Shown here: positions 1-64,000 of the stretch, piece by piece
Position numbering within the stretch: the first letter of the stretch is position 1
Layout: each line of letters opens with the position of its first letter
DNA from: Strobilurus pachycystidiatus
Lineage: Eukaryota; Basidiomycota; Agaricomycetes; Agaricales; Physalacriaceae
NCBI GenBank assembly: GCA_019915135.1
Contig: JAHLMK010000006.1
Coordinates: forward strand, 930,001 to 994,000
Length of the DNA stretch: 64,000 nucleotides
Direction: 5' to 3'
Notes under the pieces: generated by a model
Told to the model about the DNA's origin: nothing
Databases searched by the model: none
What the model saw: the letters and a program-made list of their open reading frames with translations, nothing else
Made by a program: the position numbers and the translations under genes

Positions 1-361
1 ACGTTGACTAAGGAAAGACGGTGTTTGTCAGACAGTAGAGCTCCAACACTGTGAAAGGGCGGCAAAGGCGGTATGTAAATGACAAATTTAAAGCCAAATG
101 CACAGCTCCTGAACCGTGCACAAGATGCAGTACATTGGTTGGTTACATATAGCGCGAAAAGAAGCCTCACTTGCGTCCAAACCAAGACTAGTCTGAAGCT
201 ACCTGACTTATAGGGGAGCATGCTAACGTTGCAGATCATGCATTTGTTTGAAATATTAGCACTAATGTCATGAGCTGGGCCAACTAGACAATGAATATGC
301 TACAGTAGTACAAGTCGAGTTTGATAGATGAAGATGTCTCGGAACTCAAGCTGACGAGGAA
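1..361. other. Intergenic, no gene seen
   Basis: The sequence downstream of the first gene is AT-rich, and I find no ORF with coding character and no RNA gene in it. Confidence 0.5.
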
Positions 362-1385
362 TTATACCCCACGCCTTTCTTCATGGCACGCTGCCCCAGC
401 ATCGCCTGGTTGCTTCGGAGAGCCAAACACGTTACCAAAACTCGCTCTGAGCCCATCGTAAACCGCTTGATGCGGCGCCGGAAGTATCGAGTTTATAGTG
501 TGTACATGTATCAGCCCCGACAACGGGGAGAACGTATACGTGGAATGCCTACCAAGACGTTAGACTCGGATACAGACTACCTCATGGAAGAAACAGACGT
601 ACACATTCCACTGGCCTTCCGCACCACTCACACGTGCGTTTCCATGGACGCTAAACACCACAGTCAAGCTCTTCTCGCGGCGGCGATTGGGTTTCCGTGG
701 ACTGTCACCAGTGAGCGTCGTCCGTGGATCTTCGACGGCAACCTTCTGGAGCACGAGTTCAAGATCAGAATACAGAGCACTGAGCGTGTGGCGAGCAAAA
801 GCTGAGGAGGCAATGTACATGGGGAATCCTGCATGAGAACGCAAGTCAGCATGAGCATTTAAACTGCAGGGCAATGAATGCAATAATTGTTTGGGACCTG
901 ATATAGTTCACATGCGTCGGGATACGGGATGCCAGATATGGGTATCCCGCCCAGAGGCGTGAGCATAGATAACGACGAGGCTCAAGACAACAAGCACATG
1001 GTACACCATTTCGTACAGAAGAGCGGCTTACCTTCAATTTGGAGAGTTTTCGGGAACGGAGCGGGGAGCGGAACAGGCGGTGTGTAGCTCAGTCGAACCT
1101 TGGGGCTGTAGATAGGTTCCAGCTCCGGATGACGACCCAGGGGGTTCGCGTTGACAACAGGTATCGGGATAGGCGAAGAAGTACACGGGTCCCCCGTCGC
1201 CTTCTCGATGGAAGTCACCAATCCTGTGTGGAAGAACTCTGGCAGTGTCTTGGAAATGATGTCCACGGCACGGCCTGTCCTAAGAATATGGAGTTACGAT
1301 TGATTGAACGTACGCGGCGGCGTTGCGCACCAGTTCGTAAGTTCCACTCATTGTCGGAGATTTCTTCGGGCGGCGGCTTGTTCAT
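362..1385 (-). CDS. Conserved fungal protein with DUF2358/C6orf136-like C-terminus
   Basis: Four exons (1385-1331, 1274-1032, 828-603, 548-362) join in frame to 236 residues. The C-terminal quarter has the pattern Tyr-x-Phe-Ser-Pro-x-Ser-Gly-Leu-Ile-His-x-His followed by Pro-Ala-Pro-His-Gln, like the DUF2358 family (human C6orf136). The middle contains Pro-rich segments ending in FPKTLQIEG, then an amphipathic helix after the second intron. The start at MNKPPPEE was chosen because the conserved text begins there; the same frame stays open further upstream. The function of the family is not known to me. The donors of introns 2 and 3 are canonical (GTAAG, GTACGT) and that of intron 1 is GTGCGC. 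The family name is from recall of the motif; the gene structure itself is well supported by frame closure. Confidence 0.72.
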
Positions 1386-4300
1386 GTTGGGCGGGAGGTC
1401 GATGTTGTTGTTGATACCGAGGCTATTCGATGACTGGACGGAATGCAATGCTCTTTGCAGGCATATCCGTCGAGTACACCTGACGGTGGACGCCGACTTG
1501 AGCATTGGGAAGGTGGTCGCGCGTTCCGCTTGTTGACGTAGGTGGGCAAGCCGAGAACGCGACACTATTGAATCAGATTGATGCCGGTGATGGGTCGGCA
1601 AACTCCGGTCAAATGAACCAATCGATAAATCAAACGTCAACAATACAGTCATCGGTCCTTCGACTCCTTCCTACTGTAGAAAAGGTCTCTTGCTATTGTC
1701 CTTCTCTTCAGCGGCTTGGAATTTTTGTACGGCGATCTGTGCTAACTTCTGACTCTCCTCAAGGCCCAAGGGCAACCATCGTTCATCTTCCGAGTCTAGA
1801 ACACACCGCAGCGGCGTCCTAGGGTTCTGAAGCTCTTTGCTTCCCCGCTGCATTTGTTCTCCTAGTCGCCGTATTGCATGATCATCATAGAACGATCTAT
1901 TGTAATTCTATCTAGGCTGTGACTTCCCTGGCGGAGTCCGTCAGCTACCAATACCGTGGCGAGATTTCGAACTTCCTTGTCCAGGGACGTATGCGACGAC
2001 ATTCAACTGGGATGTGTACTGCTATTACTATGCCTGGCGCGTTTCTGTTTACTCCTAGTAACGGCGAACTATCGGATGCTTCTTCAACAAAGTAATTCAA
2101 GAGAGGTCATCAAATTGTGGCGCCCCACTCAGGCGCCGTTGTCCGTGGGTGTAATCCAGCACATAATTGTAACAATAAAGGATTAAAAAATGCGAATAGC
2201 TGTATTGTCGAGATGATCGATCACAGATATCCAGTGGCCGAGGATGACCGGCCTTCCCTATCCCTGTCCATGTGAGGTAGTATCCCTGCCCGTGTGGGGT
2301 ACTGTTCGTCTGTTTGGACCAATTTCAATCAATGCCAACTTGCGGTGTCTCGTCCGCTAAGTCGTTTTTCTCTCATCGGAAGGTTCCTACCACCGAAATA
2401 TAACTGCGATGTCAAGAAGAACGTCAATCGCTGCGACTTCCTAGCGGCTTCCGGAAACTTGACAACCCGGATTTAGTGACGCGACAAGGAACATACAGTC
2501 GAGATGAGTTCTAGTGAGTAAGTTCTTGTCAGAACAAGATGTGAGAGCAACAATGAGGCTGTCGGTCGAATTATACTGTCTCCCCTACCTTATTCCTAAG
2601 CATAGAAAGTAAAACACAGACCCATGGGAGCTGGCACCATCTGCTTCTGTCATTATTCTTCACAGGCACTGGGGAACCACACATGTACATCACTTCGACT
2701 ACCCAGGTTTCTGCGACAATCGTATGGTATTAGATAGATCGTGTATGATACTATAGCTGCTCAAAATGAAATGTCAATCAATGGTGAACACGATGAGAGA
2801 ATACAATCGGAGAATGGCGTGAAGATAGGAAGAGTGAGAGAGAGAAAAATCCAAGCGCGCTACGACGCCGAAACCGCCTCCAACGCATATCCAGACCAGC
2901 CCTCACTACCGACATGCGACTTGACGATGAAGAGTCCGCATCGATAATCAACAGATCAAGGACACGGTGGAATCTCTCGTAGAAGACGCAGTCGTGAGCA
3001 AGGGGCCGCCAGCTCTGCGAACGAAGGTGAACGACGCGTGAAAAAGGTGGAGGAAGGTGGAAACTGACATGTCTGTCCAAAGCTGCTTCCTTTTATGCAC
3101 AGAAAGTACATATGCCGAACGGATAGGGCATTGGCAGGGGCAAGCACCCCGACGACGACGGACGTTAGCACACCTGAGGGTGTGTGTCGTGCAGGGATCG
3201 TGCGACTCGGAAAAACAGGCAAGATCATGCTGAAAACCACAGATTCTGTCAAACGAGCGGCCAAAGTTGGGCTGGGATCTTGTTGGCGAGCTGTTCGCGG
3301 AGGGTTAGGTAAGCTTTGGGTTTTCGCCTTAGAAAGGCCCCTGCTGATATCTTGTTGCGCTTGGCGAGGCAGTGGGGACGGTACATATACGAATCCACGC
3401 TAGCCGTCGATAGATCTGCTCAACCCGCTTGAGCGCTCAAAGCCTCAGAGTATCACTTGCGAACTCGTGACACAGGGAACGCCACGCGTAGTGAACGTCA
3501 GTACGGTAATTGCGATTGAAGTCAATCGACCATTTCCAAGCTTCTATGTCAGCGACAATGCGCTATCACTGACACACGTACGTTTCCAGTATCGCAATCA
3601 AGAATTGAGACGACGCCCATGGGGAGAGTTTGGGATCGTGACCACGTAATTGTCCATAGGCGGAAGGAATACAAGAAGGTCCTCACTAATCAAGGAGTTC
3701 AGTATAGATCTGCGAGACTGAAGACGATAAGAAACTCCATGTAGCTCTCATTGACCTGAGCAAGCCAGTGAAGCCATATTTATCGACTAAGTCCCAGTGG
3801 TACGGGTTTGGTGCCGCGCATCAGATCAAGGACGCAAGTCACAAGTCGTAGGTGTGTTGATAGCAACGTTATGACTGAGATCTCAGGATAGCCTCAGCTT
3901 GAATCGTACTCGAACTGAGCCTGGAAATAGCAAACGCACTTGGTTTGGAAAAGAAAATAGCAGAATAGCAGAAGTAGAACCATAGTAGGATGGCTAGTTA
4001 TCAGAGCTGGTGGTGAGACGGGATGTCCATTCAGATCCCATCTCACCCAGCTCGTCACTTGGAGAAACGGAATCGACTCAAACTGTCATTTCCGTTTTCC
4101 CCAGTGGTGGATGCGCCTGCAAGCGCGTTAGAGGCGTCTCGCGCCTGGAACCTTCGCGTAAGATTCGAGTCAGCAAAAACCCTTCATTGCGTCAGCAATA
4201 TCGTTGCAATTCTCGATGACAATACCGCATAACCTAATGTATGGGATTGAGCTCACTCTGTTGTTTAACCGAAGGGCCGTTACGGAGAAGGACCGATGTG

Positions 4301-4986
4301 ATTCTCATGGACCATCTAGGCAGGAATTCGGAATATGGGCGAGTTGTATTCAGTAGAAGCGCCGATGTGAGCGGGTGTGGTGTTAATATTCAGCTGCCAG
4401 TCAGCCACTGCATCTGTGGCGCATTCGACTGAACAACGTCATCTCTATTGGCCAGATCCTGTAAAACCAGTAGGAGGCATATCGGTCGCCCATGTTTGAT
4501 ACCCTTGGGAGCTCGTTAAGTCGCTCCGAAGGTTTTCGTAGATGAGATTGACGTCCGACCATGAATCGAAGCCCGGTACAAAAGAAGAAGTCTGTCAGTG
4601 GAAGGAACTCCCTCTGATGAGGAGAGATAATCAATAAAGCACCCGAGTCGGACGATGCAAGAAAGTTCGCAGAACGTTCGCTGTCTAGAAATTGGAGGGA
4701 CCTCCGGTGGCGGTCGAGGCGTCAACACGATGTGGCGTTAGGATTATGTTGGAGGAGTGATGGTGAACTTGTGAGAGCAATGCTGAGGGAGAGGAGTAAG
4801 ACCCTGGAAGCCACAAATACCAATCTATCTTGAGAGTGGACATTGCAAGAGCAAGTACTCAGTACTCGATGGTGGCTGAGAACTAAGTGATTTGGGGTCA
4901 TTTTCGAGATTGTGTAATAATTTGGCCTTGCACGTGATGCCTTCGCGCTCGCGTTTTGGCCATCACGATCAGTCTTTCCTTCGCCA
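1386..4986. other. Gene-poor 3.6 kb
   Basis: Apart from the weak minus-strand exon at 1671-1907 I see no gene here. Several ORFs of 60-100 codons occur on both strands, but they overlap one another, have low-complexity or basic composition, and match no family I recognise. Confidence 0.4.
1671..1907 (-). other. Possible terminal exon of an unrecognised gene
   Basis: From an AG acceptor at 1908-1909 the minus strand reads about 78 codons to a stop. The text is protein-like (Asp-Asp-His, a Glu/Lys/Gln-rich helix near the end) and not low complexity. A candidate upstream exon around 1960-2050 ends in a GT donor whose phase does not fit this exon, so I could not assemble a complete gene. It may be a relic. 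Confidence 0.28.
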
Positions 4987-5816
4987 ATGGCAGAACCTCG
5001 CGCGACGACGACAAGAACGACAGTTCCGTCCATTTATCTAAGCGAGCTCTCCTTCATTTGGCGGCACGACAAACGAATTCCGACTGTAGAATCCCGACAC
5101 GCGTGGTGCGCTGCTCGTCGCCTCGACTATGATCTTGTCAATCGGGTGTTCTGGTGGAAAAAGCGAACAAAGTTGAAGAAAGAAAAGGGAGAATCAGGCT
5201 TGCCAACCGGAAATTACACGCTGCCCGTCGGCTACCCGCCGCCAAATCCCGACTCCGACGACGAAGATTCTGACGCTGCTCCGCCCGACCTTTCCCTGCT
5301 ATCGTATCCGCCAACCCCAGCACCTTCTTCGCCAATTCTAGCACCTTCTTCGCCAGCTCTAGCACCTTCTTCGCCCTGCCCAAACTGCCCTCCATCCTCC
5401 GACTCGGATGCCTCTCATTCTGACTATTCCAGCGACTCTGAAGACTACCCGCCAGATCCGCCTCTGTATCCTCCAGACGTCCATTTCCCTCCAGAGTCCT
5501 TTGAGCCTTGCTGCTCCCAAGGCAGAGACGACGACGACGACTTTACCTGCGATCTATGTGCTGCTTCATGCTTCCAATCTGGTCCGACGCTACCAAAACC
5601 TCTCTTGCACCCTGGTCCTGACGCATATATCTAGGCGCAGCTTATGACCTCGCCTCCAGCTTCGATGCCCGCAAAATAGAAGAGCTCTACCCTTCTTACT
5701 TCCAATCTTCGCCTACACAGGATCCCTTGGCACGACAGTACACGATTCCATCGGAACTTCCAATCCTTTGGCAGCTCTCCGCAATACCGTTCGAAAAACA
5801 CCGCCGTTCAACCTAA
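4987..5816 (+). CDS. Homeodomain-like protein, probable transcription factor
   Basis: Exon 1 (4987-5581) and exon 2 (5635-5816) give 258 residues. Residues 17-60 resemble a divergent homeodomain: a short helix, then SRHAWCAARRL, then a recognition-helix-like block VNRVFWWKKRTKLKKEK with the Val-Asn-x-x-Phe-Trp core and a basic tail. The middle (residues 75-175) is Pro/Ser/Asp-rich with three copies of a Leu-Ala-Pro-Ser-Ser-Pro unit, as in activation domains. The intron 5582-5634 has a CTGAC branch site 15 nt before its AG; a second donor at 5558 is in the same phase, so the exact junction is uncertain. The C-terminus after the intron ends in a PILWQLSAIPFEKHRR block. DNA binding is inferred from the motif only. 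Confidence 0.55.
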
Positions 5817-6349
5817 CTGACGCCAACCACAGGCTATGCTACGCTGCTCAAATAATGCTTAATGAAATATGCTATTTGGTACGCATATATGCGTCCCTTT
5901 ACCCGAAATCAACTCATTAACATTTATGTAGGAGGATGTTATCGTCTTTGCTCTGGAAAATGCTTTCTTGTAGGGAATTATGACCTTGTGCTGAATGTGT
6001 CAATTGCTCTATCGATCTATCGGACTGGACACTGAGCGATGACTTCTGGTAAGGCGTGGTTGATGGCTTGCATACACAGCATCGAAGTTCAATCAAGTCT
6101 TGCAGTTGGAAGCAACGAAAGGAGGGTTGGCCTGGTGAGCATGGACATGGACGGAGGCCGTTAGCACTGCACTGCACTCCCCTTCGTCCACGGTCGCCCT
6201 AGAAACAGGATGAGCGTAATTGTATATAACCTGACCCACTGTCTCCTGGACTCGTCAATAGCTGGTCTATTCCTCTAACGACCCTTTTAACGAACACCCA
6301 ACGACCACCCCTGCCAGCACTCACCGGCACCAGTCACCGAACCTTCATC
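5817..6349 (+). promoter_or_regulatory. Promoter region with TATA box for the Tyr/His-rich gene
   Basis: A TATATAA box lies at 6223-6229, about 120 bp before the ATG at 6350, and the leader between them is C-rich, like many strongly transcribed fungal genes. Nothing coding is apparent in the rest of the interval. Confidence 0.45.
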
Positions 6350-6628
6350 ATGATGCCTTCCTACATCAGCTCAGTCGGATCCAGCTACATGTATCCCAGC
6401 TATAGCAGCAGGAGCTACTCCAGTTACGGCGCACCGTCATACTACCCACCTCCAGCCCCAATCTACCCGAGCTCGTACGGGTACGGCTCGTCGTCCTACT
6501 ACCCCTCGAGTTCATCGTACTATGGCGGGTCTGCGCCGGTCGTTGTCATTCCTTCATCACGACGACACCGCCATCATCATCATCGCCACCACAGGCATCA
6601 CCGCTCCAGGGGGCTGTTCGGATGGTGA
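6350..6628 (+). CDS. Small Tyr/Ser/Pro-rich protein with a His/Arg tail
   Basis: This is an uninterrupted ORF of 92 codons. Residues 1-65 are almost entirely Ser, Tyr, Pro and Gly in short SYxSS/YPS units; a hydrophobic PVVVIPSS patch follows, then a tail of alternating Arg and His runs, ending in GLFGW. There is no signal peptide or membrane segment. A TATA box (6223-6229) and an AATAAA signal (6705-6710) bracket it, which supports a real transcript. Composition suggests an intrinsically disordered, possibly metal- or nucleic-acid-binding or condensate-forming protein, but no family is recognised and the function is unknown. Confidence 0.58.
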   Translation: MMPSYISSVGSSYMYPSYSSRSYSSYGAPSYYPPPAPIYPSSYGYGSSSYYPSSSSYYGGSAPVVVIPSSRRHRHHHHRHHRHHRSRGLFGW

Positions 6629-6704
6629 AGGGGATCAAGTCTTGACTGTATACTGTATTGCCACGGAGACTGTACGATCCATGATTCAAACTCTACATTT
6701 CTAC

Positions 6705-6710
6705 AATAAA
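6705..6710 (+). terminator. AATAAA polyadenylation signal
   Basis: A perfect AATAAA lies 77 bp after the stop of the small Tyr/His-rich gene. It also lies just 3' of the convergent MDP1 gene, whose stop is at 6742. Confidence 0.45.
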
Positions 6711-6741
6711 TGGGTCAACGTGTGGCTCTATATGTAGTTCT

Positions 6742-7628
6742 TCATGAGTCAACATCATCGTCTTCGTTGACGGCCTTCTTCGGGTTCCGCTTGCGCCACA
6801 AAGCAAGTCCGTTCTCGAAAACGTTATGATTCACGCCGTTTGGTACTAAGCAAAACGTCACGCCTATGGGGGTTGAGTATCTATCAGTCATGAATGAGGG
6901 CGGGGCTGTCACCTAGTGCCTGCACCTCTTTGTTGCGATGTTCATCGTCGAAAAACAACTGTACAAATCACGTTCGGGCTAAAGGAATTTATATAAGAAG
7001 AAGACACGTACCATTTCAGAGTACGGTATCCCTGTGCTCTCGTGCAATCGCTTGAAATGTGTTAACTTGGATCCTAATTACAACCAGTCAGAGTCTGCTC
7101 AGCAACATGGCAATTGAATACGCACCAGGATATATCTCTGTCTGATCAAAGAACTCTTCCGCTCTCATTACCTTCTCTTCCGTGTCTCCCACCTTTGGAG
7201 GAACCAGTAGAAGAGAGAGAGCTTGACGCGCTCTGCACATGAATATACAGTCGAATGAGCGTACAACAAGCGACCATGGATGACGACTGACAGCTTCGGA
7301 GCAGATGTTCGCGAGGCAGCAGCGATAGTGACACCAGCAGTGCGAAGTCGATGTAAGATCTGTGGTACATCCTCATAGAACGAAATCGGAGAATCATGTC
7401 TAACGAAAAGCGTCAAGGAGAACAGGATGTACATGGGGAGAGACGTACTTGTCTAACACTTGATTCAGAGTCTTCTTGTGTCTATGCAGAGGCCCGGAGA
7501 CATGCGTATCGATCCAAAGATCCCAGAGCGTGTAACTGCGTGTTTGTCATGAGAGTTTCATCAAGACGAGGATAAACGAGGTCGAACTCGAGGTCAAAAG
7601 CGACCAGCTTCGGCATTCTAGTGGACAT
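6742..7628 (-). CDS. MDP1: Magnesium-dependent phosphatase 1 (HAD superfamily)
   Basis: Seven exons (7628-7588, 7535-7449, 7399-7292, 7232-7126, 7073-7012, 6958-6913, 6863-6742) close to 190 residues, the usual size of the family. HAD motif I is FDLDYTLW, with the nucleophile Asp split over intron 1; motif II is in AAASRTS, followed by the QTEIYPG block; the acidic motif is LFFDDEHRN. MDP1 is a cytosolic Mg2+-dependent acid phosphatase proposed to act on phosphotyrosine and on fructosamine-type protein damage. All intron phases agree. The first donor is the unusual GTTCGA. The start MSTRMPKLVAF has a second in-frame Met four codons on. The tail (KKAVNEDDDVDS) is charged and not conserved. It is convergent with the small Tyr/His-rich gene. 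Confidence 0.93.
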
Positions 7629-8835
7629 CTTGGTTGCACTTTCAAATGAGAGTCCAGCCAACGATGCAAGGTGGTGGTCGGAGATAGAGTTATAACACCA
7701 TGACTCCGGGTTCGCCCCACATCGTCGATCACATCAAAATACGAGGCGCGCCAAAGAGGTTCTATGGTACACGAAATATACAAGGCGTACTCAAGTAGTA
7801 GACATCTAGGCCTGCACAAAAATATATGAGTACAGTTACAACCAGGAGAGAGCCAAGAAACAAGACCATCTAAGAGACTATATACCGACAGATAGAAATA
7901 CAAAACGAAACAAGACGAACAACCCCATCCAGGACACTAGTCTCGATGCCAGACGTTCGCCAACAAGATACTCGATGACAGTCGATCGAGTACCTGGCGA
8001 AGCGTCTGGAACAACTCGGGGTCCCTTTGGCACAGTCGGATTTTTTCCCACGATTTAATTGAACTTAGCGAAATTCAGCACAAGTCCAAATTTCAACTAC
8101 TTCCCTCTCGTAATTTGTGCTCATACATTCATCTTAAATGCATATATCAGTCGATCCACATTCTTAGAATTTTCTAATACAGTGGCGGTCTCGAGAAGTA
8201 AGTCAATTATTCGGAATGTCATTACATCATTGCAAGCACGTGCACCAACCCGCCCTCCGCGCCGCAATCATTGCTGGTAGCGAAGTATGGCCTTCGGTGG
8301 ACGGCACAGCAATTCAAAATGGATGGTGATAATGTTCAATAGCACTTCATAGCTTCTGGCATATTTTGAACAGAAGATGGCCCACATATGCTTATAATTC
8401 TTCTCATCATTACTTGAGTTCACTTGAAAATCATGTCTGTGCAGCACCGTAGGTGTCCAAAAGCTCAGGTTGATTGCCCTTGTCTCTCCCTTACCAATAG
8501 TGGCGTGCTTGTATGCTATAACGCGGCTGACAGCAGATGCTCTATCTAGGTGATACTTCGGAAAGATTTATGAATTAAAAGGGAACCAGAGCAGTTCAGA
8601 GAAAAATAGAAACATGCCTCGCTTTCAAATGTGCATACCAAGTGATTAAAATGGTCAAATGAGTCGAAGCACAAGGTTGAGTTTTGTCGTTAGTGGTAAA
8701 AATGACGAAGTTCAATTAATTCGTGGGAAAAAATCCGACTGTGCCAAAAGGGGTCCGAAATGTTCCAGTCGCTTCGCCAGAGGGTCGATCGGACCGGACG
8801 GGCGAAGTGACTGGTGTCGAGTCTACCAGGACACT
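7629..8835. other. Upstream region of MDP1, no gene seen
   Basis: This 1.2-kb stretch is AT-rich, with only short ORFs lacking coding character. The right end meets the edge of the inverted duplication at about 8836. Confidence 0.45.
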
Positions 8836-11385
8836 GGCACGACGACCATCCATGACATTAATGACCCATCACCCAATAATATCCCACATAACACTCTATC
8901 ATCGTGCAACTGTTCAAAACGAGGTACACTTCCGGGTCTGCAGCCCCGTCGGCATATCACGTCGAACATTGTCGCAAGAGAGAAACGACAGCGCCTACAC
9001 TGGTGTCGTAAAAGACCGTGCTGTGTAGGCGCCAACAGAACTTGGCAGTTGATCGCTGTTTACATGGATGCGCTGCACCAGGAACGGGAGACTGCCGGCA
9101 TATAATGGTAGTGCGTAAAAGCCCCCATGCCGCGTCGTGCGTCCGTTCCTATTCCTGTCGTCTGGTCTCGTTGGTGAAGTGTCGGTGTCGATGGTGATAG
9201 AAAGAAGAAGGGGATGAGAGGTATGAGATGGTGGTCCATGGAGGTCGGGTGCCGGAAGAGGAAGCGGAGGACTGATGGGCTATAGAGTTCGACTAAACAC
9301 GTATTCCGGGATGTGCCCAGGACTTGGCCTGTGTGCGAAGGTTGAAATACCAGATGCAACCGAGTGCATCGCGTCGCTGCTCCCAACCGTCAGGCAAGGG
9401 TCCCCTAGACATGTATCGGAATGCCAGCGACCCGTAAGTCGCTATAGCCTCGCCGTCAAATAAGAAGTAGTCGTTCTCCTCTTCGTCATAGTATAAGCAA
9501 GCCTTATCCGCCTTTGAAAACCAGATCCAAGTCTTGAAGTCATTGTCCCACGTCACTACATCGTGTTCCCCAAATCCGTAGTCGAGATTGTCTGGGTGCT
9601 GAGGACTTTCTGGGTGGCAATGTAAATACAACGGCTCGGATGAAGAAGAGGCATCGGAGTTTGAGTTCTGCGACGCAGGAGCTTCGGAATGAGATTGCTC
9701 GGAGGAGAAAGAAGGGCCACTGGGAGGTTCGGAGGTGTTGTTCGGAACATGGGACTGTGATTGACCATACGATGAAGAGGTGGCGGTAGGAACTTCTGAT
9801 TGACGAGCAGCGTCGAAGACAGATGGCGCCTGAGCTTGGTCAGAACTATGCGACGCTGTAGCCTCAGTCTGAAGTTGACCGAACGATGACGAAGACGCGC
9901 TCGGATTTGAGTCCATTGCACCACATTGGGGTTGGGCGGAGGATGGAGAGTCGTCGGTAATCGAGCCGTACGACGCCGGAATCACGAAAGGAGATTGTTG
10001 TAAAGGTGGCGAAGAATATGACTCCTCCCATTGTACCCAAGGGTTAGTAGCATCGGCAGGTACCGAATGCACCTCTTGCAATGTGGAAAGATCCGGCAAT
10101 TGAGTGTCTACAAAAGACTGCTCATAGCCATTGTCGAAGTTCTTGGTGAATGGCACGATAAGAGCAGGCGCCAATTGCTCGATGGGAGGCGGCGTGGAGG
10201 GAGGCGTGGGGAGGAATACACCAGGAAGCACAGGGGGGTCATAGAGTATGCTATGAAGCTGTTTGACGTCGCCGTTGACCATGCAAAAGTGGTGCAGTAG
10301 GAAGTCGCCGTTTGGGAGGACGGGGGTGGCAAGTGGGCCAAGGCGGGTGGTGATCTCAGCTTCGGAAAAACCGAACGATAGGGCCTGAGCACGGCGAACA
10401 TAATTGTCTTGGGCCGCTTGTATGATCTCCTTGACGAGGGTGTAGAGCAGCTCCCGTTGCAACGCAAGGTCGCGAATTGTGTGCTTGAGAGAGTCGATGT
10501 CCACGGCAGAGCCAACATTGTCTGTGAAGTTGTGTGCCAATATAGGCAACAAATGCTACACAGACAAATGAGCTAATTGCGAAAGGGCAGGGTACGAAGA
10601 CATACACCGCCAATCCCGAATATAGCCTGGTAGGCATTTTGCATGTGGCCAACTTTCCGCTCGAGAGCTGAGATTTCGTCGGCAAGTTCGACAGTCTTAG
10701 CCTCGGAAGCGCAAAAGGCCTCCTCAGCTCGTTCTGCCCTGTGCTCGGCCTCGACGAATCGCTGGATTGAGTCTGCGATGGCCCGGCCAATGTGGTCCTC
10801 GCGCTCCTCCTCGACGGTTACGAGCGCGTCAATCAGCTCAGTCTGTGTCCTGGCAAGCTCGTCCTTGCTTTGCAGGTCGCGCTTCAGTGCCACAACGGTA
10901 GGGCTATCGTCGATGGATTTCTGTCGGTCCCACGGCTGCTGGCGGAGCTGGACAATTTGGCGTTCGATGACTTTTTGCTTCAGTCCAGCAAAATGTTCGG
11001 ATTGCGAGAGCTTGGCTTGGAGCTCCTCGATGAGTTTCTCGTACTTGACGATGGCTTCGTCGCGCTCATCGACCTTTGAGGTCTGTAGTGCATCAGTCAG
11101 AGACAATGACGACAACAGGAGGAGACTTACGTCTGATTTCACCATCATGAGAGTCAAGACGGCAGTGCAGAGGATGATGAAGATAGTTGTGAACATTTTC
11201 GAGAGCAAGGTGGATGGCAGGGTGTGTGGACCATCCTCCAGCGCCCACCCACGTCTTATATGGTCTGCGCATTATCCAACAAAGGCCCAGAAGAAGACAA
11301 GTCGGTCAATGCGTCGGACAAAGTGATAGCGGATTTTGAATGTGGTGGTCAATGCGCAAGGGTCGGTTTCGGACATAAGTATAAC
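8836..11385 (-). repeat. Inverted segmental duplication, copy 1
   Basis: This interval matches 27980-30570 in the opposite orientation. The match covers the promoter, all three exons and both introns of the WW-domain gene, and about 450 bp beyond its stop codon. In a stretch of about 95 residues of exon 2 the two copies differ at roughly six positions. Similarity fades at about 11385 upstream and at about 8836 downstream. The endpoints are read by eye and could be off by tens of bases. Confidence 0.85.
9293..11196 (-). CDS. Membrane-anchored coiled-coil protein with C-terminal WW domain, copy 1
   Basis: Exons 11196-11131, 11082-10606 and 10555-9293 give 601 residues. Residues 1-19 are a hydrophobic signal-anchor. 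Residues 23-180 are a Glu/Lys/Arg/Gln-rich coiled coil. The centre (about 300-510) is a Ser/Gln/Pro/Ala-rich disordered segment. Residues 567-598 form a WW domain with both signature tryptophans (DGW and SWAHP) and the aromatic WYF block. WW domains bind Pro-rich ligands; the specific role is unknown. Compared with copy 2 the WW turn reads ALGC instead of EAGR, so this copy may be diverging in binding. It is paralogous to the gene at 28171-30100, with identical intron positions. Confidence 0.8.
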
Positions 11386-11618
11386 ATCCACAAACCCTAA
11401 CCTTAACTCTTAGGCCGTCCTGGACCAGTCCAGGACGTTCCAAGAGTCGGGGAAGAGTGATCCACCTGGCGGAATTTGAGGTCACTCAAGATTATTACCG
11501 CGCCTTGTCCGCGAGCATAAGGTGTGCCACTGAGTCTCGAGATGGGAGTGGTAATACTAAGCCGAGGGTAAGAAGGGACACGATGGCATGTGATTCAGTG
11601 ATTTTGATTTTGCTTTAT
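11197..11618. promoter_or_regulatory. Upstream region of WW copy 1 with telomere-like motif
   Basis: The interval holds the duplicated promoter (to about 11385), then an AACCCTAACCTTAA motif at 11392-11406 resembling the fungal telomere repeat CCCTAA. Such motifs occur in fungal promoters as sites for telomere-repeat-binding regulators; that role here is an inference. No coding sequence is visible. Confidence 0.3.
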
Positions 11619-13055
11619 TTACAGGTTGCTTTCTACCTTCCACTCGTCCTCGATGGCCCGCGCTAATCTCGCCAAAACTTCGTCCACCTCGTCGTCGCAC
11701 AGTAAACTGAAGGACACTCTCACGTAACGCGTCCTTCTCTCGTCCATAAACCCACACGAGCCTGGTAACATCAGCACGCCCCTTCCCACCGCTACCTCCT
11801 CGATAAATTGCCCACTATCGTCGCCAGGAAGGCGCAGCTTTATCCAGTAAAACATTGCCGCGTCTGGCCGTTTCCACTCCGCGAGTCCACCCAGATGTTT
11901 CTGCAGATGCAGTTCGAACACGTCCCGTCTGCGCTTATAAAACTCCGCCACCTGGCGCGTATGAGCCAAGAATCCATCGAGACCCCATGACTCTAGAAGC
12001 TTGAGCACCACGATCTGGGATAGAGACGGTGGCTGCATCGTAGACGCTGCGCTGTGTCGGTCGATGCACCCAACGACGACTGCTGGTCCGGTCACCCAGC
12101 CCAGTCGGAATCCCGCCGCAAGGACCTTGCTCAGGCTGTCAAACCTCACCACCCTTCCCACCTCCCGGCTTTCCTTCTCGTGCTCGAGTTTTAGATACGA
12201 TGGTGGCGGCGGACCCTTCCCAAAGTAGAGGTGGTAATACGGATCATCTTCCATAATCAGGAAATTCCACTTCCTCGCCAACGCCAACACCGCGCGTCGC
12301 CTGACCAGCGTCGTAGTTGTCCCCGTCGGGTTTGCTCCGAAAGGAACAGTGTACAGAGCCTTGACCTCAGAAGGCGTCTCCTCCTCGTGTAACTGTTCGA
12401 GAATCCTGTCCAGCGCGTCCGGCACTATCCCCTCCTCGTCCGAGATGACCTCCACCACTCTCGCTTTCAGCGAGTCCAGTACTGGAATGATTCCAGGATA
12501 TGTTGGTGCCTCCACGAGCACCACGTCCCCCGCGTCAATCAACGCAGAAAAGGCTTTGTATAGCAGGTCCTGACTGCCGGAACCCATGCTTAGGCGGGTA
12601 GAGCCTTGAATATGGACACCATGCTCTTGCTGCATCAGCCCTTCCATCCAAGCGACAAGCCCCGGCACGCCGGAGGTCATCCCGTACTGCAGCGCCGCCG
12701 TCAAGTCGGACCCGATGATGTCGATTGCCGTCTCGACGTCTTGCTCTTCGTTCGGCACTCGCACATTCAGCGTGATCTTCGTGAATGGATATGTTTCGGG
12801 GTTGGGCTTGCCCGCCAGGAGCGACAGCATCCCTGGTGTGCTCTCTAGCGGGATGAGGCTTCGAACTGGAAGATGATTTTGGCGTTAGTGAATTGGGTGT
12901 ATGGAAGGATTCAAGAAGCAGAAGAGATTTAAGTACTTACTTGGAGCAGGTTTTCGCGCAATTGCCGACGCGCTCAAGAACGGCGTGTAGAACCGATCTG
13001 GCAAGACGCGCGTCTCTGTGGCGTTCTTCTGAGGTCGCTGGTACTCGATGGTCAT
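11619..13055 (-). CDS. PLP-dependent aminotransferase (fold type I, aromatic/2-aminoadipate type), frame broken near the 5' end
   Basis: Exon 1 (13055-12941) and a long second exon (from 12863 or 12832 to 11619) encode about 440 residues. The second exon shows the family features: SLLAGKPNP, the GSQDLLYK helix, VEAPTYPG, the Asn of GANPTG, the Asp-Tyr region EDDPYYHLYF, the PLP lysine in SLSKVLAAGFRLGW, and the C-terminal RVSFS arginine. Related fungal enzymes (Aro8-like) transaminate aromatic amino acids or 2-aminoadipate. Odd point: after the clean donor GTAAGT and the best acceptor at 12864, the expected IRSLIPLE text runs out of frame with SLLAGKPNP at about 12840. The frame is restored only if a weak acceptor 31 nt further in (before 12832) is used. 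Either a frameshift or alternative splicing is needed. Confidence 0.75.
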
Positions 13056-13275
13056 TGTAATGTCGGGAATAAAAGCAGGAGTTTTCGGATCTTATATCAT
13101 AAATCATTTTAAGCCTTTATACGGCGAAAGTCTATATCACCGCATGCGGGAAGGTTTCCAAACCGGACGGATCTCAAAGAAAATATGTCGTCGTTGTGTA
13201 TACTAATAGTATAGGCAGCCTTTGTTATGGAGATGTTCCGCAATGATGGTGGAAGCTGGCTTCGGCGTGCTGACA

Positions 13276-14411
13276 CACTGTGGACCTCAGAGACGGTGAA
13301 ATTCACCGTGTTGTTCACCCTGTTTCAAGCTTGTTTTGACTGAGTATCCTGGTTAAATCTACTAGGTCCCGCCTTGATTCACCTGTTTGCATGGTTAAAA
13401 TTTCAGGGTTAAGAAAACCCCGTATATGCACGTTTTCACCGTGTCCTTCAACGAGCCTTTGGCAAGCATTGACCATAAAACCCAGTAAATTCAACCCAAC
13501 AAGGGGTACTTTCCTACCTCGTCTTGCTGTACAATTTGACTCGTTTTACTAGTTGAATTCAACTCAAATCACGTTCAAAAGTTGGATTAAAATATAATTC
13601 CATTGAGTACATACAAGTTTACAAGTACTGTACAGAGCTCGCACGCACGGTGCTTGACGGAACACAGAACACACCTTATTTCCTGCTGTTTGAGATGGTA
13701 GTCGATGTCGTCGTGACGGTCCTCGTTCTACTCCTGTTGGTCCTTGTCCTTGTGTTCTCCGTCCTTGGCCTTGTGCTCGTCCATGGTCCTCGTCGTCGTG
13801 TGTGTTTCTTGTCCTTGTGAGCGGTCGATGTCCTCGTCCTCGCAGTCATCGTCCTTGCAGTCATCGTCCTCGCGTGCGCGGTCCTCGTTGTGTCCTTGTC
13901 CTTACAGTCCTCGTGTGTCTATTCCTCGTGTGGTCCTCGTCCTCATGTGCGGTCGCGGTCCTGGTCCTCGCAGGCATCGTGCGCGGTCCTCGTCCTCGTC
14001 CTCGCAGGCATCGTGCGCGGTCCTCGTCCTCGCAAGTTTCGTCCTCGCGCGGCCTTTGCAGGTGCAACATTTAATTGCGTTTCCATTGAAGATGAGCCGT
14101 TGACGGGCGGGAAGGCGGGCAGGCATGGCGGTAGTGCTGCGGTAGTAGGTGCAGAAGGCAAGGATCGGACTTGGAGAAAATTTCAAGACGATGCACGTGT
14201 AGTTGATGACGTGCTCGCGCACGGACCCGATCACCGTTCACAAATGGCATTCAATAAAATTCACTCTGAAAACAAGTGAAGTGCTATCACCCTCTTGAAG
14301 GGGGTGAAATTGACTGGTTTGAGGAATACCCTGTCCCCACCATATAATCAAGTGATATCTTTTTTTCACCCCAAGGCCTGGTGAAATTAACCCTCCTTCG
14401 GGTCCACAGTG
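13276..14411. mobile_element. Non-autonomous CACTA/EnSpm-like transposon
   Basis: The element starts CACTGTGGACC (13276-13286) and ends with its exact inverse (14401-14411). The inverted repeat continues imperfectly to about 32 bp (25 of 32 positions match by eye). It is flanked by the trinucleotide ACA on both sides (13273-13275 and 14412-14414), as expected for a 3-bp target duplication. Both subterminal regions contain several copies of a GGTGAAAT/ATTTCACC motif in both orientations. CACT(A/G) ends, 3-bp duplications and subterminal repeats are the hallmarks of EnSpm/CACTA elements. No transposase is present; the interior is a degenerate minisatellite. Confidence 0.7.
13676..14060. repeat. 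Degenerate GTCCTCGT minisatellite inside the transposon
   Basis: A GTCCTC(G/T)T core is repeated many times at irregular spacing, with a longer unit (CAGGCATCGTGCGCGGTCCT) present twice in near-perfect copies around 13971-14030. It creates long spurious Arg/Thr- or Ser/Val-rich ORFs in several frames on both strands; I do not consider these genes. Confidence 0.75.
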
Positions 14412-14545
14412 ACACTTGCTGAGAGAATGTAGAAAACGCTCATGGTGCACAATTGCCTAATGTATATGACCTTTGAAAGTTGGGGACGACTGGGCGCCTT
14501 GAATGAATAGACGAGGTTCGTAAGTTCACAACTTGGAACACAGGA

Positions 14546-15087
14546 CTAATTTCCTTCTAATTCCACACCCGAGACCTCCGCATGCCGGAACGTACGCACA
14601 CCCGTGCGTGTAATTCTTAGCTGACTATGATGAGAATGAGTACATTCGTTGATATGGAACGTAAGGAAGCATCATGCTGCTGTGCAGAAATCAACACAAA
14701 ACGCACCTAGAACAGCTTGGATCCGGACAAGCCACAATGGCGTCTGTGGACATCCAATCGTTTGCGTGCGTCCGGCGCTGCTTTGCGGCAAGTAGAGGTA
14801 GCAGCGCGCCTGCAATAACGAAATCGCGTGTTATCGACAGATCTTTGGGGCGGCAAGACGCGAAGAGAAGAACCTAATGAGTATATGCTAAATCCTTGAC
14901 CAGGTGGCAGGCGCAGTAGCTCTCCTTCGAGCGTAAAATGATCTCCCTCCTTCGCGCCACACAAGATGCGACCCCCCGGGGGACAAATTACTTCGACGCG
15001 CAGATCGTATAGTTCAAAGGAGTCATCCATGGGCGCAGTGCTCGTGCTTCTTGAAGGCGCTTCTTCGACCGCGCTTGGATTGGACAT
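14546..15087 (-). CDS. TIGR04076 family protein
   Basis: Exons 15087-14874, 14809-14707 and 14615-14546 close to 128 residues. The text matches the small TIGR04076 family known from bacteria and basidiomycetes: YDLRVEVICPPG with a Cys, then CGAKEGDHFTLEGE, the LPPGQGFSIYSL segment, AANDWM-type middle (here HANDWMSTD), VACPDPSC and a C-terminal ITRTGxRTFxHAE. Several conserved Cys residues suggest metal binding, but the function of the family is not established. The third acceptor needs the AG five bases beyond a nearer one that would give an immediate stop. The gene ends 135 bp from the right end of the CACTA-like element. Confidence 0.82.
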
Positions 15088-15785
15088 CGCAATAAGAGAG
15101 ATGGAAAGCCGATTGACGCGTTCGCCTCCGGCTTTCACTCAAGTAAGCGTTAGATTGCCGGTAACGGTTATTTTTCGAGGAGCCACGAGGATCACTGTCG
15201 GGAAATGTAGAGCGGTAAAAGATTCGTGGTAGAACGGAGGAGCGTATCGTAATCACCCTCGAAAGCTCCTGCAGTACACCGGCATGTTTAAATTTAGTCC
15301 TAGGGCTTGTTCCTAGCGTCTAGATTCGCACTAGCCACGAACACTTTTGCAGATCACCATCAATGTTCACTGCTCCTCGGACAATGTCTGAGAATATGCA
15401 AGCGAGATTCACCTGGGCAACAACAGGCAGTCTTGAGCATATCTTTACCGGAGTCCTTGAGCCCACAGGCTTGGACAAGAAACAACATACTCCGCCGAGG
15501 CCAGGTGGACGCGGCCACTTGATAATTATCAGTTACAGTTCGGTGTTCATTCTGAATTTGACCGGATGTAAGTAAGTACATGGTTCGGAGCCCAAGTATC
15601 GCTTAAATCGGGTGAGAGAGCGTGTCCTGGGCCGGTACTTTCGCCAAACAGCGACTTGCGATACCCGTGACTGCCTCCCCGAGCTCGGTAACGAATAGAG
15701 AAGACCCTGCGATCCAGCTCCTCCAAAACAGTTCCGCTAAGACCTGAGTGTCCTCGTGAGTCAAGATAAGCGAACGCCTAGGAGA
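15088..15785. other. Intergenic, no gene seen
   Basis: Only short overlapping ORFs of about 70 codons on both strands, none with recognisable text. It probably holds the TIGR04076 gene promoter. Confidence 0.45.
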
Positions 15786-16463
15786 TCATCGTACCAGCCG
15801 CATTTCCCGGTAGGAAGTCTCTCCGATCCGATGGCGTGTCAAGACGCGTAGAAGTCTGGGGCAGTCGCGGCATACCTCTTCCAGAGTGTCCCAAACCTCC
15901 CAGATGTCAAGCTGATACATGCAACCATCGGTGTATAGTGGTCCGGGAAGATACATTGCGTCAGATTCCGGTTTCGTCGAAGAGTTGATGAGATAGCAGT
16001 AAGAACCTGGGCTATCCATTAGTATGTGGGTCAGCCAGTATGGATCAAAGAGCGTACAGAGCCACGGAATGAACACATATGGGTGCATTTCACGATCGTA
16101 AGTCTGTCCATATGGGGTGGAGACACTTGTTGGAAGTGGATCTTGCGCGTAGATGGGATAGTTAAATGGGCTCAGGACGCCGAGGAAAGGGCCTGGGACG
16201 AGAAGCGTGCTTAACGGAAACACATAAGGACCAAGTTTGTCTCCCTCGCGCGGATGAGCCAAGAGGTCCCGCTTCAACTCAAATTGCCCTCGATATTCGA
16301 TGAAAGAGGCGCCTCCGAAAGAAAAGTTGAATGGCAAAGGAGGAGGGGGGAAGGTCGACCGACGACCTGAGCCAGAAGAGACAAGATGCTTGGTATTGTA
16401 GATTCGACGAAGGAGAATTTCTGGGACTCGTGACATTCGGTGATGTTCTAGTAGAGGGAACAT
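15786..16463 (-). CDS. Hypothetical protein, single exon
   Basis: An open frame of 225 codons starts MFPLLEHHRMSRVPEILLRR; the second Met (codon 10) could be the true start. Composition is that of a folded protein (aromatic and Pro-rich core, many Tyr/Trp) and codon use looks like real genes. There are runs such as PPPPLPFNFSFGG and the C-terminal DIWEVWDTLEEVCRDCPRLLRVL helix, reminiscent of small basidiomycete orphan proteins linked to F-box families, but I do not recognise a domain. No signal peptide or membrane span is evident. Intron-less structure is unusual for this region. Confidence 0.5.
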   Translation of the reverse strand: MFPLLEHHRMSRVPEILLRRIYNTKHLVSSGSGRRSTFPPPPLPFNFSFGGASFIEYRGQFELKRDLLAHPREGDKLGPYVFPLSTLLVPGPFLGVLSPFNYPIYAQDPLPTSVSTPYGQTYDREMHPYVFIPWLCTLFDPYWLTHILMDSPGSYCYLINSSTKPESDAMYLPGPLYTDGCMYQLDIWEVWDTLEEVCRDCPRLLRVLTRHRIGETSYREMRLVR

Positions 16464-16984
16464 TTAACGGGGTACCAATGCAAAATCACTGACGCAAGCT
16501 ATTCCAAGCAGTCTTGCGCTGGAAAATGTATCCTGAGGCACCGAGAGGTTCATCTTTATATCCTGCGCCTCTATAATGGTGATCGTAGGTGGGTGTGATC
16601 AGGAATGGACGGGGATTGTAGCAAGCAGTACGCGTTCGTTATGACCTCGATAACAATGTTCGGCGAGGGTGAGGCAGTAAGGAGCCTTTAAAATTCAAAA
16701 CATCTGCGGCACTCAGAGCAGTCGACAGGGAGCCATTGAGTCAGTCAGTCGAAGCAAAGGGTGGTGGCGAGAAGAGACCCTCGGCACTTCGGACCGTGCT
16801 CTTTGCACCAAGACCACCAGCGCCCTTTCCGTCTTTTCTGTTCTGTCAATCATATTCATACCTTCCACGCCTTCCCCGCCAACCCTGTCATTATGCTTTT
16901 CGCCTCCCCAAAAAGCCACAACTCGGCCATGCATTTGACTGATACGAATCGCCCCACTTCTTGTCAACTTTCACCAAGTCGAAC
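16464..16984. other. Divergent intergenic region, no gene seen
   Basis: Lies between the orphan ORF (-) and the damaged EXPERA gene (+). The last 250 bp are C/T-rich, as in a promoter or leader. No conserved ORF. Confidence 0.4.
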
Positions 16985-17718
16985 ATGCCTCCAGCCTGGA
17001 TAACGATTTGGGTCCTGTTCTCTGGTTCGGTGCGCCCAGTCTTGCCAGATGAAGGCCTGCTACTCAATTGGCTCGTCCTCAGGTTGTGACCTGGGAAGCG
17101 GGATACTGTTTCATGCGGTGCGCACGGAAAGAACATCGTTTTTTTGAGCCGTCTCATTTAACCTTGCCCTAGCCCTCGCTCGTTTAAAGGCGGAGACCTA
17201 TTCTGGCTCTGGGCGCCCTTCGACGACTACCAGAAGGTTGATCGTTTGTACGGCCCGTCCACGTACGAGGCGAATGAAGGGTACCTCAATGATCATAGGC
17301 TCAATTTCGATATGTTATACTCAACTTTGTTCCCACTTAGCGACAATGAACCTCGTCGAGACGTTCCTTAACCTCCTCTCCCTCTGCCTCTCGTCTTCTC
17401 CCGCTGCCGCCCCCCTTCTGATCATATCTGCCTCCCTCACGGTTGCCAAAACGCTCATCTACATATCTCAAGAGTACTTCTGCGGCTGGTGTAAGCTCGG
17501 ACACAACTCGATACAGGACATGCTGCTCCTTTGGCTGGTACCTGCCTTGTGAGTTCTGGCTTCCGGTCGCGGTCATCCAATTCGCACGCGACTTCGTCCC
17601 ACCCAAGCTAACCTTTGCTACCAGACCATGGATAATCGTCCCCGCACTCGTCGCCTGGACCCAAGGGAAAGAGTTGTGCGCACGCGTGGCGGTCGTGGGC
17701 AAAGTTAAATCGGCGTAG
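16985..17718 (+). pseudogene. EXPERA/EBP-like membrane protein, copy A, frame broken
   Basis: Exons correspond one to one with the intact paralogue at 27743-27013: 16985-17029, 17083-17117, 17173-17280 (or to 17298), 17341-17548 and 17625-17718. Shared text includes WxAGYCFMRPRSF, GGD, the LWAP block, MNLxETFLNLL, and CGWCxxGHNSxQD. Exon 4 is exactly the same length (208 nt) in both copies. At the exon 3/4 junction neither possible donor (GTACCT at 17281, or a GC donor at 17299) gives the phase required by exon 4; relative to copy B there is one extra base and the GT donor has become GC. The gene is therefore probably a pseudogene, unless the sequence has an indel error. Confidence 0.65.
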
Positions 17719-18699
17719 CAAGCCGTCTCGGAAAACGCATTGAATGAGGGCCGTGAACGGTGAACGTGCGCAATATATCTGTGGGAACATTTCAATACAT
17801 CGAAGTGTCGTCCTCCTGTTTTCGACGTTCATTCAGCCTGGCGTCTGTGATTCATCAAGCATGGCGTCGACTTCTTCAGGACTGTAGTGTCTTGTCCGAG
17901 GAGATGGACATACAGCAACTTCCTGGCTATTTCGGTGCGCGACATACACGTGCAAAGGCTTCTGAGGTACTCGTTCTCATTTTTGCCGAACATAGCCATC
18001 CTCCCTTGTACCCCCGTCTGTCACGATCCATCTGCTTACTCCTTGGTGCCACTGTCTCGAGTCAACTATGTAAGGGGCGGGGTGGCATGCTAACAGTTAC
18101 CGACCGCGTCGAGCATATTCAACCTTCAAACTATTACACTCGCCACCCGTTGTTGTTGGAGCTCAACAAAGCCCTGCATCTCATGACTCGTCTACGTACG
18201 CTTCGGATCTTGCAACTGGACCTGAACATTAGTTCATGCCAGTGCCACTGCTACAATGCCACGCCAGCCATATGATCATGAACCGCGTATTTGTAGTACA
18301 TCTAAGTCATCTTGAAGTTTCTTCAAGTCTTGGAGCATCAGCGTAACGACAGGCCTGAGTAAGCAATTTATCTGCATATTGAATGTAGAGATGCATAGTG
18401 TTCGCAACGACATGTCTGCAGATTGGCGCTTTCCTGGAGCGTCCTGAAGGATTTCGCTTGCCTGATGACGGATTGAATATCATCGAGTTGGCAGATCCGC
18501 GGGTGCATATGCTTGGTTGTGAAGGATTATAATGCCTTCCTTCATCGTCTGAGACGTACACATAAAGCCCTAGTCCGGCACAATTAACCCAGCGACTATA
18601 AAAGTCCATGTCTAAAGGTAAGTAACTAACTAACTAGATGACTGTCCGTAGCGTACCGATACATAAGTAAATACATTAAGCAAGCATGCCTGTTCCCCC
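17719..18699. other. Intergenic; possible leucine-rich-repeat relic
   Basis: A plus-strand frame open from about 17760 to 18275 ends in a Leu-rich stretch (LNKALHLMTRLRTLRILQLDLN) resembling the repeat part of basidiomycete F-box/LRR proteins. The rest of the frame has no coding character and no start or splice sites I can defend. Treated as at most a relic. Confidence 0.25.
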
Positions 18700-21157
18700 T
18701 CAATGATGCCTGTATTCCTTCCCGCAATCCCCCATCCTTTCATAGACAGCCGCTAGATGATCCCCAAGCGCAACCTCGTCGATCCGCCTCACGTCCTCCT
18801 CGTCCAGGCGCCACCAGTCCCCGTTCCCTCCCTTGACGCCCACCGTCTTCAGATTGCTCCCCACATTCGACGACACCCCCAGCCTCGTCCCCACAATCAC
18901 CGAACCTACTTCGGCGTTGTCTAGCACCCACCGCGCCGCGACGTTACTGATGTCAACACTGTGCTTTTGTGCGACGGAGTGCAGTACGCTGAGAAGCGCC
19001 TGCAGGTCCGCCCAACTTCCCCAGGTGTTGATCATGTCGAAGTACTATGATAAGAATTTGAATGAGGGAAAGTTAGGGGAGCGGGAAGGAACCCAACGCA
19101 CTTTCCGTTGGGACGGAGTAAGTCCTATCGATTCGTTGTAGACATCAGGAGCTTTCGCGCCCAGCCATTTCTCGGACAGGAACCCTCCGCACTACGAGAT
19201 TATAATTAGTATTGAGTGAATCTTAGATGACGGATCCCATCTCCCTATGAATCCACCATCTCGCGATTCCACCGATAAAACAAACTCACAAAAGTCCCAT
19301 ACGTCAGTAGCTTGACGCCATACTTCTCGCAAACCGCCGCCATCTTGATCTTGGGCCGGCTGTCGATGAGGGAATACTGCGAAAGGTTAGCACGACGTCA
19401 CAAGCGGTGAAGAAGGGAAGATGAGACTTTGAAAGGAAGATCACAAGTCCACAACTCTCAACTCACCTGAACCTGATTCGACACGATCCCCACTTGGCCC
19501 GTCCGAGCAATGAGGTAATCACACGCCTCCTGGGTGTGCTCCGCGTCGAAGTTGCACAAGCCAATTGCCGTGACGAGATGCGGATGGCTTTTCGTGATCC
19601 CCACCAGCTCCTCCAGGATCACCAGGTATTCTTTGTTGTCGTACTTGCCAAATGGATCAGTTGTCATTATATAGTGGATTGAACCCGAACTCACGTCATA
19701 CCAATGGAACTACGCCATAAAACACAATGTTAGACCGGGGGACATGGGATGCGAGAGATAAAATTCTAGTCTACGCACCTGCAACAGCTCGACCCTTCCT
19801 CCAAGTCTTCTGGTCCGCTCCAACACGGCGTTCATAACGAGCTGATGCGTGACCGGTTCTCCAAACGGCGCGAAGACACACCACTTTGTCGCCGCCACAA
19901 CCGACCCGCGAACGCTTTCGGGTAGTCTGTTTCGGAAGGATCCATAAATGAGCTCTGCGTCGCCCTAGGGATAATGTCAATCATTATTCAGTAATGATGA
20001 TGGGAGGACTGGATCTCCATTAATGTTTAGTGTGGAAGAGCGGGGTTCTAGACCTGGATTCCTTCCTCCGTCTTCCCTTCACCCATCTAACCCATCCGGG
20101 GATTCAGATGTCGCGTTCTTGCGTTGCCAAGTCCACCCCGCAAGAAACAAAGAAGGAGGGAACACTCACATAATGATCAGCCATATCCGTCGCGACGAGT
20201 CCTGCACCGACTAGCTCCGCAAGCGCCGCGTCGACCTTTTCGCTGGAGGCTGCGCCCCAGGCGGGGGAGGACATCTGCCACAGGCCGCTGAAGAGTCGCG
20301 GGACGCGTAGCGCACCAAGCTGAACGTGCTCTAGTGCCGATGAGTCCGAGGTTGAGCCCGCTATCGGGCTCTGGGTCGGAAGAATGCACTTCGATGTTGA
20401 TGGGAATGGAGACTCCGACACGGATGAGGCGGGGGTTAATTTCGGTGTGACGGAGTCTGGGAAGAGCAACCGGAAGCCATCTTCGACCTGGAGGCGCGCG
20501 CGTCCGAAAGGATATGAGAGGCGTTCAGTGTTGCAGTAAGTCTCGCACGAGACTAGGGCGCCACGGAGGTTCAGTAGGAGCGTTTTGAGCGCGGGTGTGG
20601 CGGTGGGACGCGACTCTTTGAGGGCTTGGATCGCTTGTACGACGTCTCCTGCGGCCTGCTCGAGTGTGTGTTCCATCTTGTCACCGTTGGACCACCGCAC
20701 GCCAGCTGCGGGTATCGAGGTGATAAAGTGTGTTAGGCTGGAGGCTGTAAATGTGGCGCTCTGCAAAAGGTGGGATGAAAGAGACGTACTAGGGTAACGA
20801 GTCCTGCACCATCTTACTGGAGAAGAGACAGCGTGTAGTGGCCAGGAACGCGTGTGGGTCGCGGAAGAGGTCTGCAGGAGGAGTGAACTCTGGCGCGGAC
20901 TCTCTGAGACGCGCTCGGACGTGCTCGACGAAGGTCTTTTGCGCGTTGGCGCCTGTGGAAATGAGAGCACGGAGTGCGGATCTCAGGAGCGGTGTTGGAA
21001 CTGAGGGACAGGCGCGTTAGCCGGTGCGTAATGCCGCCACGAGTTACGGGGGCTCACGTTGTGATATTAGGACATCGTCCATCATGTTTCTGTCCGTGAC
21101 CATCAGTAAAGTAAAAGGAATGGAGACATGACGAGACACTTACACATGTCCAGACAT
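18700..21157 (-). CDS. Aldo/keto reductase with a long extra N-terminal domain
   Basis: Ten exons (21157-21144, 21089-21058, 21000-20790, 20737-20170, 19964-19779, 19709-19695, 19643-19467, 19376-19290, 19191-19102, 19044-18700) close to 574 residues. The reductase part begins near residue 235 (LGALRVPRLFSGLWQ). The catalytic tetrad is present: Asp270, Tyr275 in DMADHY, Lys302 in AATKW and His339 in FHWYD. Further conserved blocks are IGLCNFD, SNQVQYSLID, YGTFCGGFLSEKW and the NADP-binding VGSVIVGTRLG. The first ~230 residues are helical (LLRSALRALISTG, DPHAFLATTRCLFSSKM) and do not belong to the standard barrel; I do not recognise that domain. Family members of this length exist in fungi. 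Exon 6 is only 15 nt. Substrate unknown; an NADPH-dependent carbonyl reductase is the likely activity. Confidence 0.88.
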
Positions 21158-23385
21158 GGTTTTGGTGTGCAGCAATTGAGGGAAGGAGGATGGGATAGAA
21201 GTGGGGTAGGTGATAGAAGGAGTACAAGTGAGAGATGCAAGACGCCGGTCAACTTTCCATGCCCTCACTCGGCGGGCCTTTCTTTCAAAAAAAATTCGGA
21301 AATTGTTCCGGGCAGCAGGCAAGTCCCCGAATGCCGAATAAGTTTAGGAGATGAGAAAAGCTTGAGAAACCGATGTCGGCGTGCTCCAGGAACGGATTTG
21401 GTGAATCGTGATAGGCGTTTTAAGAGGTCACCGGAAACTACTTGGATGACCGGAGGGGCGACTGGGGCGTTTTGAATCCCGACAGCAAAGCAAGCGCTCA
21501 TATACACTCAGTGTTATCAAATGACCTCTTCTTTCTTGTCCACCTGGTATCCTCGAGCCGTCTCGATCCATCAACACAACACCCAAAAACTCCCGCACGT
21601 CAGCGCAAGATCTACAACCGTAAGCGCAACACATTCTTCCCTACCCCTCTCGCACTAGTGTCCTTTTTAGCATGGGAGATTGCCGCGGCCCAACCAGCGC
21701 TCAAATGAATCATGCAACCTCAAGTGACATTGCAGAAGTTGAATTGAAAAAGGCGTCCATTTCCATGGTCTCCACGGAACGTAAGCGTGGAGTAAATGGC
21801 TCACGGTACCCAGGTGCCGAGCCGAGCGTTATAATACATACAGCGCGCAAGGTCGCTGGCTGAGGTCGCGAACCCCAGTACCTTTCACTCAAGATTCGAA
21901 TGCCCTCAGAAGCGGGCCTCGACCCATCCGTTCTCGAAGTGGACGCCACTGCCACCGTACGTACAGTCCGTCCGTCAGTCCGTCCGGCTGCCATTCAATG
22001 ACCGGTGGGAAGAAACGGGCGAACGAGGCTCTGAAGGGTTCTGTCTGGGGCGGCCGTCCAATAGGTAGGTCCCATCACATGCAATTAGCTGCAGGGTGTG
22101 CGATTGGGAAGCGTTGAACCTTTCACGAGCGACAACCGCGTCAGAATGACGGCGACAATTTTTCATACCCACGTAACCGACATGAATTTGTACATGATAC
22201 CTGCGTGATACACACCCTGAATAAACGGCCCTTACCGCGTCCCCGGCGAGGACTCGTTCACCTTGTGCCATGTATGGATACTCTGCACTCGGAACCACCG
22301 AACGCAAAATGTAGAGCGGTGACAAACTTGGACCCGCAGGTAAATCACCGTGACGGCGTTTGATGGTGCAGGGCTAGCGTGTCTTTCAGCCCTACAAAGA
22401 AGAAGATCCATGAGAGCTGTGCAGGCGAATCCCGAGGAGGGCGGCTTTGAAGGGTGACCGGATCTGTTCGACGGATGTGATGGGAGGACAAGGGCTTGAA
22501 GGCTAGAACTGGCCAGGAACTGGCAAGGTCGCGTCTCAGTCATCACGATGAGTCCGATCATGCTATGTTTCGCCAAGCTGAAAACAAGAGTCCGGGGGTA
22601 TGTAACTTTGAGACTCTGCGGGCATAGCGACCCAGAAGATTGGAAGCAGATGACCTCCTATACAGTAACAGTTAGAGGACCTCGAGCCTGCCTAGAGCGG
22701 AGGAAGGCCCAATATGTTCTAGTGCATGATCAGATACAAAGTCCAAAGGGAGGTGGGATAGGCGGCAGGCTACGAGATTGATATCCAGCATGACTTGGCG
22801 AAAGATCAAGTGCCTAAAAGTAACGCAACTGATGGGCCACGATGAGGGCAATTTGCCATAATATGTGCCAAAAGAGTGACACGTCAAGCGGATAGAATGA
22901 GCGGAGCGGAGCGGAGGTGATGGTGGATGGACGCGTCCATCTCGGTAAGATCAGATATGGGCCAGATATACGCGTGACGAACAGAAAGTTCAGTCAGCCG
23001 CTTGATAATTGACTGCGGATGTAGTCGAGAAAGTCGTAATGGAGCCAGCAGTATGCACGTACCAGCTAGGGTCGACATAGGTCAATGTAAGAGAAAGCGC
23101 GAACATTCACTTTCGGAAATGAGTGGATCGAGTTCAAGAAAGTCAAGAGGCGGCATCAAGGCGGCATCCGACTAATCGGGAAGCCGTGATCGGGCCGCAG
23201 ATTGTGTCACGTGCCGCCCGTCTTCATTTCTCAGCCAGCGTGATCCACGAAATAAAAGTCGTTCTTACTTACCAACCACGACGTTTCCTTATACTAGACT
23301 TTCGCCTGCGCTCAGGTTTCGCTACCTTTTCGCCGCGCTCCCCTTCACCGAAAAGAAATCATTCAACAGCACAGCCAAAGCACCT
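21158..23385. other. Gene-poor 2.2 kb
   Basis: The interval contains only short overlapping ORFs without recognisable text. The last 300 bp are the promoter and pyrimidine-rich leader of thioredoxin reductase. Confidence 0.45.
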
Positions 23386-24466
23386 ATGCACTCAAAAGTG
23401 GTACGTGATCAAAATATAATCAGATTTAGCACCAGTCATTAACACAGATGCAAAGGTTATCATCGGCTCTGGGCCTGCAGGCCACACTGCAGCCATCTAT
23501 CTCGCACGCGCCAATCTTGAGCCCGTCTTATTCGAGGGGTTCATGGCCAACGGCTTCGCCGCCGGCGGCCAGCTCACCACCACAACCGATGTCGAGAACT
23601 TCCCCGGCTTCCCCACTGGCATCCTTGGCCCCGAGCTCATGGACAAGTTCCGCGAACAGAGCGTCCGCTTCGGCACAAACATCATCACAGAGACTGTCTC
23701 CAAGATCGACCTCTCACGGCGCCCCTTCCGCTACTGGCGCGAGATGCAGGAAGATGGCGAGCCGGACACAGCCGACACTGTCATTATCGCCACCGGTGCG
23801 AGCGCGAAGCGTATGGGCCTCGCTGGAGAGTCCACGTACTGGCAGAGCGGCATCAGCGCGTGCGCGGTTTGCGACGGAGCCGTCCCGATCTTCAGGAACA
23901 AGCCTCTTGCGGTCATTGGTGGCGGTGACTCTGCTGCAGAAGAAGCGACCTGTGAGTTGTGCAGATCCTATATGAATGTCTCTCGCTTATCTTCGCATCC
24001 AGATCTCACAAAGTACGGCTCTCACGTGTACGTTCTCGTCCGTCGGGACGAGCTCCGCGCATCCAAGATCATGGCAAAACGTCTCCTGAACAACCCCAAA
24101 GTCACCGTCCTTTGGAACACTGTTGCCACGGAGTGCCAGGGTGATGGGTCTTTGCTCAAGAACCTTCGTATCAAGAACATCGTTACCGGCGAGGAGAAGG
24201 ATCTCCCTGTAAACGGTCTCTTCTACGCTATTGGCCACGAACCTGCCACCAGCATCGTTCGCTCTCAGTTGCAGACCGACTCCGATGGTTACATCATCAC
24301 TGTCCCTGGTACCACCCAGACCAGCGTGAAGGGTGTTTACGCTGCTGGCGACGTGCAGGACAAACGCTACAGACAAGCAATCACCAGTGCTGGAAGTGGC
24401 TGTATGGCGGCTTTGGAGGTCGAGAAGCTGATCGCTGAAGAAGAAGAGCTGGGCGAGGAGGCGTAA
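23386..24466 (+). CDS. TRR1: Thioredoxin reductase (low-molecular-weight type)
   Basis: Exons 23386-23400, 23456-23951 and 24003-24466 give 324 residues, standard for fungal NADPH-dependent thioredoxin reductase. Seen: the N-terminal FAD site [32 protein letters not shown], the redox pair Cys141/Cys144 in ACAVCDGA, the NADPH site [11 protein letters not shown], and the C-terminal FAD motif [16 protein letters not shown]. It reduces cytosolic thioredoxin and so supports ribonucleotide reduction and peroxide defence. The first exon is 15 nt; the acceptor chosen is the AAG at 23453-23455, because the nearer CAG would break the frame. Intron 2 is readable through without a stop, so an unspliced form would insert 17 residues next to the NADPH-binding motif. 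Confidence 0.96.
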
Positions 24467-24591
24467 GCATATAGACAGAAGTATCCGATACGATATTGAC
24501 ATAGACGATATCCAGTAAATTATAAACCACGAAGAATCAAAGGTGAACTGGACAGGGAGTGGCTTGTTTTATGATCGACTGCGCTTCTCCG

Positions 24592-25681
24592 TTAACTCAA
24601 CCAAGTCGTCCACTTGCTACCCTCCCCACTCGCAGTCTTGGCGATTTCTCGGGCAACAATCCTGTCGGCTTGTTCACTTGGATGCAGCTCGTCTTCATAG
24701 AATTTAGACAAAGCGGTGTGACTGACAGGATGTAAAGGTCTTACCCCACCACAAGAAGCTGTCTCTATCTGTGCCATTAACTTGCGTACATGTCGATATA
24801 TCACTGTTCAGCTCGAAAACACACGGGAAGATTGCCCCAGTAACATTGAGAGGTGCTGTGCCGTTGAGGTAATTCGCTGGATTGGCGTACATGTCGGCGA
24901 ACAACGAGTGGGAATCGAAGATACCTGCATACTCAATGAAAGTGATCAAAAAATACTCGAGGTCACTCACCAATATGAGCACCAGGAAGTGTGGGTACGA
25001 TGTCCTCGAGCAAGAGTTTACTCAATTCATTTCCGGACAACACCAGTTCCGTCATTGTAACACTCCATTGCGTCGTGTTCCGCTCCCCGCTGAAGAATCT
25101 GTTCGGATAACTATTGTTGTTGTACAGAATCGTGTCCTCTAGGGGAATCATCTGCATAACCGATCTCAGTATCGCTTGAGGGACTCGAGCAACGAATATA
25201 AAGTATCTAACGTGCTCACATTCTGAATGAGAAAGTTCCTCGCCCCGCTCTCGTAAAGCACCTTTACCCAATTGACCATACACTCCGTGACATCCACAAT
25301 CGACGCGGCATTGCTCCCGGTGAGGAGAGAATTCACCCCAACATCATTGGTCCCGATCCATTGAGTGTAGAGGGTGCTTTTGGCGGGCAAAACGAGACTT
25401 GCGTTGAAGTAGGCCGGCAGTTGGCTCTCGAATATCGACGGGAAGGGTCTTGGGGTGATTTCGTTCGAGCATGTTCCGCCAGAGCGTGCGAATGGGTGCA
25501 AAGTGAGGTTAGCATACCCTGCGGCATACACTGGCCAGGCCACGCCACCATCTCCAACACTGATAACATCAGTGTAGCTGTCTCCGAAGGTGACAAGGTC
25601 CGTTATCTGGCCGCGTTTGATGCCTGTGGCGGAGACAGAAAAGAGAAGGAGAGACGTGAGGATAAGCGGGGAAAACGCCAT
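24592..25681 (-). CDS. GDSL/SGNH esterase, CE16-type, secreted (copy 1)
   Basis: Exons 25681-25220, 25151-24971, 24924-24745 and 24692-24592 give 307 residues. A signal peptide (about residues 1-18) precedes block I, TFGDSYTD, with the catalytic Ser. The GTND block (oxyanion Asn) is in QWIGTNDVG, and the catalytic Asp/His pair is in DELHPSEQAD at the C-terminus. This is the pattern of carbohydrate esterase family 16 acetylesterases, which remove acetyl groups from hemicellulose oligosaccharides. Exons 2 and 3 match in length the second copy at 54128, which has an extra 10-nt exon here fused. Plant-biomass breakdown outside the cell is inferred from the family. Confidence 0.88.
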
Positions 25682-27012
25682 TTTGTTCGTCGAACGGGTG
25701 TGATGGGAATTTTCGGCGTGTCTTATAGGAGGAAGAGCTCACGGACCGTCGAGCGTCGAGTCCTGGGAGTCATTACCGGATGAAATCCGGATAATTTGCT
25801 GATATTGCCACCTGACCGCTCTCTGCACGCTGTCTCTCTCCGTATTATCGGTCCCCTGACGGTCTTAGGTCGGAAGATGTTCAGTTTGCGGACCAGAAAC
25901 TACCAGAAAGCAGATGCGGCATGAGAAGATCGACGTGATTCAAGAGATCTGGGATAAAGAGACCGAACAAAAAGGTCTCGGTCTGGAACCCTCCTGCCCT
26001 TCACTAGGGTTGTTAGAACGCGCGAAGACGCGAAAACAACGCGTAAACGCGTACCCTTCAACCTTTTCGTTACTACGCCCCATACGGAAGAAATAACCCA
26101 AGGGTCAGCGTGTGTAACGCCACTTATTGAATGTAACTCGAAACGTCGGAGAGCCCGAACAAACCAGAATAAACGTACATAGTATCTAGAAAGTTGCAAT
26201 AAGCAATACGTGAGGCGAGCGTACGAATCGCGTACTCACCGTAACTCAGGTCTCGGTCAGCTGGCTCTTTCCGAGCAAAATGTGCCGGTTGATGCTACAA
26301 CTTCAAGAGGACCAACATCATCATGTTCCGGCGACCTTGATGTGGTCAGAATCGGTACGTTGTGATTATAGAGCGGTACGACTCGGACGGCTCAGGCCAA
26401 AGTACTCTGGCCTACACGGTGATCAGTGTCCAGTTCCAAGATGCGATGATACTAGGGACTTGAGAAAGCAAAAGTTGAGGTCAAAGGATTAGCACCATTC
26501 GACGCCATGAAGGGTCCTGCGAGTCCAGTCTCCTGCCACAGCAATAGTGGAGGCCGTGGCGTTCAGAAGGAAGACAATTTGTGAATGTCAGAAGGAGTGT
26601 TTGGGAAGATGGAAGGCTGCAGTCGGCAAGGATGAGAACGCAAGTGACAGAACTTTGGGCCATTTTTGTAGCGTGCCGACATAGTCAGAGGATCAATCTA
26701 CTCATGACCATCCCCGCGGACAAGACGGAGTTAAAAGCAGTGGGCACCAAAACCGTTGTTTCACACAGAGAGAGGGTCGCCAAGTGTATCATCGAATGGC
26801 CGGAGATCACCGCTACCGGCAACCCAAGGAAGTTCGTATAGTATTGACAGGGATCGCCTGAGACTGGGACGACATGAAAAAGGTCATTCTGAAATACTTA
26901 CATCATCACTGAGGGCGGAAACGAGGGAGTGACACTTCAAAATGAGTGCATCACACAAAATGGAATGCGCGAATATACCGTGACAACAGTGTTTGTCGGT
27001 AGGTGATTACAC
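25682..27012. other. Gene-poor 1.3 kb
   Basis: Upstream region of CE16 copy 1. ORFs of 60-99 codons on both strands overlap and carry no recognisable motif. Confidence 0.45.
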
Positions 27013-27743
27013 CTAGTGAGCCTTGCCTTTAAATTGCTCCGCGACCGTCAAGCGGGCACACAAGTCCCTTCCAGTGGTCCACACGATGAGTGCAGGGAAG
27101 ATTGTCCATGGTCTGGCATGAAGTTCAGCAATTCGACCACGAGCCGATCACAAACGGACAGTGACTTACAGAGCAGGTCCAATCCAAACGCTAACCAAGT
27201 CTTGCACTGAATTGTGTCCGACATGACACCACCCACAATAGTACTCCTGGAGTACGTAGATGAGGGTCTTGGCTAATGTGAGGGAAGCAGAGGTGAAGAG
27301 AAGGAGGGCAGTGGCCGGGGAGGGGGATAGATAGAGATAGAGTAGGTTGAGAAATGTCTCGAAGAGGTTCATGGATGCTGTAGATCGGTCGTTCAATGAC
27401 TACTATGGATATCGGTGTGAAGGTAGTGCACCTTGGGCATTGATGAATCCATCGTGCGCCTCGTACGCAGGCACGTCGTATACACCATCCACCTTTTGGT
27501 AAACAGAATATGGCGCCCAAAGCCAGTGAAGATCACCACCTTCGAACGATCGAGGGCTATCGCAGAGTTTGAGCGGCTATAACGTTTGGGGAAGGGCGAA
27601 TGTCCACGCATACCGCATGAAGCAGTATCCCGCGTCCCAAGACATGACCTGTACATCTAAGGTGAATAGACGAACTTGATTGACGGAGCGGAACGCACAA
27701 ATGCAGAGAAAACGATCCACGTCTTTATCCAGGCAGGAGGCAT
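27013..27743 (-). CDS. EXPERA/EBP-like multi-pass membrane protein, copy B (intact)
   Basis: Exons 27743-27699, 27648-27614, 27556-27432, 27377-27170 and 27112-27013 close to 170 residues. About four membrane segments are visible: residues 7-22, two within MNLFETFLNLLYLYL...LTLAKTLIYVL, and the segment after PWTIFPALIVW. Between TM1 and TM2 is the GGDLHWLWAPYSVYQ loop, and after TM3 the conserved CGWCHVGHNS block. The four-helix layout and these motifs match the fungal EXPERA-like family related to emopamil-binding sterol isomerase, TM6SF and sigma-2 receptor proteins, which sit in the ER. The enzymatic role of this branch is not established. It is divergent from WW copy 2, with 427 bp between the start codons. 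Confidence 0.83.
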
Positions 27744-28170
27744 CTTGGTTGAACGTAAGAAAGCCAGTGAGCTATTCAAGTCTTGTTCGAATCAATCATC
27801 AATCAAGTTCAGTGCACATGAGCCCAAGTACGGCATCTATCGTCCAAAAACGCGAGTCGGTCTGCGATAGTTATGGCCCAAGAGGTACGGCTGAATGATC
27901 ATGGAGGCTTGAACGACGGAGGGCGAAAGTACAAGTTTGAACAGGGTTGAAGGAATATAATTGCCGCCGGCTGTGACCTTATGTCCGCCAGTCCGGATCC
28001 CGACCCTTGCGCATTGACCACCACATTCAAATTCCGCCAGCACTTTGTCCGACGCATTGACCGACTTGTCATCTTCTGAGATCTTTGTTGGACAATGCGC
28101 AGACCATATAAGACGCGGTTGGGCGCTGGAGGATGGTCCACACACCCTACCATCCGCCTTGCTCTCGAAA
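27744..28170. promoter_or_regulatory. Divergent promoter of EXPERA-B and WW copy 2
   Basis: The 427-bp spacer separates two divergently transcribed genes. Its right half (from about 27980) is shared with the promoter of WW copy 1, including the block that ends just before the ATG, so core WW promoter elements were duplicated with the gene. Confidence 0.5.
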
Positions 28171-30570
28171 ATGTTCACAACTATCTTCATCATCCTCTGC
28201 ACTGCTGTCTTGACTCTCATGATGGCGAAATCAGATGTAAGCCTCCTCCTATTGTCTTTTTTCGGCTGTATCTGACGCACTACAGACCTCAAAGGTCGAT
28301 GAGCGCGACAAAGCCATCGTCAAGTACGAGAAACTCATCGAGGAAACCCAAGCCAAGCTCTCGCAATCCGAACATACTGCTGCACTGAAGCAGAAAGTCA
28401 TCGAACGCCAAGTTGTCCAGCTCCGCCAGCAGCCGTGGGACCGACAGAAGTCCATCGACGATAGCCCTACCGTTGTGGCACTGAAGCGCGACTTAAAAAG
28501 CAAGGACGCGCTCGCCAGGACACAGACTGAGCTGATTGACGCGCTCGTAACAACCGAGGAGGAGCGCGAGGACCACATTGGCCGGTCCATCGCAGACTCA
28601 ATCCAGCGATTCGTCGAGGCCGAGCACAGGGCAGAACGAGCTGAGGAGGCCTTTTGCGCTTCCGAGGCTAAGACTGTCGAACTTGCCGACGAAATCTCAG
28701 CTCTCGAGCGGAAAGTTGGCCACATGCAAAATGCCTATCAAGCTGTATTCGGGATTGGCGGGGTAGGTTTTCAACCTCCGCCCTTTTCGCAATTAGCTGA
28801 TTTGTCTGTGTAGCATTTGTTGCCTATATTGGCACACAACTTCACAGACGGCGTTGGCTCTGCTGTGGACATCGACTCTCTCAAGCACACAATCCGCGAC
28901 CTTGCGTTGCAACGGGAGCTTCTCTACACCCTCGTCAAGGAGATCATACAAGCGGCCCAAGACAATTATGTTCGCCGTGCTCAGGCCCTATCGTTTGATT
29001 TTTCCGACGCTGAGATTACCACCCGCCTTGGCCCACTCTCTACCCCCGTCCTCCCCAACGGCGACTTCCTACTGCACCACTTTTGCATGGTCAACGGCGA
29101 CGTCAAACAGCTTCATAGCATACTCTATGACCCCCCTGTGCTTCCCGGTGTATTTCTCCCCACGCCTCCCTCCACACCGCCTCCCATCGAGCAATTGGCG
29201 CCTGTCCCTTTCGTGCCATTCAACAACAACTTCGACCATAGCTATGAGCAGCCCTTTGTAGACACTCAAGTGCCATATCTTTCCACATCGCAAGAGGTGT
29301 ATTCATTCTCGCAACCGGTGCCTGCCGAGGCTGCTAACCCTTGGGTACAATGGGAGGAGTCCTATCCTTCCCCATCCTTGCAACAATCCCCATTCGTGAT
29401 TCCAGCGTCGTACGACTCGATCACACCCGTCTTTCCCGACGACTCTCCATCCTCCGCCCAACCCCAATGTGACGCAATGGACTCAGATCAGAGCGCGTCT
29501 TCGTCATCATTCGGTCAACTTCAACCTGAGGCTACAGCGTCGCAGAGTTTTGACCAAGCTCAGACGCCATCTGTCTTTGACGCTCCTCATCAATCAGAAG
29601 TCCCTTCCGCTACCTCTTCATCGTTTGGCCAATCCCAATCCCATGCTCTGAACAACACCTCCGAAACTCCTAGTGGCCCTTCTTTCTCCTCCGAGCAATC
29701 TCATTCCGAAGCTCCTGTGTCGCAGAACTCAAACTCCGATGCCTCTTCTTCATCCGAGCCGCGGTATCTACATTGTCACCCAGACAGTCCTCAGCACCCG
29801 GATGTATTTGAGGAAAATGATGTGGTGACATGGGACAATGAGTTCCAAACGTGGATCTGGTTCCAAAAGGAGGACGACAATTGCGCATACTATAACGTGG
29901 CGACCCATGAATACCTCGACATTGACGACGACTCTTTGGAAACGTTTGGGGCGCTGGCATTCCGATACATGGTTAGGGAAGAAGTACCCTTGCCTGACGG
30001 TTGGGAGCAGCGACGCGACGAAGCCGGTCGCATCTGGTATTTCAACCGTCGCACACAGGCCACATCCTGGGCACATCCGGGACTACGTGTTGGCGCATAG
30101 TCGAACTCTACAGCCCATCAGTCCTCCGCTTCTTCCTCTTCCGGCACCCGACCTTCATGGACCATCATCTCATACCTCCCACCCCCACCCTCCTTCTTAA
30201 CACCACCGACACCGACACTTCACCAACGAGACCAGACGACAGGAATAGGAACGGACGTATGACGCGGCATGGGGGCTTTACGCACTACCATTATATGCCG
30301 GCAGTCTCCCGTTTCTGGAGCAGCGCATCCATGTAAACAGCGATCAACTGCCAAGTTCTGTTGGCGCCCACACAGCACGGTCTTTTACGACACCAGTGTG
30401 GGCGCCGTCGTTTCTCTCTTGCGACAATGTTCGACGTGATATGCCGACGGGGCTGCAGACCCGGACGTGTACCTCGTTTTGAACTGTTGCACGGTGATAG
30501 AGTGTCATGTGGGATATCGTCGGGTGGTGGGTCTTGGATGTCATGGATGGTTGTCGTGCCAGTGTGCTGG
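27980..30570 (+). repeat. Inverted segmental duplication, copy 2
   Basis: Partner of 8836-11385 in opposite orientation. It covers promoter, gene and about 470 bp of 3' flank. The copies differ by scattered substitutions and small in-frame indels: this copy has 24 extra nucleotides net in exon 3. Confidence 0.85.
28171..30100 (+). CDS. Membrane-anchored coiled-coil protein with C-terminal WW domain, copy 2
   Basis: Exons 28171-28236, 28286-28762 and 28814-30100 give 609 residues. Architecture equals copy 1: hydrophobic signal-anchor (1-19), coiled coil (about 23-180), a folded segment after intron 2, a Ser/Gln/Pro-rich disordered region (about 330-530), an acidic WxW segment (DNEFQTWIWF), and a WW domain at 573-604 with consensus EAGRIWYFN and SWAHP. 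The signal-anchor suggests that the body is either cytosolic at a membrane or luminal; WW domains normally act in the cytosol or nucleus. This copy keeps the better WW consensus, so it may be the ancestral-function copy. Confidence 0.82.
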
Positions 30571-31181
30571 ATGGCTTGTTCGTCGGTTTCCTTTCTTGTT
30601 GTTTCGTTTTGTATTTCTATCTGTAGATTATCGGTATGATATAGTTTGGACGTTAGACGACAACACTCTGTAAAAGTAGCGTCTAGTGTACATTTCCTCC
30701 CTCAAGACTGTTACGCCGTGCTCTGTGTAAATACTTGATATTATTTGGGAGATGTACTCAGTGCATCGTCCCTTTCTTCTGGGTTCTCCTTGGGAAAGAT
30801 TTTTGACATGCCAATCCTTGTCCAGTTCCTTCCTGGTAAGTGCATCAACATTGTCTTTATTCGTCAGTAGCTAGGGCCCTTACCTTGAAATCATATTAAA
30901 TCTTTGAGAGCCTTTTGGATTATGGGCTACGATCGCTGACTGACTTCCTACCGCGTATGCAGAACACTGAACTTTCATCTTGAATTTAAGGTAAGGTGAG
31001 CAGCGTTTATATGTAGCTAAGGCTCGCTTTGAATGCTGGTATGGTGACTACAGTGCTTTGGGTTGGCACACGAAAAGCTATTCTTTACATTTTTGGTGCT
31101 ATCTCGCTAAACATCGTCAAGGTATACCGAAAATTTACCCCAATGCGAATAGAGTTTTGCACTCTGGCCTCTCCTTGTTGG
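30101..31181. other. 3' flank of WW copy 2, then intergenic
   Basis: The first 470 bp are the duplicated 3' flank. Its strong conservation with copy 1 creates matching spurious ORFs in both places. The rest is AT-rich with no gene seen. Confidence 0.45.
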
Positions 31182-32808
31182 TCACATCCACGGCTTCTTC
31201 TCAGACATGCCGACCACGGTCCTTCCCGAGTCTCCCATACGGAGACCAACCAAATCCTCCGAGCTTGGTACATATCGATGACTCTTACACCACACTCTAT
31301 GCTCCGCCCAGTCTGTCTTCTGGTGATCATTGCTGCAGTAATAAGCACCCATGCACTTCGCACACATACTGGTCGTGAGTTTGCGGCACTCTGCAACCTC
31401 ACAGGGTGCTCCACCCCTCCGTATCAGCTGCGGCAAGCCTTTAACATATCGCAGAATCTCGTTCGTCGATATGACACGCGTGCAGATGTCAAGGTCTGAC
31501 TGCTGGATGGCCTCTAAAGATGGGAAGTTCGGATGCATGGTGGCAATACGAAAGATCTCCCGTGTATCGTCTGAAGATGGGGGAATTGCGAGTCTGCGAG
31601 TCCCATTGTACACTTCGAAGCATGGGGCGACCTTAGACCCGGACGCGATGAACGAAGCGGTGGATTGGATGCGATAGAACGCGTCGACTGCTACTGTCTT
31701 GACAAAATCTGTCTGGGTGGGAGGCGAAGGAAAGCAGAAGAGTAACTCCGGGACTGGTTCCGGGTTATGGGCTCTATCAGTGGGGATCGGAAGGGTAATA
31801 TCTCCAGAAGATTTCTCGACGAGCACGACTCCATAACCCAACGGATTGGGATAGAGGGAAGCAGTACATGATGCCGTCTTGAGTCGTTCTAGTATTTGCG
31901 ACACCCACTCCAGATCCTCCTGCAGGATCTCGGGATCGACGCTGTCCCCCGGGTCGCCACGAAAGACGATGATTTCCACCTGACTGTGTGGGTCCTCCCC
32001 GACGACATAGCGTAGCTGCGCATTGAAGACCTATGCCATGTCGAAATTCGATCAAAATGAATGGGTAGGTGATGCAATGTTGTATACGAACTTCGATATC
32101 GGTGCCAGATACGACATGACACAGTGTCGTTTTGCCATTTGCGTGGCAATGAAAGACAAAAACGAAGCATGTGTCGACGAGGTCTGTGCACAAGCCAGGG
32201 ACCGGACTGTCGGCGGTCAAGCATCCCCAGCAGCGCTCCTCAATTCTCTCAAACTCTGTCACAAACCAATAGTAGGGCCTATCCTCGGTGAGTAGACGCC
32301 CATAATCTTCAGGCCCTACAACGAGTTTTGTAAATTTCATTAGAGAATTCAGGGAGATGGGGATGAGTTTGGATGGGAGGGCAAGAGGAAAGGCTGTGAG
32401 AATGTCAAGAGCCTTGGCCGCTGTGAGTCCCTTTCGAATCAAGAAGCTTACCTCACATGGGCTGTGATCATAAGCCTTGGGAACAGACACCTGACGCCAA
32501 CCGGTCAATTCAAGTAGAAGAAGTACGGCATCGGTGCCACCGTGTCCAGGAATCGACAGGAAGAGATGAGTTCAAGATGAAAACGGTCCCTACGCAATAG
32601 ATACAGGAGTGAGGTTGACGAAGACTGACAAGGAACGGAGTCTGGTCAACCCTACCCAGGTGAAAGATTTCTCCGAGTCCATGGCCAGTACTCCTTTCGT
32701 CTCGAGCTGAAAGTCTGCAACAAAGATCAGGGAAGAGTTGAGCAGCGCCGATCGGCGGAGGCGCAGGACGTGACTCTGAGCAGAGCATGAATGGACTTGT
32801 ACTTGCAA
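31182..32808 (-). CDS. MYND zinc-finger protein with two in-frame stops near the N-terminus
   Basis: The body is intact: an exon ending at 32092 and an exon 32030-31182 encode about 420 residues. These include the EDRPYYWFVTEFERIEERCWGC block, a segment VFRGDPGDSVDPEIL, and a C-terminal MYND finger (C-x4-C, CAKC, YCSNDHQ, HRVWC; all Zn ligands present). This matches an expanded Agaricomycete family of unknown function; MYND fingers bind Pro-rich peptides. Upstream, the same frame reads FTWVGLTRLRSLSVFVNLTP, then a TAG (32592-32590) and a TGA (32574-32572), before the conserved LELTGWRQVSVP text. Either this is a pseudogene, or a 111-nt in-phase intron (donor after 32614, acceptor before 32503) removes both stops. 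The true 5' exon is unresolved. Confidence 0.65.
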
Positions 32809-33148
32809 GGGCGTGTTTCGATATCATGTTGACATGAGCTCGCAGTATAACAGATCTACGACGAGAGGGTTAGATTCGGGCAAGTTGACCCAGGAAAAAT
32901 CCATACTCATCCTCGGTTTCCGTGAACAAGAAAGTCTGCTGCAAAGATTCAAGGTCATCGTTAAGGTCCCCGAAACTTCAAGTTCGAGGTATTGGGAGTT
33001 CACAGAGAAAGGAGAACAGCTAACGTCCTCAAGAGGATCATTTGAGGAGCGTCAAATGACAGCGCCAAGCGGACGACCGAGATAATCACGATGAACGAAG
33101 GAAACAAGTGCTCTCGATTATGGTCTCAAAACAAGTTATGCCACCTCC
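32809..33148. other. Intergenic, no gene seen
   Basis: This short spacer lies between the 5' end of the MYND gene and the 3' end of the L16 gene. Nothing recognisable. Confidence 0.45.
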
Positions 33149-33891
33149 CTACGCTGTAGCTTCCACCAAGGGCTCCGGAGCTTTTGCCACGTCGGCCACC
33201 TCAGGGAACAGTAATAACCTTCCGAGACGGGGTGGCGTTCGCGGTGTTATGAATTCCATTGTACAGGGAAGTTTGGAAGAGGCTTGACGGAGAACTGGGA
33301 GGGAGGTAATTAGTAGTAGTAGAAAGGGAAAGAGAACGGTGAATACGTACTCTCCTTGGCCAGCTCTTCTCGAATCGGAACACCGCCAATCTCGAACATG
33401 ACGCGACCGGTTGGGAGACGTGTAGCCCAGTACTCAAAGGTACCCTTGCCTTTGCCCATACGTGTTTCGTTTCCCTGTCAAGCGTTAGGAAGTAAACAAG
33501 AGAAGGTATTCAAAGTCTTCACCTTGATACAAACAGGAACATCCGGGAAACACCTCATCCACACCTTTGCTCCTTTGAACGCCTTTAGTTTCCTCTTGAT
33601 CACGTCCTCCGCCGTCGTCAACTGCTTCGCGCTTATCCTCATTCCATTGCCTTTGATGCGAATTCCATAGTCGCCGAACGCAAGTGTTGTGCCCCGAATT
33701 GAGCCGCCTATTGGTATGGGCACGACGCCTTTATGCCGTTTGATATATTTGATCTGGCGTGGTGCAAGTATGCCACGAAAGCGCAGTGAGCCGAGCGCGC
33801 TGTTGAGCGGGGATGCGGACCCAGAGCCCAATATGGAGGAAAGGCCGCCGCCGCCCAAGAAAGTGCGCGCCTTGGCGGTCAGAGAGAACAT
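33149..33891 (-). CDS. MRPL16: Mitochondrial ribosomal protein L16 (uL16m)
   Basis: Exons 33891-33523, 33474-33351 and 33294-33149 close to 212 residues. Signature text of the uL16 family is present: [92 protein letters not shown] and [17 protein letters not shown]. The N-terminal ~35 residues ([16 protein letters not shown], basic, no acidic residues) fit a mitochondrial targeting peptide, which separates it from bacterial L16. It builds the tRNA A-site region of the mitoribosomal large subunit. Divergent from the RPN9 gene. Confidence 0.96.
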
Positions 33892-34013
33892 CGGGTGTAT
33901 TATGTAATCTTTGCGGACTCGGCATTCGGTCCGGCGGGCTATTTGTCCGTGTATTTCTGCGGCGTTGCAGGAGACGCGTCACGGTTCGCGCTGCTTTATT
34001 TCTCTCCACCATC
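33892..34013. promoter_or_regulatory. 122-bp bidirectional promoter (MRPL16 / RPN9)
   Basis: Only 122 bp separate the start codons of two divergent housekeeping genes, so they must share promoter sequence. The half next to RPN9 is pyrimidine-rich (TTTCTCTCCACC before the ATG). No TATA box is visible. Confidence 0.6.
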
Positions 34014-35432
34014 ATGCCCGCCGCCGCCGCCTCCATGGACGTCGACAAGCCGCCCAAATTCGTCCTTGACGACTTCATTGCCACTGCGCTGTCGGGCACG
34101 CCCGCCGTTCTCCACCCATTCTTCGAGTCGTTCCGGAAGCTCTACACGCAAAAGTACGCCATGCGGAACGTCGAGAACACACTGCTGACGATGGCGCAGG
34201 CTCTGGCATCAGCTTACAATCAAACTGTTCCAATTCTTTGACCATCCGGAATCCCCGCCCTACAGAGTGGAAGTCTTTGAGCGTTTCGTGCGCGATTTCG
34301 AATCCAAGATAAATCAGCTCAAGCTTGTCGAGATGGGCGTGAAAGTGTCTCGGGAAATCGACAGTGCGTGATGCTTAACTAACTCTGAACTGTTCGTTGA
34401 CGAGCAAGTCAGACCCACAGACTCATCTTACGTTCTTGACATCGCTGCTCGGTCGCATTGACACCGAGACATCGAAAGAACCCCATGTCCTCCTCCTCGC
34501 AACAATCGGCCATGCCAAACTCGTCTACGGTGATCTCGAGGGCACAAAGACAGATCTGGACACGGCTTGGGGCGTACTAGATTCCCTGGAGGGCGTTGAC
34601 GGCAGTGTCAACGCGGCATACTACGTACTCGCTGCGGACTACTACAAGGTGCGCATCCTTCCTCAAGAATCTATCTGTACTAAGTAGGTTACAGGCCAAG
34701 GCAGAGTACGCGCCATACTACCGGAATTCTCTTCTCTACCTCGCTTGTATTGATCCCGCCACCGACATGACACCAGAGGAGCGGTTATCGAGGGCGCACG
34801 ACTTGGGCATATCCGCATTCCTTGGAGATTCCATATACAACTTTGGCGAACTAGTACGTACTTCTACGACTATCTGTCAATCAGTGCTGACTCCAGGTAT
34901 AGTTAATGCACCCCATACTAGACTCCCTGAACGGCAGTCCACACGAGTGGATCAAGCGCCTGCTTTTCACCTTCAACGAGGGCAGTATTGGCAAGTTCGA
35001 GGCCCTCGCACCACTATTTCCTCAAGAGGTGCGTGATTCTCTTACCACAAATCTTCTACTCATTAACACCACCCACAGCCCATCCTCCAAGAAAACTACG
35101 CCTTCCTCCGGCAGAAGATCTGCCTAATGGCGCTCATCGAGTCCGTCTTCAAGCGGAGCGCGGACAACCGCACCATGTCGTTCCAGTCAATTGCAGAGGA
35201 GACGCGACTCCCCCTGGACGAGGTCGAGCACCTCGTGATGAAGGCGCTCAGTCTGAAGCTCATTCGGGGGTCGTTAGACCAGGTGGACGAGAAGGCGCAG
35301 ATCACCTGGGTGCAGCCGCGGGTGCTGTCGCGGGAGCAGATTGGGGGGCTGGCGAAGAGGCTGGAGGACTGGGTGGGTAGGCTGGGGACGGTCGAGCAGA
35401 GGATCGCGCCGGAGATGGTCGCTGCTGCGTAG
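34014..35432 (+). CDS. RPN9: 26S proteasome regulatory subunit Rpn9 (PSMD13)
   Basis: Six exons (34014-34153, 34200-34363, 34413-34648, 34695-34853, 34903-35028, 35079-35432) give 392 residues, the normal length. Text matches PSMD13/Rpn9 throughout: FFESFRKLYTQKLWHQLTIK, FQFFDHPE, KLVEMGVKVSREIDNPQTHL, ADYYKAKAEYAPYYRNSLLY, then a C-terminal PCI domain (about residues 200-350) with LMALIESVFKR and the winged-helix segment SFQSIAEETRLPLDEVEHLV. Rpn9 is a lid subunit needed for assembly of the 19S regulatory particle. The first start is used because MPAAAASMDVDKPP is followed directly by the conserved helix; a second Met at codon 8 is possible. Confidence 0.97.
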
Positions 35433-36285
35433 GTCTTCAGCAATGTAGGTTGTACGAGTGAATCAGAAAGGGAGGTCAGAATAGCTTCTTCGCCGAGTAA
35501 GAACGCCCGATTAGTGACAAGGTAAGTGGGTTTGGGTTTCCCAACTTGAAAATTCTCTTCCAAGGAAGCGAGAAGTGAGTTTTTGATTCCAATTGGCCGC
35601 TTGGCCGTCTTGGGTGGAATCTAACTCTCTTCTCGTAGATCTTGTCGTGGGCTCATATGCCAACGTGCTATGCTCCCTTCATACTGTATGTTGCAAAAGG
35701 TTCTGATACGAAGGGCTCTTCTCCCTTCGACGCCTGCTGTCCAATTACAAAGAGAAATTTCAAATGTACGTCCTTAGGCGCCGCGACCGCGGAATATCTC
35801 GAAGTTCAAGTTCATTCCTGCTAGCGACGGTTAGCATGAAATTTCGGCGTCTGACTACCAGTACATGGTGTCCAAGTTTCAACGGCTTCGAACCTCGAGA
35901 TAGGTACTCGAAGCGTTTATGCACCGCGATTTATCATGGGAGGATCTTTGAACTCGGTATGCCTGGATAGTCGTCGCATTTCACGTATGACTTCAAATTA
36001 GGCCTCAGCACATACTCCTACCGGAGATACGTTAGACAAGCTCTGCACGTCTAAGTAGTGCCCAACGGTTTCAATTGTCACGGTCGCTCCAGTATAGGTC
36101 ACCTCCATGGCCAATGTCGCTCACACCCATGCTTCACCGATGAGTGGCGGCAGTTGAATGGCCGCGCGGGTTTTGAGGGATAAGGAAGTACACTACATTT
36201 GGGCTCTTAGTCATGCGTCTTTGCCCAGGCGCTTCAGTCTTTCAAGTACGTATACATACACAAGTTCTCTTTCACAGTTCCTGCC
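35433..36285. other. Intergenic, no gene seen
   Basis: The only ORFs are below 70 codons and not coding-like. It holds the 3' flank of RPN9 and the promoter of the next gene. Confidence 0.45.
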
Positions 36286-37551
36286 ATGTTGCCCAGCATC
36301 TCCTTGCGACTACATGCACTATTTTACCCATTCACGCGGGGGCGTAACATGGAAAGTCTTCCTTGGGACGAGTATCCGGCTCTCTATCCCAAACCCGGCG
36401 GCAGCAGGTGGTACTCGAATCTTGGAACGTGGGCAGATGCGGTAGAATGCATGTCCGTCTCCCCGCAACTCCCTGTACACTCCCTTGAGCTGTATAAGGA
36501 CCCCAGGCGCGCAGGGCACGAGTGGTTGAAGTTCACAGTCGACAGACCCGGCGGGGAACCCCAGTGCCGCAATGCCACATTTAAAGCGGATCGCTGCACC
36601 GGTATCGATGTAGATTCCATTGACGAGCTGAACACCTCACCCGGTAGGGTGTATGATCGTCTGATTTATGCAGAGGCTTCCGACGGCGCTGATCTGCTGT
36701 CACGCCATCCATTTACATGGCCCACCATGACTCTCACTTTCGCCGACGGCCAGCCGCCCAGCGTCTTGGACATCGCTGCCATTCTGCTTACTGTCAGCTA
36801 CTTCAAGCCCAACTACGACGCCAAAGTTGTCACCTCCCCGGCGTGCTTCCACTACGCTCTCTCCGTCATTGTCCTGGCATCCAATGTCTTCCAATGCAAG
36901 GTCGTCAACCTGCCGGGCTCAAAGAAAGGTCGCGCTTGTCACGCGATTGACGTCTCCCTATGGGCAAAAATTCTGTCAATCTTGAAAGTTAACAATCATG
37001 CTCCTCCCGACAAGAACCTCGATGCACTTGTGGATGCTTACCGGACCGAACGACAGGCAATAGACCAGCGAATTGCGGCCAGACTTTTGGTAGGTTGTCA
37101 TATTTTGTTGTTATCAATATTATCTTTCAACTTCTTTTTCCATAGGCGGCCGAAGAACGAGTGAAAGAACTGATTTCAGAGGTGCGTACGTTTGACCTTC
37201 CGGGAGTTTCAGAACCGCATACCCAAGACCCAATGACAGCGCGACCAGGCAAAGCAACAGCGCGACCAGGCAGAGCAACAGCGCGACCAGGCAGAGCAAC
37301 AGCGCGACCAGGAAAAGCAGCAGCGCGACCAGGCAGAGCGGCACCGCGACCAGGCGGAAGCCTCACGCGTGACTGCAGAAGCCTTGCACGAGATAGATAC
37401 TCAGAAAAAGCTGAAGGCGACGCAGAAAGCACTATCTGAATTACAGGAGCAGGTTTGCGCGATCCTTCTTGCCAATGACCACGAAAATTAACCTGGGTCA
37501 AACAGTTGAAAAACCTCGCAGGTCTGGGTTTGGAGAGTATCAGTAGTGATT
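36286..37551 (+). CDS. Hypothetical protein with a repeat-built C-terminal coiled coil
   Basis: Exons 36286-37089, 37146-37181, 37240-37452 and 37504-37551 give 366 residues (345 if the Met at 36349 is used, which has a better context). Residues 30-260 form a globular domain of unknown type, with WYSNLGTWADAVECM, HSLELYKDPRRAGHEWLKFTVDRP, and a hydrophobic stretch around PPSVLDIAAILLTVSYF. From residue 250 the protein becomes a long charged helix; exon 3 encodes six copies of a seven-residue unit of the type QRDQAEQ, ideal for a coiled coil, then KKLKATQKALSELQEQ. The intron before exon 3 must end at 37239, because the earlier frame contains a stop. Not recognised; likely a basidiomycete-specific scaffold protein. 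Confidence 0.62.
37237..37362 (+). repeat. 21-bp coding tandem repeat
   Basis: Six tandem units of 21 bp, consensus CAGCGCGACCAGGCAGAGCA plus A, encode heptads QRDQAEQ. The first unit straddles the intron 2 acceptor. Units differ at one to four positions. Heptad periodicity equals one repeat unit, so copy-number change would lengthen the coiled coil in register. Confidence 0.85.
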
Positions 37552-37804
37552 GATTCCTCCTCCGCCTGAGAGATCCTAGTGACGCAGAGTTAGCGGATTC
37601 CCGGCTGTAGCGAACTTTTGTGTACTACAGTTAGTAGCTATAGTACGAGATTTAGCATAGTTTCATACTTAGGTTAGGGTTAGCTCGTTTCCTCAGGCTG
37701 TCGGGAAAGTCGGTCCGCACCAGCACAGCCATGCATGAATACAGCTTGCTTACCGCCATCACGACGCCACGTACATTCGCGCTCTGTAGTGGGCGATACG
37801 CACA
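37552..37804 (+). promoter_or_regulatory. Promoter of the SNARE gene with telomere-like motif
   Basis: A TTAGGTTAGGGTTAG sequence (37669-37683) lies about 120 bp before the start codon. It resembles two and a half telomere repeats and may bind a Tbf1/Teb1-like factor; this is an inference. No coding sequence. Confidence 0.35.
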
Positions 37805-38636
37805 ATGTCGACAGATCCATACCACGCCGTCCAAGCGGAGATCCAGACGTCGCTGCAGGCGGCGGCCCAGCTGCGCGCGTCCTATGTTAGGATACGAAAT
37901 ATGACCCAAGGGCGGGAGAGCGAGGAGCTGGTCTGGGCGCGCAATGAGGTGCGTATCGGTCGGTTATCATCTCGCTGTTGCCAAATCCTGATTGCGGACA
38001 GCTCAAAGCTACGCTAGCAGCACTCTCTGCCGACCTAGAGGACGTGGACGAGAGCGTGCGCGTCGTAGAGGGGGCGTCGGACCCGCGGCTGTTTGGGGTA
38101 TCGTACGAGCAAGTGCGGGAGCGGCGGCAGTACGTGGAGAGGGTGCGCGCGCAGGTCGAGGTGAGTCGGGCAGCGTCGGGATGGGTTGGCTGGCTTAACT
38201 CGCTCAGTAGGGCATGCGCGCCGACGTTGAGGCCACTAGCAACTCGCGGGCCATCTCGCCGACACCGACACCGCCGCAACAGGACGAGCAGAGCGCCTGG
38301 GCGCGGGAGGAGCAGCAGGTGCATAATGTCCTCTATTTTGAACGTACTCCTGACTTTACCTTCTATTAGATGTTGATACACGAACAAGACCGCACGATAG
38401 ACAGCATCTCTGGGACGCTCAGCACGCTCGCGCAGCAGGCGGGGATCATGGGCCAGGAAATCGTCGAGCACAACGAATTGCTCACATCACTCTCTGACGA
38501 CGTCGACCGCGCCGACACCAAGCTCGGCGCGGCGCGGCGCACGATGCGACGTCTAGAAGAGAAGGGCAGCGGATGGTGTGTGGTGATACTGATTGTGGTG
38601 TTGTGCGTGCTCTTGCTCGTCGCCATTCTTATATAG
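37805..38636 (+). CDS. TLG1: t-SNARE of the syntaxin-6/Tlg1 type
   Basis: Exons 37805-37948, 38002-38160, 38211-38318 and 38370-38636 close to 225 residues. The N-terminus MSTDPYHAVQAEIQTSL is typical of syntaxin 6 (DPFxxVxxEVQ), and the N-terminal three-helix domain runs to about residue 100. A Ser/Pro linker follows; the SNARE motif (about 140-200) has IHEQDRTIDSISGTLSTLAQQ with the zero-layer Gln in HNELLTSLSDDVDRAD-type context, and residues 204-225 form the C-terminal membrane anchor. Tlg1 acts in endosome-to-trans-Golgi fusion. All introns are in phase 0. The gene symbol is by family resemblance to yeast TLG1. Confidence 0.9.
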
Positions 38637-38939
38637 GCACTGGGACTCTACTATTCTTCTTGTATGGGTATATCTTCATCTAATTTACTGACTGTCGACT
38701 TTCTTTCTGGCAGTGTTGCTTCGCTTCCTCTTGGTGTGGAGTACCAGGCTAAGTTGAGCCGAACTTTGTGCTCACACACGTACCATATTTGATTCAGTCA
38801 GACTCAACTTCATCGACAGCCTGGCTATTTGGGTGTCTGAGAAACCTCGATATCCTGGATCAAGTATTGTGGTGACTAGTCGAACGCAAGCAAAATGGAA
38901 CCGAGCTGCCACCTCGACACCGACTAACCCTTCCCTCAG
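38637..38939. other. Spacer between SNARE gene and ACAD fragment
   Basis: No exon of the missing acyl-CoA dehydrogenase N-terminus is recognisable here, although the last 25 bp look like a genuine intron 3' end (CTAAC branch, polypyrimidine, CAG). Confidence 0.4.
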
Positions 38940-39407
38940 GCGTGCAGAACAGGCTCGAGGATATCACGTACCAGATGTGCAACATGGTATGGTACCAGCG
39001 TTTCAAATCCTCAGCACTTTCTAATGGCTGTCGTCTTTAGTCTTATAGGCAACAAGCAAGCAAACCTGTTGGGTGAGCGATCAGCCACCTGTTGCATCCA
39101 TGTGACGGTAAACTAATCCCCTCTTCGCAGTCAAATCGCGTTCCTGAAAAGCTACTCAACCTCCTGCGCGAAAGAAACCGCCAGAGATGCCGTTCAGATC
39201 TTCGGCGGGCGCGGTATCACCCAGGGAGGCATGGGGAAACTCACAGAACATGTACGAGTCTGCGAACATATGCTTGCTTTTGCTCAACTCTTTCAGTATC
39301 ATCGTACCGTCCGTTTCGACGCGCTCTTGGGTGGCGCGGAAGACGTTCTGAGCGACCTGGGCGTGCGGCAAGCCCTGAGAGAGTTGCCGGAAGATACGAG
39401 ACTCTGA
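38940..39407 (+). pseudogene. Acyl-CoA dehydrogenase, 3' fragment only
   Basis: Four well-spliced exons (38940-38986, 39041-39072, 39131-39251, 39297-39407) encode about 104 residues matching the C-terminal helical domain of acyl-CoA dehydrogenases: NRLEDITYQMCNM, QIAFLKSYSTSCAKETARDAVQIFGGRGITQGGMGK, and HYHRTVRFDALLGGAEDVL. The GGRGIT motif contacts the FAD/CoA region. The other three quarters of the enzyme, including its FAD-binding and catalytic regions, are absent; the complete SNARE gene ends only 300 bp upstream. Splice sites and frame are intact, so the truncation is recent or the piece is used as an alternative exon set. Confidence 0.72.
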
Positions 39408-41646
39408 GCAATTAGATGTATGAGGATCTGTACGTATTTAATGTGGTAGAAGACGCGGTGTGAGTTGAACTTGACATTGATATTTAACATGGATTAGAGA
39501 AAAACAGTGAAGATAGACAGCATGAAGAGAGTTAGGCGGCGTAATTCAGGGTGCAAGGAAGGGGTTGTTAGTACGTATAGGCGAGTAGGAGAGCGAGAAT
39601 AAGGCGTTAATGCCGCCGGCAATTCTGGACGTTGTCGCTGTTACTCTTGCACCACCACGACCTGCTTGTCGAGGACGCGTATCTCCCACCTCTCCCGCCC
39701 GCCCGCATCTCAATGGCGCCCTGTGATGCCGCTTCTGACACTGCCGACGTGCCCTACCCTCTTCCTATGTCCACCGTCTCCTCCACGACCCCCATACATG
39801 ATTCAATGACTCGCGCTTGGCAACACACGAGCTTAGCGCTGGACCTTACGGACGGTAGCCTCGCTTTCGGCACGCCGCCAAAATAAACGGACATCGTATG
39901 GCATGCCCGCTATCCTTGTGCGTCGTTCTTTTCATTACCATCCTTTCCCTCCTAGACTATTTCGACAGACATTCTCACCGACCCGTTCTACATACGTCGC
40001 TGTTAGACGGATAGTTTAGCTCTTTAATAACGCCACCTACTACAACCTCGCCATCCATCATTGCCCAGACCCCAATTCGCGCCCACAACCTATTGCGCGT
40101 TATCCCAGCTTTTTTCCGACGGCTCGATCTACGTCTCAGCTCGACTTGGGGTCATCATGTGGCCATTCTGCTATCTCTTGTCTAGTACATTTCGCTGCCG
40201 CCGCACACTTCCCGTCTCACCTACGACGGTGGACCTAAGTTTGCACGCCGACTCTCATAGAAATGAAGGTGATGGTACCGTACCCACTTTACTAGTGTAG
40301 GTTTGATACCACCAACTGGCGCCGTTTGAGTACGTTTAAATCGTGTTTCCGTAGCTCATGACCATCAGACTAAACGTACAACGTAGTCTACGACTCGGTG
40401 CCTCATCGTCCTCGTCCACATTTCCCGGATCCCCATCATCATTCATGGCCATACTATGCCGCACACTGCAACACCCGACGCGCCATGGCCGATTCTGCCG
40501 CTTGCACGTCGTCTGCCGCGCCGGATTTCTTTGAGAAGTATCATTCTGAGGCCGGCGACGGTGATGCACATACTGGGAACCGTTTGCCCTGTATTCTCCA
40601 ACGGTCAGCAATGGCATAAGCCTCATTGGAGTCTTTGGGATGCCTTGTGCTACTGATTTGAGTGTCTTCAAGGTACGTTTCAGCTTGACACGGTGCTCAT
40701 GGGGCATGTGCTGACGGACTGCGTTGTCAGTTTCAACTCCCAGGATCCGACAGAAGATATTCGCGGCGAGTCAAAGGCACGCTCCGGCATATCGCACAAC
40801 GTCCTCCTCACCCGCCTTATGATGCCGACGCGCCGGTGTTTGTGGTGAGGCGGGACATGAGGAACCTCTACGGCCTGCTCGGGAAACGCGAAACGCCTGG
40901 GGACTGCGGCCCAAACAAGGCGGCGCTGGGGAATCTAACGGCTATGATGCAGTTCGGTGTATGGATGAGCGGAGGCTGGAGAGCAAGCCGACGGTGTTGT
41001 CAGAGGTCATCATGGGATTTGGTTAGAGGATGGGGGGCGAGTAGAGGTGTCTAGACTGCGCGGGATGTAAGGAGGTGGGTGGCGGGGATGGATGGTGGAG
41101 GTTATGGGAGAAGGGCTTGTTGACGTTGAGCTGCTAAAGGCACCCGAGTTTTGTCATTCTCAGTGTTTGAAGTTGCCTGTCAGGTATTCCTTGGCCATGG
41201 GGCGCGTGATACGTTCATGCAGCCGGTGTGGTTGTTGCTGCATCCAACACACTACGAGCTGCTCATTGAAAATTCAGGTTTGCTAGCAAATCATGTTAGA
41301 GCTTCTGGGTTCAATCCCATGGATTCTCGGGCTGAATAGTTAGATTACAAAGTTATTGGAGAAAGAAAATATCACTATAGTGGCGTCAAAAATTCAAGAA
41401 ATAAACATTGATCAAACCACAACATGTATCCTAGCAAACTACAGAACTAGTCCCTATTCTGTAGTGTATAACAGCATGTCCAGTTAGTTCCAAGACAGTC
41501 AAGAGAGAAAGATAAATGTGTACTAGGACTTTTTGCAGAAATTATGAGTTGAGTATTGGGTGTAAAAAGTGTAGTGTGTGTTTCTGAAGGAAGCCATATA
41601 ATGTGATCAGAAATCAAAGGTACCGTCACCCAACCAGAAGATTGAT
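39408..41646. other. Gene-poor 2.2 kb, weak ORFs only
   Basis: A plus-strand frame at about 40730-41054 reads FQLPGSDRRYSRRVKG and VFVVRRDMRNLYGLLGKRE and looks moderately protein-like, preceded by a GT..AG pair at 40674-40729. I could not extend it to a start or name a family. The last 300 bp are the AT-rich 3' flank of the NLR gene. Confidence 0.35.
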
Positions 41647-44600
41647 CTAACTGGTAGAAATTATCTGAACAACTTGAGAAGTGTAAGCCAACATTTTCTT
41701 ACAGAGTGGCATATTAACTGACCTGTTTGCATTCCACACACGCACTGATTGATCTCTTGAACCAGACACAATGTGTACACCATCTAAAGAAAAGGCCACT
41801 GAGGTGACTGAACCAGTGTGCCCAGAAAGCTCTCTCATTTGCACTCCTGTTGCTGCATCCCACATACGCACTGATTGATCAGTTGAGCCTGATACAATAT
41901 ATGCACCATCTGGAGAAAAGACCACTGAGGTGACCCCATTAGTGTGTCCAAAGAGCTCTCTAATCTGCATTCCTGTTGCTGCATTCCACATACGCACTGA
42001 TTTATCCCATGAGCCAGATACAATATATGCACCATCTGGAGAAAAGGCCACTGAGGTAATCCGATTAGTGTGTCCAGAAAGCTCTCTAATCTGCTCTCCT
42101 GTTGCTGCATCCCATACATGAACTGATTTATCATTTGAGCCTGATACAATGTGTGCACCATTTGGAGAAAAGGCCACTGAGATAACCCCATCAGTGTGTC
42201 CAAAAAACTCTCTAATCTGCATTCCTATTGCTGCATCCCACATACGCACTGATTGATCCCATGAGCCTGATACAATATATGCACCATCTGGAGAAAAGGC
42301 CACTGAGGTCACAAAATCAGTGTGCCCAGAAAGCTCTCTAATTTGCACTCCTGTTGCTGCATCCCACATACGCACTGATTTATCAAATGAGCCAGATACA
42401 ATGTGTGCACCATCCGGAGAAAAGGCCACTTGGAAGACCCAATTAGTGTGCCCAAAAAACTCTCTAATCTGCTCTCCTGTTGCTGCATCCCATACACGAA
42501 CGGATTGATCCCGTGAGCCAGATACAATGTGTGCACCATTTGGAGAACAGGCCACTGAGATAACCCCATCAGTGTGTCCAAAAAACTCTCTAATCTGCAT
42601 TCCTATTGCTGCATCCCACATACGCACTGATTGATTCCATGAGCCAGATACAATATATGCACCATCTGGAGAAAAGGCCACTGAGGTGACGGAACTAGCG
42701 TGCCCAGAAAGCTCTCTAATCTGCTCTCCTGTTGCTACATTCCACACACGTACTGATTGATCGTCTGAGCCTGATACAATATGTGCACTATCCATAGAAA
42801 AGACCACTGAGGTAATTGACTCAGTGTGCCCAGAAAGCTTTCTAATTTGCACTCCTGTTGCTGCATCCCACACACGCAGTGATTTATCCCATGAGCCAGC
42901 TACAATGTATGCACTATTTGGAGAAAAGGCCACTGAGGTGATTCCATCAGTGTATCCAGAAAGCTTTCTAATATGCACTCCTGTTGCTACATCCCACACA
43001 CGCACTGATTTATCCCATGAGCCAGATACAATGTGTGCACTATCTGGAGAAAAGGCCACTGAGGTGACTGAACTAGCGTGCCCAAAAAGCTCTCGTATTA
43101 GCACTCCTGTTGCTGCATCCCACATACGCACTAATTGATCCCGTGAGCCAGATATAATATATGCACCATCTGGAGAAAAAATCACTGAGGTGACCCAATG
43201 AGTGTGCCCAGAAAGCTCTCTAATCTGCACTCCTGTTGCTGCATCCCACACATGCACTGATTTATCCCATGAGCCAGATATAATGTGTGCACCATCTGGA
43301 GAAAAGGCCACTGAGGTAACTGAATCTGTGTGCCCAGAAAGCTCTCTAATTTGCACCCCTGTTGCTGCATCCCACACACGCACTGATTTATCATTTGAGC
43401 CTGATGCAATATATGCACCATCTGGAGAAAAGACCACTGATGTCACCCAACTTGAACTAGTGTGATCAGAAATTTGAATCAGCTGAGTAGGGCGCTGTTT
43501 TGCTCTTCCAAGCAACATTGGAATTCTAGCAAAGTGTGTTCTCCATGTAGTTGAAACATATGAATCATCTCCCCACGTTGCAAGAGATGAGATATAGATG
43601 TGTGGTGTGCTATCAGATGTTGAATTTCCTATAAAATAGCTGCAAAAATGAATTGCATCCTGCCATCCAGTCTTCATGTTTTCTATATTGTGCTGTTACA
43701 AAAATCAAACTCATAATTTTGAACAACTGCTAATGAATGAACATACCTTGTTGATCCAGTTGTAAGCTTGAGTCAAGATTGAGCAAGACTCAATCTTATA
43801 CTCCATAAGATTCATGCATTCAAGCCAGAACAGAAAGTGATTGTTAAGAAATGTGTGAATAAGGCAAATCAACTCTGAGTTGGAAGAATTTGGTGGAATA
43901 GCCTCAATAAGATGATACACCCAATGTCGTATGACATAGCGTAACATTAGAGATATATGCTTGTCAACTCGAGCAACAAGACCGCCTGGAATGTCTTTAT
44001 CAAGAGTAAATGAAGACTCAAGTTCACATATGTTGAAGTGAAGTTGAGCCTGCATAATTTTGAAACACTGCCGAGTTAAGACAGTTGAAACCTCTGACTT
44101 GTCACATTGAAAGGAGGAGAGATGAGAGGAATTGAACTGCAGAGGAGAACACAGAATGTAATCTTGAAATGATGCATGATACCAGTAGATCTTGTGATCT
44201 TGAGATTGGAAGAAAACAGCATGCAGAGCCTGAACTGTAGACATAACCACCTCCTGAACCACACCTGCTAAAGCAGCAGCCACTGAAACATCCAAGGGTT
44301 CTCTTGCACCTAAGATAGTATGCAAGACACAAAGACGATTCTGCATAAGCCGACCATCAAGGCGGAAGAATGCCAGATCCAAGACTTGAATATAAAGTGC
44401 ATCAATCTCCTTAGCTCTGTCTCCCGACTGTGCATTGAGAAGTCCGTCTATAATCACTTCCTTCTCCTTCAATGCCAACTCTATGCCAGGCGGTGATATC
44501 ATCCGTACTGCCGTAGCTGCATAAATGAAAAATCCACCAGCCCGACATGCAAGATCATCAAGGCGACAATCATCTCTGAATTGTGGCAAGGCCACCTGCA

Positions 44601-46031
44601 GGTAACACTGGATGTCAGCCTCAACTAGACTGTGCTCAAGGTCGTGCAGACGACAGACAGGTAGTTGGTGGCAGAGCTGGACAATCTTGGGCTCTGGACG
44701 GCTGGTGACCAGAAATGCAAGACCCTTTAGGTTGCCTTGGTTGATGACATGCAGAAGTGTCTCGAGGAATGCGGGACCAGCGTCACTCTCATCAAGAGCA
44801 TCAATGATGATAACGGGGACGGGAAGGCCTGCACGAGCGTCGAGAGTCAATTTCCAGGGCTCCACCAAAAGGCCGTTGATCTGGATGGGTAGCTGGGCGT
44901 GTGCAAGGTCACTGTTACGCTCCAACGCTTCACATAGCTTTATGCCATATGACGGGTGGATTTGGGCCAGCCGCCGGGCGATCGTGGGGACGATGAGGCG
45001 AGAGTCTTTGCTGTCGAGCTGACGCGAGCAGAAGAAGGATATGACAGGAACCTCGAGAAGCTGGCAGATGGTGTACGCAATCGTAGTCTTGCCCAACCCA
45101 GCCAAGCCCGTGAGCCAATAGAGGCCCTCGGACGACTTCTCGATCCAGTCGAGAATGCCCTTGATGACCTCGACGCGAGTGCCCTCTGTGCACGCCTGGC
45201 GAGCGAGTTGAATGGAGTTTATAGCGGCTGTGTGGGGTGCGTCCTTGGAGCGCGGAAGTTCTTGGAGTGCTTGATTCTATGAACGATTATCAAACATATT
45301 CCGAGCTACTATCGAGACACTTGCCTTGCGTATCGCCTCGACGTTTCGGTCGATAGCCTGACCAAGCTCGAGCTATACGCCAGTCAGCGCCACGCAATGA
45401 AGGATGCCCAGAGTTACTTACCTGAAGTCGTTGGACTGCATCTGTGATCGCCTTGTCCAGGTCCGATAGCGTTCCAGCGTCCTTTGCATTCCTAGCGATG
45501 CGAGCGACGTGGCCACGCTTTTGCATCTTCGTGATTTCATCGCGAGCGTCGGTCAAAGTCCTACCCAATTATCAGTCCCAGGGTGTGTCGTATCGAAAAA
45601 TGAAGCGACCCACTTAGCGAGCTTGTCGACTGTCGACTTGCCTTTATAGCCAGCTTCGCGTGTCCTTTGCAATTCCTCTGCGAGCATCGCCATCAGATCG
45701 TCGATGCTGCGTATGAGCTTGACGATCCCTTCGCGGTTGCTCTCCATCCTCTAGATCGAGCGAGAAGTCAGAGGCGGTAGGACGACTTGGAGCGGACTCG
45801 CATGCGCACCTCGTTGATATCCATGATTGCAACGATGCCTCCAACGGCGGACTTGAGAGGCGCAAATGCGTCCGAAGATTCCTTCAAGACCTGCAGGATC
45901 TGCTTCATGCCATCGAGGGCGATCGTGCCGACACCTTCCTGGCCCGCGACGGCGGGCGTCGGGGAGTTCGACCGGCTGGGCGGCGTCTGAGAACTGAACT
46001 TGGATCGAGCAGATTTATAAAACTGTTTCAT
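41647..46031 (-). CDS. NACHT-WD40 NLR (STAND) protein
   Basis: Six exons (46031-45810, 45750-45614, 45560-45422, 45372-45325, 45276-43747, 43692-41647) close to 1,373 residues. The N-terminal domain (about 1-170) is helical, of the kind found in agaricomycete NLRs (MKQILQVLKESSDAFAPLKSAVGG). The NACHT has its P-loop at residues 238-246 (GLAGLGKTT) and Walker B around 337-346 (VIIIDALDES), followed by VTSRPEP and a winged-helix-like part. Residues about 774-1362 form 14 WD40 repeats of 42 residues each. Fungal NLRs sense non-self through the repeats and trigger regulated cell death. The fourth intron (45324-45277) is of the GC-AG type (AG|GCAAGT). The WD40 part is visibly AT-richer than neighbouring genes. 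Confidence 0.94.
41700..43449 (-). repeat. Fourteen 126-bp WD40 coding repeats
   Basis: The array is a direct tandem of 42-codon units with consensus SVTSVAFSPDGAYIVSGS then a variable pair and SVRMWDAATG. Units differ mostly at the same few positions. Block 42693-42316 (repeats 7-9) and block 42315-41938 (repeats 10-12) are more similar to each other than to the rest, showing a recent three-unit duplication. Confidence 0.9.
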
Positions 46032-46713
46032 CTTTCACGGTTGGTGGGCGGATGGTCTGGTGGTGGGAAAGATAAGCTAGTGATAAGCTGTAGTGTAACG
46101 AATGTCACGCAATAACATTCTGCACTTCCTCATTATGATTTCCGGAATCCAGGTTGATGATGCCCGGCTTTCCAATGCCCGCAATAATCACGGGGGTCAT
46201 TGACGCTGCAAACTGCCGCAATCTCCATGGGCCCGGAATGGTGAAAGTAGAGAAACGACGGTACCCTCCCACCAATCGGTACCGCCCACTAGAGAAGGAG
46301 GCATCCGGTACCGTACCACGATACGGCATAACACGCCAAGGACAATATCGGTGAGAACAAGGGAGATTTGAGGGCGATTCCAGACTATCATTTCGCGTAG
46401 CTTGAGGCGCCATGGCATTGGTGGCGGCCCCACGATCCTTTCTCCTTGTCCTCGACGTATAACGTTCCTTGAGCGTTCTGGCTTACAGCTCTGTAAGTAC
46501 TAGACGGGACTATCACATCACATAAATTCCTCGTGATGATCATATAGAAAGCGCACCTCGGAGTACACGACTAACAGAAAGGAAGCATGGCAAAGGTAGA
46601 AAGCGAATTTTCCCTTGTAATCGTCAATTAAATATACAATCCCGGGCACGCGTCCCGTTTTGCCTGGGGTATTAGTATTCTAAATATGATGGTATTAAAT
46701 TAACGAGTCTCCA
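46032..46713. other. Spacer between NLR 5' end and ERG3 3' end
   Basis: Contains the NLR promoter. A short palindrome-like GGTACCGTACC-type stretch occurs near 46260-46320 (GGTACC motifs repeated), without known role. No gene seen. Confidence 0.4.
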
Positions 46714-47729
46714 TTACTCCTGCTTGCCCTTCATCATCTGCACCTCCAGCAGCGGGTCCAATGTTTTGTCGGGCTGGCGGTACGAGCCGCCCGCGCGGTC
46801 CGCCCAGGTGAAGTACTGTCCATAGTTGACAGTAAAGTATATGTGATGCAGGGTATGGTGGGCGGGGCCGTTGATGACGGTCTCGAGGGGATGGCCGGTG
46901 ATCATGTCCGAGTCGTGGATGAAGATGGCCCAGAAGTTGACGAAGACGAAGAGGCCGAGGTAGACCATGCGGTGCAGTGGGAATATGAAGACGAAGATGT
47001 GGTATGGAAGGGACTGGATGTACCCGTCCAATGGGTGGAACGCGTGCGAGGAGAACGGAGTGGGGACTAGAAGAGGGAGAGAGATTAGTAAGACGGTAGA
47101 AATTGGAAGCGGGAATGGACGTACTAATCCACTTGTGGTGTGGCTTGTGGATGTACTTGTAGATGACCGGGATGTGCAGCCACCGGTGTGCCCAGTATAT
47201 GCAGTAATCGGTGAACAGAAGGAAGCTTTGAGCGGTGGTCAGCACTGGCCACGCGTCGGAGAAAAGGAGCTATAACTCACAATGGCACGCTCGCAAAGAG
47301 ATAGAAGTACCCATACGTATCCAGCCCATCGTACATCTTACTGTACCCGAGCACCTCTGCCTCGAACCACGGCAGGGTGAGGAGGACCATCCCGGGGAAG
47401 GACTTGAGACTGGTCATGATCTCCAGGCGGACCTGGTTCTTGAGAAAGCGCGGGTGGCGCATCATGTCGTGGTTGAATATGTATTTGTACGAGAGCCACG
47501 CCGTCGCGAAGTAGAGGACGTGGATTCCCAGGAGGGTCAGGACGAAAATAGAGATGAGCTGGCGCGGGATATACTCGCGCGGCCACGCGGAGACGGTCGG
47601 GCACGTCGCATTGCGCGCGGTGTCCCAGTACGCGGTGGGCTCGGTGGCGTTGACGGTGGCCTGCGGCAGGACGCGCGCCCAGACGTTGTCGAGCAGGTAC
47701 TCGTCGGCGACGTGCAGCAGGAGATCCAT
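46714..47729 (-). CDS. ERG3: Sterol C-5 desaturase (delta7-sterol 5(6)-desaturase)
   Basis: Exons 47729-47281, 47225-47125 and 47066-46714 close to 300 residues. Three histidine boxes ligand the di-iron site: HRWLH (163-167), HKPHH (176-180) and HHTLHH (253-258). Other family text: WFEAEVLGYSKMYD, IYWAHRWLHIPVIYKYIHKPHHKW, PTPFSSHAFHPLDGYIQSLPYHIF, and VNYGQYFTWADRAGGSYRQP. Hydrophobic segments at about 55-80, 105-130 and 205-235 place it in the ER membrane. The enzyme introduces the C5-C6 double bond in ergosterol synthesis; its loss is a known route to azole tolerance in yeasts. The first start (MDLLLHVADEYLLDN) fits the family N-terminus. Confidence 0.95.
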
Positions 47730-48171
47730 GGCGGAAGAGGGTGGGAGAGCGAGAGACAGCCGCCGGGAAATATCAGATCATTTTTATCGAACTTTTATTT
47801 CTTTGTCGGACCACTTTTCTTTCCCACATGGCAGATCGCCCGCAACTCCGGACCGATCTGGGTCGGAGTCTTGCCCCGACTTTGCGTCAAAGCTGCTGAC
47901 TTACCCTTTTGGTCGTACGTTTCCTGCGCATCCAGCCTTCTGCAGTCCAGGCAGCCTGTAGCCTGTAATGCTAATCCGGACCAGGAATATTCTCCGCAAC
48001 TTGCCGCAATAAGCTTTCTGACTTGGTTATATCCGAGCTAATAGCAGCTGCTATCGCCGTGGACTCTGTGTGGCGCACTTCACAGCATGAATGTTCTTCG
48101 ACGTGACGTCCTAGGCCGCTACTTATACGGCTCGCCCAGCAGGAATCCTCAGCGGCTACACTTCCCCTCCG
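47730..48171. promoter_or_regulatory. Divergent promoter region of ERG3 and the orphan gene at 48172
   Basis: 440 bp between two divergent starts. No clear TATA box; nothing coding recognised. Confidence 0.4.
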
Positions 48172-48827
48172 ATGCACAGCTTGTCCCTCAGCCTCTGTCT
48201 CTCTGTGCTCGTCTCCTCGTTCGTCCTCCCTGGTCCACCGTGGATGGGCCATCATGGTGATTCTCTGAATGGCAGAGACTGGGAATCACGCCCGAGCTTT
48301 GTACTAGACTACAGCGTCTACCCTCTCACTGCCGAAAACATCTGTGCGCCTCCCAAGTTGTCTTCTGCTAAAGCCCCAGGCATACCTAACCCACTCTCTC
48401 CAGGCTACGCGTGGCTCTGCCTACCCTCGACCCACCTTCTCGGTCACGACGCCCTACCCTTCCTTTCCCGGACTCCTGTGCCAAAACACTTGGTGGTAAG
48501 AGCTTCCCACTCACTACCTTATCCCTGTCCGTGTCCGATTTAACCCATATCTACAGTCGGGCGCCCGAGAAGGCTGCTCTGAATCGGAAGTAGAACCACC
48601 ACCTCGCCCGGACGCCGAAGGGTTCCTTGACGCCTGGGAGGTGTTCATTGACGTGAGTGCTATTACTGGTTCCGCGCCGCAGCGTTCCCTGATTGCTTGT
48701 ATAGCATCAGGACCAAGGCGGTGAAGAGGAGGTGGTGAAGATCGTGATGAGGAACGTCCCGGAGTCTGCTAGGTTCTGTCGGGGACTCTTTGGAGGCGAG
48801 TCTCCCGTGCTTCTTGGCACTCGCTAG
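48172..48827 (+). CDS. Hypothetical 3-exon protein
   Basis: Exons 48172-48495, 48557-48652 and 48705-48827 join in frame (all phase 0, donors GTAAGA and GTGAGT) to 180 residues. The N-terminus MHSLSLSLCLSVLVSSFVL is signal-peptide-like. The middle is Pro-rich (LSPGYAWLCLPSTHLLGHDALPF); exon 2 is acidic (SESEVEPPPRPDAEGFLDAWEVFID); exon 3 ends in RFCRGLFGGESPVLLGTR. Clean splice signals argue for a real gene, but I recognise no family. It could instead be cytosolic with an upstream start missed. Confidence 0.55.
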
Positions 48828-50180
48828 AACTCATCTTACTAAAGGCGTCGCGGGAAGAAGGACAATGTGCAGCGGTGGCGATCTCAACTGAGCCCGTGTG
48901 CTGTTATGTAGAAATGGACTATGATATTATGTGTTTTGATCCCGAGTCGAAATCGACATCTTCCTCAACTGGATATGTAGAGAATGAACGATGCTGGAGG
49001 TCGCCCGGAGCTTTCGCCGAGTCCTCACTTCCCCGCCGACAAACACTTCCATCTCCTGATCTTCCCTCGGTAGTGAGCAGAATCGATTGCCAACATCGAC
49101 TCTGCCCGTGCATGGGATCTCCCACTGTCAGCAGCGACCTACGGCCGTCCTTCCTCACGGAACTCTGCACGATCTAGCAGAACGTTGGCAACTCAAATCT
49201 TTCTGAACTTCGACGGTGGGCACCTCTCGAACAGATACGTGTAGCCAAAAGCTATTTCTCCGAGCGCTAACTTGTGCTTGTCAATCACACTCTCCTAGAC
49301 TTCCATCTTGACTCTTGAAGCTTGAGGCTCCAAGCGCCACTGACAAAGACTGCCAGTGTACCGCTTTCTCAGTGTATGAACTGCGCACTGATTTCTGCGA
49401 CTCGTAAACTGACACATACGGGCAGGCGACGAGCAATGTGAAGTCTTATGAACTGCCAGCTGGGCAACCCATAAGGGCGATACTGGTCGAGTCTTCGGTA
49501 CTATAACAAGGTAAGTATGCCAGACAATGATGAATATTTTGGACGGCATGGAAAGCCTCGGAGAATCATCGTAAGTACAGTGGCGGGTCTCAATCTCCCC
49601 ATCTAGAACAGAACAATCGGCACTTCTCCAGTAACTGAAGTATCCTTTCTCGGGCCTGTTGCGCAGCTGGTGAGGACATGAGCAGTGCTAGTAAGTCGCT
49701 CGTATGTAGAGCCGTGGCCCTACTGCATACAAAGACCGGCAATGACAGCTATGTTCACCGGATCAAACAAAACAGCGCAAGCGCCACCTTGACGTTCCAA
49801 AGAAGAGTCCGACTAGAGTCCGGTATACTGGACAGACCCAACCTCTGATTGAAATCAACAAGCGGCAAAAAAGAATACACCAGGAGTTGTTACGATGGTA
49901 ACTTACCAGTCGGATAAACGCACTGGTAAGCGAACTGGAGCATCCGTTGGAATCTAAGAATTCAAGGTAGCTCGAGTAAGTATAAAGCGACCGAATAATC
50001 TGTTGCAGATGGCCGAACAATGGCCGAACATCCCGCCCTTCCCTGTACTTTGACCACCATCTTCCACCATCTTCCGCTTTCATCCTCAGGAGCTAACGAC
50101 TCGGCTCAATCAATCAACATGCCTGGAAGATGACGAAGTGGGCATCTATGCAGCCTGATCCTGGCTGAACATCAACTTAC
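48828..50180. other. Gene-poor 1.35 kb
   Basis: ORFs up to 106 codons on both strands overlap and show no motif. The right end is the promoter of the alpha/beta hydrolase. Confidence 0.4.
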
Positions 50181-51442
50181 ATGACGACCACCACCATCAC
50201 AGCCAAAGGCAGGCGGTATGGCCACCTCTCAGCGGGCGAGAAAGTCAAGTTATACTTCTGGATGAACGTCCTACGTGCGTCTGGTGTTTCTCTATGTATT
50301 TCTCCCGCTAAATGCGCTCAACGTACATAGCATGGAACGTGCTGTACCACCTCATGTCCGAGACGTCGTCGCCCAAGCCGTGGCGGCGCATCGTCTGCGA
50401 GTCGATAGCGCGGTTCTCCACCCGCAAGTTCCCCACGTTCGCGCCGCAGTATCTGCTGCAGTCGTCTGTCCACATCCACAGCCAGTGGGCGCGCCGGCAT
50501 CGGTTACCGCGAACGGTCGACATCCTCCCGGACGACGCCAGCCTCATGTGGATCGGCCCAAAGTGCTTGGATAACGTCATATTGTTCATTCATGGTACGC
50601 GTTGCACGCTGTTTGCTGGTGGTGGTGCGTGTTGCTGAACGGCGCATTGGCAGGCGGCGGCTTCATCTGCCCCATGGCGGATTTTACCAACAACTTCCTC
50701 TTGCACATCCGCTCGGAAATAGAGAGAACACGCGGTGTGAATGTAGGACTGTGTGCGCTGGCATACAGTGAGTCCATTTGCTCATAGATGTACTATCACA
50801 CCTAAGTCATCACTAGACCTCATACCCGAAGGCCGCTTCCCCAGCCAACTCCGCGACGCCCACGCCGCCGTCGAATTTCTCCTTCAATCAGGCGTGCAAC
50901 CCTCCAAGCTCCAGCTGCTCGGCGAGTCCGCCGGAGCCACGATCATCCTCCAACTCCTGCGCCACGTCATTCACCCACACCCGGCTGTCGAGCCGCTCCC
51001 GCGCGACACCCTCTTCGCCGGCGCGTGCCTCATCTCCCCCGGCCTCCCCATTCGCGACGACGACGACCTAGCGCACAAGCGCGACCTCATCAACCTCAAA
51101 AGCATACACGAGTTCTTTGCGCTCCTGATGGACGACGTGCTCGAGAGTGATATGTACTACCTCCAGCCGGCGGAGGGGTTCCTGGAGGGACTGGAGGCGC
51201 GCGTGATGATCACGTCGGGGACGGATGAGCTCATGGCGTGTGCGCACAGACGCTTGCGGGACGAGCTCGCGCGGTCCGTGGATGTGGATTTGACGTGGGT
51301 GCCGGACGAGGGCGGGATCCATTCGGGGCCGGTGTTTGACTTTCCGATGAGCATCGTTCATGGGGAGCCGTACGTTGGCGAGACGACGTGCAGGATTGTG
51401 GACTGGCTTGGGGATGGGTTTGAGACGATTCTTGAGGTTTAG
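50181..51442 (+). CDS. Alpha/beta-hydrolase, hormone-sensitive-lipase type
   Basis: Exons 50181-50274, 50331-50594, 50654-50767 and 50817-51442 close to 365 residues. The oxyanion motif HGGGF spans the second intron, the nucleophile elbow is GESAG, and the acid and His are likely in TSGTDELMA and GGIHSGPVF, the order found in the alpha/beta-hydrolase-3/HSL family. The N-terminal ~100 residues (WNVLYHLMSETSSPKPWRRI) form the usual cap. Such fungal enzymes hydrolyse short-chain esters or lipids inside the cell; substrate unknown. No signal peptide. Confidence 0.88.
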
Positions 51443-51533
51443 AGTAAGTATGTGGATGGAGGGCACTCGAATCGCGACATATAGACTACGGGTTCTTCAG
51501 TACTACAAGCATTAGGAGACTATAGTCATAGGG

Positions 51534-53693
51534 TCACAGCTCATGGTTTCGAACACAACGGTATACGCCGAGAGCTGCGCAACAGGCCCGGGAGAGCCAA
51601 TAATGCATAATGCAGCAATGAAAGCATGATTGGCGCGATGACACCTTCAGAAATTTACTGAAGAGGCCGATACGACGATACTGACTCCCCCTTTTCTTTT
51701 GAACTTCTGCATCGACTTGTACCACTACTATCCCTTGCACGGCCCGCACATCTTTTTTGAACTCAAGACGGTGGTGCAACAAGACCACGGAAACACTCCT
51801 GGCACCTCTGAATGAGTTCCCTTTGGAGCTGTCCACAATACAGACGCCGATGTGCTGCATGCGTCGTTTTGTAGCCTCGTCAATCCATGGTGAATCGACT
51901 GTGGCCAGATCTAGTTCCCCTCCGTCGCCCTTGTTGGCTAAGCGGTACACCATAGCATGTGGTACCATGACACAGTCTACCACCACAGGTGCACGAAGAA
52001 CGAGCATGCCTCCAGTGACTGCGCCAAAGGGAAGCTCCGGACTTTGTATTGTTGTTTCGCAGTGCACCACCTGAGCAAGGAACACTCCTTCATCGAGGGA
52101 CATATCACCGCTTTTGACCTGAACATCGACTGCTGCCCAAGACCATGAAGGCGCTCTGTACTCCTTCGGAAGTTCATGGTCCCTCGGGCTGTCCTTATGC
52201 CTAAGCAAGTCGGCTAGAACCGTGCTTCGCCACAGGCCTGCGAGGTAAGGACTTTGGATGACTTTGTGGAAATTCTTCAGCGAGTGACGCAATGGCAACC
52301 AACTTGTCTCCAGACACTGTTATACGGCGGTGGGTGTAGTTCTCGACCATGAGCTTCCACACTCTGTGGACTGCCTCCATCTCCTCCGGCGTGCCTGGTG
52401 ACTTTTGGAGATGGGAAATCGGAGTAGGCTCGCTCGTATCGACCCACAGTGCGTAGTCTGCGCCACCGATGTTCCGAGTGCACGTCTGGCAGCGATACTG
52501 GAGTGTGTGTGACGCGAATATGAGCTCACGCGGGGGAAGGAAATACTCCTGCATGCACCATCCACGTCCGTTGACTGGTTCAGCTTCACTATAGTATCGT
52601 GATTCAGACCCCGCAAGTGATATTGTCCCAGTTCGTTCACGTAGTAGTGACCGTAGGCGTAAAATTTCGGCCACCCTGCCTTTCCGACCCGCCTTCGGTA
52701 GTCGAAATGGGAGAATTGTATCACCAGTGTCCACAGACAGTAGCATGCCTTTACGGTTCTTCAAGAAACCCTCGCTGACACAGTGTGCGCTCGCGACAAC
52801 GATGGTTATATATGAATCCTGGTAAACATTCCGCATGTGCGACAGCTCGTGGATCTTGTCGGAGTCGGAGTCCTGGATGATGCACAAGGTGTCTGCCCAC
52901 AGGTAACGCACACCAAGCCGGTTTGTTGTGAGGATCGCGTCAAGGATTGTTTGAGGGAGGTGTGAGGCATCGATGCCATGTATGTAGGATTCAATGTTCT
53001 GCGTGGTGGTACTGTGAGGCTGTGCTTCACCCCAGACATAACTGAGTGCGACATAGCGCTCGCGCTGTCCGTTTGTGATGACTAGTCGGGGGTGAGACGG
53101 GTTGTTGCAGTCAATAACACGCGTCGGAAGACAGGGACAGGGATCTGACGGTAGTAGGCAATTGGGGTGGTCACTGAAGCAGTCTTCCATTAGCTTCCTC
53201 GCAAGGGATATGGAGCGTTCGGATCCAACATCGTGATGGAGGCTCCTTCCCCGTATGAAGGGCGCCGCCAAATTATCTGCAGGCCTTGGAGTTAATTCTC
53301 GAAGGAATGGAGTGTATGAAACTCACCGTAGTCAGTGTATAGATACCCGTCAGTGACCTTGTGGTCGTTCAAATACAAGCAAAACAGAGATAAAGAGTCA
53401 GGCCCAGAGTTGTCTCTGCCCATAGTGACCTTCAGACTGTCCTCGGATTCCGTTTCCGACAGCATCCACAAACCCTCTTTAGCAATGAACCTGCACCAAC
53501 GACAGCCCTGCTTGGCCCGTCTCCGGATCTCTTTCGTACTCGTCGTATATGCGAAGCCGCCACTTAGAGTTTCGGGAGATACCTGCTGTTCCGTCACTTG
53601 GATTGAATCAAACACTGACAACATTCCAAATTGGTTAGCAAGCAATTCTGTCCAGCATTTTTTGCATACGCTTGAAGGTCTACCGTTCAACAT
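51534..53693 (-). pseudogene. HET (heterokaryon incompatibility) domain protein, frameshifted
   Basis: Exon 1 (53693-53327) and exon 2 (53276 onward) encode a HET protein. Exon 1 has CxxC-type pairs (CKKCW, CRWC) and the start was put at MLNGRPSS. Exon 2 carries the HET core: ERYVALSYVWGEAQPH, the GVRYLWADTLCIIQDSDSDK block, MRNVYQDSYITIVVAS, and GRGWCMQEYFLPPRELIF. At 52270-52275 the frame ending AIASLAEEF changes: one extra base moves the conserved FHKVIQSPYLAGLW...RAPSWSWA text into another frame, which then stays open to 51534. No splice sites flank the site. As written, the protein stops at 52201 and loses the C-terminal third. HET proteins trigger cell death on fusion with an incompatible strain. 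Confidence 0.78.
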
Positions 53694-54127
53694 AGCGCAT
53701 ACGGAAAGCCATTTTTTGCTGACACCTCTGGAAAAGCGAGAGTTGGAGGTCGGCATGAGAGGCGTGGGGCGTGGGAACGAACACGATGCCAAGTCGGATT
53801 TCGGACTGCTTTACCGTTCAAGCGTCCACTTGGACCACCATCGCTGCGGTTTGGCTATCATCAGAGATACCAAATTCCCGACGTTCACTTCCTTGTCTCC
53901 CTTCAAGTTTTCAATTTCCCTCGTCTTACAGAACTCAAACTCGGCCCCGCCTCTCCCTTGTACGGAGGCTGTCCGGCCCGCCACCGCTCATGTGCTGATC
54001 CTCCTTGCAATTATCGCCCTCAATGTATTCATAGACGCGGACCGCTCATCTTGGTCGTGACCACACACCCCACCGCCGCCGGGACTATAAACGCAATACC
54101 AATGATGGGCTTTCCATTTCTCCGACA
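53694..54127 (+). promoter_or_regulatory. Divergent promoter region; TATA box for CE16 copy 2
   Basis: TATAAA at 54086-54091 lies only 37 bp before the ATG of the esterase, implying a very short leader. The rest of the spacer serves the HET gene on the other strand. Confidence 0.45.
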
Positions 54128-55276
54128 ATGTCGTGTGCCCTCCTCGCCTTCCTAACACTATGCATCCTCGGAGTCGGAGAGGCTCGGGGGATAAAGCCCG
54201 GACAAATCAAGAACCTGGTCACGTTCGGCGACAGCTACACGGACACGTTCACGCCTGCCGATGGGGGCGTCGCCTGGCCCGACTACGTGCCGGGGATCGC
54301 GCTGTACCCGTACGCGCGCTCCGGGGCGACGTGTTCGAACTTGATCACGCCGCGTCCGTTCCCGTCCATCTTTGAGAGTCAGCTGCCGACGTACCTCGCG
54401 GAGGTGGCGAACGGGTCGGTGGTGCTGAACCCGCACGAGACGTTGTATTCGGAGTGGATTGGGACGAACGACCTGGGGAGCAAGTCGTTGATCATTGGCG
54501 CGAACTCGGGGGACTTGGTACAGGTGACGGAGTGTATGGTCGAGTGGGTGAAGGTGCTGTATGACAGTGGGGCGAGGAACTTTTTGTTCCAGAATGTAGG
54601 TATCCTAGTACATCTCCAGGTTTGGCAACTTCGACGCTGACTTGTGGGGTATGTAGATGCTCCCATTGAACCTCGTCAAGCTGTACCAGGTCGACTCGTA
54701 CCCGAACGTCTACTATCCCTTCGCTCGGAATACGACCGAGTGGAATCTGTTCATCACGGAGATGGTTCTCTCCGCGAACAAACTGACCGAGTTGATGCTG
54801 AAGGATCTCGCTCCCAGGCTCTCGGGCGCCCACATCGGTATGTCGAGACGCCCAGGAACTCTGATGAGACACGACACCTCTGATTCGCACTGCACTTGTA
54901 GGTATATTTGACTCGCACTCGCTTTTCCAGGACATGCACGACAACCCAAGTGAGTACCTGAATGGAACAGCGCCACTGAACGTCACCGGCTGCGTGAACG
55001 CGTGCGTGTACTCTTCGGAGAACATCACAGCAGCGCCTGTTTGTGAGACTGCCAAGGGTACTGACCGGGATAGTTTCTTGTGGTACGTGTATTTCCTGCT
55101 GTGTGGCCACCTTTAACTCGCTACAGGTACGATGAGGTAAGGACTCTGGTATCTTGGCAGGAACTTTCTGAGATGACAACCAGTTGCACCCGAGCGAGCA
55201 AGCAGATAGGATTGTCGGGAGGGAGATTGGGAAAGTGATCAAGGGCAAGAGCAGTTGGGTTAGCTGGATCTCGTGA
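54128..55276 (+). CDS. GDSL/SGNH esterase, CE16-type, secreted (copy 2)
   Basis: Exons 54128-54595, 54657-54837, 54902-55082, 55127-55136 and 55184-55276 close to 310 residues. Signal peptide about 1-19; block I TFGDSYTD with the catalytic Ser; SEWIGTNDLG oxyanion block; catalytic Asp/His in DELHPSEQAD, where Asp-Glu is encoded by a 10-nt exon. Text is collinear with copy 1 at 25681-24592 (RPFPSIFESQLP, ECMVxWVKVLYxSGARNF, LNGTAPLNVTG, GTDRDSFLW). Carbohydrate esterase family 16 members deacetylate hemicellulose fragments. GC content is higher than in copy 1. A decayed tandem copy follows at 55375. Confidence 0.9.
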
Positions 55277-55374
55277 ACCACCGCCATTGTTAGAGGATCC
55301 CGTAGTTTATAGTACTTACTGTCAATGTAGCTGCATTCAGTGTTAGATGACTCTTTCCCTTGTACCGGCCCAGC

Positions 55375-55975
55375 GGACGGTGTCATCAAACTCAATTCCT
55401 CGCCTTCCCTCGAGAGACGGAGTCCGGACAAATCAAGAAGCTACTTGGACACTACGTACTGGCATGGACTCGTACGCGCGCTCCGGGTGGTGCTGAACAT
55501 GTTGAATGACCAGGACCTGGGGTGCAGGTTGGCACAAACTTGTGGATTGTGGCGCAGCGGCATATGGTTGAGTGGGTGAAGTGCTGTATGACAGTGGGGC
55601 GAGGCATGTAGGCGCGACGGTCATGCAGAACTTCAGGAGTGGATGTTCCCGTTAAGCTGTATCAAGTCCGAACAAAGTTTACGACCGAGTTTATCTGCTC
55701 AATCCTATGTAAGCTCGGTATGTATGTAGACATCCAGAAACTTTGAAGTTTTGACAACGCAGGTGCCGATGAGTGCCTGAATGGAACAGCGCCACTCCAG
55801 GACATGACAACCAAGTCCGTGCCGAGTAAGTAATTGATGATGAGTACCTGGATGGAATGTCACCGGCCGACTCTTCGGGAGATGCCACACCGCCGAGGGA
55901 TGTGGGACGTTATTGCGTGATTTCTATGCTGTCTGGCAAGAAGGTATCTTGGCAGGAACTTGTTTACATTTCATC
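55375..55975 (+). pseudogene. Shredded tandem relic of CE16 copy 2
   Basis: Short collinear pieces of the preceding esterase gene recur with large deletions between them: a piece of the start of the mature protein (CCGGACAAATCAAGAA, 55424), the ATGGTTGAGTGGGTGAAG..TGACAGTGGGGCGAGG piece (55564), two versions of the CTGAATGGAACAGCGCCACT piece, one at 55777 and a diverged one near 55847, and even the intron piece GGTATCTTGGCAGGAACTT (55943). Order is kept but the frame is destroyed. This indicates a tandem duplication followed by repeated deletion. Confidence 0.75.
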
Positions 55976-56465
55976 TGAGACGAGGATTGGGTTGCGAATC
56001 ACTCGAAACAAACGGTTGGAGGATCCTGTCAATGTTGTTTACCGTTGCGCCGAGCTCCGGCAGGGTAAGCAGTCGGTGTTGTGCCCACGACAGGTGCGAG
56101 CATGTCATTGTATGGTCGGGTAATACCGCTGAGGGTCGGGTTTTCTGTGGCGTATCATGTCAATGATATTCAATTTCAAGTACTGAGAGTTGGATCCGAA
56201 GATAAGAATACCAAGCTGGCCAAGTGGGCAGAGAGCAAGGCAGGTGGGTTGGGCGTATTTCTTCTTGTCAAGTGCGAGCTCTCGGTAGTATACTTGAATA
56301 GCTGTTTATATAGGCAAGGCACCGTCATTTAGTCTATTGATACCACGTTTGATCGATTCGCTGAGATAAACCGGGTTGAGCGATAGGGACTGGCGGGGAC
56401 CGCCACCTTGACCCTGTGTGTTTGCTTTGTTATCTTGTCGTATTTCGGATCCTCTCTGCTATGCA
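55976..56465. promoter_or_regulatory. Upstream region of the OPT gene
   Basis: No ORF of interest; presumed promoter and leader of the transporter. The relic's similarity fades into this region at its left end. Confidence 0.35.
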
Positions 56466-59400
56466 ATGCCCCTCCATGAGACGCACGCAGAGACGGCAGT
56501 CTACATCACCTATTCGCACAGCACGCCCGCGGACGAGAAAAGCATAGGTGTGTGCCGCGCCGGGCGTCCATATGCTCTCGTCTCACGGCTTTCCCAGACT
56601 CGCACACCCACGATCCTCAGGTCGTCGTCCGCGTCGGCTCGGACGATGACCACGGTTATTTCGACCCCAATCTGGAAATGGACATGGACATGGAGGACGA
56701 CCGCGAGTCCGAGTTCGGTGCGCGCCGCTCTTTCTCTTGTCGGGTGATTGGCCGCTGACTTGCGCAGAGGAGGACTCGCCGTACCCCGAGGTACGCTGCG
56801 CCGTGGCCAACTTTGACGACCCAGAGATGCCCGCGTCGACGCTGCGCGCCTGGGTGCTCGGCATCTTCTGGGCGATTCTCATTCCGGGCATGAACCAGTT
56901 CTTCTTCTTCCGCTATCCCACCGTCAGCATCAGCGGGGTGCGTATCTTTTGCTCGTGTCTTCCCGTTGTCCGCCTCACGGCCAGCCGTTCAGCTCGTCGC
57001 CCAGCTCATCGTCTACCCCTTCGGGCGCGCATGGGCCCGCTTCATGCCAAATGTCCGGATATGTGGGGTATCAATAAACCCAGGGCCATTCACCATCAAG
57101 GAACATGTCAGTCAGCGCTCTACCCATGTCCCCCGTAGCCTCAACAGCCGTCCCAGGTCATCGTCACCGTCATGGCGGGCGTCGGCGCAGCTAGCGCGTA
57201 TGCAACCGAGATCGTCGCCGTCCAGCGGGTATACTACAACACCATCAACCCGTTCACCTGTATGTGATCCACCCGTACTCCGAGACCCGTCCGGGCCTTG
57301 CTCATCCACAACCGCTGCAGACCAGTGGCTGCTCGTCATGTCCACGCAGCTCATAGGTTTCTCAATTGGTGGCGTCACACGACGCTTTCTCGTTGCACCC
57401 CCTTCGATGAGTATGTCAAATGCCCTTTTTCACACTTGGTTCCTGATCTCAGATCTCTCAGTATGGCCAAACACACTCGTTCAATGCGCTCTTTTCAACA
57501 CCCTACACTCGCAAAGCTACACAGGCATCGGCACCCGCGCGGGGATGACCCGAGAAAAGTACTTTCTCTGGGTATTCGTCGGCGCCGTTCTTTGGTGTAG
57601 GTTACAAAAATAATCAAAATCGTACCATCGATTAATGAAACGGGCCCCTCTTAGATTTCATCCCTGGATATCTCTTCCAGGGCTTGAGGTACGTTTGGCT
57701 GGCTATCTGGTGACGAGAAACTGCACTCATTCAATGCCTTAGCTATTTCTCGTGGGTATGTCTTCTTCCAATTGAACAGTGGAATGCGGAGAACTAAGGA
57801 TATCTTAGGTGTGTTGGATAGCACCTCAGAACGTCGTAAGTCCGCCTCCGAGATCCCCATATACCACGTTAATCTTGGCCCCTAGAAATTGAATCAGATC
57901 TTTGGGTACGACACGCCACACGCTTCCACGATGTATCAAGCAACTGACATGACATACCCGACAGCTATCGGAGCGGCCTGGGCTTTTCCACCTTGACCTT
58001 TGATTGGAACCAGATTGCTTACATCGGGAGCCCGTACGTGTGAAAATTTACCTTTATCTGCACTCTGCTAACGTTTGCGTGCAGTCTCGCGACACCTTGT
58101 ACGTCCTCTGAACGCTTCTCCGGGGGTTTTCTGACGCGGTCATGTGCTAGGGTGGGCGGAGGCAAATGTGGCCATAGGCTTCCTATTTTTCTACTGTATG
58201 TCCGATGCACTTCTCGGTTGGCCTAATCACTGATTGATCGTTGTGCTCTAGGGTTCCTCGCACCTATACTCTACGTACGTAGCCGCCAACATCGCGTTTC
58301 TACTCTGGGCTCACAGCCTTCAAGTACAAGAATGTCTGGTACAGCCAATACCTCCCGTATGTTGTTCGCCCGTCTATTGCCGTTGTCTGACAGGATATCA
58401 GAATGCTATCAATCACACCCTACGACAACACCGGCAAAATTTACAATCATACCCGTATCCTCGATGCTTCAGGGGACGGTATCGACTTGGATGCCTACCA
58501 TGCTTACAGTCCTGTTTATCTATCGTACGAAGGCCTCTGACAATTCTTTCTGCATGAATCGCTGACGCTTCGCAGAATAACTTTTGCTATAGCTTATGGG
58601 CTCTCCTTCTTGAGCATTGCTGCTACTATTCCTCATGCGCTAATCTACTTTTCGAAACCTATCATGATTCACTTCAAGAGGAGCTTGCGAGAACCGCCCG
58701 ATATTCATGCACGACTAATGAAGACCTACCCACCGAGTTCGTGTCAGCTTTTCCTTGCTGTCAGAGAAGCATACTCAATGAACATCCAGTACCCGAGTGG
58801 CATTACGGGGTAATATTCGGTGAGTTCTCGACCTTTCCTTCCCCTGGGCTATGGTTGACGGCGGCGAATTCAGCGTTCACATTCACCGCTGCTTGTGTCT
58901 GTATACAATTGTGGCCCGGCGGTATGACGATATGGGCTCTGGTTATCGCTTTGGTTGTGGGCGTCATCTACGTGATTCCAATCGGTCCGTACATGTCATC
59001 TCCGCTGGATACTGGGTACTGAACGTCGCTCTCAGGCATGATTCAAGCCGTTACAAATCGGCAAATCGGACTCAACGTGGTAACGGAGTTGATCGTCGGG
59101 TTCATGATACCAGGTATGTCGCGCGACCCGTCCTGGAGGCTGTTGACCTGACCCACCGTAGGCCGTCCAACGGCGATGATGTTGTATGTCCAGTCTACTA
59201 CTTCTTGAGTGTCGGATCTCACATATGCTTCTTTTCTTCTAGGTTCAAGGTATGAAAACAGTCGATGTGGTGTAGATTAATTTGTTGATGTGGCTCGTGC
59301 AGACTTACGGCTATATTACGATGAGTCAAGGTGCTTTCTATCCCTTCATTTCAATCAAGGGCATTGGTATTCACCAAATCTGCAGCGATGCAATTTACGG

Positions 59401-60673
59401 CGGACCTCAAGTTGGGCCACTATATGAAGATACCCCCACGTCCAATGTTCTGGTGCCAGGTAGGACGGATACTTGGTCGTGCGAGGTCTCCAACTCATAC
59501 TTGATCATACAGGTGGTGTCTACGTTGATTGCGGGTACTGTGCAACTAGGAGTCCAGTCTTGGTAGGTTCATTAAATCCAGATGATCATCGAATATTAAC
59601 GGTGGTCATAGGATGTTCTCCAACATAGAGTATGCGCTCTCTCCGTCTGAGTCTCAAACGAAATGAATGACTAACGTCCGCGCAGAGATATGTGTAGCGA
59701 GAACCAGAAGGACAGGTGAGTGTATCTGTGATCCATATGTGGCCAGCTGCTGATGTTCTTCGAAGCTTTACCTGTGCGGGGACGCATGTGTTCGCCACAG
59801 CGTCAGTCATCGTGCGTATCACGTCCTGCTTTCTTTGTTATCCATACTGAACTGGCAGCGTACAATAGTGGGGTCTTGTTGGCCCTGGCTTACAGTTTGC
59901 GAGGGGGCAGATCTATTAGTGCGTTCTTTCTTTCTTCAGATGGTCCTCCTTCTGACGATAATCCTTCATTAGTGGTACGCAATGTCGAGAAATCGCTGAA
60001 TCTTCGGGCTGATCGCAATGACAGTTCTTGTATTTTGGTTCATCATCGGGGCGCTGTGTCCGATTGTACTATGGGCGGTCACTCGGAAGTGGCCAAATAC
60101 ATTACTCAACTACGTCAAGTGAGTTTCTTCCTCCCGTCTTTTCCGCCTTCTTTGCTGACGCTTCGAATAGTTTTCCGTACGCCACTCTTACTATTCTGGA
60201 TTTTCTTTCCGGGTATTGACGATTATGAAGGCTAATATTCTCCGGAGTGGACGCGATACCGCCTGCCACGGCATTGAACTATGTTCCATGGGTAATTGTT
60301 GGGTTCTTGTTCCAATATGTTGTACGACGGCGGAATTTTCCGTATTGGGCCAAGTATAATTGTGCGCTCCCGTCTCCCTTCCCTTGGCCTCTCTGTCAGC
60401 AACTGACGCTCTGCAATAGATGTACTCTCAGCGGCGTTAGACGCCGGGACGGGCGTTGCGGTGATATTGGTGTACTTCTGGTAAGTCCTCGTTAGTCGCC
60501 CAAGTTCATGTGATCTTACTTCCTTTCGAATACGTAGTCTGCAATACCCAATGAACGGCGCCGTCGGCGCAAACACCATACAGAAGTGGTGGGGAAACAC
60601 CGTGTACAAGGATACTGCCGATTGGAAGCTGACACCGTTGAGGACGCTGGCACCGGGGGAGCATTTTGGGTAA
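56466..60673 (+). CDS. OPT-family oligopeptide transporter, 36 exons
   Basis: I resolve 36 exons whose lengths total 2,361 nt, exactly 787 codons including the stop (786 residues, normal for OPT). N-terminal ~95 residues are cytosolic and acidic (EMDMDMEDD). Then come about 14-16 membrane segments with family text: SPYPEVRCAVANFDDPEMP, IPGMNQFFFFRYP, NPGPFTIKEH (the NPG motif), [78 protein letters not shown], and IPPATALNYVPW. OPT proteins import tetra- to hexapeptides or metal-chelate peptides with protons across the plasma membrane. Several exons are tiny: 7 nt (59243-59249), 2 nt (59973-59974), 6 nt (60171-60176), 13 nt (57743-57755) and 14 nt (58085-58098). Start at 56466 is chosen because a Met 5 nt earlier is out of frame. 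Confidence 0.92.
59973..59974 (+). other. Predicted 2-nt exon (TG) of the OPT gene
   Basis: Exon 30 ends in TA at 59918 and exon 32 starts with TT at 60025. Only insertion of the TG at 59973-59974 gives codons TAT and GTT and keeps the OPT frame. The flanking introns would be 54 nt (GTGCGT..TTAG) and 50 nt (GTACGC..ACAG), each with a CTGA branch-like site. Confidence 0.65.
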
Positions 60674-61017
60674 TCTTGTTGTTTGTAAGTAGTACATCTA
60701 TGTACGAGAGAGGGTTAGATATTTAATACTGTATCTTTAGTCGTGCGCCAGGGGGTTGCATTGTATTTTAGCACGAAACTAGACACGGACTGCTCTGCAA
60801 GAATTCGACGAAGTACATGACGAGACAAGTGTAGTCACTCAAAACCCGACTCGCGCCGAGCGTCAGCAGAAACACGTCAAACCCTTCTTTGAAACCATTC
60901 TTGAATCTTGAGCAAGAGTTAGAGTTTTTCTAGTATAAACACAATGGTTCAGTGGGAGGTCGCATAGCAGTGCACTAGTACTGAGCCCAAGTTTGACTGT
61001 CATTTCATATCGAAATC
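60674..61017. other. Spacer OPT to QCR8, no gene seen
   Basis: AT-rich 3' flank of OPT and promoter of QCR8. No coding ORF. Confidence 0.45.
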
Positions 61018-61573
61018 ATGAAGGCCTCGATCCCCCGCCGCAGTGATATGCCTGGTCGTACGTCTTTCCCTTCAGGCTACTCCCTTTCCTGCAACTCATG
61101 TTCAATGCCTCACAGCACGCCGAGTATGGGTATGTATCGTCCTTACACTCCGAAATGTCCTCTTGTCCATCATCATCGCGCTAGATCAAATGGTGGGGTG
61201 ATAAGCAGGGCATTGCGCCGCAGCGGGGGATGTATCAGTATAGTGTGTTTGGTTTTTGTTCGTGTGATGGACATGAATCCCTCACCCTCGTAGCCCTATC
61301 CCCTTTCCAAGTTCGTGCGAACCCAAATTGGGCGCGCGAGTACCTTCGTGGCGCAGTGCGCCACCTTAAGGGCGAGGCGAGGTATTATGCTGTACCCGTT
61401 CTCTGTGGTATGATCCAGCGTCATTGGCAGCAGGGCGAGTCGCTGATAACAGTGTTGCACTTGTAGGATATGGAATCTACGCGTGGGCGGAGAATTACAC
61501 GAAGGTCCATGAGAGTAAGGCATATATGATTGAGAAGATGGAAAAGGAAAAGGATGGGAAAAAATCGAGGTGA
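61018..61573 (+). CDS. QCR8: Ubiquinol-cytochrome c reductase subunit 8 (complex III)
   Basis: Exons 61018-61054, 61116-61129 (14 nt), 61185-61242, 61294-61407 and 61467-61573 close to 109 residues. Family text: MPxxxVWIKWWGDKQGIAPQRGMYQYTLSPFQVRAN, then the single membrane helix YYAVPVLCGYGIYAWAENY near residues 65-85 and a charged tail (YMIEKMEKEKDGKKSR) in the intermembrane space. Qcr8 (UQCRQ) binds cytochrome b early in complex III assembly. The nearer AG in exon 2 would give the wrong phase; the chosen acceptor keeps the conserved WWGDKQG block in frame. Confidence 0.9.
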
Positions 61574-63129
61574 TGAAGTACGTGTGAGGTTGTTGGTCGT
61601 GGCCATTCTTCTTGGTCGGGAGATGTTTGCCAGAAGGGGACGTGTACAGCAGGTGCATACTCATGTTATCGACATCGCTTTCCAGTCGTGTAATAGGCTT
61701 GGATCGAGTCCGATAGAGTCAGAGCGACATGCACGAGTCACAATTCGTGGAATTCATCTTCCATTGCAGGAAGATGATGAAGCTTCATGAGCCTGCCTGC
61801 CAGCAGAGGGAGAACATGTACCGTGACGCACGTTCATCTCCCTACTAAGTGAAAGAGCAATGTACATTTGACGCCGACAACATCGCAGAAAACCAAACTT
61901 GCAAGAGGTGAGTGCCGGTTTAGGACAATACATAGACTCCTGGGCGTAGCCGAGAAAATGTGCGGTCCTCGGTACTGTCCAGTCAACCTCACAACGTGCC
62001 AAGAGCATGCAGGAGGAAGACGCTTGAAAGACCGGGCGCTTTCATCAAATGGACGCCGGTGAGTTGTAGCCAGAAGGTAAGTCAGTCTGGGTCCGAGGAA
62101 TTAGAGAGTATAGACTGAAGTGTGAGGCGTGTAGAAGCAAAGAGACTCGCAAGGGGGCGACGCAGCCGTTATCGGATGTCAGGGTAGAGTTGAATTCAAT
62201 GAGCCAGAAATGTAGGCTGTGCGCAAAGAGGAGCCGGAGCATACGCTGGTGAAGTATAGACCATTCAATGAAACTTTAGGACGTCCAGAACAATCCGATC
62301 TGAATACGGCGGTGAATAAGCTTGAGCAACCAATTAAAGCGCTAAAAAGGCAGTTCGTGAGCAAAAAAAAGCCAGAGCGTATACATACGCTGCTGAGCAT
62401 GGCGGCGAATAGCTAATTGATTGGCTGGAAAGATTTTGCTAGGATCGTATAGTGAAAGAGGTACGTACATCGTCGGACGGTCGGACCTCACGGCCATTCA
62501 AAGATCACAAGGGCGTGGCGCGCCGTTCTGATGGGAAAAGAACGCAGATAAGGATTTCAGTCTAAGGTGTGGGACGCTGGAGGTGATGTCGAGAAGATAC
62601 CTCGGCCATGGTATGGAGAGAGATTGAGCAGATGTCCAACAGCGGTGGAGCGCAGAGTCCTACTGTATATGGCAGAACGGAAGCTGGATGCTTTGTGGGA
62701 AGGCGAAATACGCTATCAAAAATGCATGTCATAGGCTGTCGATTCCGACTGAATTGAAACCGCAAACCCAAGCCCTTTCTTACTTAAAGAAGTAAGTAAT
62801 TGGGCGACAATTCGTGAACGTTCTGCCGCCCCACGTTGTCTGCGAGCCAGTGTCCACGCCTGAGACGCAGCAGAAGACTCGTTGCAATACCTTGTCGGGA
62901 TCGCAGGCTGGGACAAGTCCGGTCTTGGGAGGCGCTGTCGACAGATACTCGATCAATAATAAAAAGGCTCGGCGTGGAGACGATAGGGTTCATTCCGGCT
63001 TCGAGTGCTACCGCCACCTCCTGCGCTCACCGTCGCCCACAACGCCCTCGGCATCGGCCCATTACGTTCTCGACGACATCGCCCTTTGGCTGAGGCATTT
63101 TCGCTGTGGGCCTGTAACCCGTCGACGTC
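61574..63129. other. Gene-poor 1.55 kb
   Basis: A plus-strand ORF at 62219-62416 has a helix-like Lys/Glu-rich composition (LNTAVNKLEQPIKALKRQ), but no start context or family match. The last 250 bp are probably the antiporter promoter and leader. Nothing else seen. Confidence 0.4.
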
Positions 63130-64000
63130 ATGGTGCTATTCAAACCTGTGAGCCGCCTTTCATTCGCTCTTCCATCTCACTCGCTGACAGGCCGCCCTTG
63201 CCCAGTTTGAGGTCAATGTTCCCCATATCACCTATGCCTGTCTGGGCGGTTTCATCGTCCTGGTGCGTCATTCACAATGTCCGCGTTGCAGAGCAGGCAC
63301 CCACACATCAACGTTCACAGTTTGGCATGCTTTCGCTCTTTCTCAGAGAAAGGGTAAGCTTCGGCACAATCCCAACATAGAACATTTCTCAACGGTCTCC
63401 TCTCTAGCTCTACATCGGTGAAGCATGCTGGGCCTTTGTCTTTGGCATCATCATAGGCGTGTTATATTGTCCACCCGGTCCTACAACCACATCCTTACCA
63501 CCCCCTACACAGGTCCCTACTGCGCTGGCATATTCGACCCGCACCACTGGGCAGGCGCAGATGAAGACGTTGTCAACACCGTCACCCTCGAATTCACCCG
63601 CGTTGTCCTCGCAGTCGGCGTTTTCGCCATTGGCGTTGAATTGCCTAAAGCCTACATGAAGCGACATTGGAAAAGCCTCTTCTATCTCCTGGCGCCTGTC
63701 ATGACATATGTCCGTCCGATTCATATTTATCAGCGACCCGACCTCATTATTGCATTCTAGGGATGGTTCGTTTCCGCTGGTCTCATCTACGGTCTCATAC
63801 CCGGCCTCAACTTCCTATCCTCGCTGACAATTGCTGCTTGTCTCACTCCCACGGATCCCATTCTCGCCGCAGCCGTTGTCGGTGGCAAATACGCTGACAA
63901 ACACGTTCCTGCACACATCCGACATCTCTTGGCCGCAGAGAGCGGCTGCAATGACGGCGCCGCGTTCCCCTTCCTCTACATTGCCCTTTACCTCATCATC
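63130..64000 (+). CDS. Na+(K+)/H+ antiporter, NHA1-like, 5' part (runs off the window)
   Basis: Exons 63130-63147, 63206-63262, 63321-63353, 63408-63456, 63513-63709 and 63761 to the window end are in frame. The protein starts MVLFKPFEVNVPHITYACLGG, with membrane segments at once, then WAFVFGIIIGPYCAGIFDP, LEFTRVVLAVGVFAIGVELP, and ACLTPTDPILAAAVVGGKYADKHVP with the Thr-Asp-Pro motif of CPA1 antiporters, followed by LLAAESGCNDGAAFPFLY, whose Asn-Asp pair is the ion-binding site. Plasma-membrane NHA1 exports Na+/K+ in exchange for protons. The fourth intron (63457-63512) appears to use a GC donor, because the GT two bases on would break the frame. The C-terminal part lies outside the window. 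Confidence 0.92.

Follow-up and report, generated by a model that had tools for sequence, protein, structure and literature searches.

Two nucleotides, TG, stand between two complete introns in an OPT transporter gene, which raises the question of whether they form an exon of their own or mark an error, a broken gene or another kind of intron. The gene lies in a window of 64,000 nucleotides, the whole stretch of DNA analysed (C6:930001-994000 of a 52-Mb assembly). It was rebuilt by hand and afterwards by a spliced aligner of our own making, which permits GT-AG and GC-AG introns, exons of at least 1 nt and, at a penalty, frameshifts. In the final model by spliced alignment the gene runs on the forward strand from start to stop codon (56466-60673) through 36 exons, with all 35 introns of the GT-AG type and a single frame of 775 amino acids open throughout. 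Profile searches matched the predicted protein to Pfam OPT (PF03169) with 620.9 bits over positions 2-623 of 623, and to TIGR00727 (ISP4_OPT) with 770.4 bits against a cut-off of 438.7. Judged by these profiles, the protein is a full-length ISP4-type OPT (small oligopeptide) transporter, above the curated cut-off. The closest protein among the matches listed (best 120 of 2274) was from Hymenopellis radicata, with 82% identity, which points to an agaric close to the Physalacriaceae as the source. An earlier note on this DNA had given a total of 787 codons, which we did not reproduce; our first hand-built version encoded 781 amino acids, and the discrepancy between 787 and 775 lies in other exons, not at the TG site. 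The first exon or exons are the part of the model held with least certainty, two reference proteins having yielded differing first exons at the N terminus in spliced alignment. The spliced alignment also placed two further microexons on the forward strand, exon 23 of 7 nt (GTTCAAG, 59243-59249) and exon 33 of 6 nt (TTTTCC, 60171-60176).

The site reads ATCTATTA|gtgcgt...cattag|TG|gtacgc...tgacag|TTCTTGTA (introns and TG, 59919-60024, forward strand). Exon 30 (59869-59918), which consists of WGLVGPGLQFARGQIY followed by TA, ends in ATC TAT TA and so with two bases of a codon. Exon 32 (60025-60118 by spliced alignment), which encodes (V)LVFWFIIGALCPIVLW..., is in the frame (x)TT CTT GTA TTT TGG, and the frame across the junction requires two extra bases (modulo 3). 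When TG is kept as exon 31 (59973-59974), it completes TAT (Tyr-633) and begins GTT (Val-634), and the protein reads GQIYYVLVFWFIIGA. The 54-nt intron 30 (59919-59972, GTGCGT...CATTAG) contains a branch-like CTGAC (59952-59956), the A of which lies 17 nt before the intron end, and the 50-nt intron 31 (59975-60024, GTACGC...TGACAG) contains a branch-like CTGAT (60009-60013), with its A 12 nt before the end. Both motifs fit CTRAY, and the donor GTACGC is used again by the intron at 60177. The earlier note had described these two introns around a 2-nt exon, a CTGA branch-like site in each and the restoration of conserved OPT text, all of which we found in the sequence. It had also stated that removing the 106 nt as a single intron shifts the frame, and this was borne out: skipping TG led to a stop at residue 709, while retention of intron 30 led to a stop at residue 633 and retention of intron 31 to one at residue 646. 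The other 33 introns of the gene measure 45-71 nt (mean 53.8, sd 4.7). Lengths of 54 and 50 nt fit this range, whereas 106 nt is an outlier. TG is thus an internal segment between complete GT-AG introns, required for the frame and for the conserved protein text. Other ways of joining exons 30 and 32 were tried and rejected. A single 106-nt intron broke the frame, an exon starting at the earlier acceptor CAG|ATGG made a stop of TA plus A and left an intron of just 21 nt, and single non-canonical introns, 104 nt long and beginning at the GT or just within it, gave a stop when read from the sequence.

Since introns 30 and 31 resemble the gene's remaining short introns, each is probably recognised across the intron. 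Two spliceosomes would not fit on sites two bases apart, so these sites would not be bound simultaneously and the introns would be removed sequentially; whichever was removed first, the other would keep complete signals. Inclusion of TG would then join Tyr-633 and Val-634 within a conserved hydrophobic stretch. Two complete introns two bases apart, with sequential removal likely, are also what would be seen in one composite intron, a nested twin intron or one removed by recursive splicing, that leaves no base behind. In stwintrons and in zero-length recursive splicing the entire stretch is removed and no exon base is kept. At this site the removal of everything lost the frame and led to the stop at residue 709, and we regard a composite intron as exceedingly improbable.

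We assessed how often chance would provide such an exon by shuffling the interior of the 106 nt 10,000 times with dinucleotide composition preserved. In 1.6% of the shuffles two bases flanked by introns of 40 nt or longer could serve as an exon that restored the frame; when exons as long as 30 nt were allowed, the figure was 6.0%. No shuffle (0/10,000) combined a 2-nt exon with a GTRNG donor and a CTRAY motif in each intron. The first two frequencies lend something to the reading of the gene as a pseudogene, frameshifted at this site, in which the TG exon is a coincidence. Against that reading, the rest of the 775-amino-acid frame is intact over 36 exons, the Pfam OPT profile is matched over positions 2-623 of 623, and the arrangement is repeated in a second gene described below, so that we consider a pseudogene very improbable. 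In the actual sequence, just two GT-AG exons no longer than 30 nt restored the frame without a stop while leaving introns of 40 nt or more: TG itself and an exon of 11 nt (TGGTACGCAAT|GTCGAG; TG plus GTACGCAAT) that shares its acceptor. The longer exon keeps the frame open. It would, however, add three residues that are absent from intact relatives, and it demands a 41-nt intron, below the gene's 33 other introns, with a GTCGAG donor; moreover, it has no counterpart in the second gene.

Spliced alignment was also run with 51 jgi/lgn-only homologues as references, each aligned from residue 481 against 59401-60700. The aligner picked 59973-59974 in 51/51 runs and the 11-nt exon in none, which, with the points above, leaves very little probability for the longer exon. 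When the TG acceptor was masked in silico, the score fell by a median of 25 units (range 16-27). We suspect that many of the jgi/lgn contigs are transcripts, because those of ~2.4-3 kb carry frames of ~2.3 kb; some contigs are longer than this. Towards the end of a distant OPT paralogue (L049, 3412-3413) the aligner also put a 2-nt exon with the donor gttgac; this is probably an alignment artefact and shows that the aligner is capable of placing a doubtful 2-nt exon.

We compared the site with 13 further OPT regions from this genome and found the same arrangement in one of them, a paralogue on C29 (L039). There the sequence reads TTATTA|gtgcgt, with an intron of 53 nt, tcaaag|TC|gtatgt, with an intron of 47 nt, and ctgcag|CCCTGG, giving TYYPLVYFF. 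The 2-nt exon (3766-3767 of L039 by spliced alignment) differs in its letters, TC versus TG, while the codon and both phases are identical and the upstream TATTA|gtgcgt is shared. The TC exon was recovered with 51/51 jgi/lgn-only references, and masking of its acceptor cost a median of 21 score units; in the printed cases with a masked acceptor, one for the window gene and one for C29, a frameshift was placed instead. Shuffling of the C29 interior gave a frame-restoring 2-nt exon in 6.5% of 10,000 shuffles, and one that also had the donor and branch conditions in 0/10,000. In a third region, the C5 paralogue (L040), the site was read straight through and is intronless, which is best read as the loss of both introns. 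Spliced alignment placed no 2-nt exon at the site in the remaining 11 regions, although two of them, L041 and L045, gave alignments too poor for a verdict.

The TC exon in C29 makes a sequencing error or a broken gene unlikely. The lost frame could instead reflect an assembly or sequencing indel in a gene with one real intron, as one base lost near the junction would likewise mend the frame. Such an error would, however, need the same two bases at the same codon on another contig, where the sequence offers AG|TC|GTATGT, and it would leave a lone intron of 106 nt in the window gene or 102 nt in C29, about twice the usual size. The gene models of relatives break here as well, and we give an indel scant credence.

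Other very small exons were seen in the C29 paralogue. A 3-nt exon TTT (3962-3964 of L039) lies near the place of the 6-nt exon TTTTCC of the window gene (60171-60176), and several published relatives are without part of the NFP text at this place; judged from these texts, this microexon was probably missed in published models too. A 4-nt exon TGGG lies at 3609-3612 of L039, and the models P0199, P0204, P0216, P0222 and P0238 have other residues at the Trp-Gly of this exon.

We examined how published proteins behave at the site. Three protein searches returned 2274, 1760 and 2144 matches, and the best 120 of each were combined into 258 distinct proteins. Among the first 120 homologues, an indel at most two residues from the site was found in 23/95 annotated proteins versus 0/25 jgi/lgn-only proteins. 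The annotated proteins of this set showed two local indel peaks of at least 0.2, one at the TG site and one at residue 381; at the latter (0.92 and 0.96) the window protein has one residue more than most homologues in both sets. The next-highest junctions in annotated relatives were those of the 6-nt exon (0.15-0.16) and then the 7-nt exon at 59243-59249 (0.12-0.13). When all 258 proteins were flagged for an indel within three residues of the site or a lost motif, 63/207 annotated and 2/51 jgi/lgn-only proteins were flagged, both of the latter (P0043 and P0208) by the motif pattern alone, without an indel. In two flagged proteins, P0056 and P0171, the indel is probably a real deletion of one residue.

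A FastTree tree, computed with the site region left out, placed the flagged annotated proteins in two clades: 38/80 in the window clade (96 leaves) and 24/50 in the C29 clade (69 leaves), compared with 1/77 outside both, where the C5 clade had 0/31. The difference (62/130 versus 1/77; Fisher p 8e-15) is indicative, the clades having been chosen after the counts were seen and related proteins being non-independent. An earlier tree of 179 database proteins gave 34/80 flagged in the window clade and 1/67 elsewhere. The earlier note's view that such exons are missed by gene finders is thus borne out in part: 38/80 annotated window-clade proteins are flagged, and the other 42/80, whose genes may hold the microexon or be intronless there, carry no flag at the site. 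Seven polypore models (P0124-P0129 and P0135) omit the whole of exon 32 and read YY|LMFTG or YY|FPLMFTG, an omission that the phase conflict would force.

Some faulty models appear to run on past the end of exon 30. A donor placed two bases further on creates a codon N-G-T, its N being the base that opens the corresponding codon of intact relatives, and this predicts Arg where the relatives have Pro, and Gly where they have Ala, Gly or Val. The predicted residue was found in 16/19 run-on models (P0015, P0027, P0052, P0054, P0066, P0068, P0090, P0101, P0110, P0118, P0122, P0134, P0141, P0203, P0210 and P0238), with P0069, P0094 and P0239 not fitting and P0001 and P0230 left out. These were scored by eye because 25 of the 63 flagged proteins were without the upstream motif and some rows of the run-on table (P0012, P0015, P0018, P0055, P0056, P0071, P0090 and P0128) were anchored at an earlier motif. 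Arg was present as predicted in 9/10 run-on models with Pro relatives and at this position in 0/193 intact proteins, although the Arg of P0122 could equally derive from a split codon. Gly occupies the position in 47/193 intact proteins, so the Gly cases are weak. Adding P0001, which is ambiguous, and P0230, which has Gly despite Pro relatives and reads exon 32 out of frame, changed the counts to 16/21 and 9/11. One model, P0210 from Armillaria borealis, has 18 extra residues, which we interpret as the in-frame translation of a second intron of 54 nt.

The species with these faulty models belong to the Agaricales, Polyporales and Russulales, the last represented by one Gly case. This span of orders, together with the presence of the arrangement in C29, leads us to think that it is old and that orthologues across several orders of Agaricomycetes would share it; their introns were inferred from faulty protein models, not from DNA, and a search for relatives among genome and viral contig collections found none. 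The tree set the window clade apart from a clade that contains both the C29 and the C5 genes (supports 0.992 and 0.975). If the window gene and C29 inherited the exon from a common source, C5 must therefore have lost it, and this history appears more likely than two separate gains with both phases identical.

We consider it very likely, on the strength of the sequence, that the two bases TG form a real internal exon in a functional OPT transporter gene, an old microexon that would be spliced in vivo. Much more tentatively, the 2-nt exon might be ancestral in Agaricomycete ISP4/OPT genes, predating the duplication that separated the window and C29 genes, kept across orders and losable, as in C5. 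It might persist as a checkpoint in which the obligatory removal order acts and splicing efficiency sets the amount of transporter, an idea suggested by the early end of translation upon skipping (residue 709) or retention of either intron (residues 633 and 646); we hold this wider proposal to be unlikely. If the exon is confirmed, mushrooms of several orders would splice a 2-nt exon reliably in their transporter genes, in two or more paralogous lineages, and this would provide a natural series for the study of how the spliceosome handles, and in what order it uses, sites two bases apart. Many public mushroom OPT proteins would then probably be wrong at the site (63/207 annotated proteins were flagged), and such faulty models matter to those who use them in work on structure, expression and phylogeny.

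The earlier note had placed exons this small at the limit of what spliceosomes handle, which is too strong, 1-nt exons having been reported in Arabidopsis (PMC4674806) and Fusarium (PMC12940212). The 1-nt exon of Arabidopsis APC11 is described as experimentally supported (PMC4674806), another is reported in plant VPS55 (PMC8831610), and exons of 2-5 bp are stated to be known in Arabidopsis, Drosophila and humans (PMC12940212). A word search of the open-access literature returned, among the matches listed, no paper describing a microexon in an OPT gene or an exon of 2 nt in a mushroom. As far as the literature listings show, the kind of exon is already known; new are its occurrence in this gene family and in a basidiomycete, the difference in letters between paralogues and its apparent breadth.

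The closest parallel is Fusarium CYP621A, reported as the first 1-nt exon of a fungal gene and supported by RNA reads (Nelson and Syed 2026, PMC12940212). As presented there, it too is an ultra-short exon within a conserved motif of a fungal nuclear gene, it was likewise detected through a phase conflict, an "intron" of double length and homologues, and nearly all listed models miss it. CYP621A is an ascomycete P450 gene with an identical candidate exon in 24/24 genes (PMC12940212), whereas the exon in the window has 2 nt, belongs to a basidiomycete transporter, varies in its letters between paralogues and is predicted from sequence. Like the exons of APC11 and VPS55, it is an ultra-short exon between two introns that is apparently old, mostly unannotated and replaced by intronless copies in some lineages; the plant exons are reported as 1 nt long and experimentally verified (PMC4674806, PMC8831610). 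In Xlr2 of Trichoderma virens, another filamentous fungus, a microexon is reported with regulated inclusion (PMC11121469), of which the TG exon gave no sign. Among basidiomycetes, the P450 genes of Phanerochaete chrysosporium share with the window gene tiny exons and very short introns, with microexons encoding 2-10 amino acids and introns of 45-55 bp; their shortest reported exon is 6 bp (PMC1184071), compared with 2 nt in the window gene.
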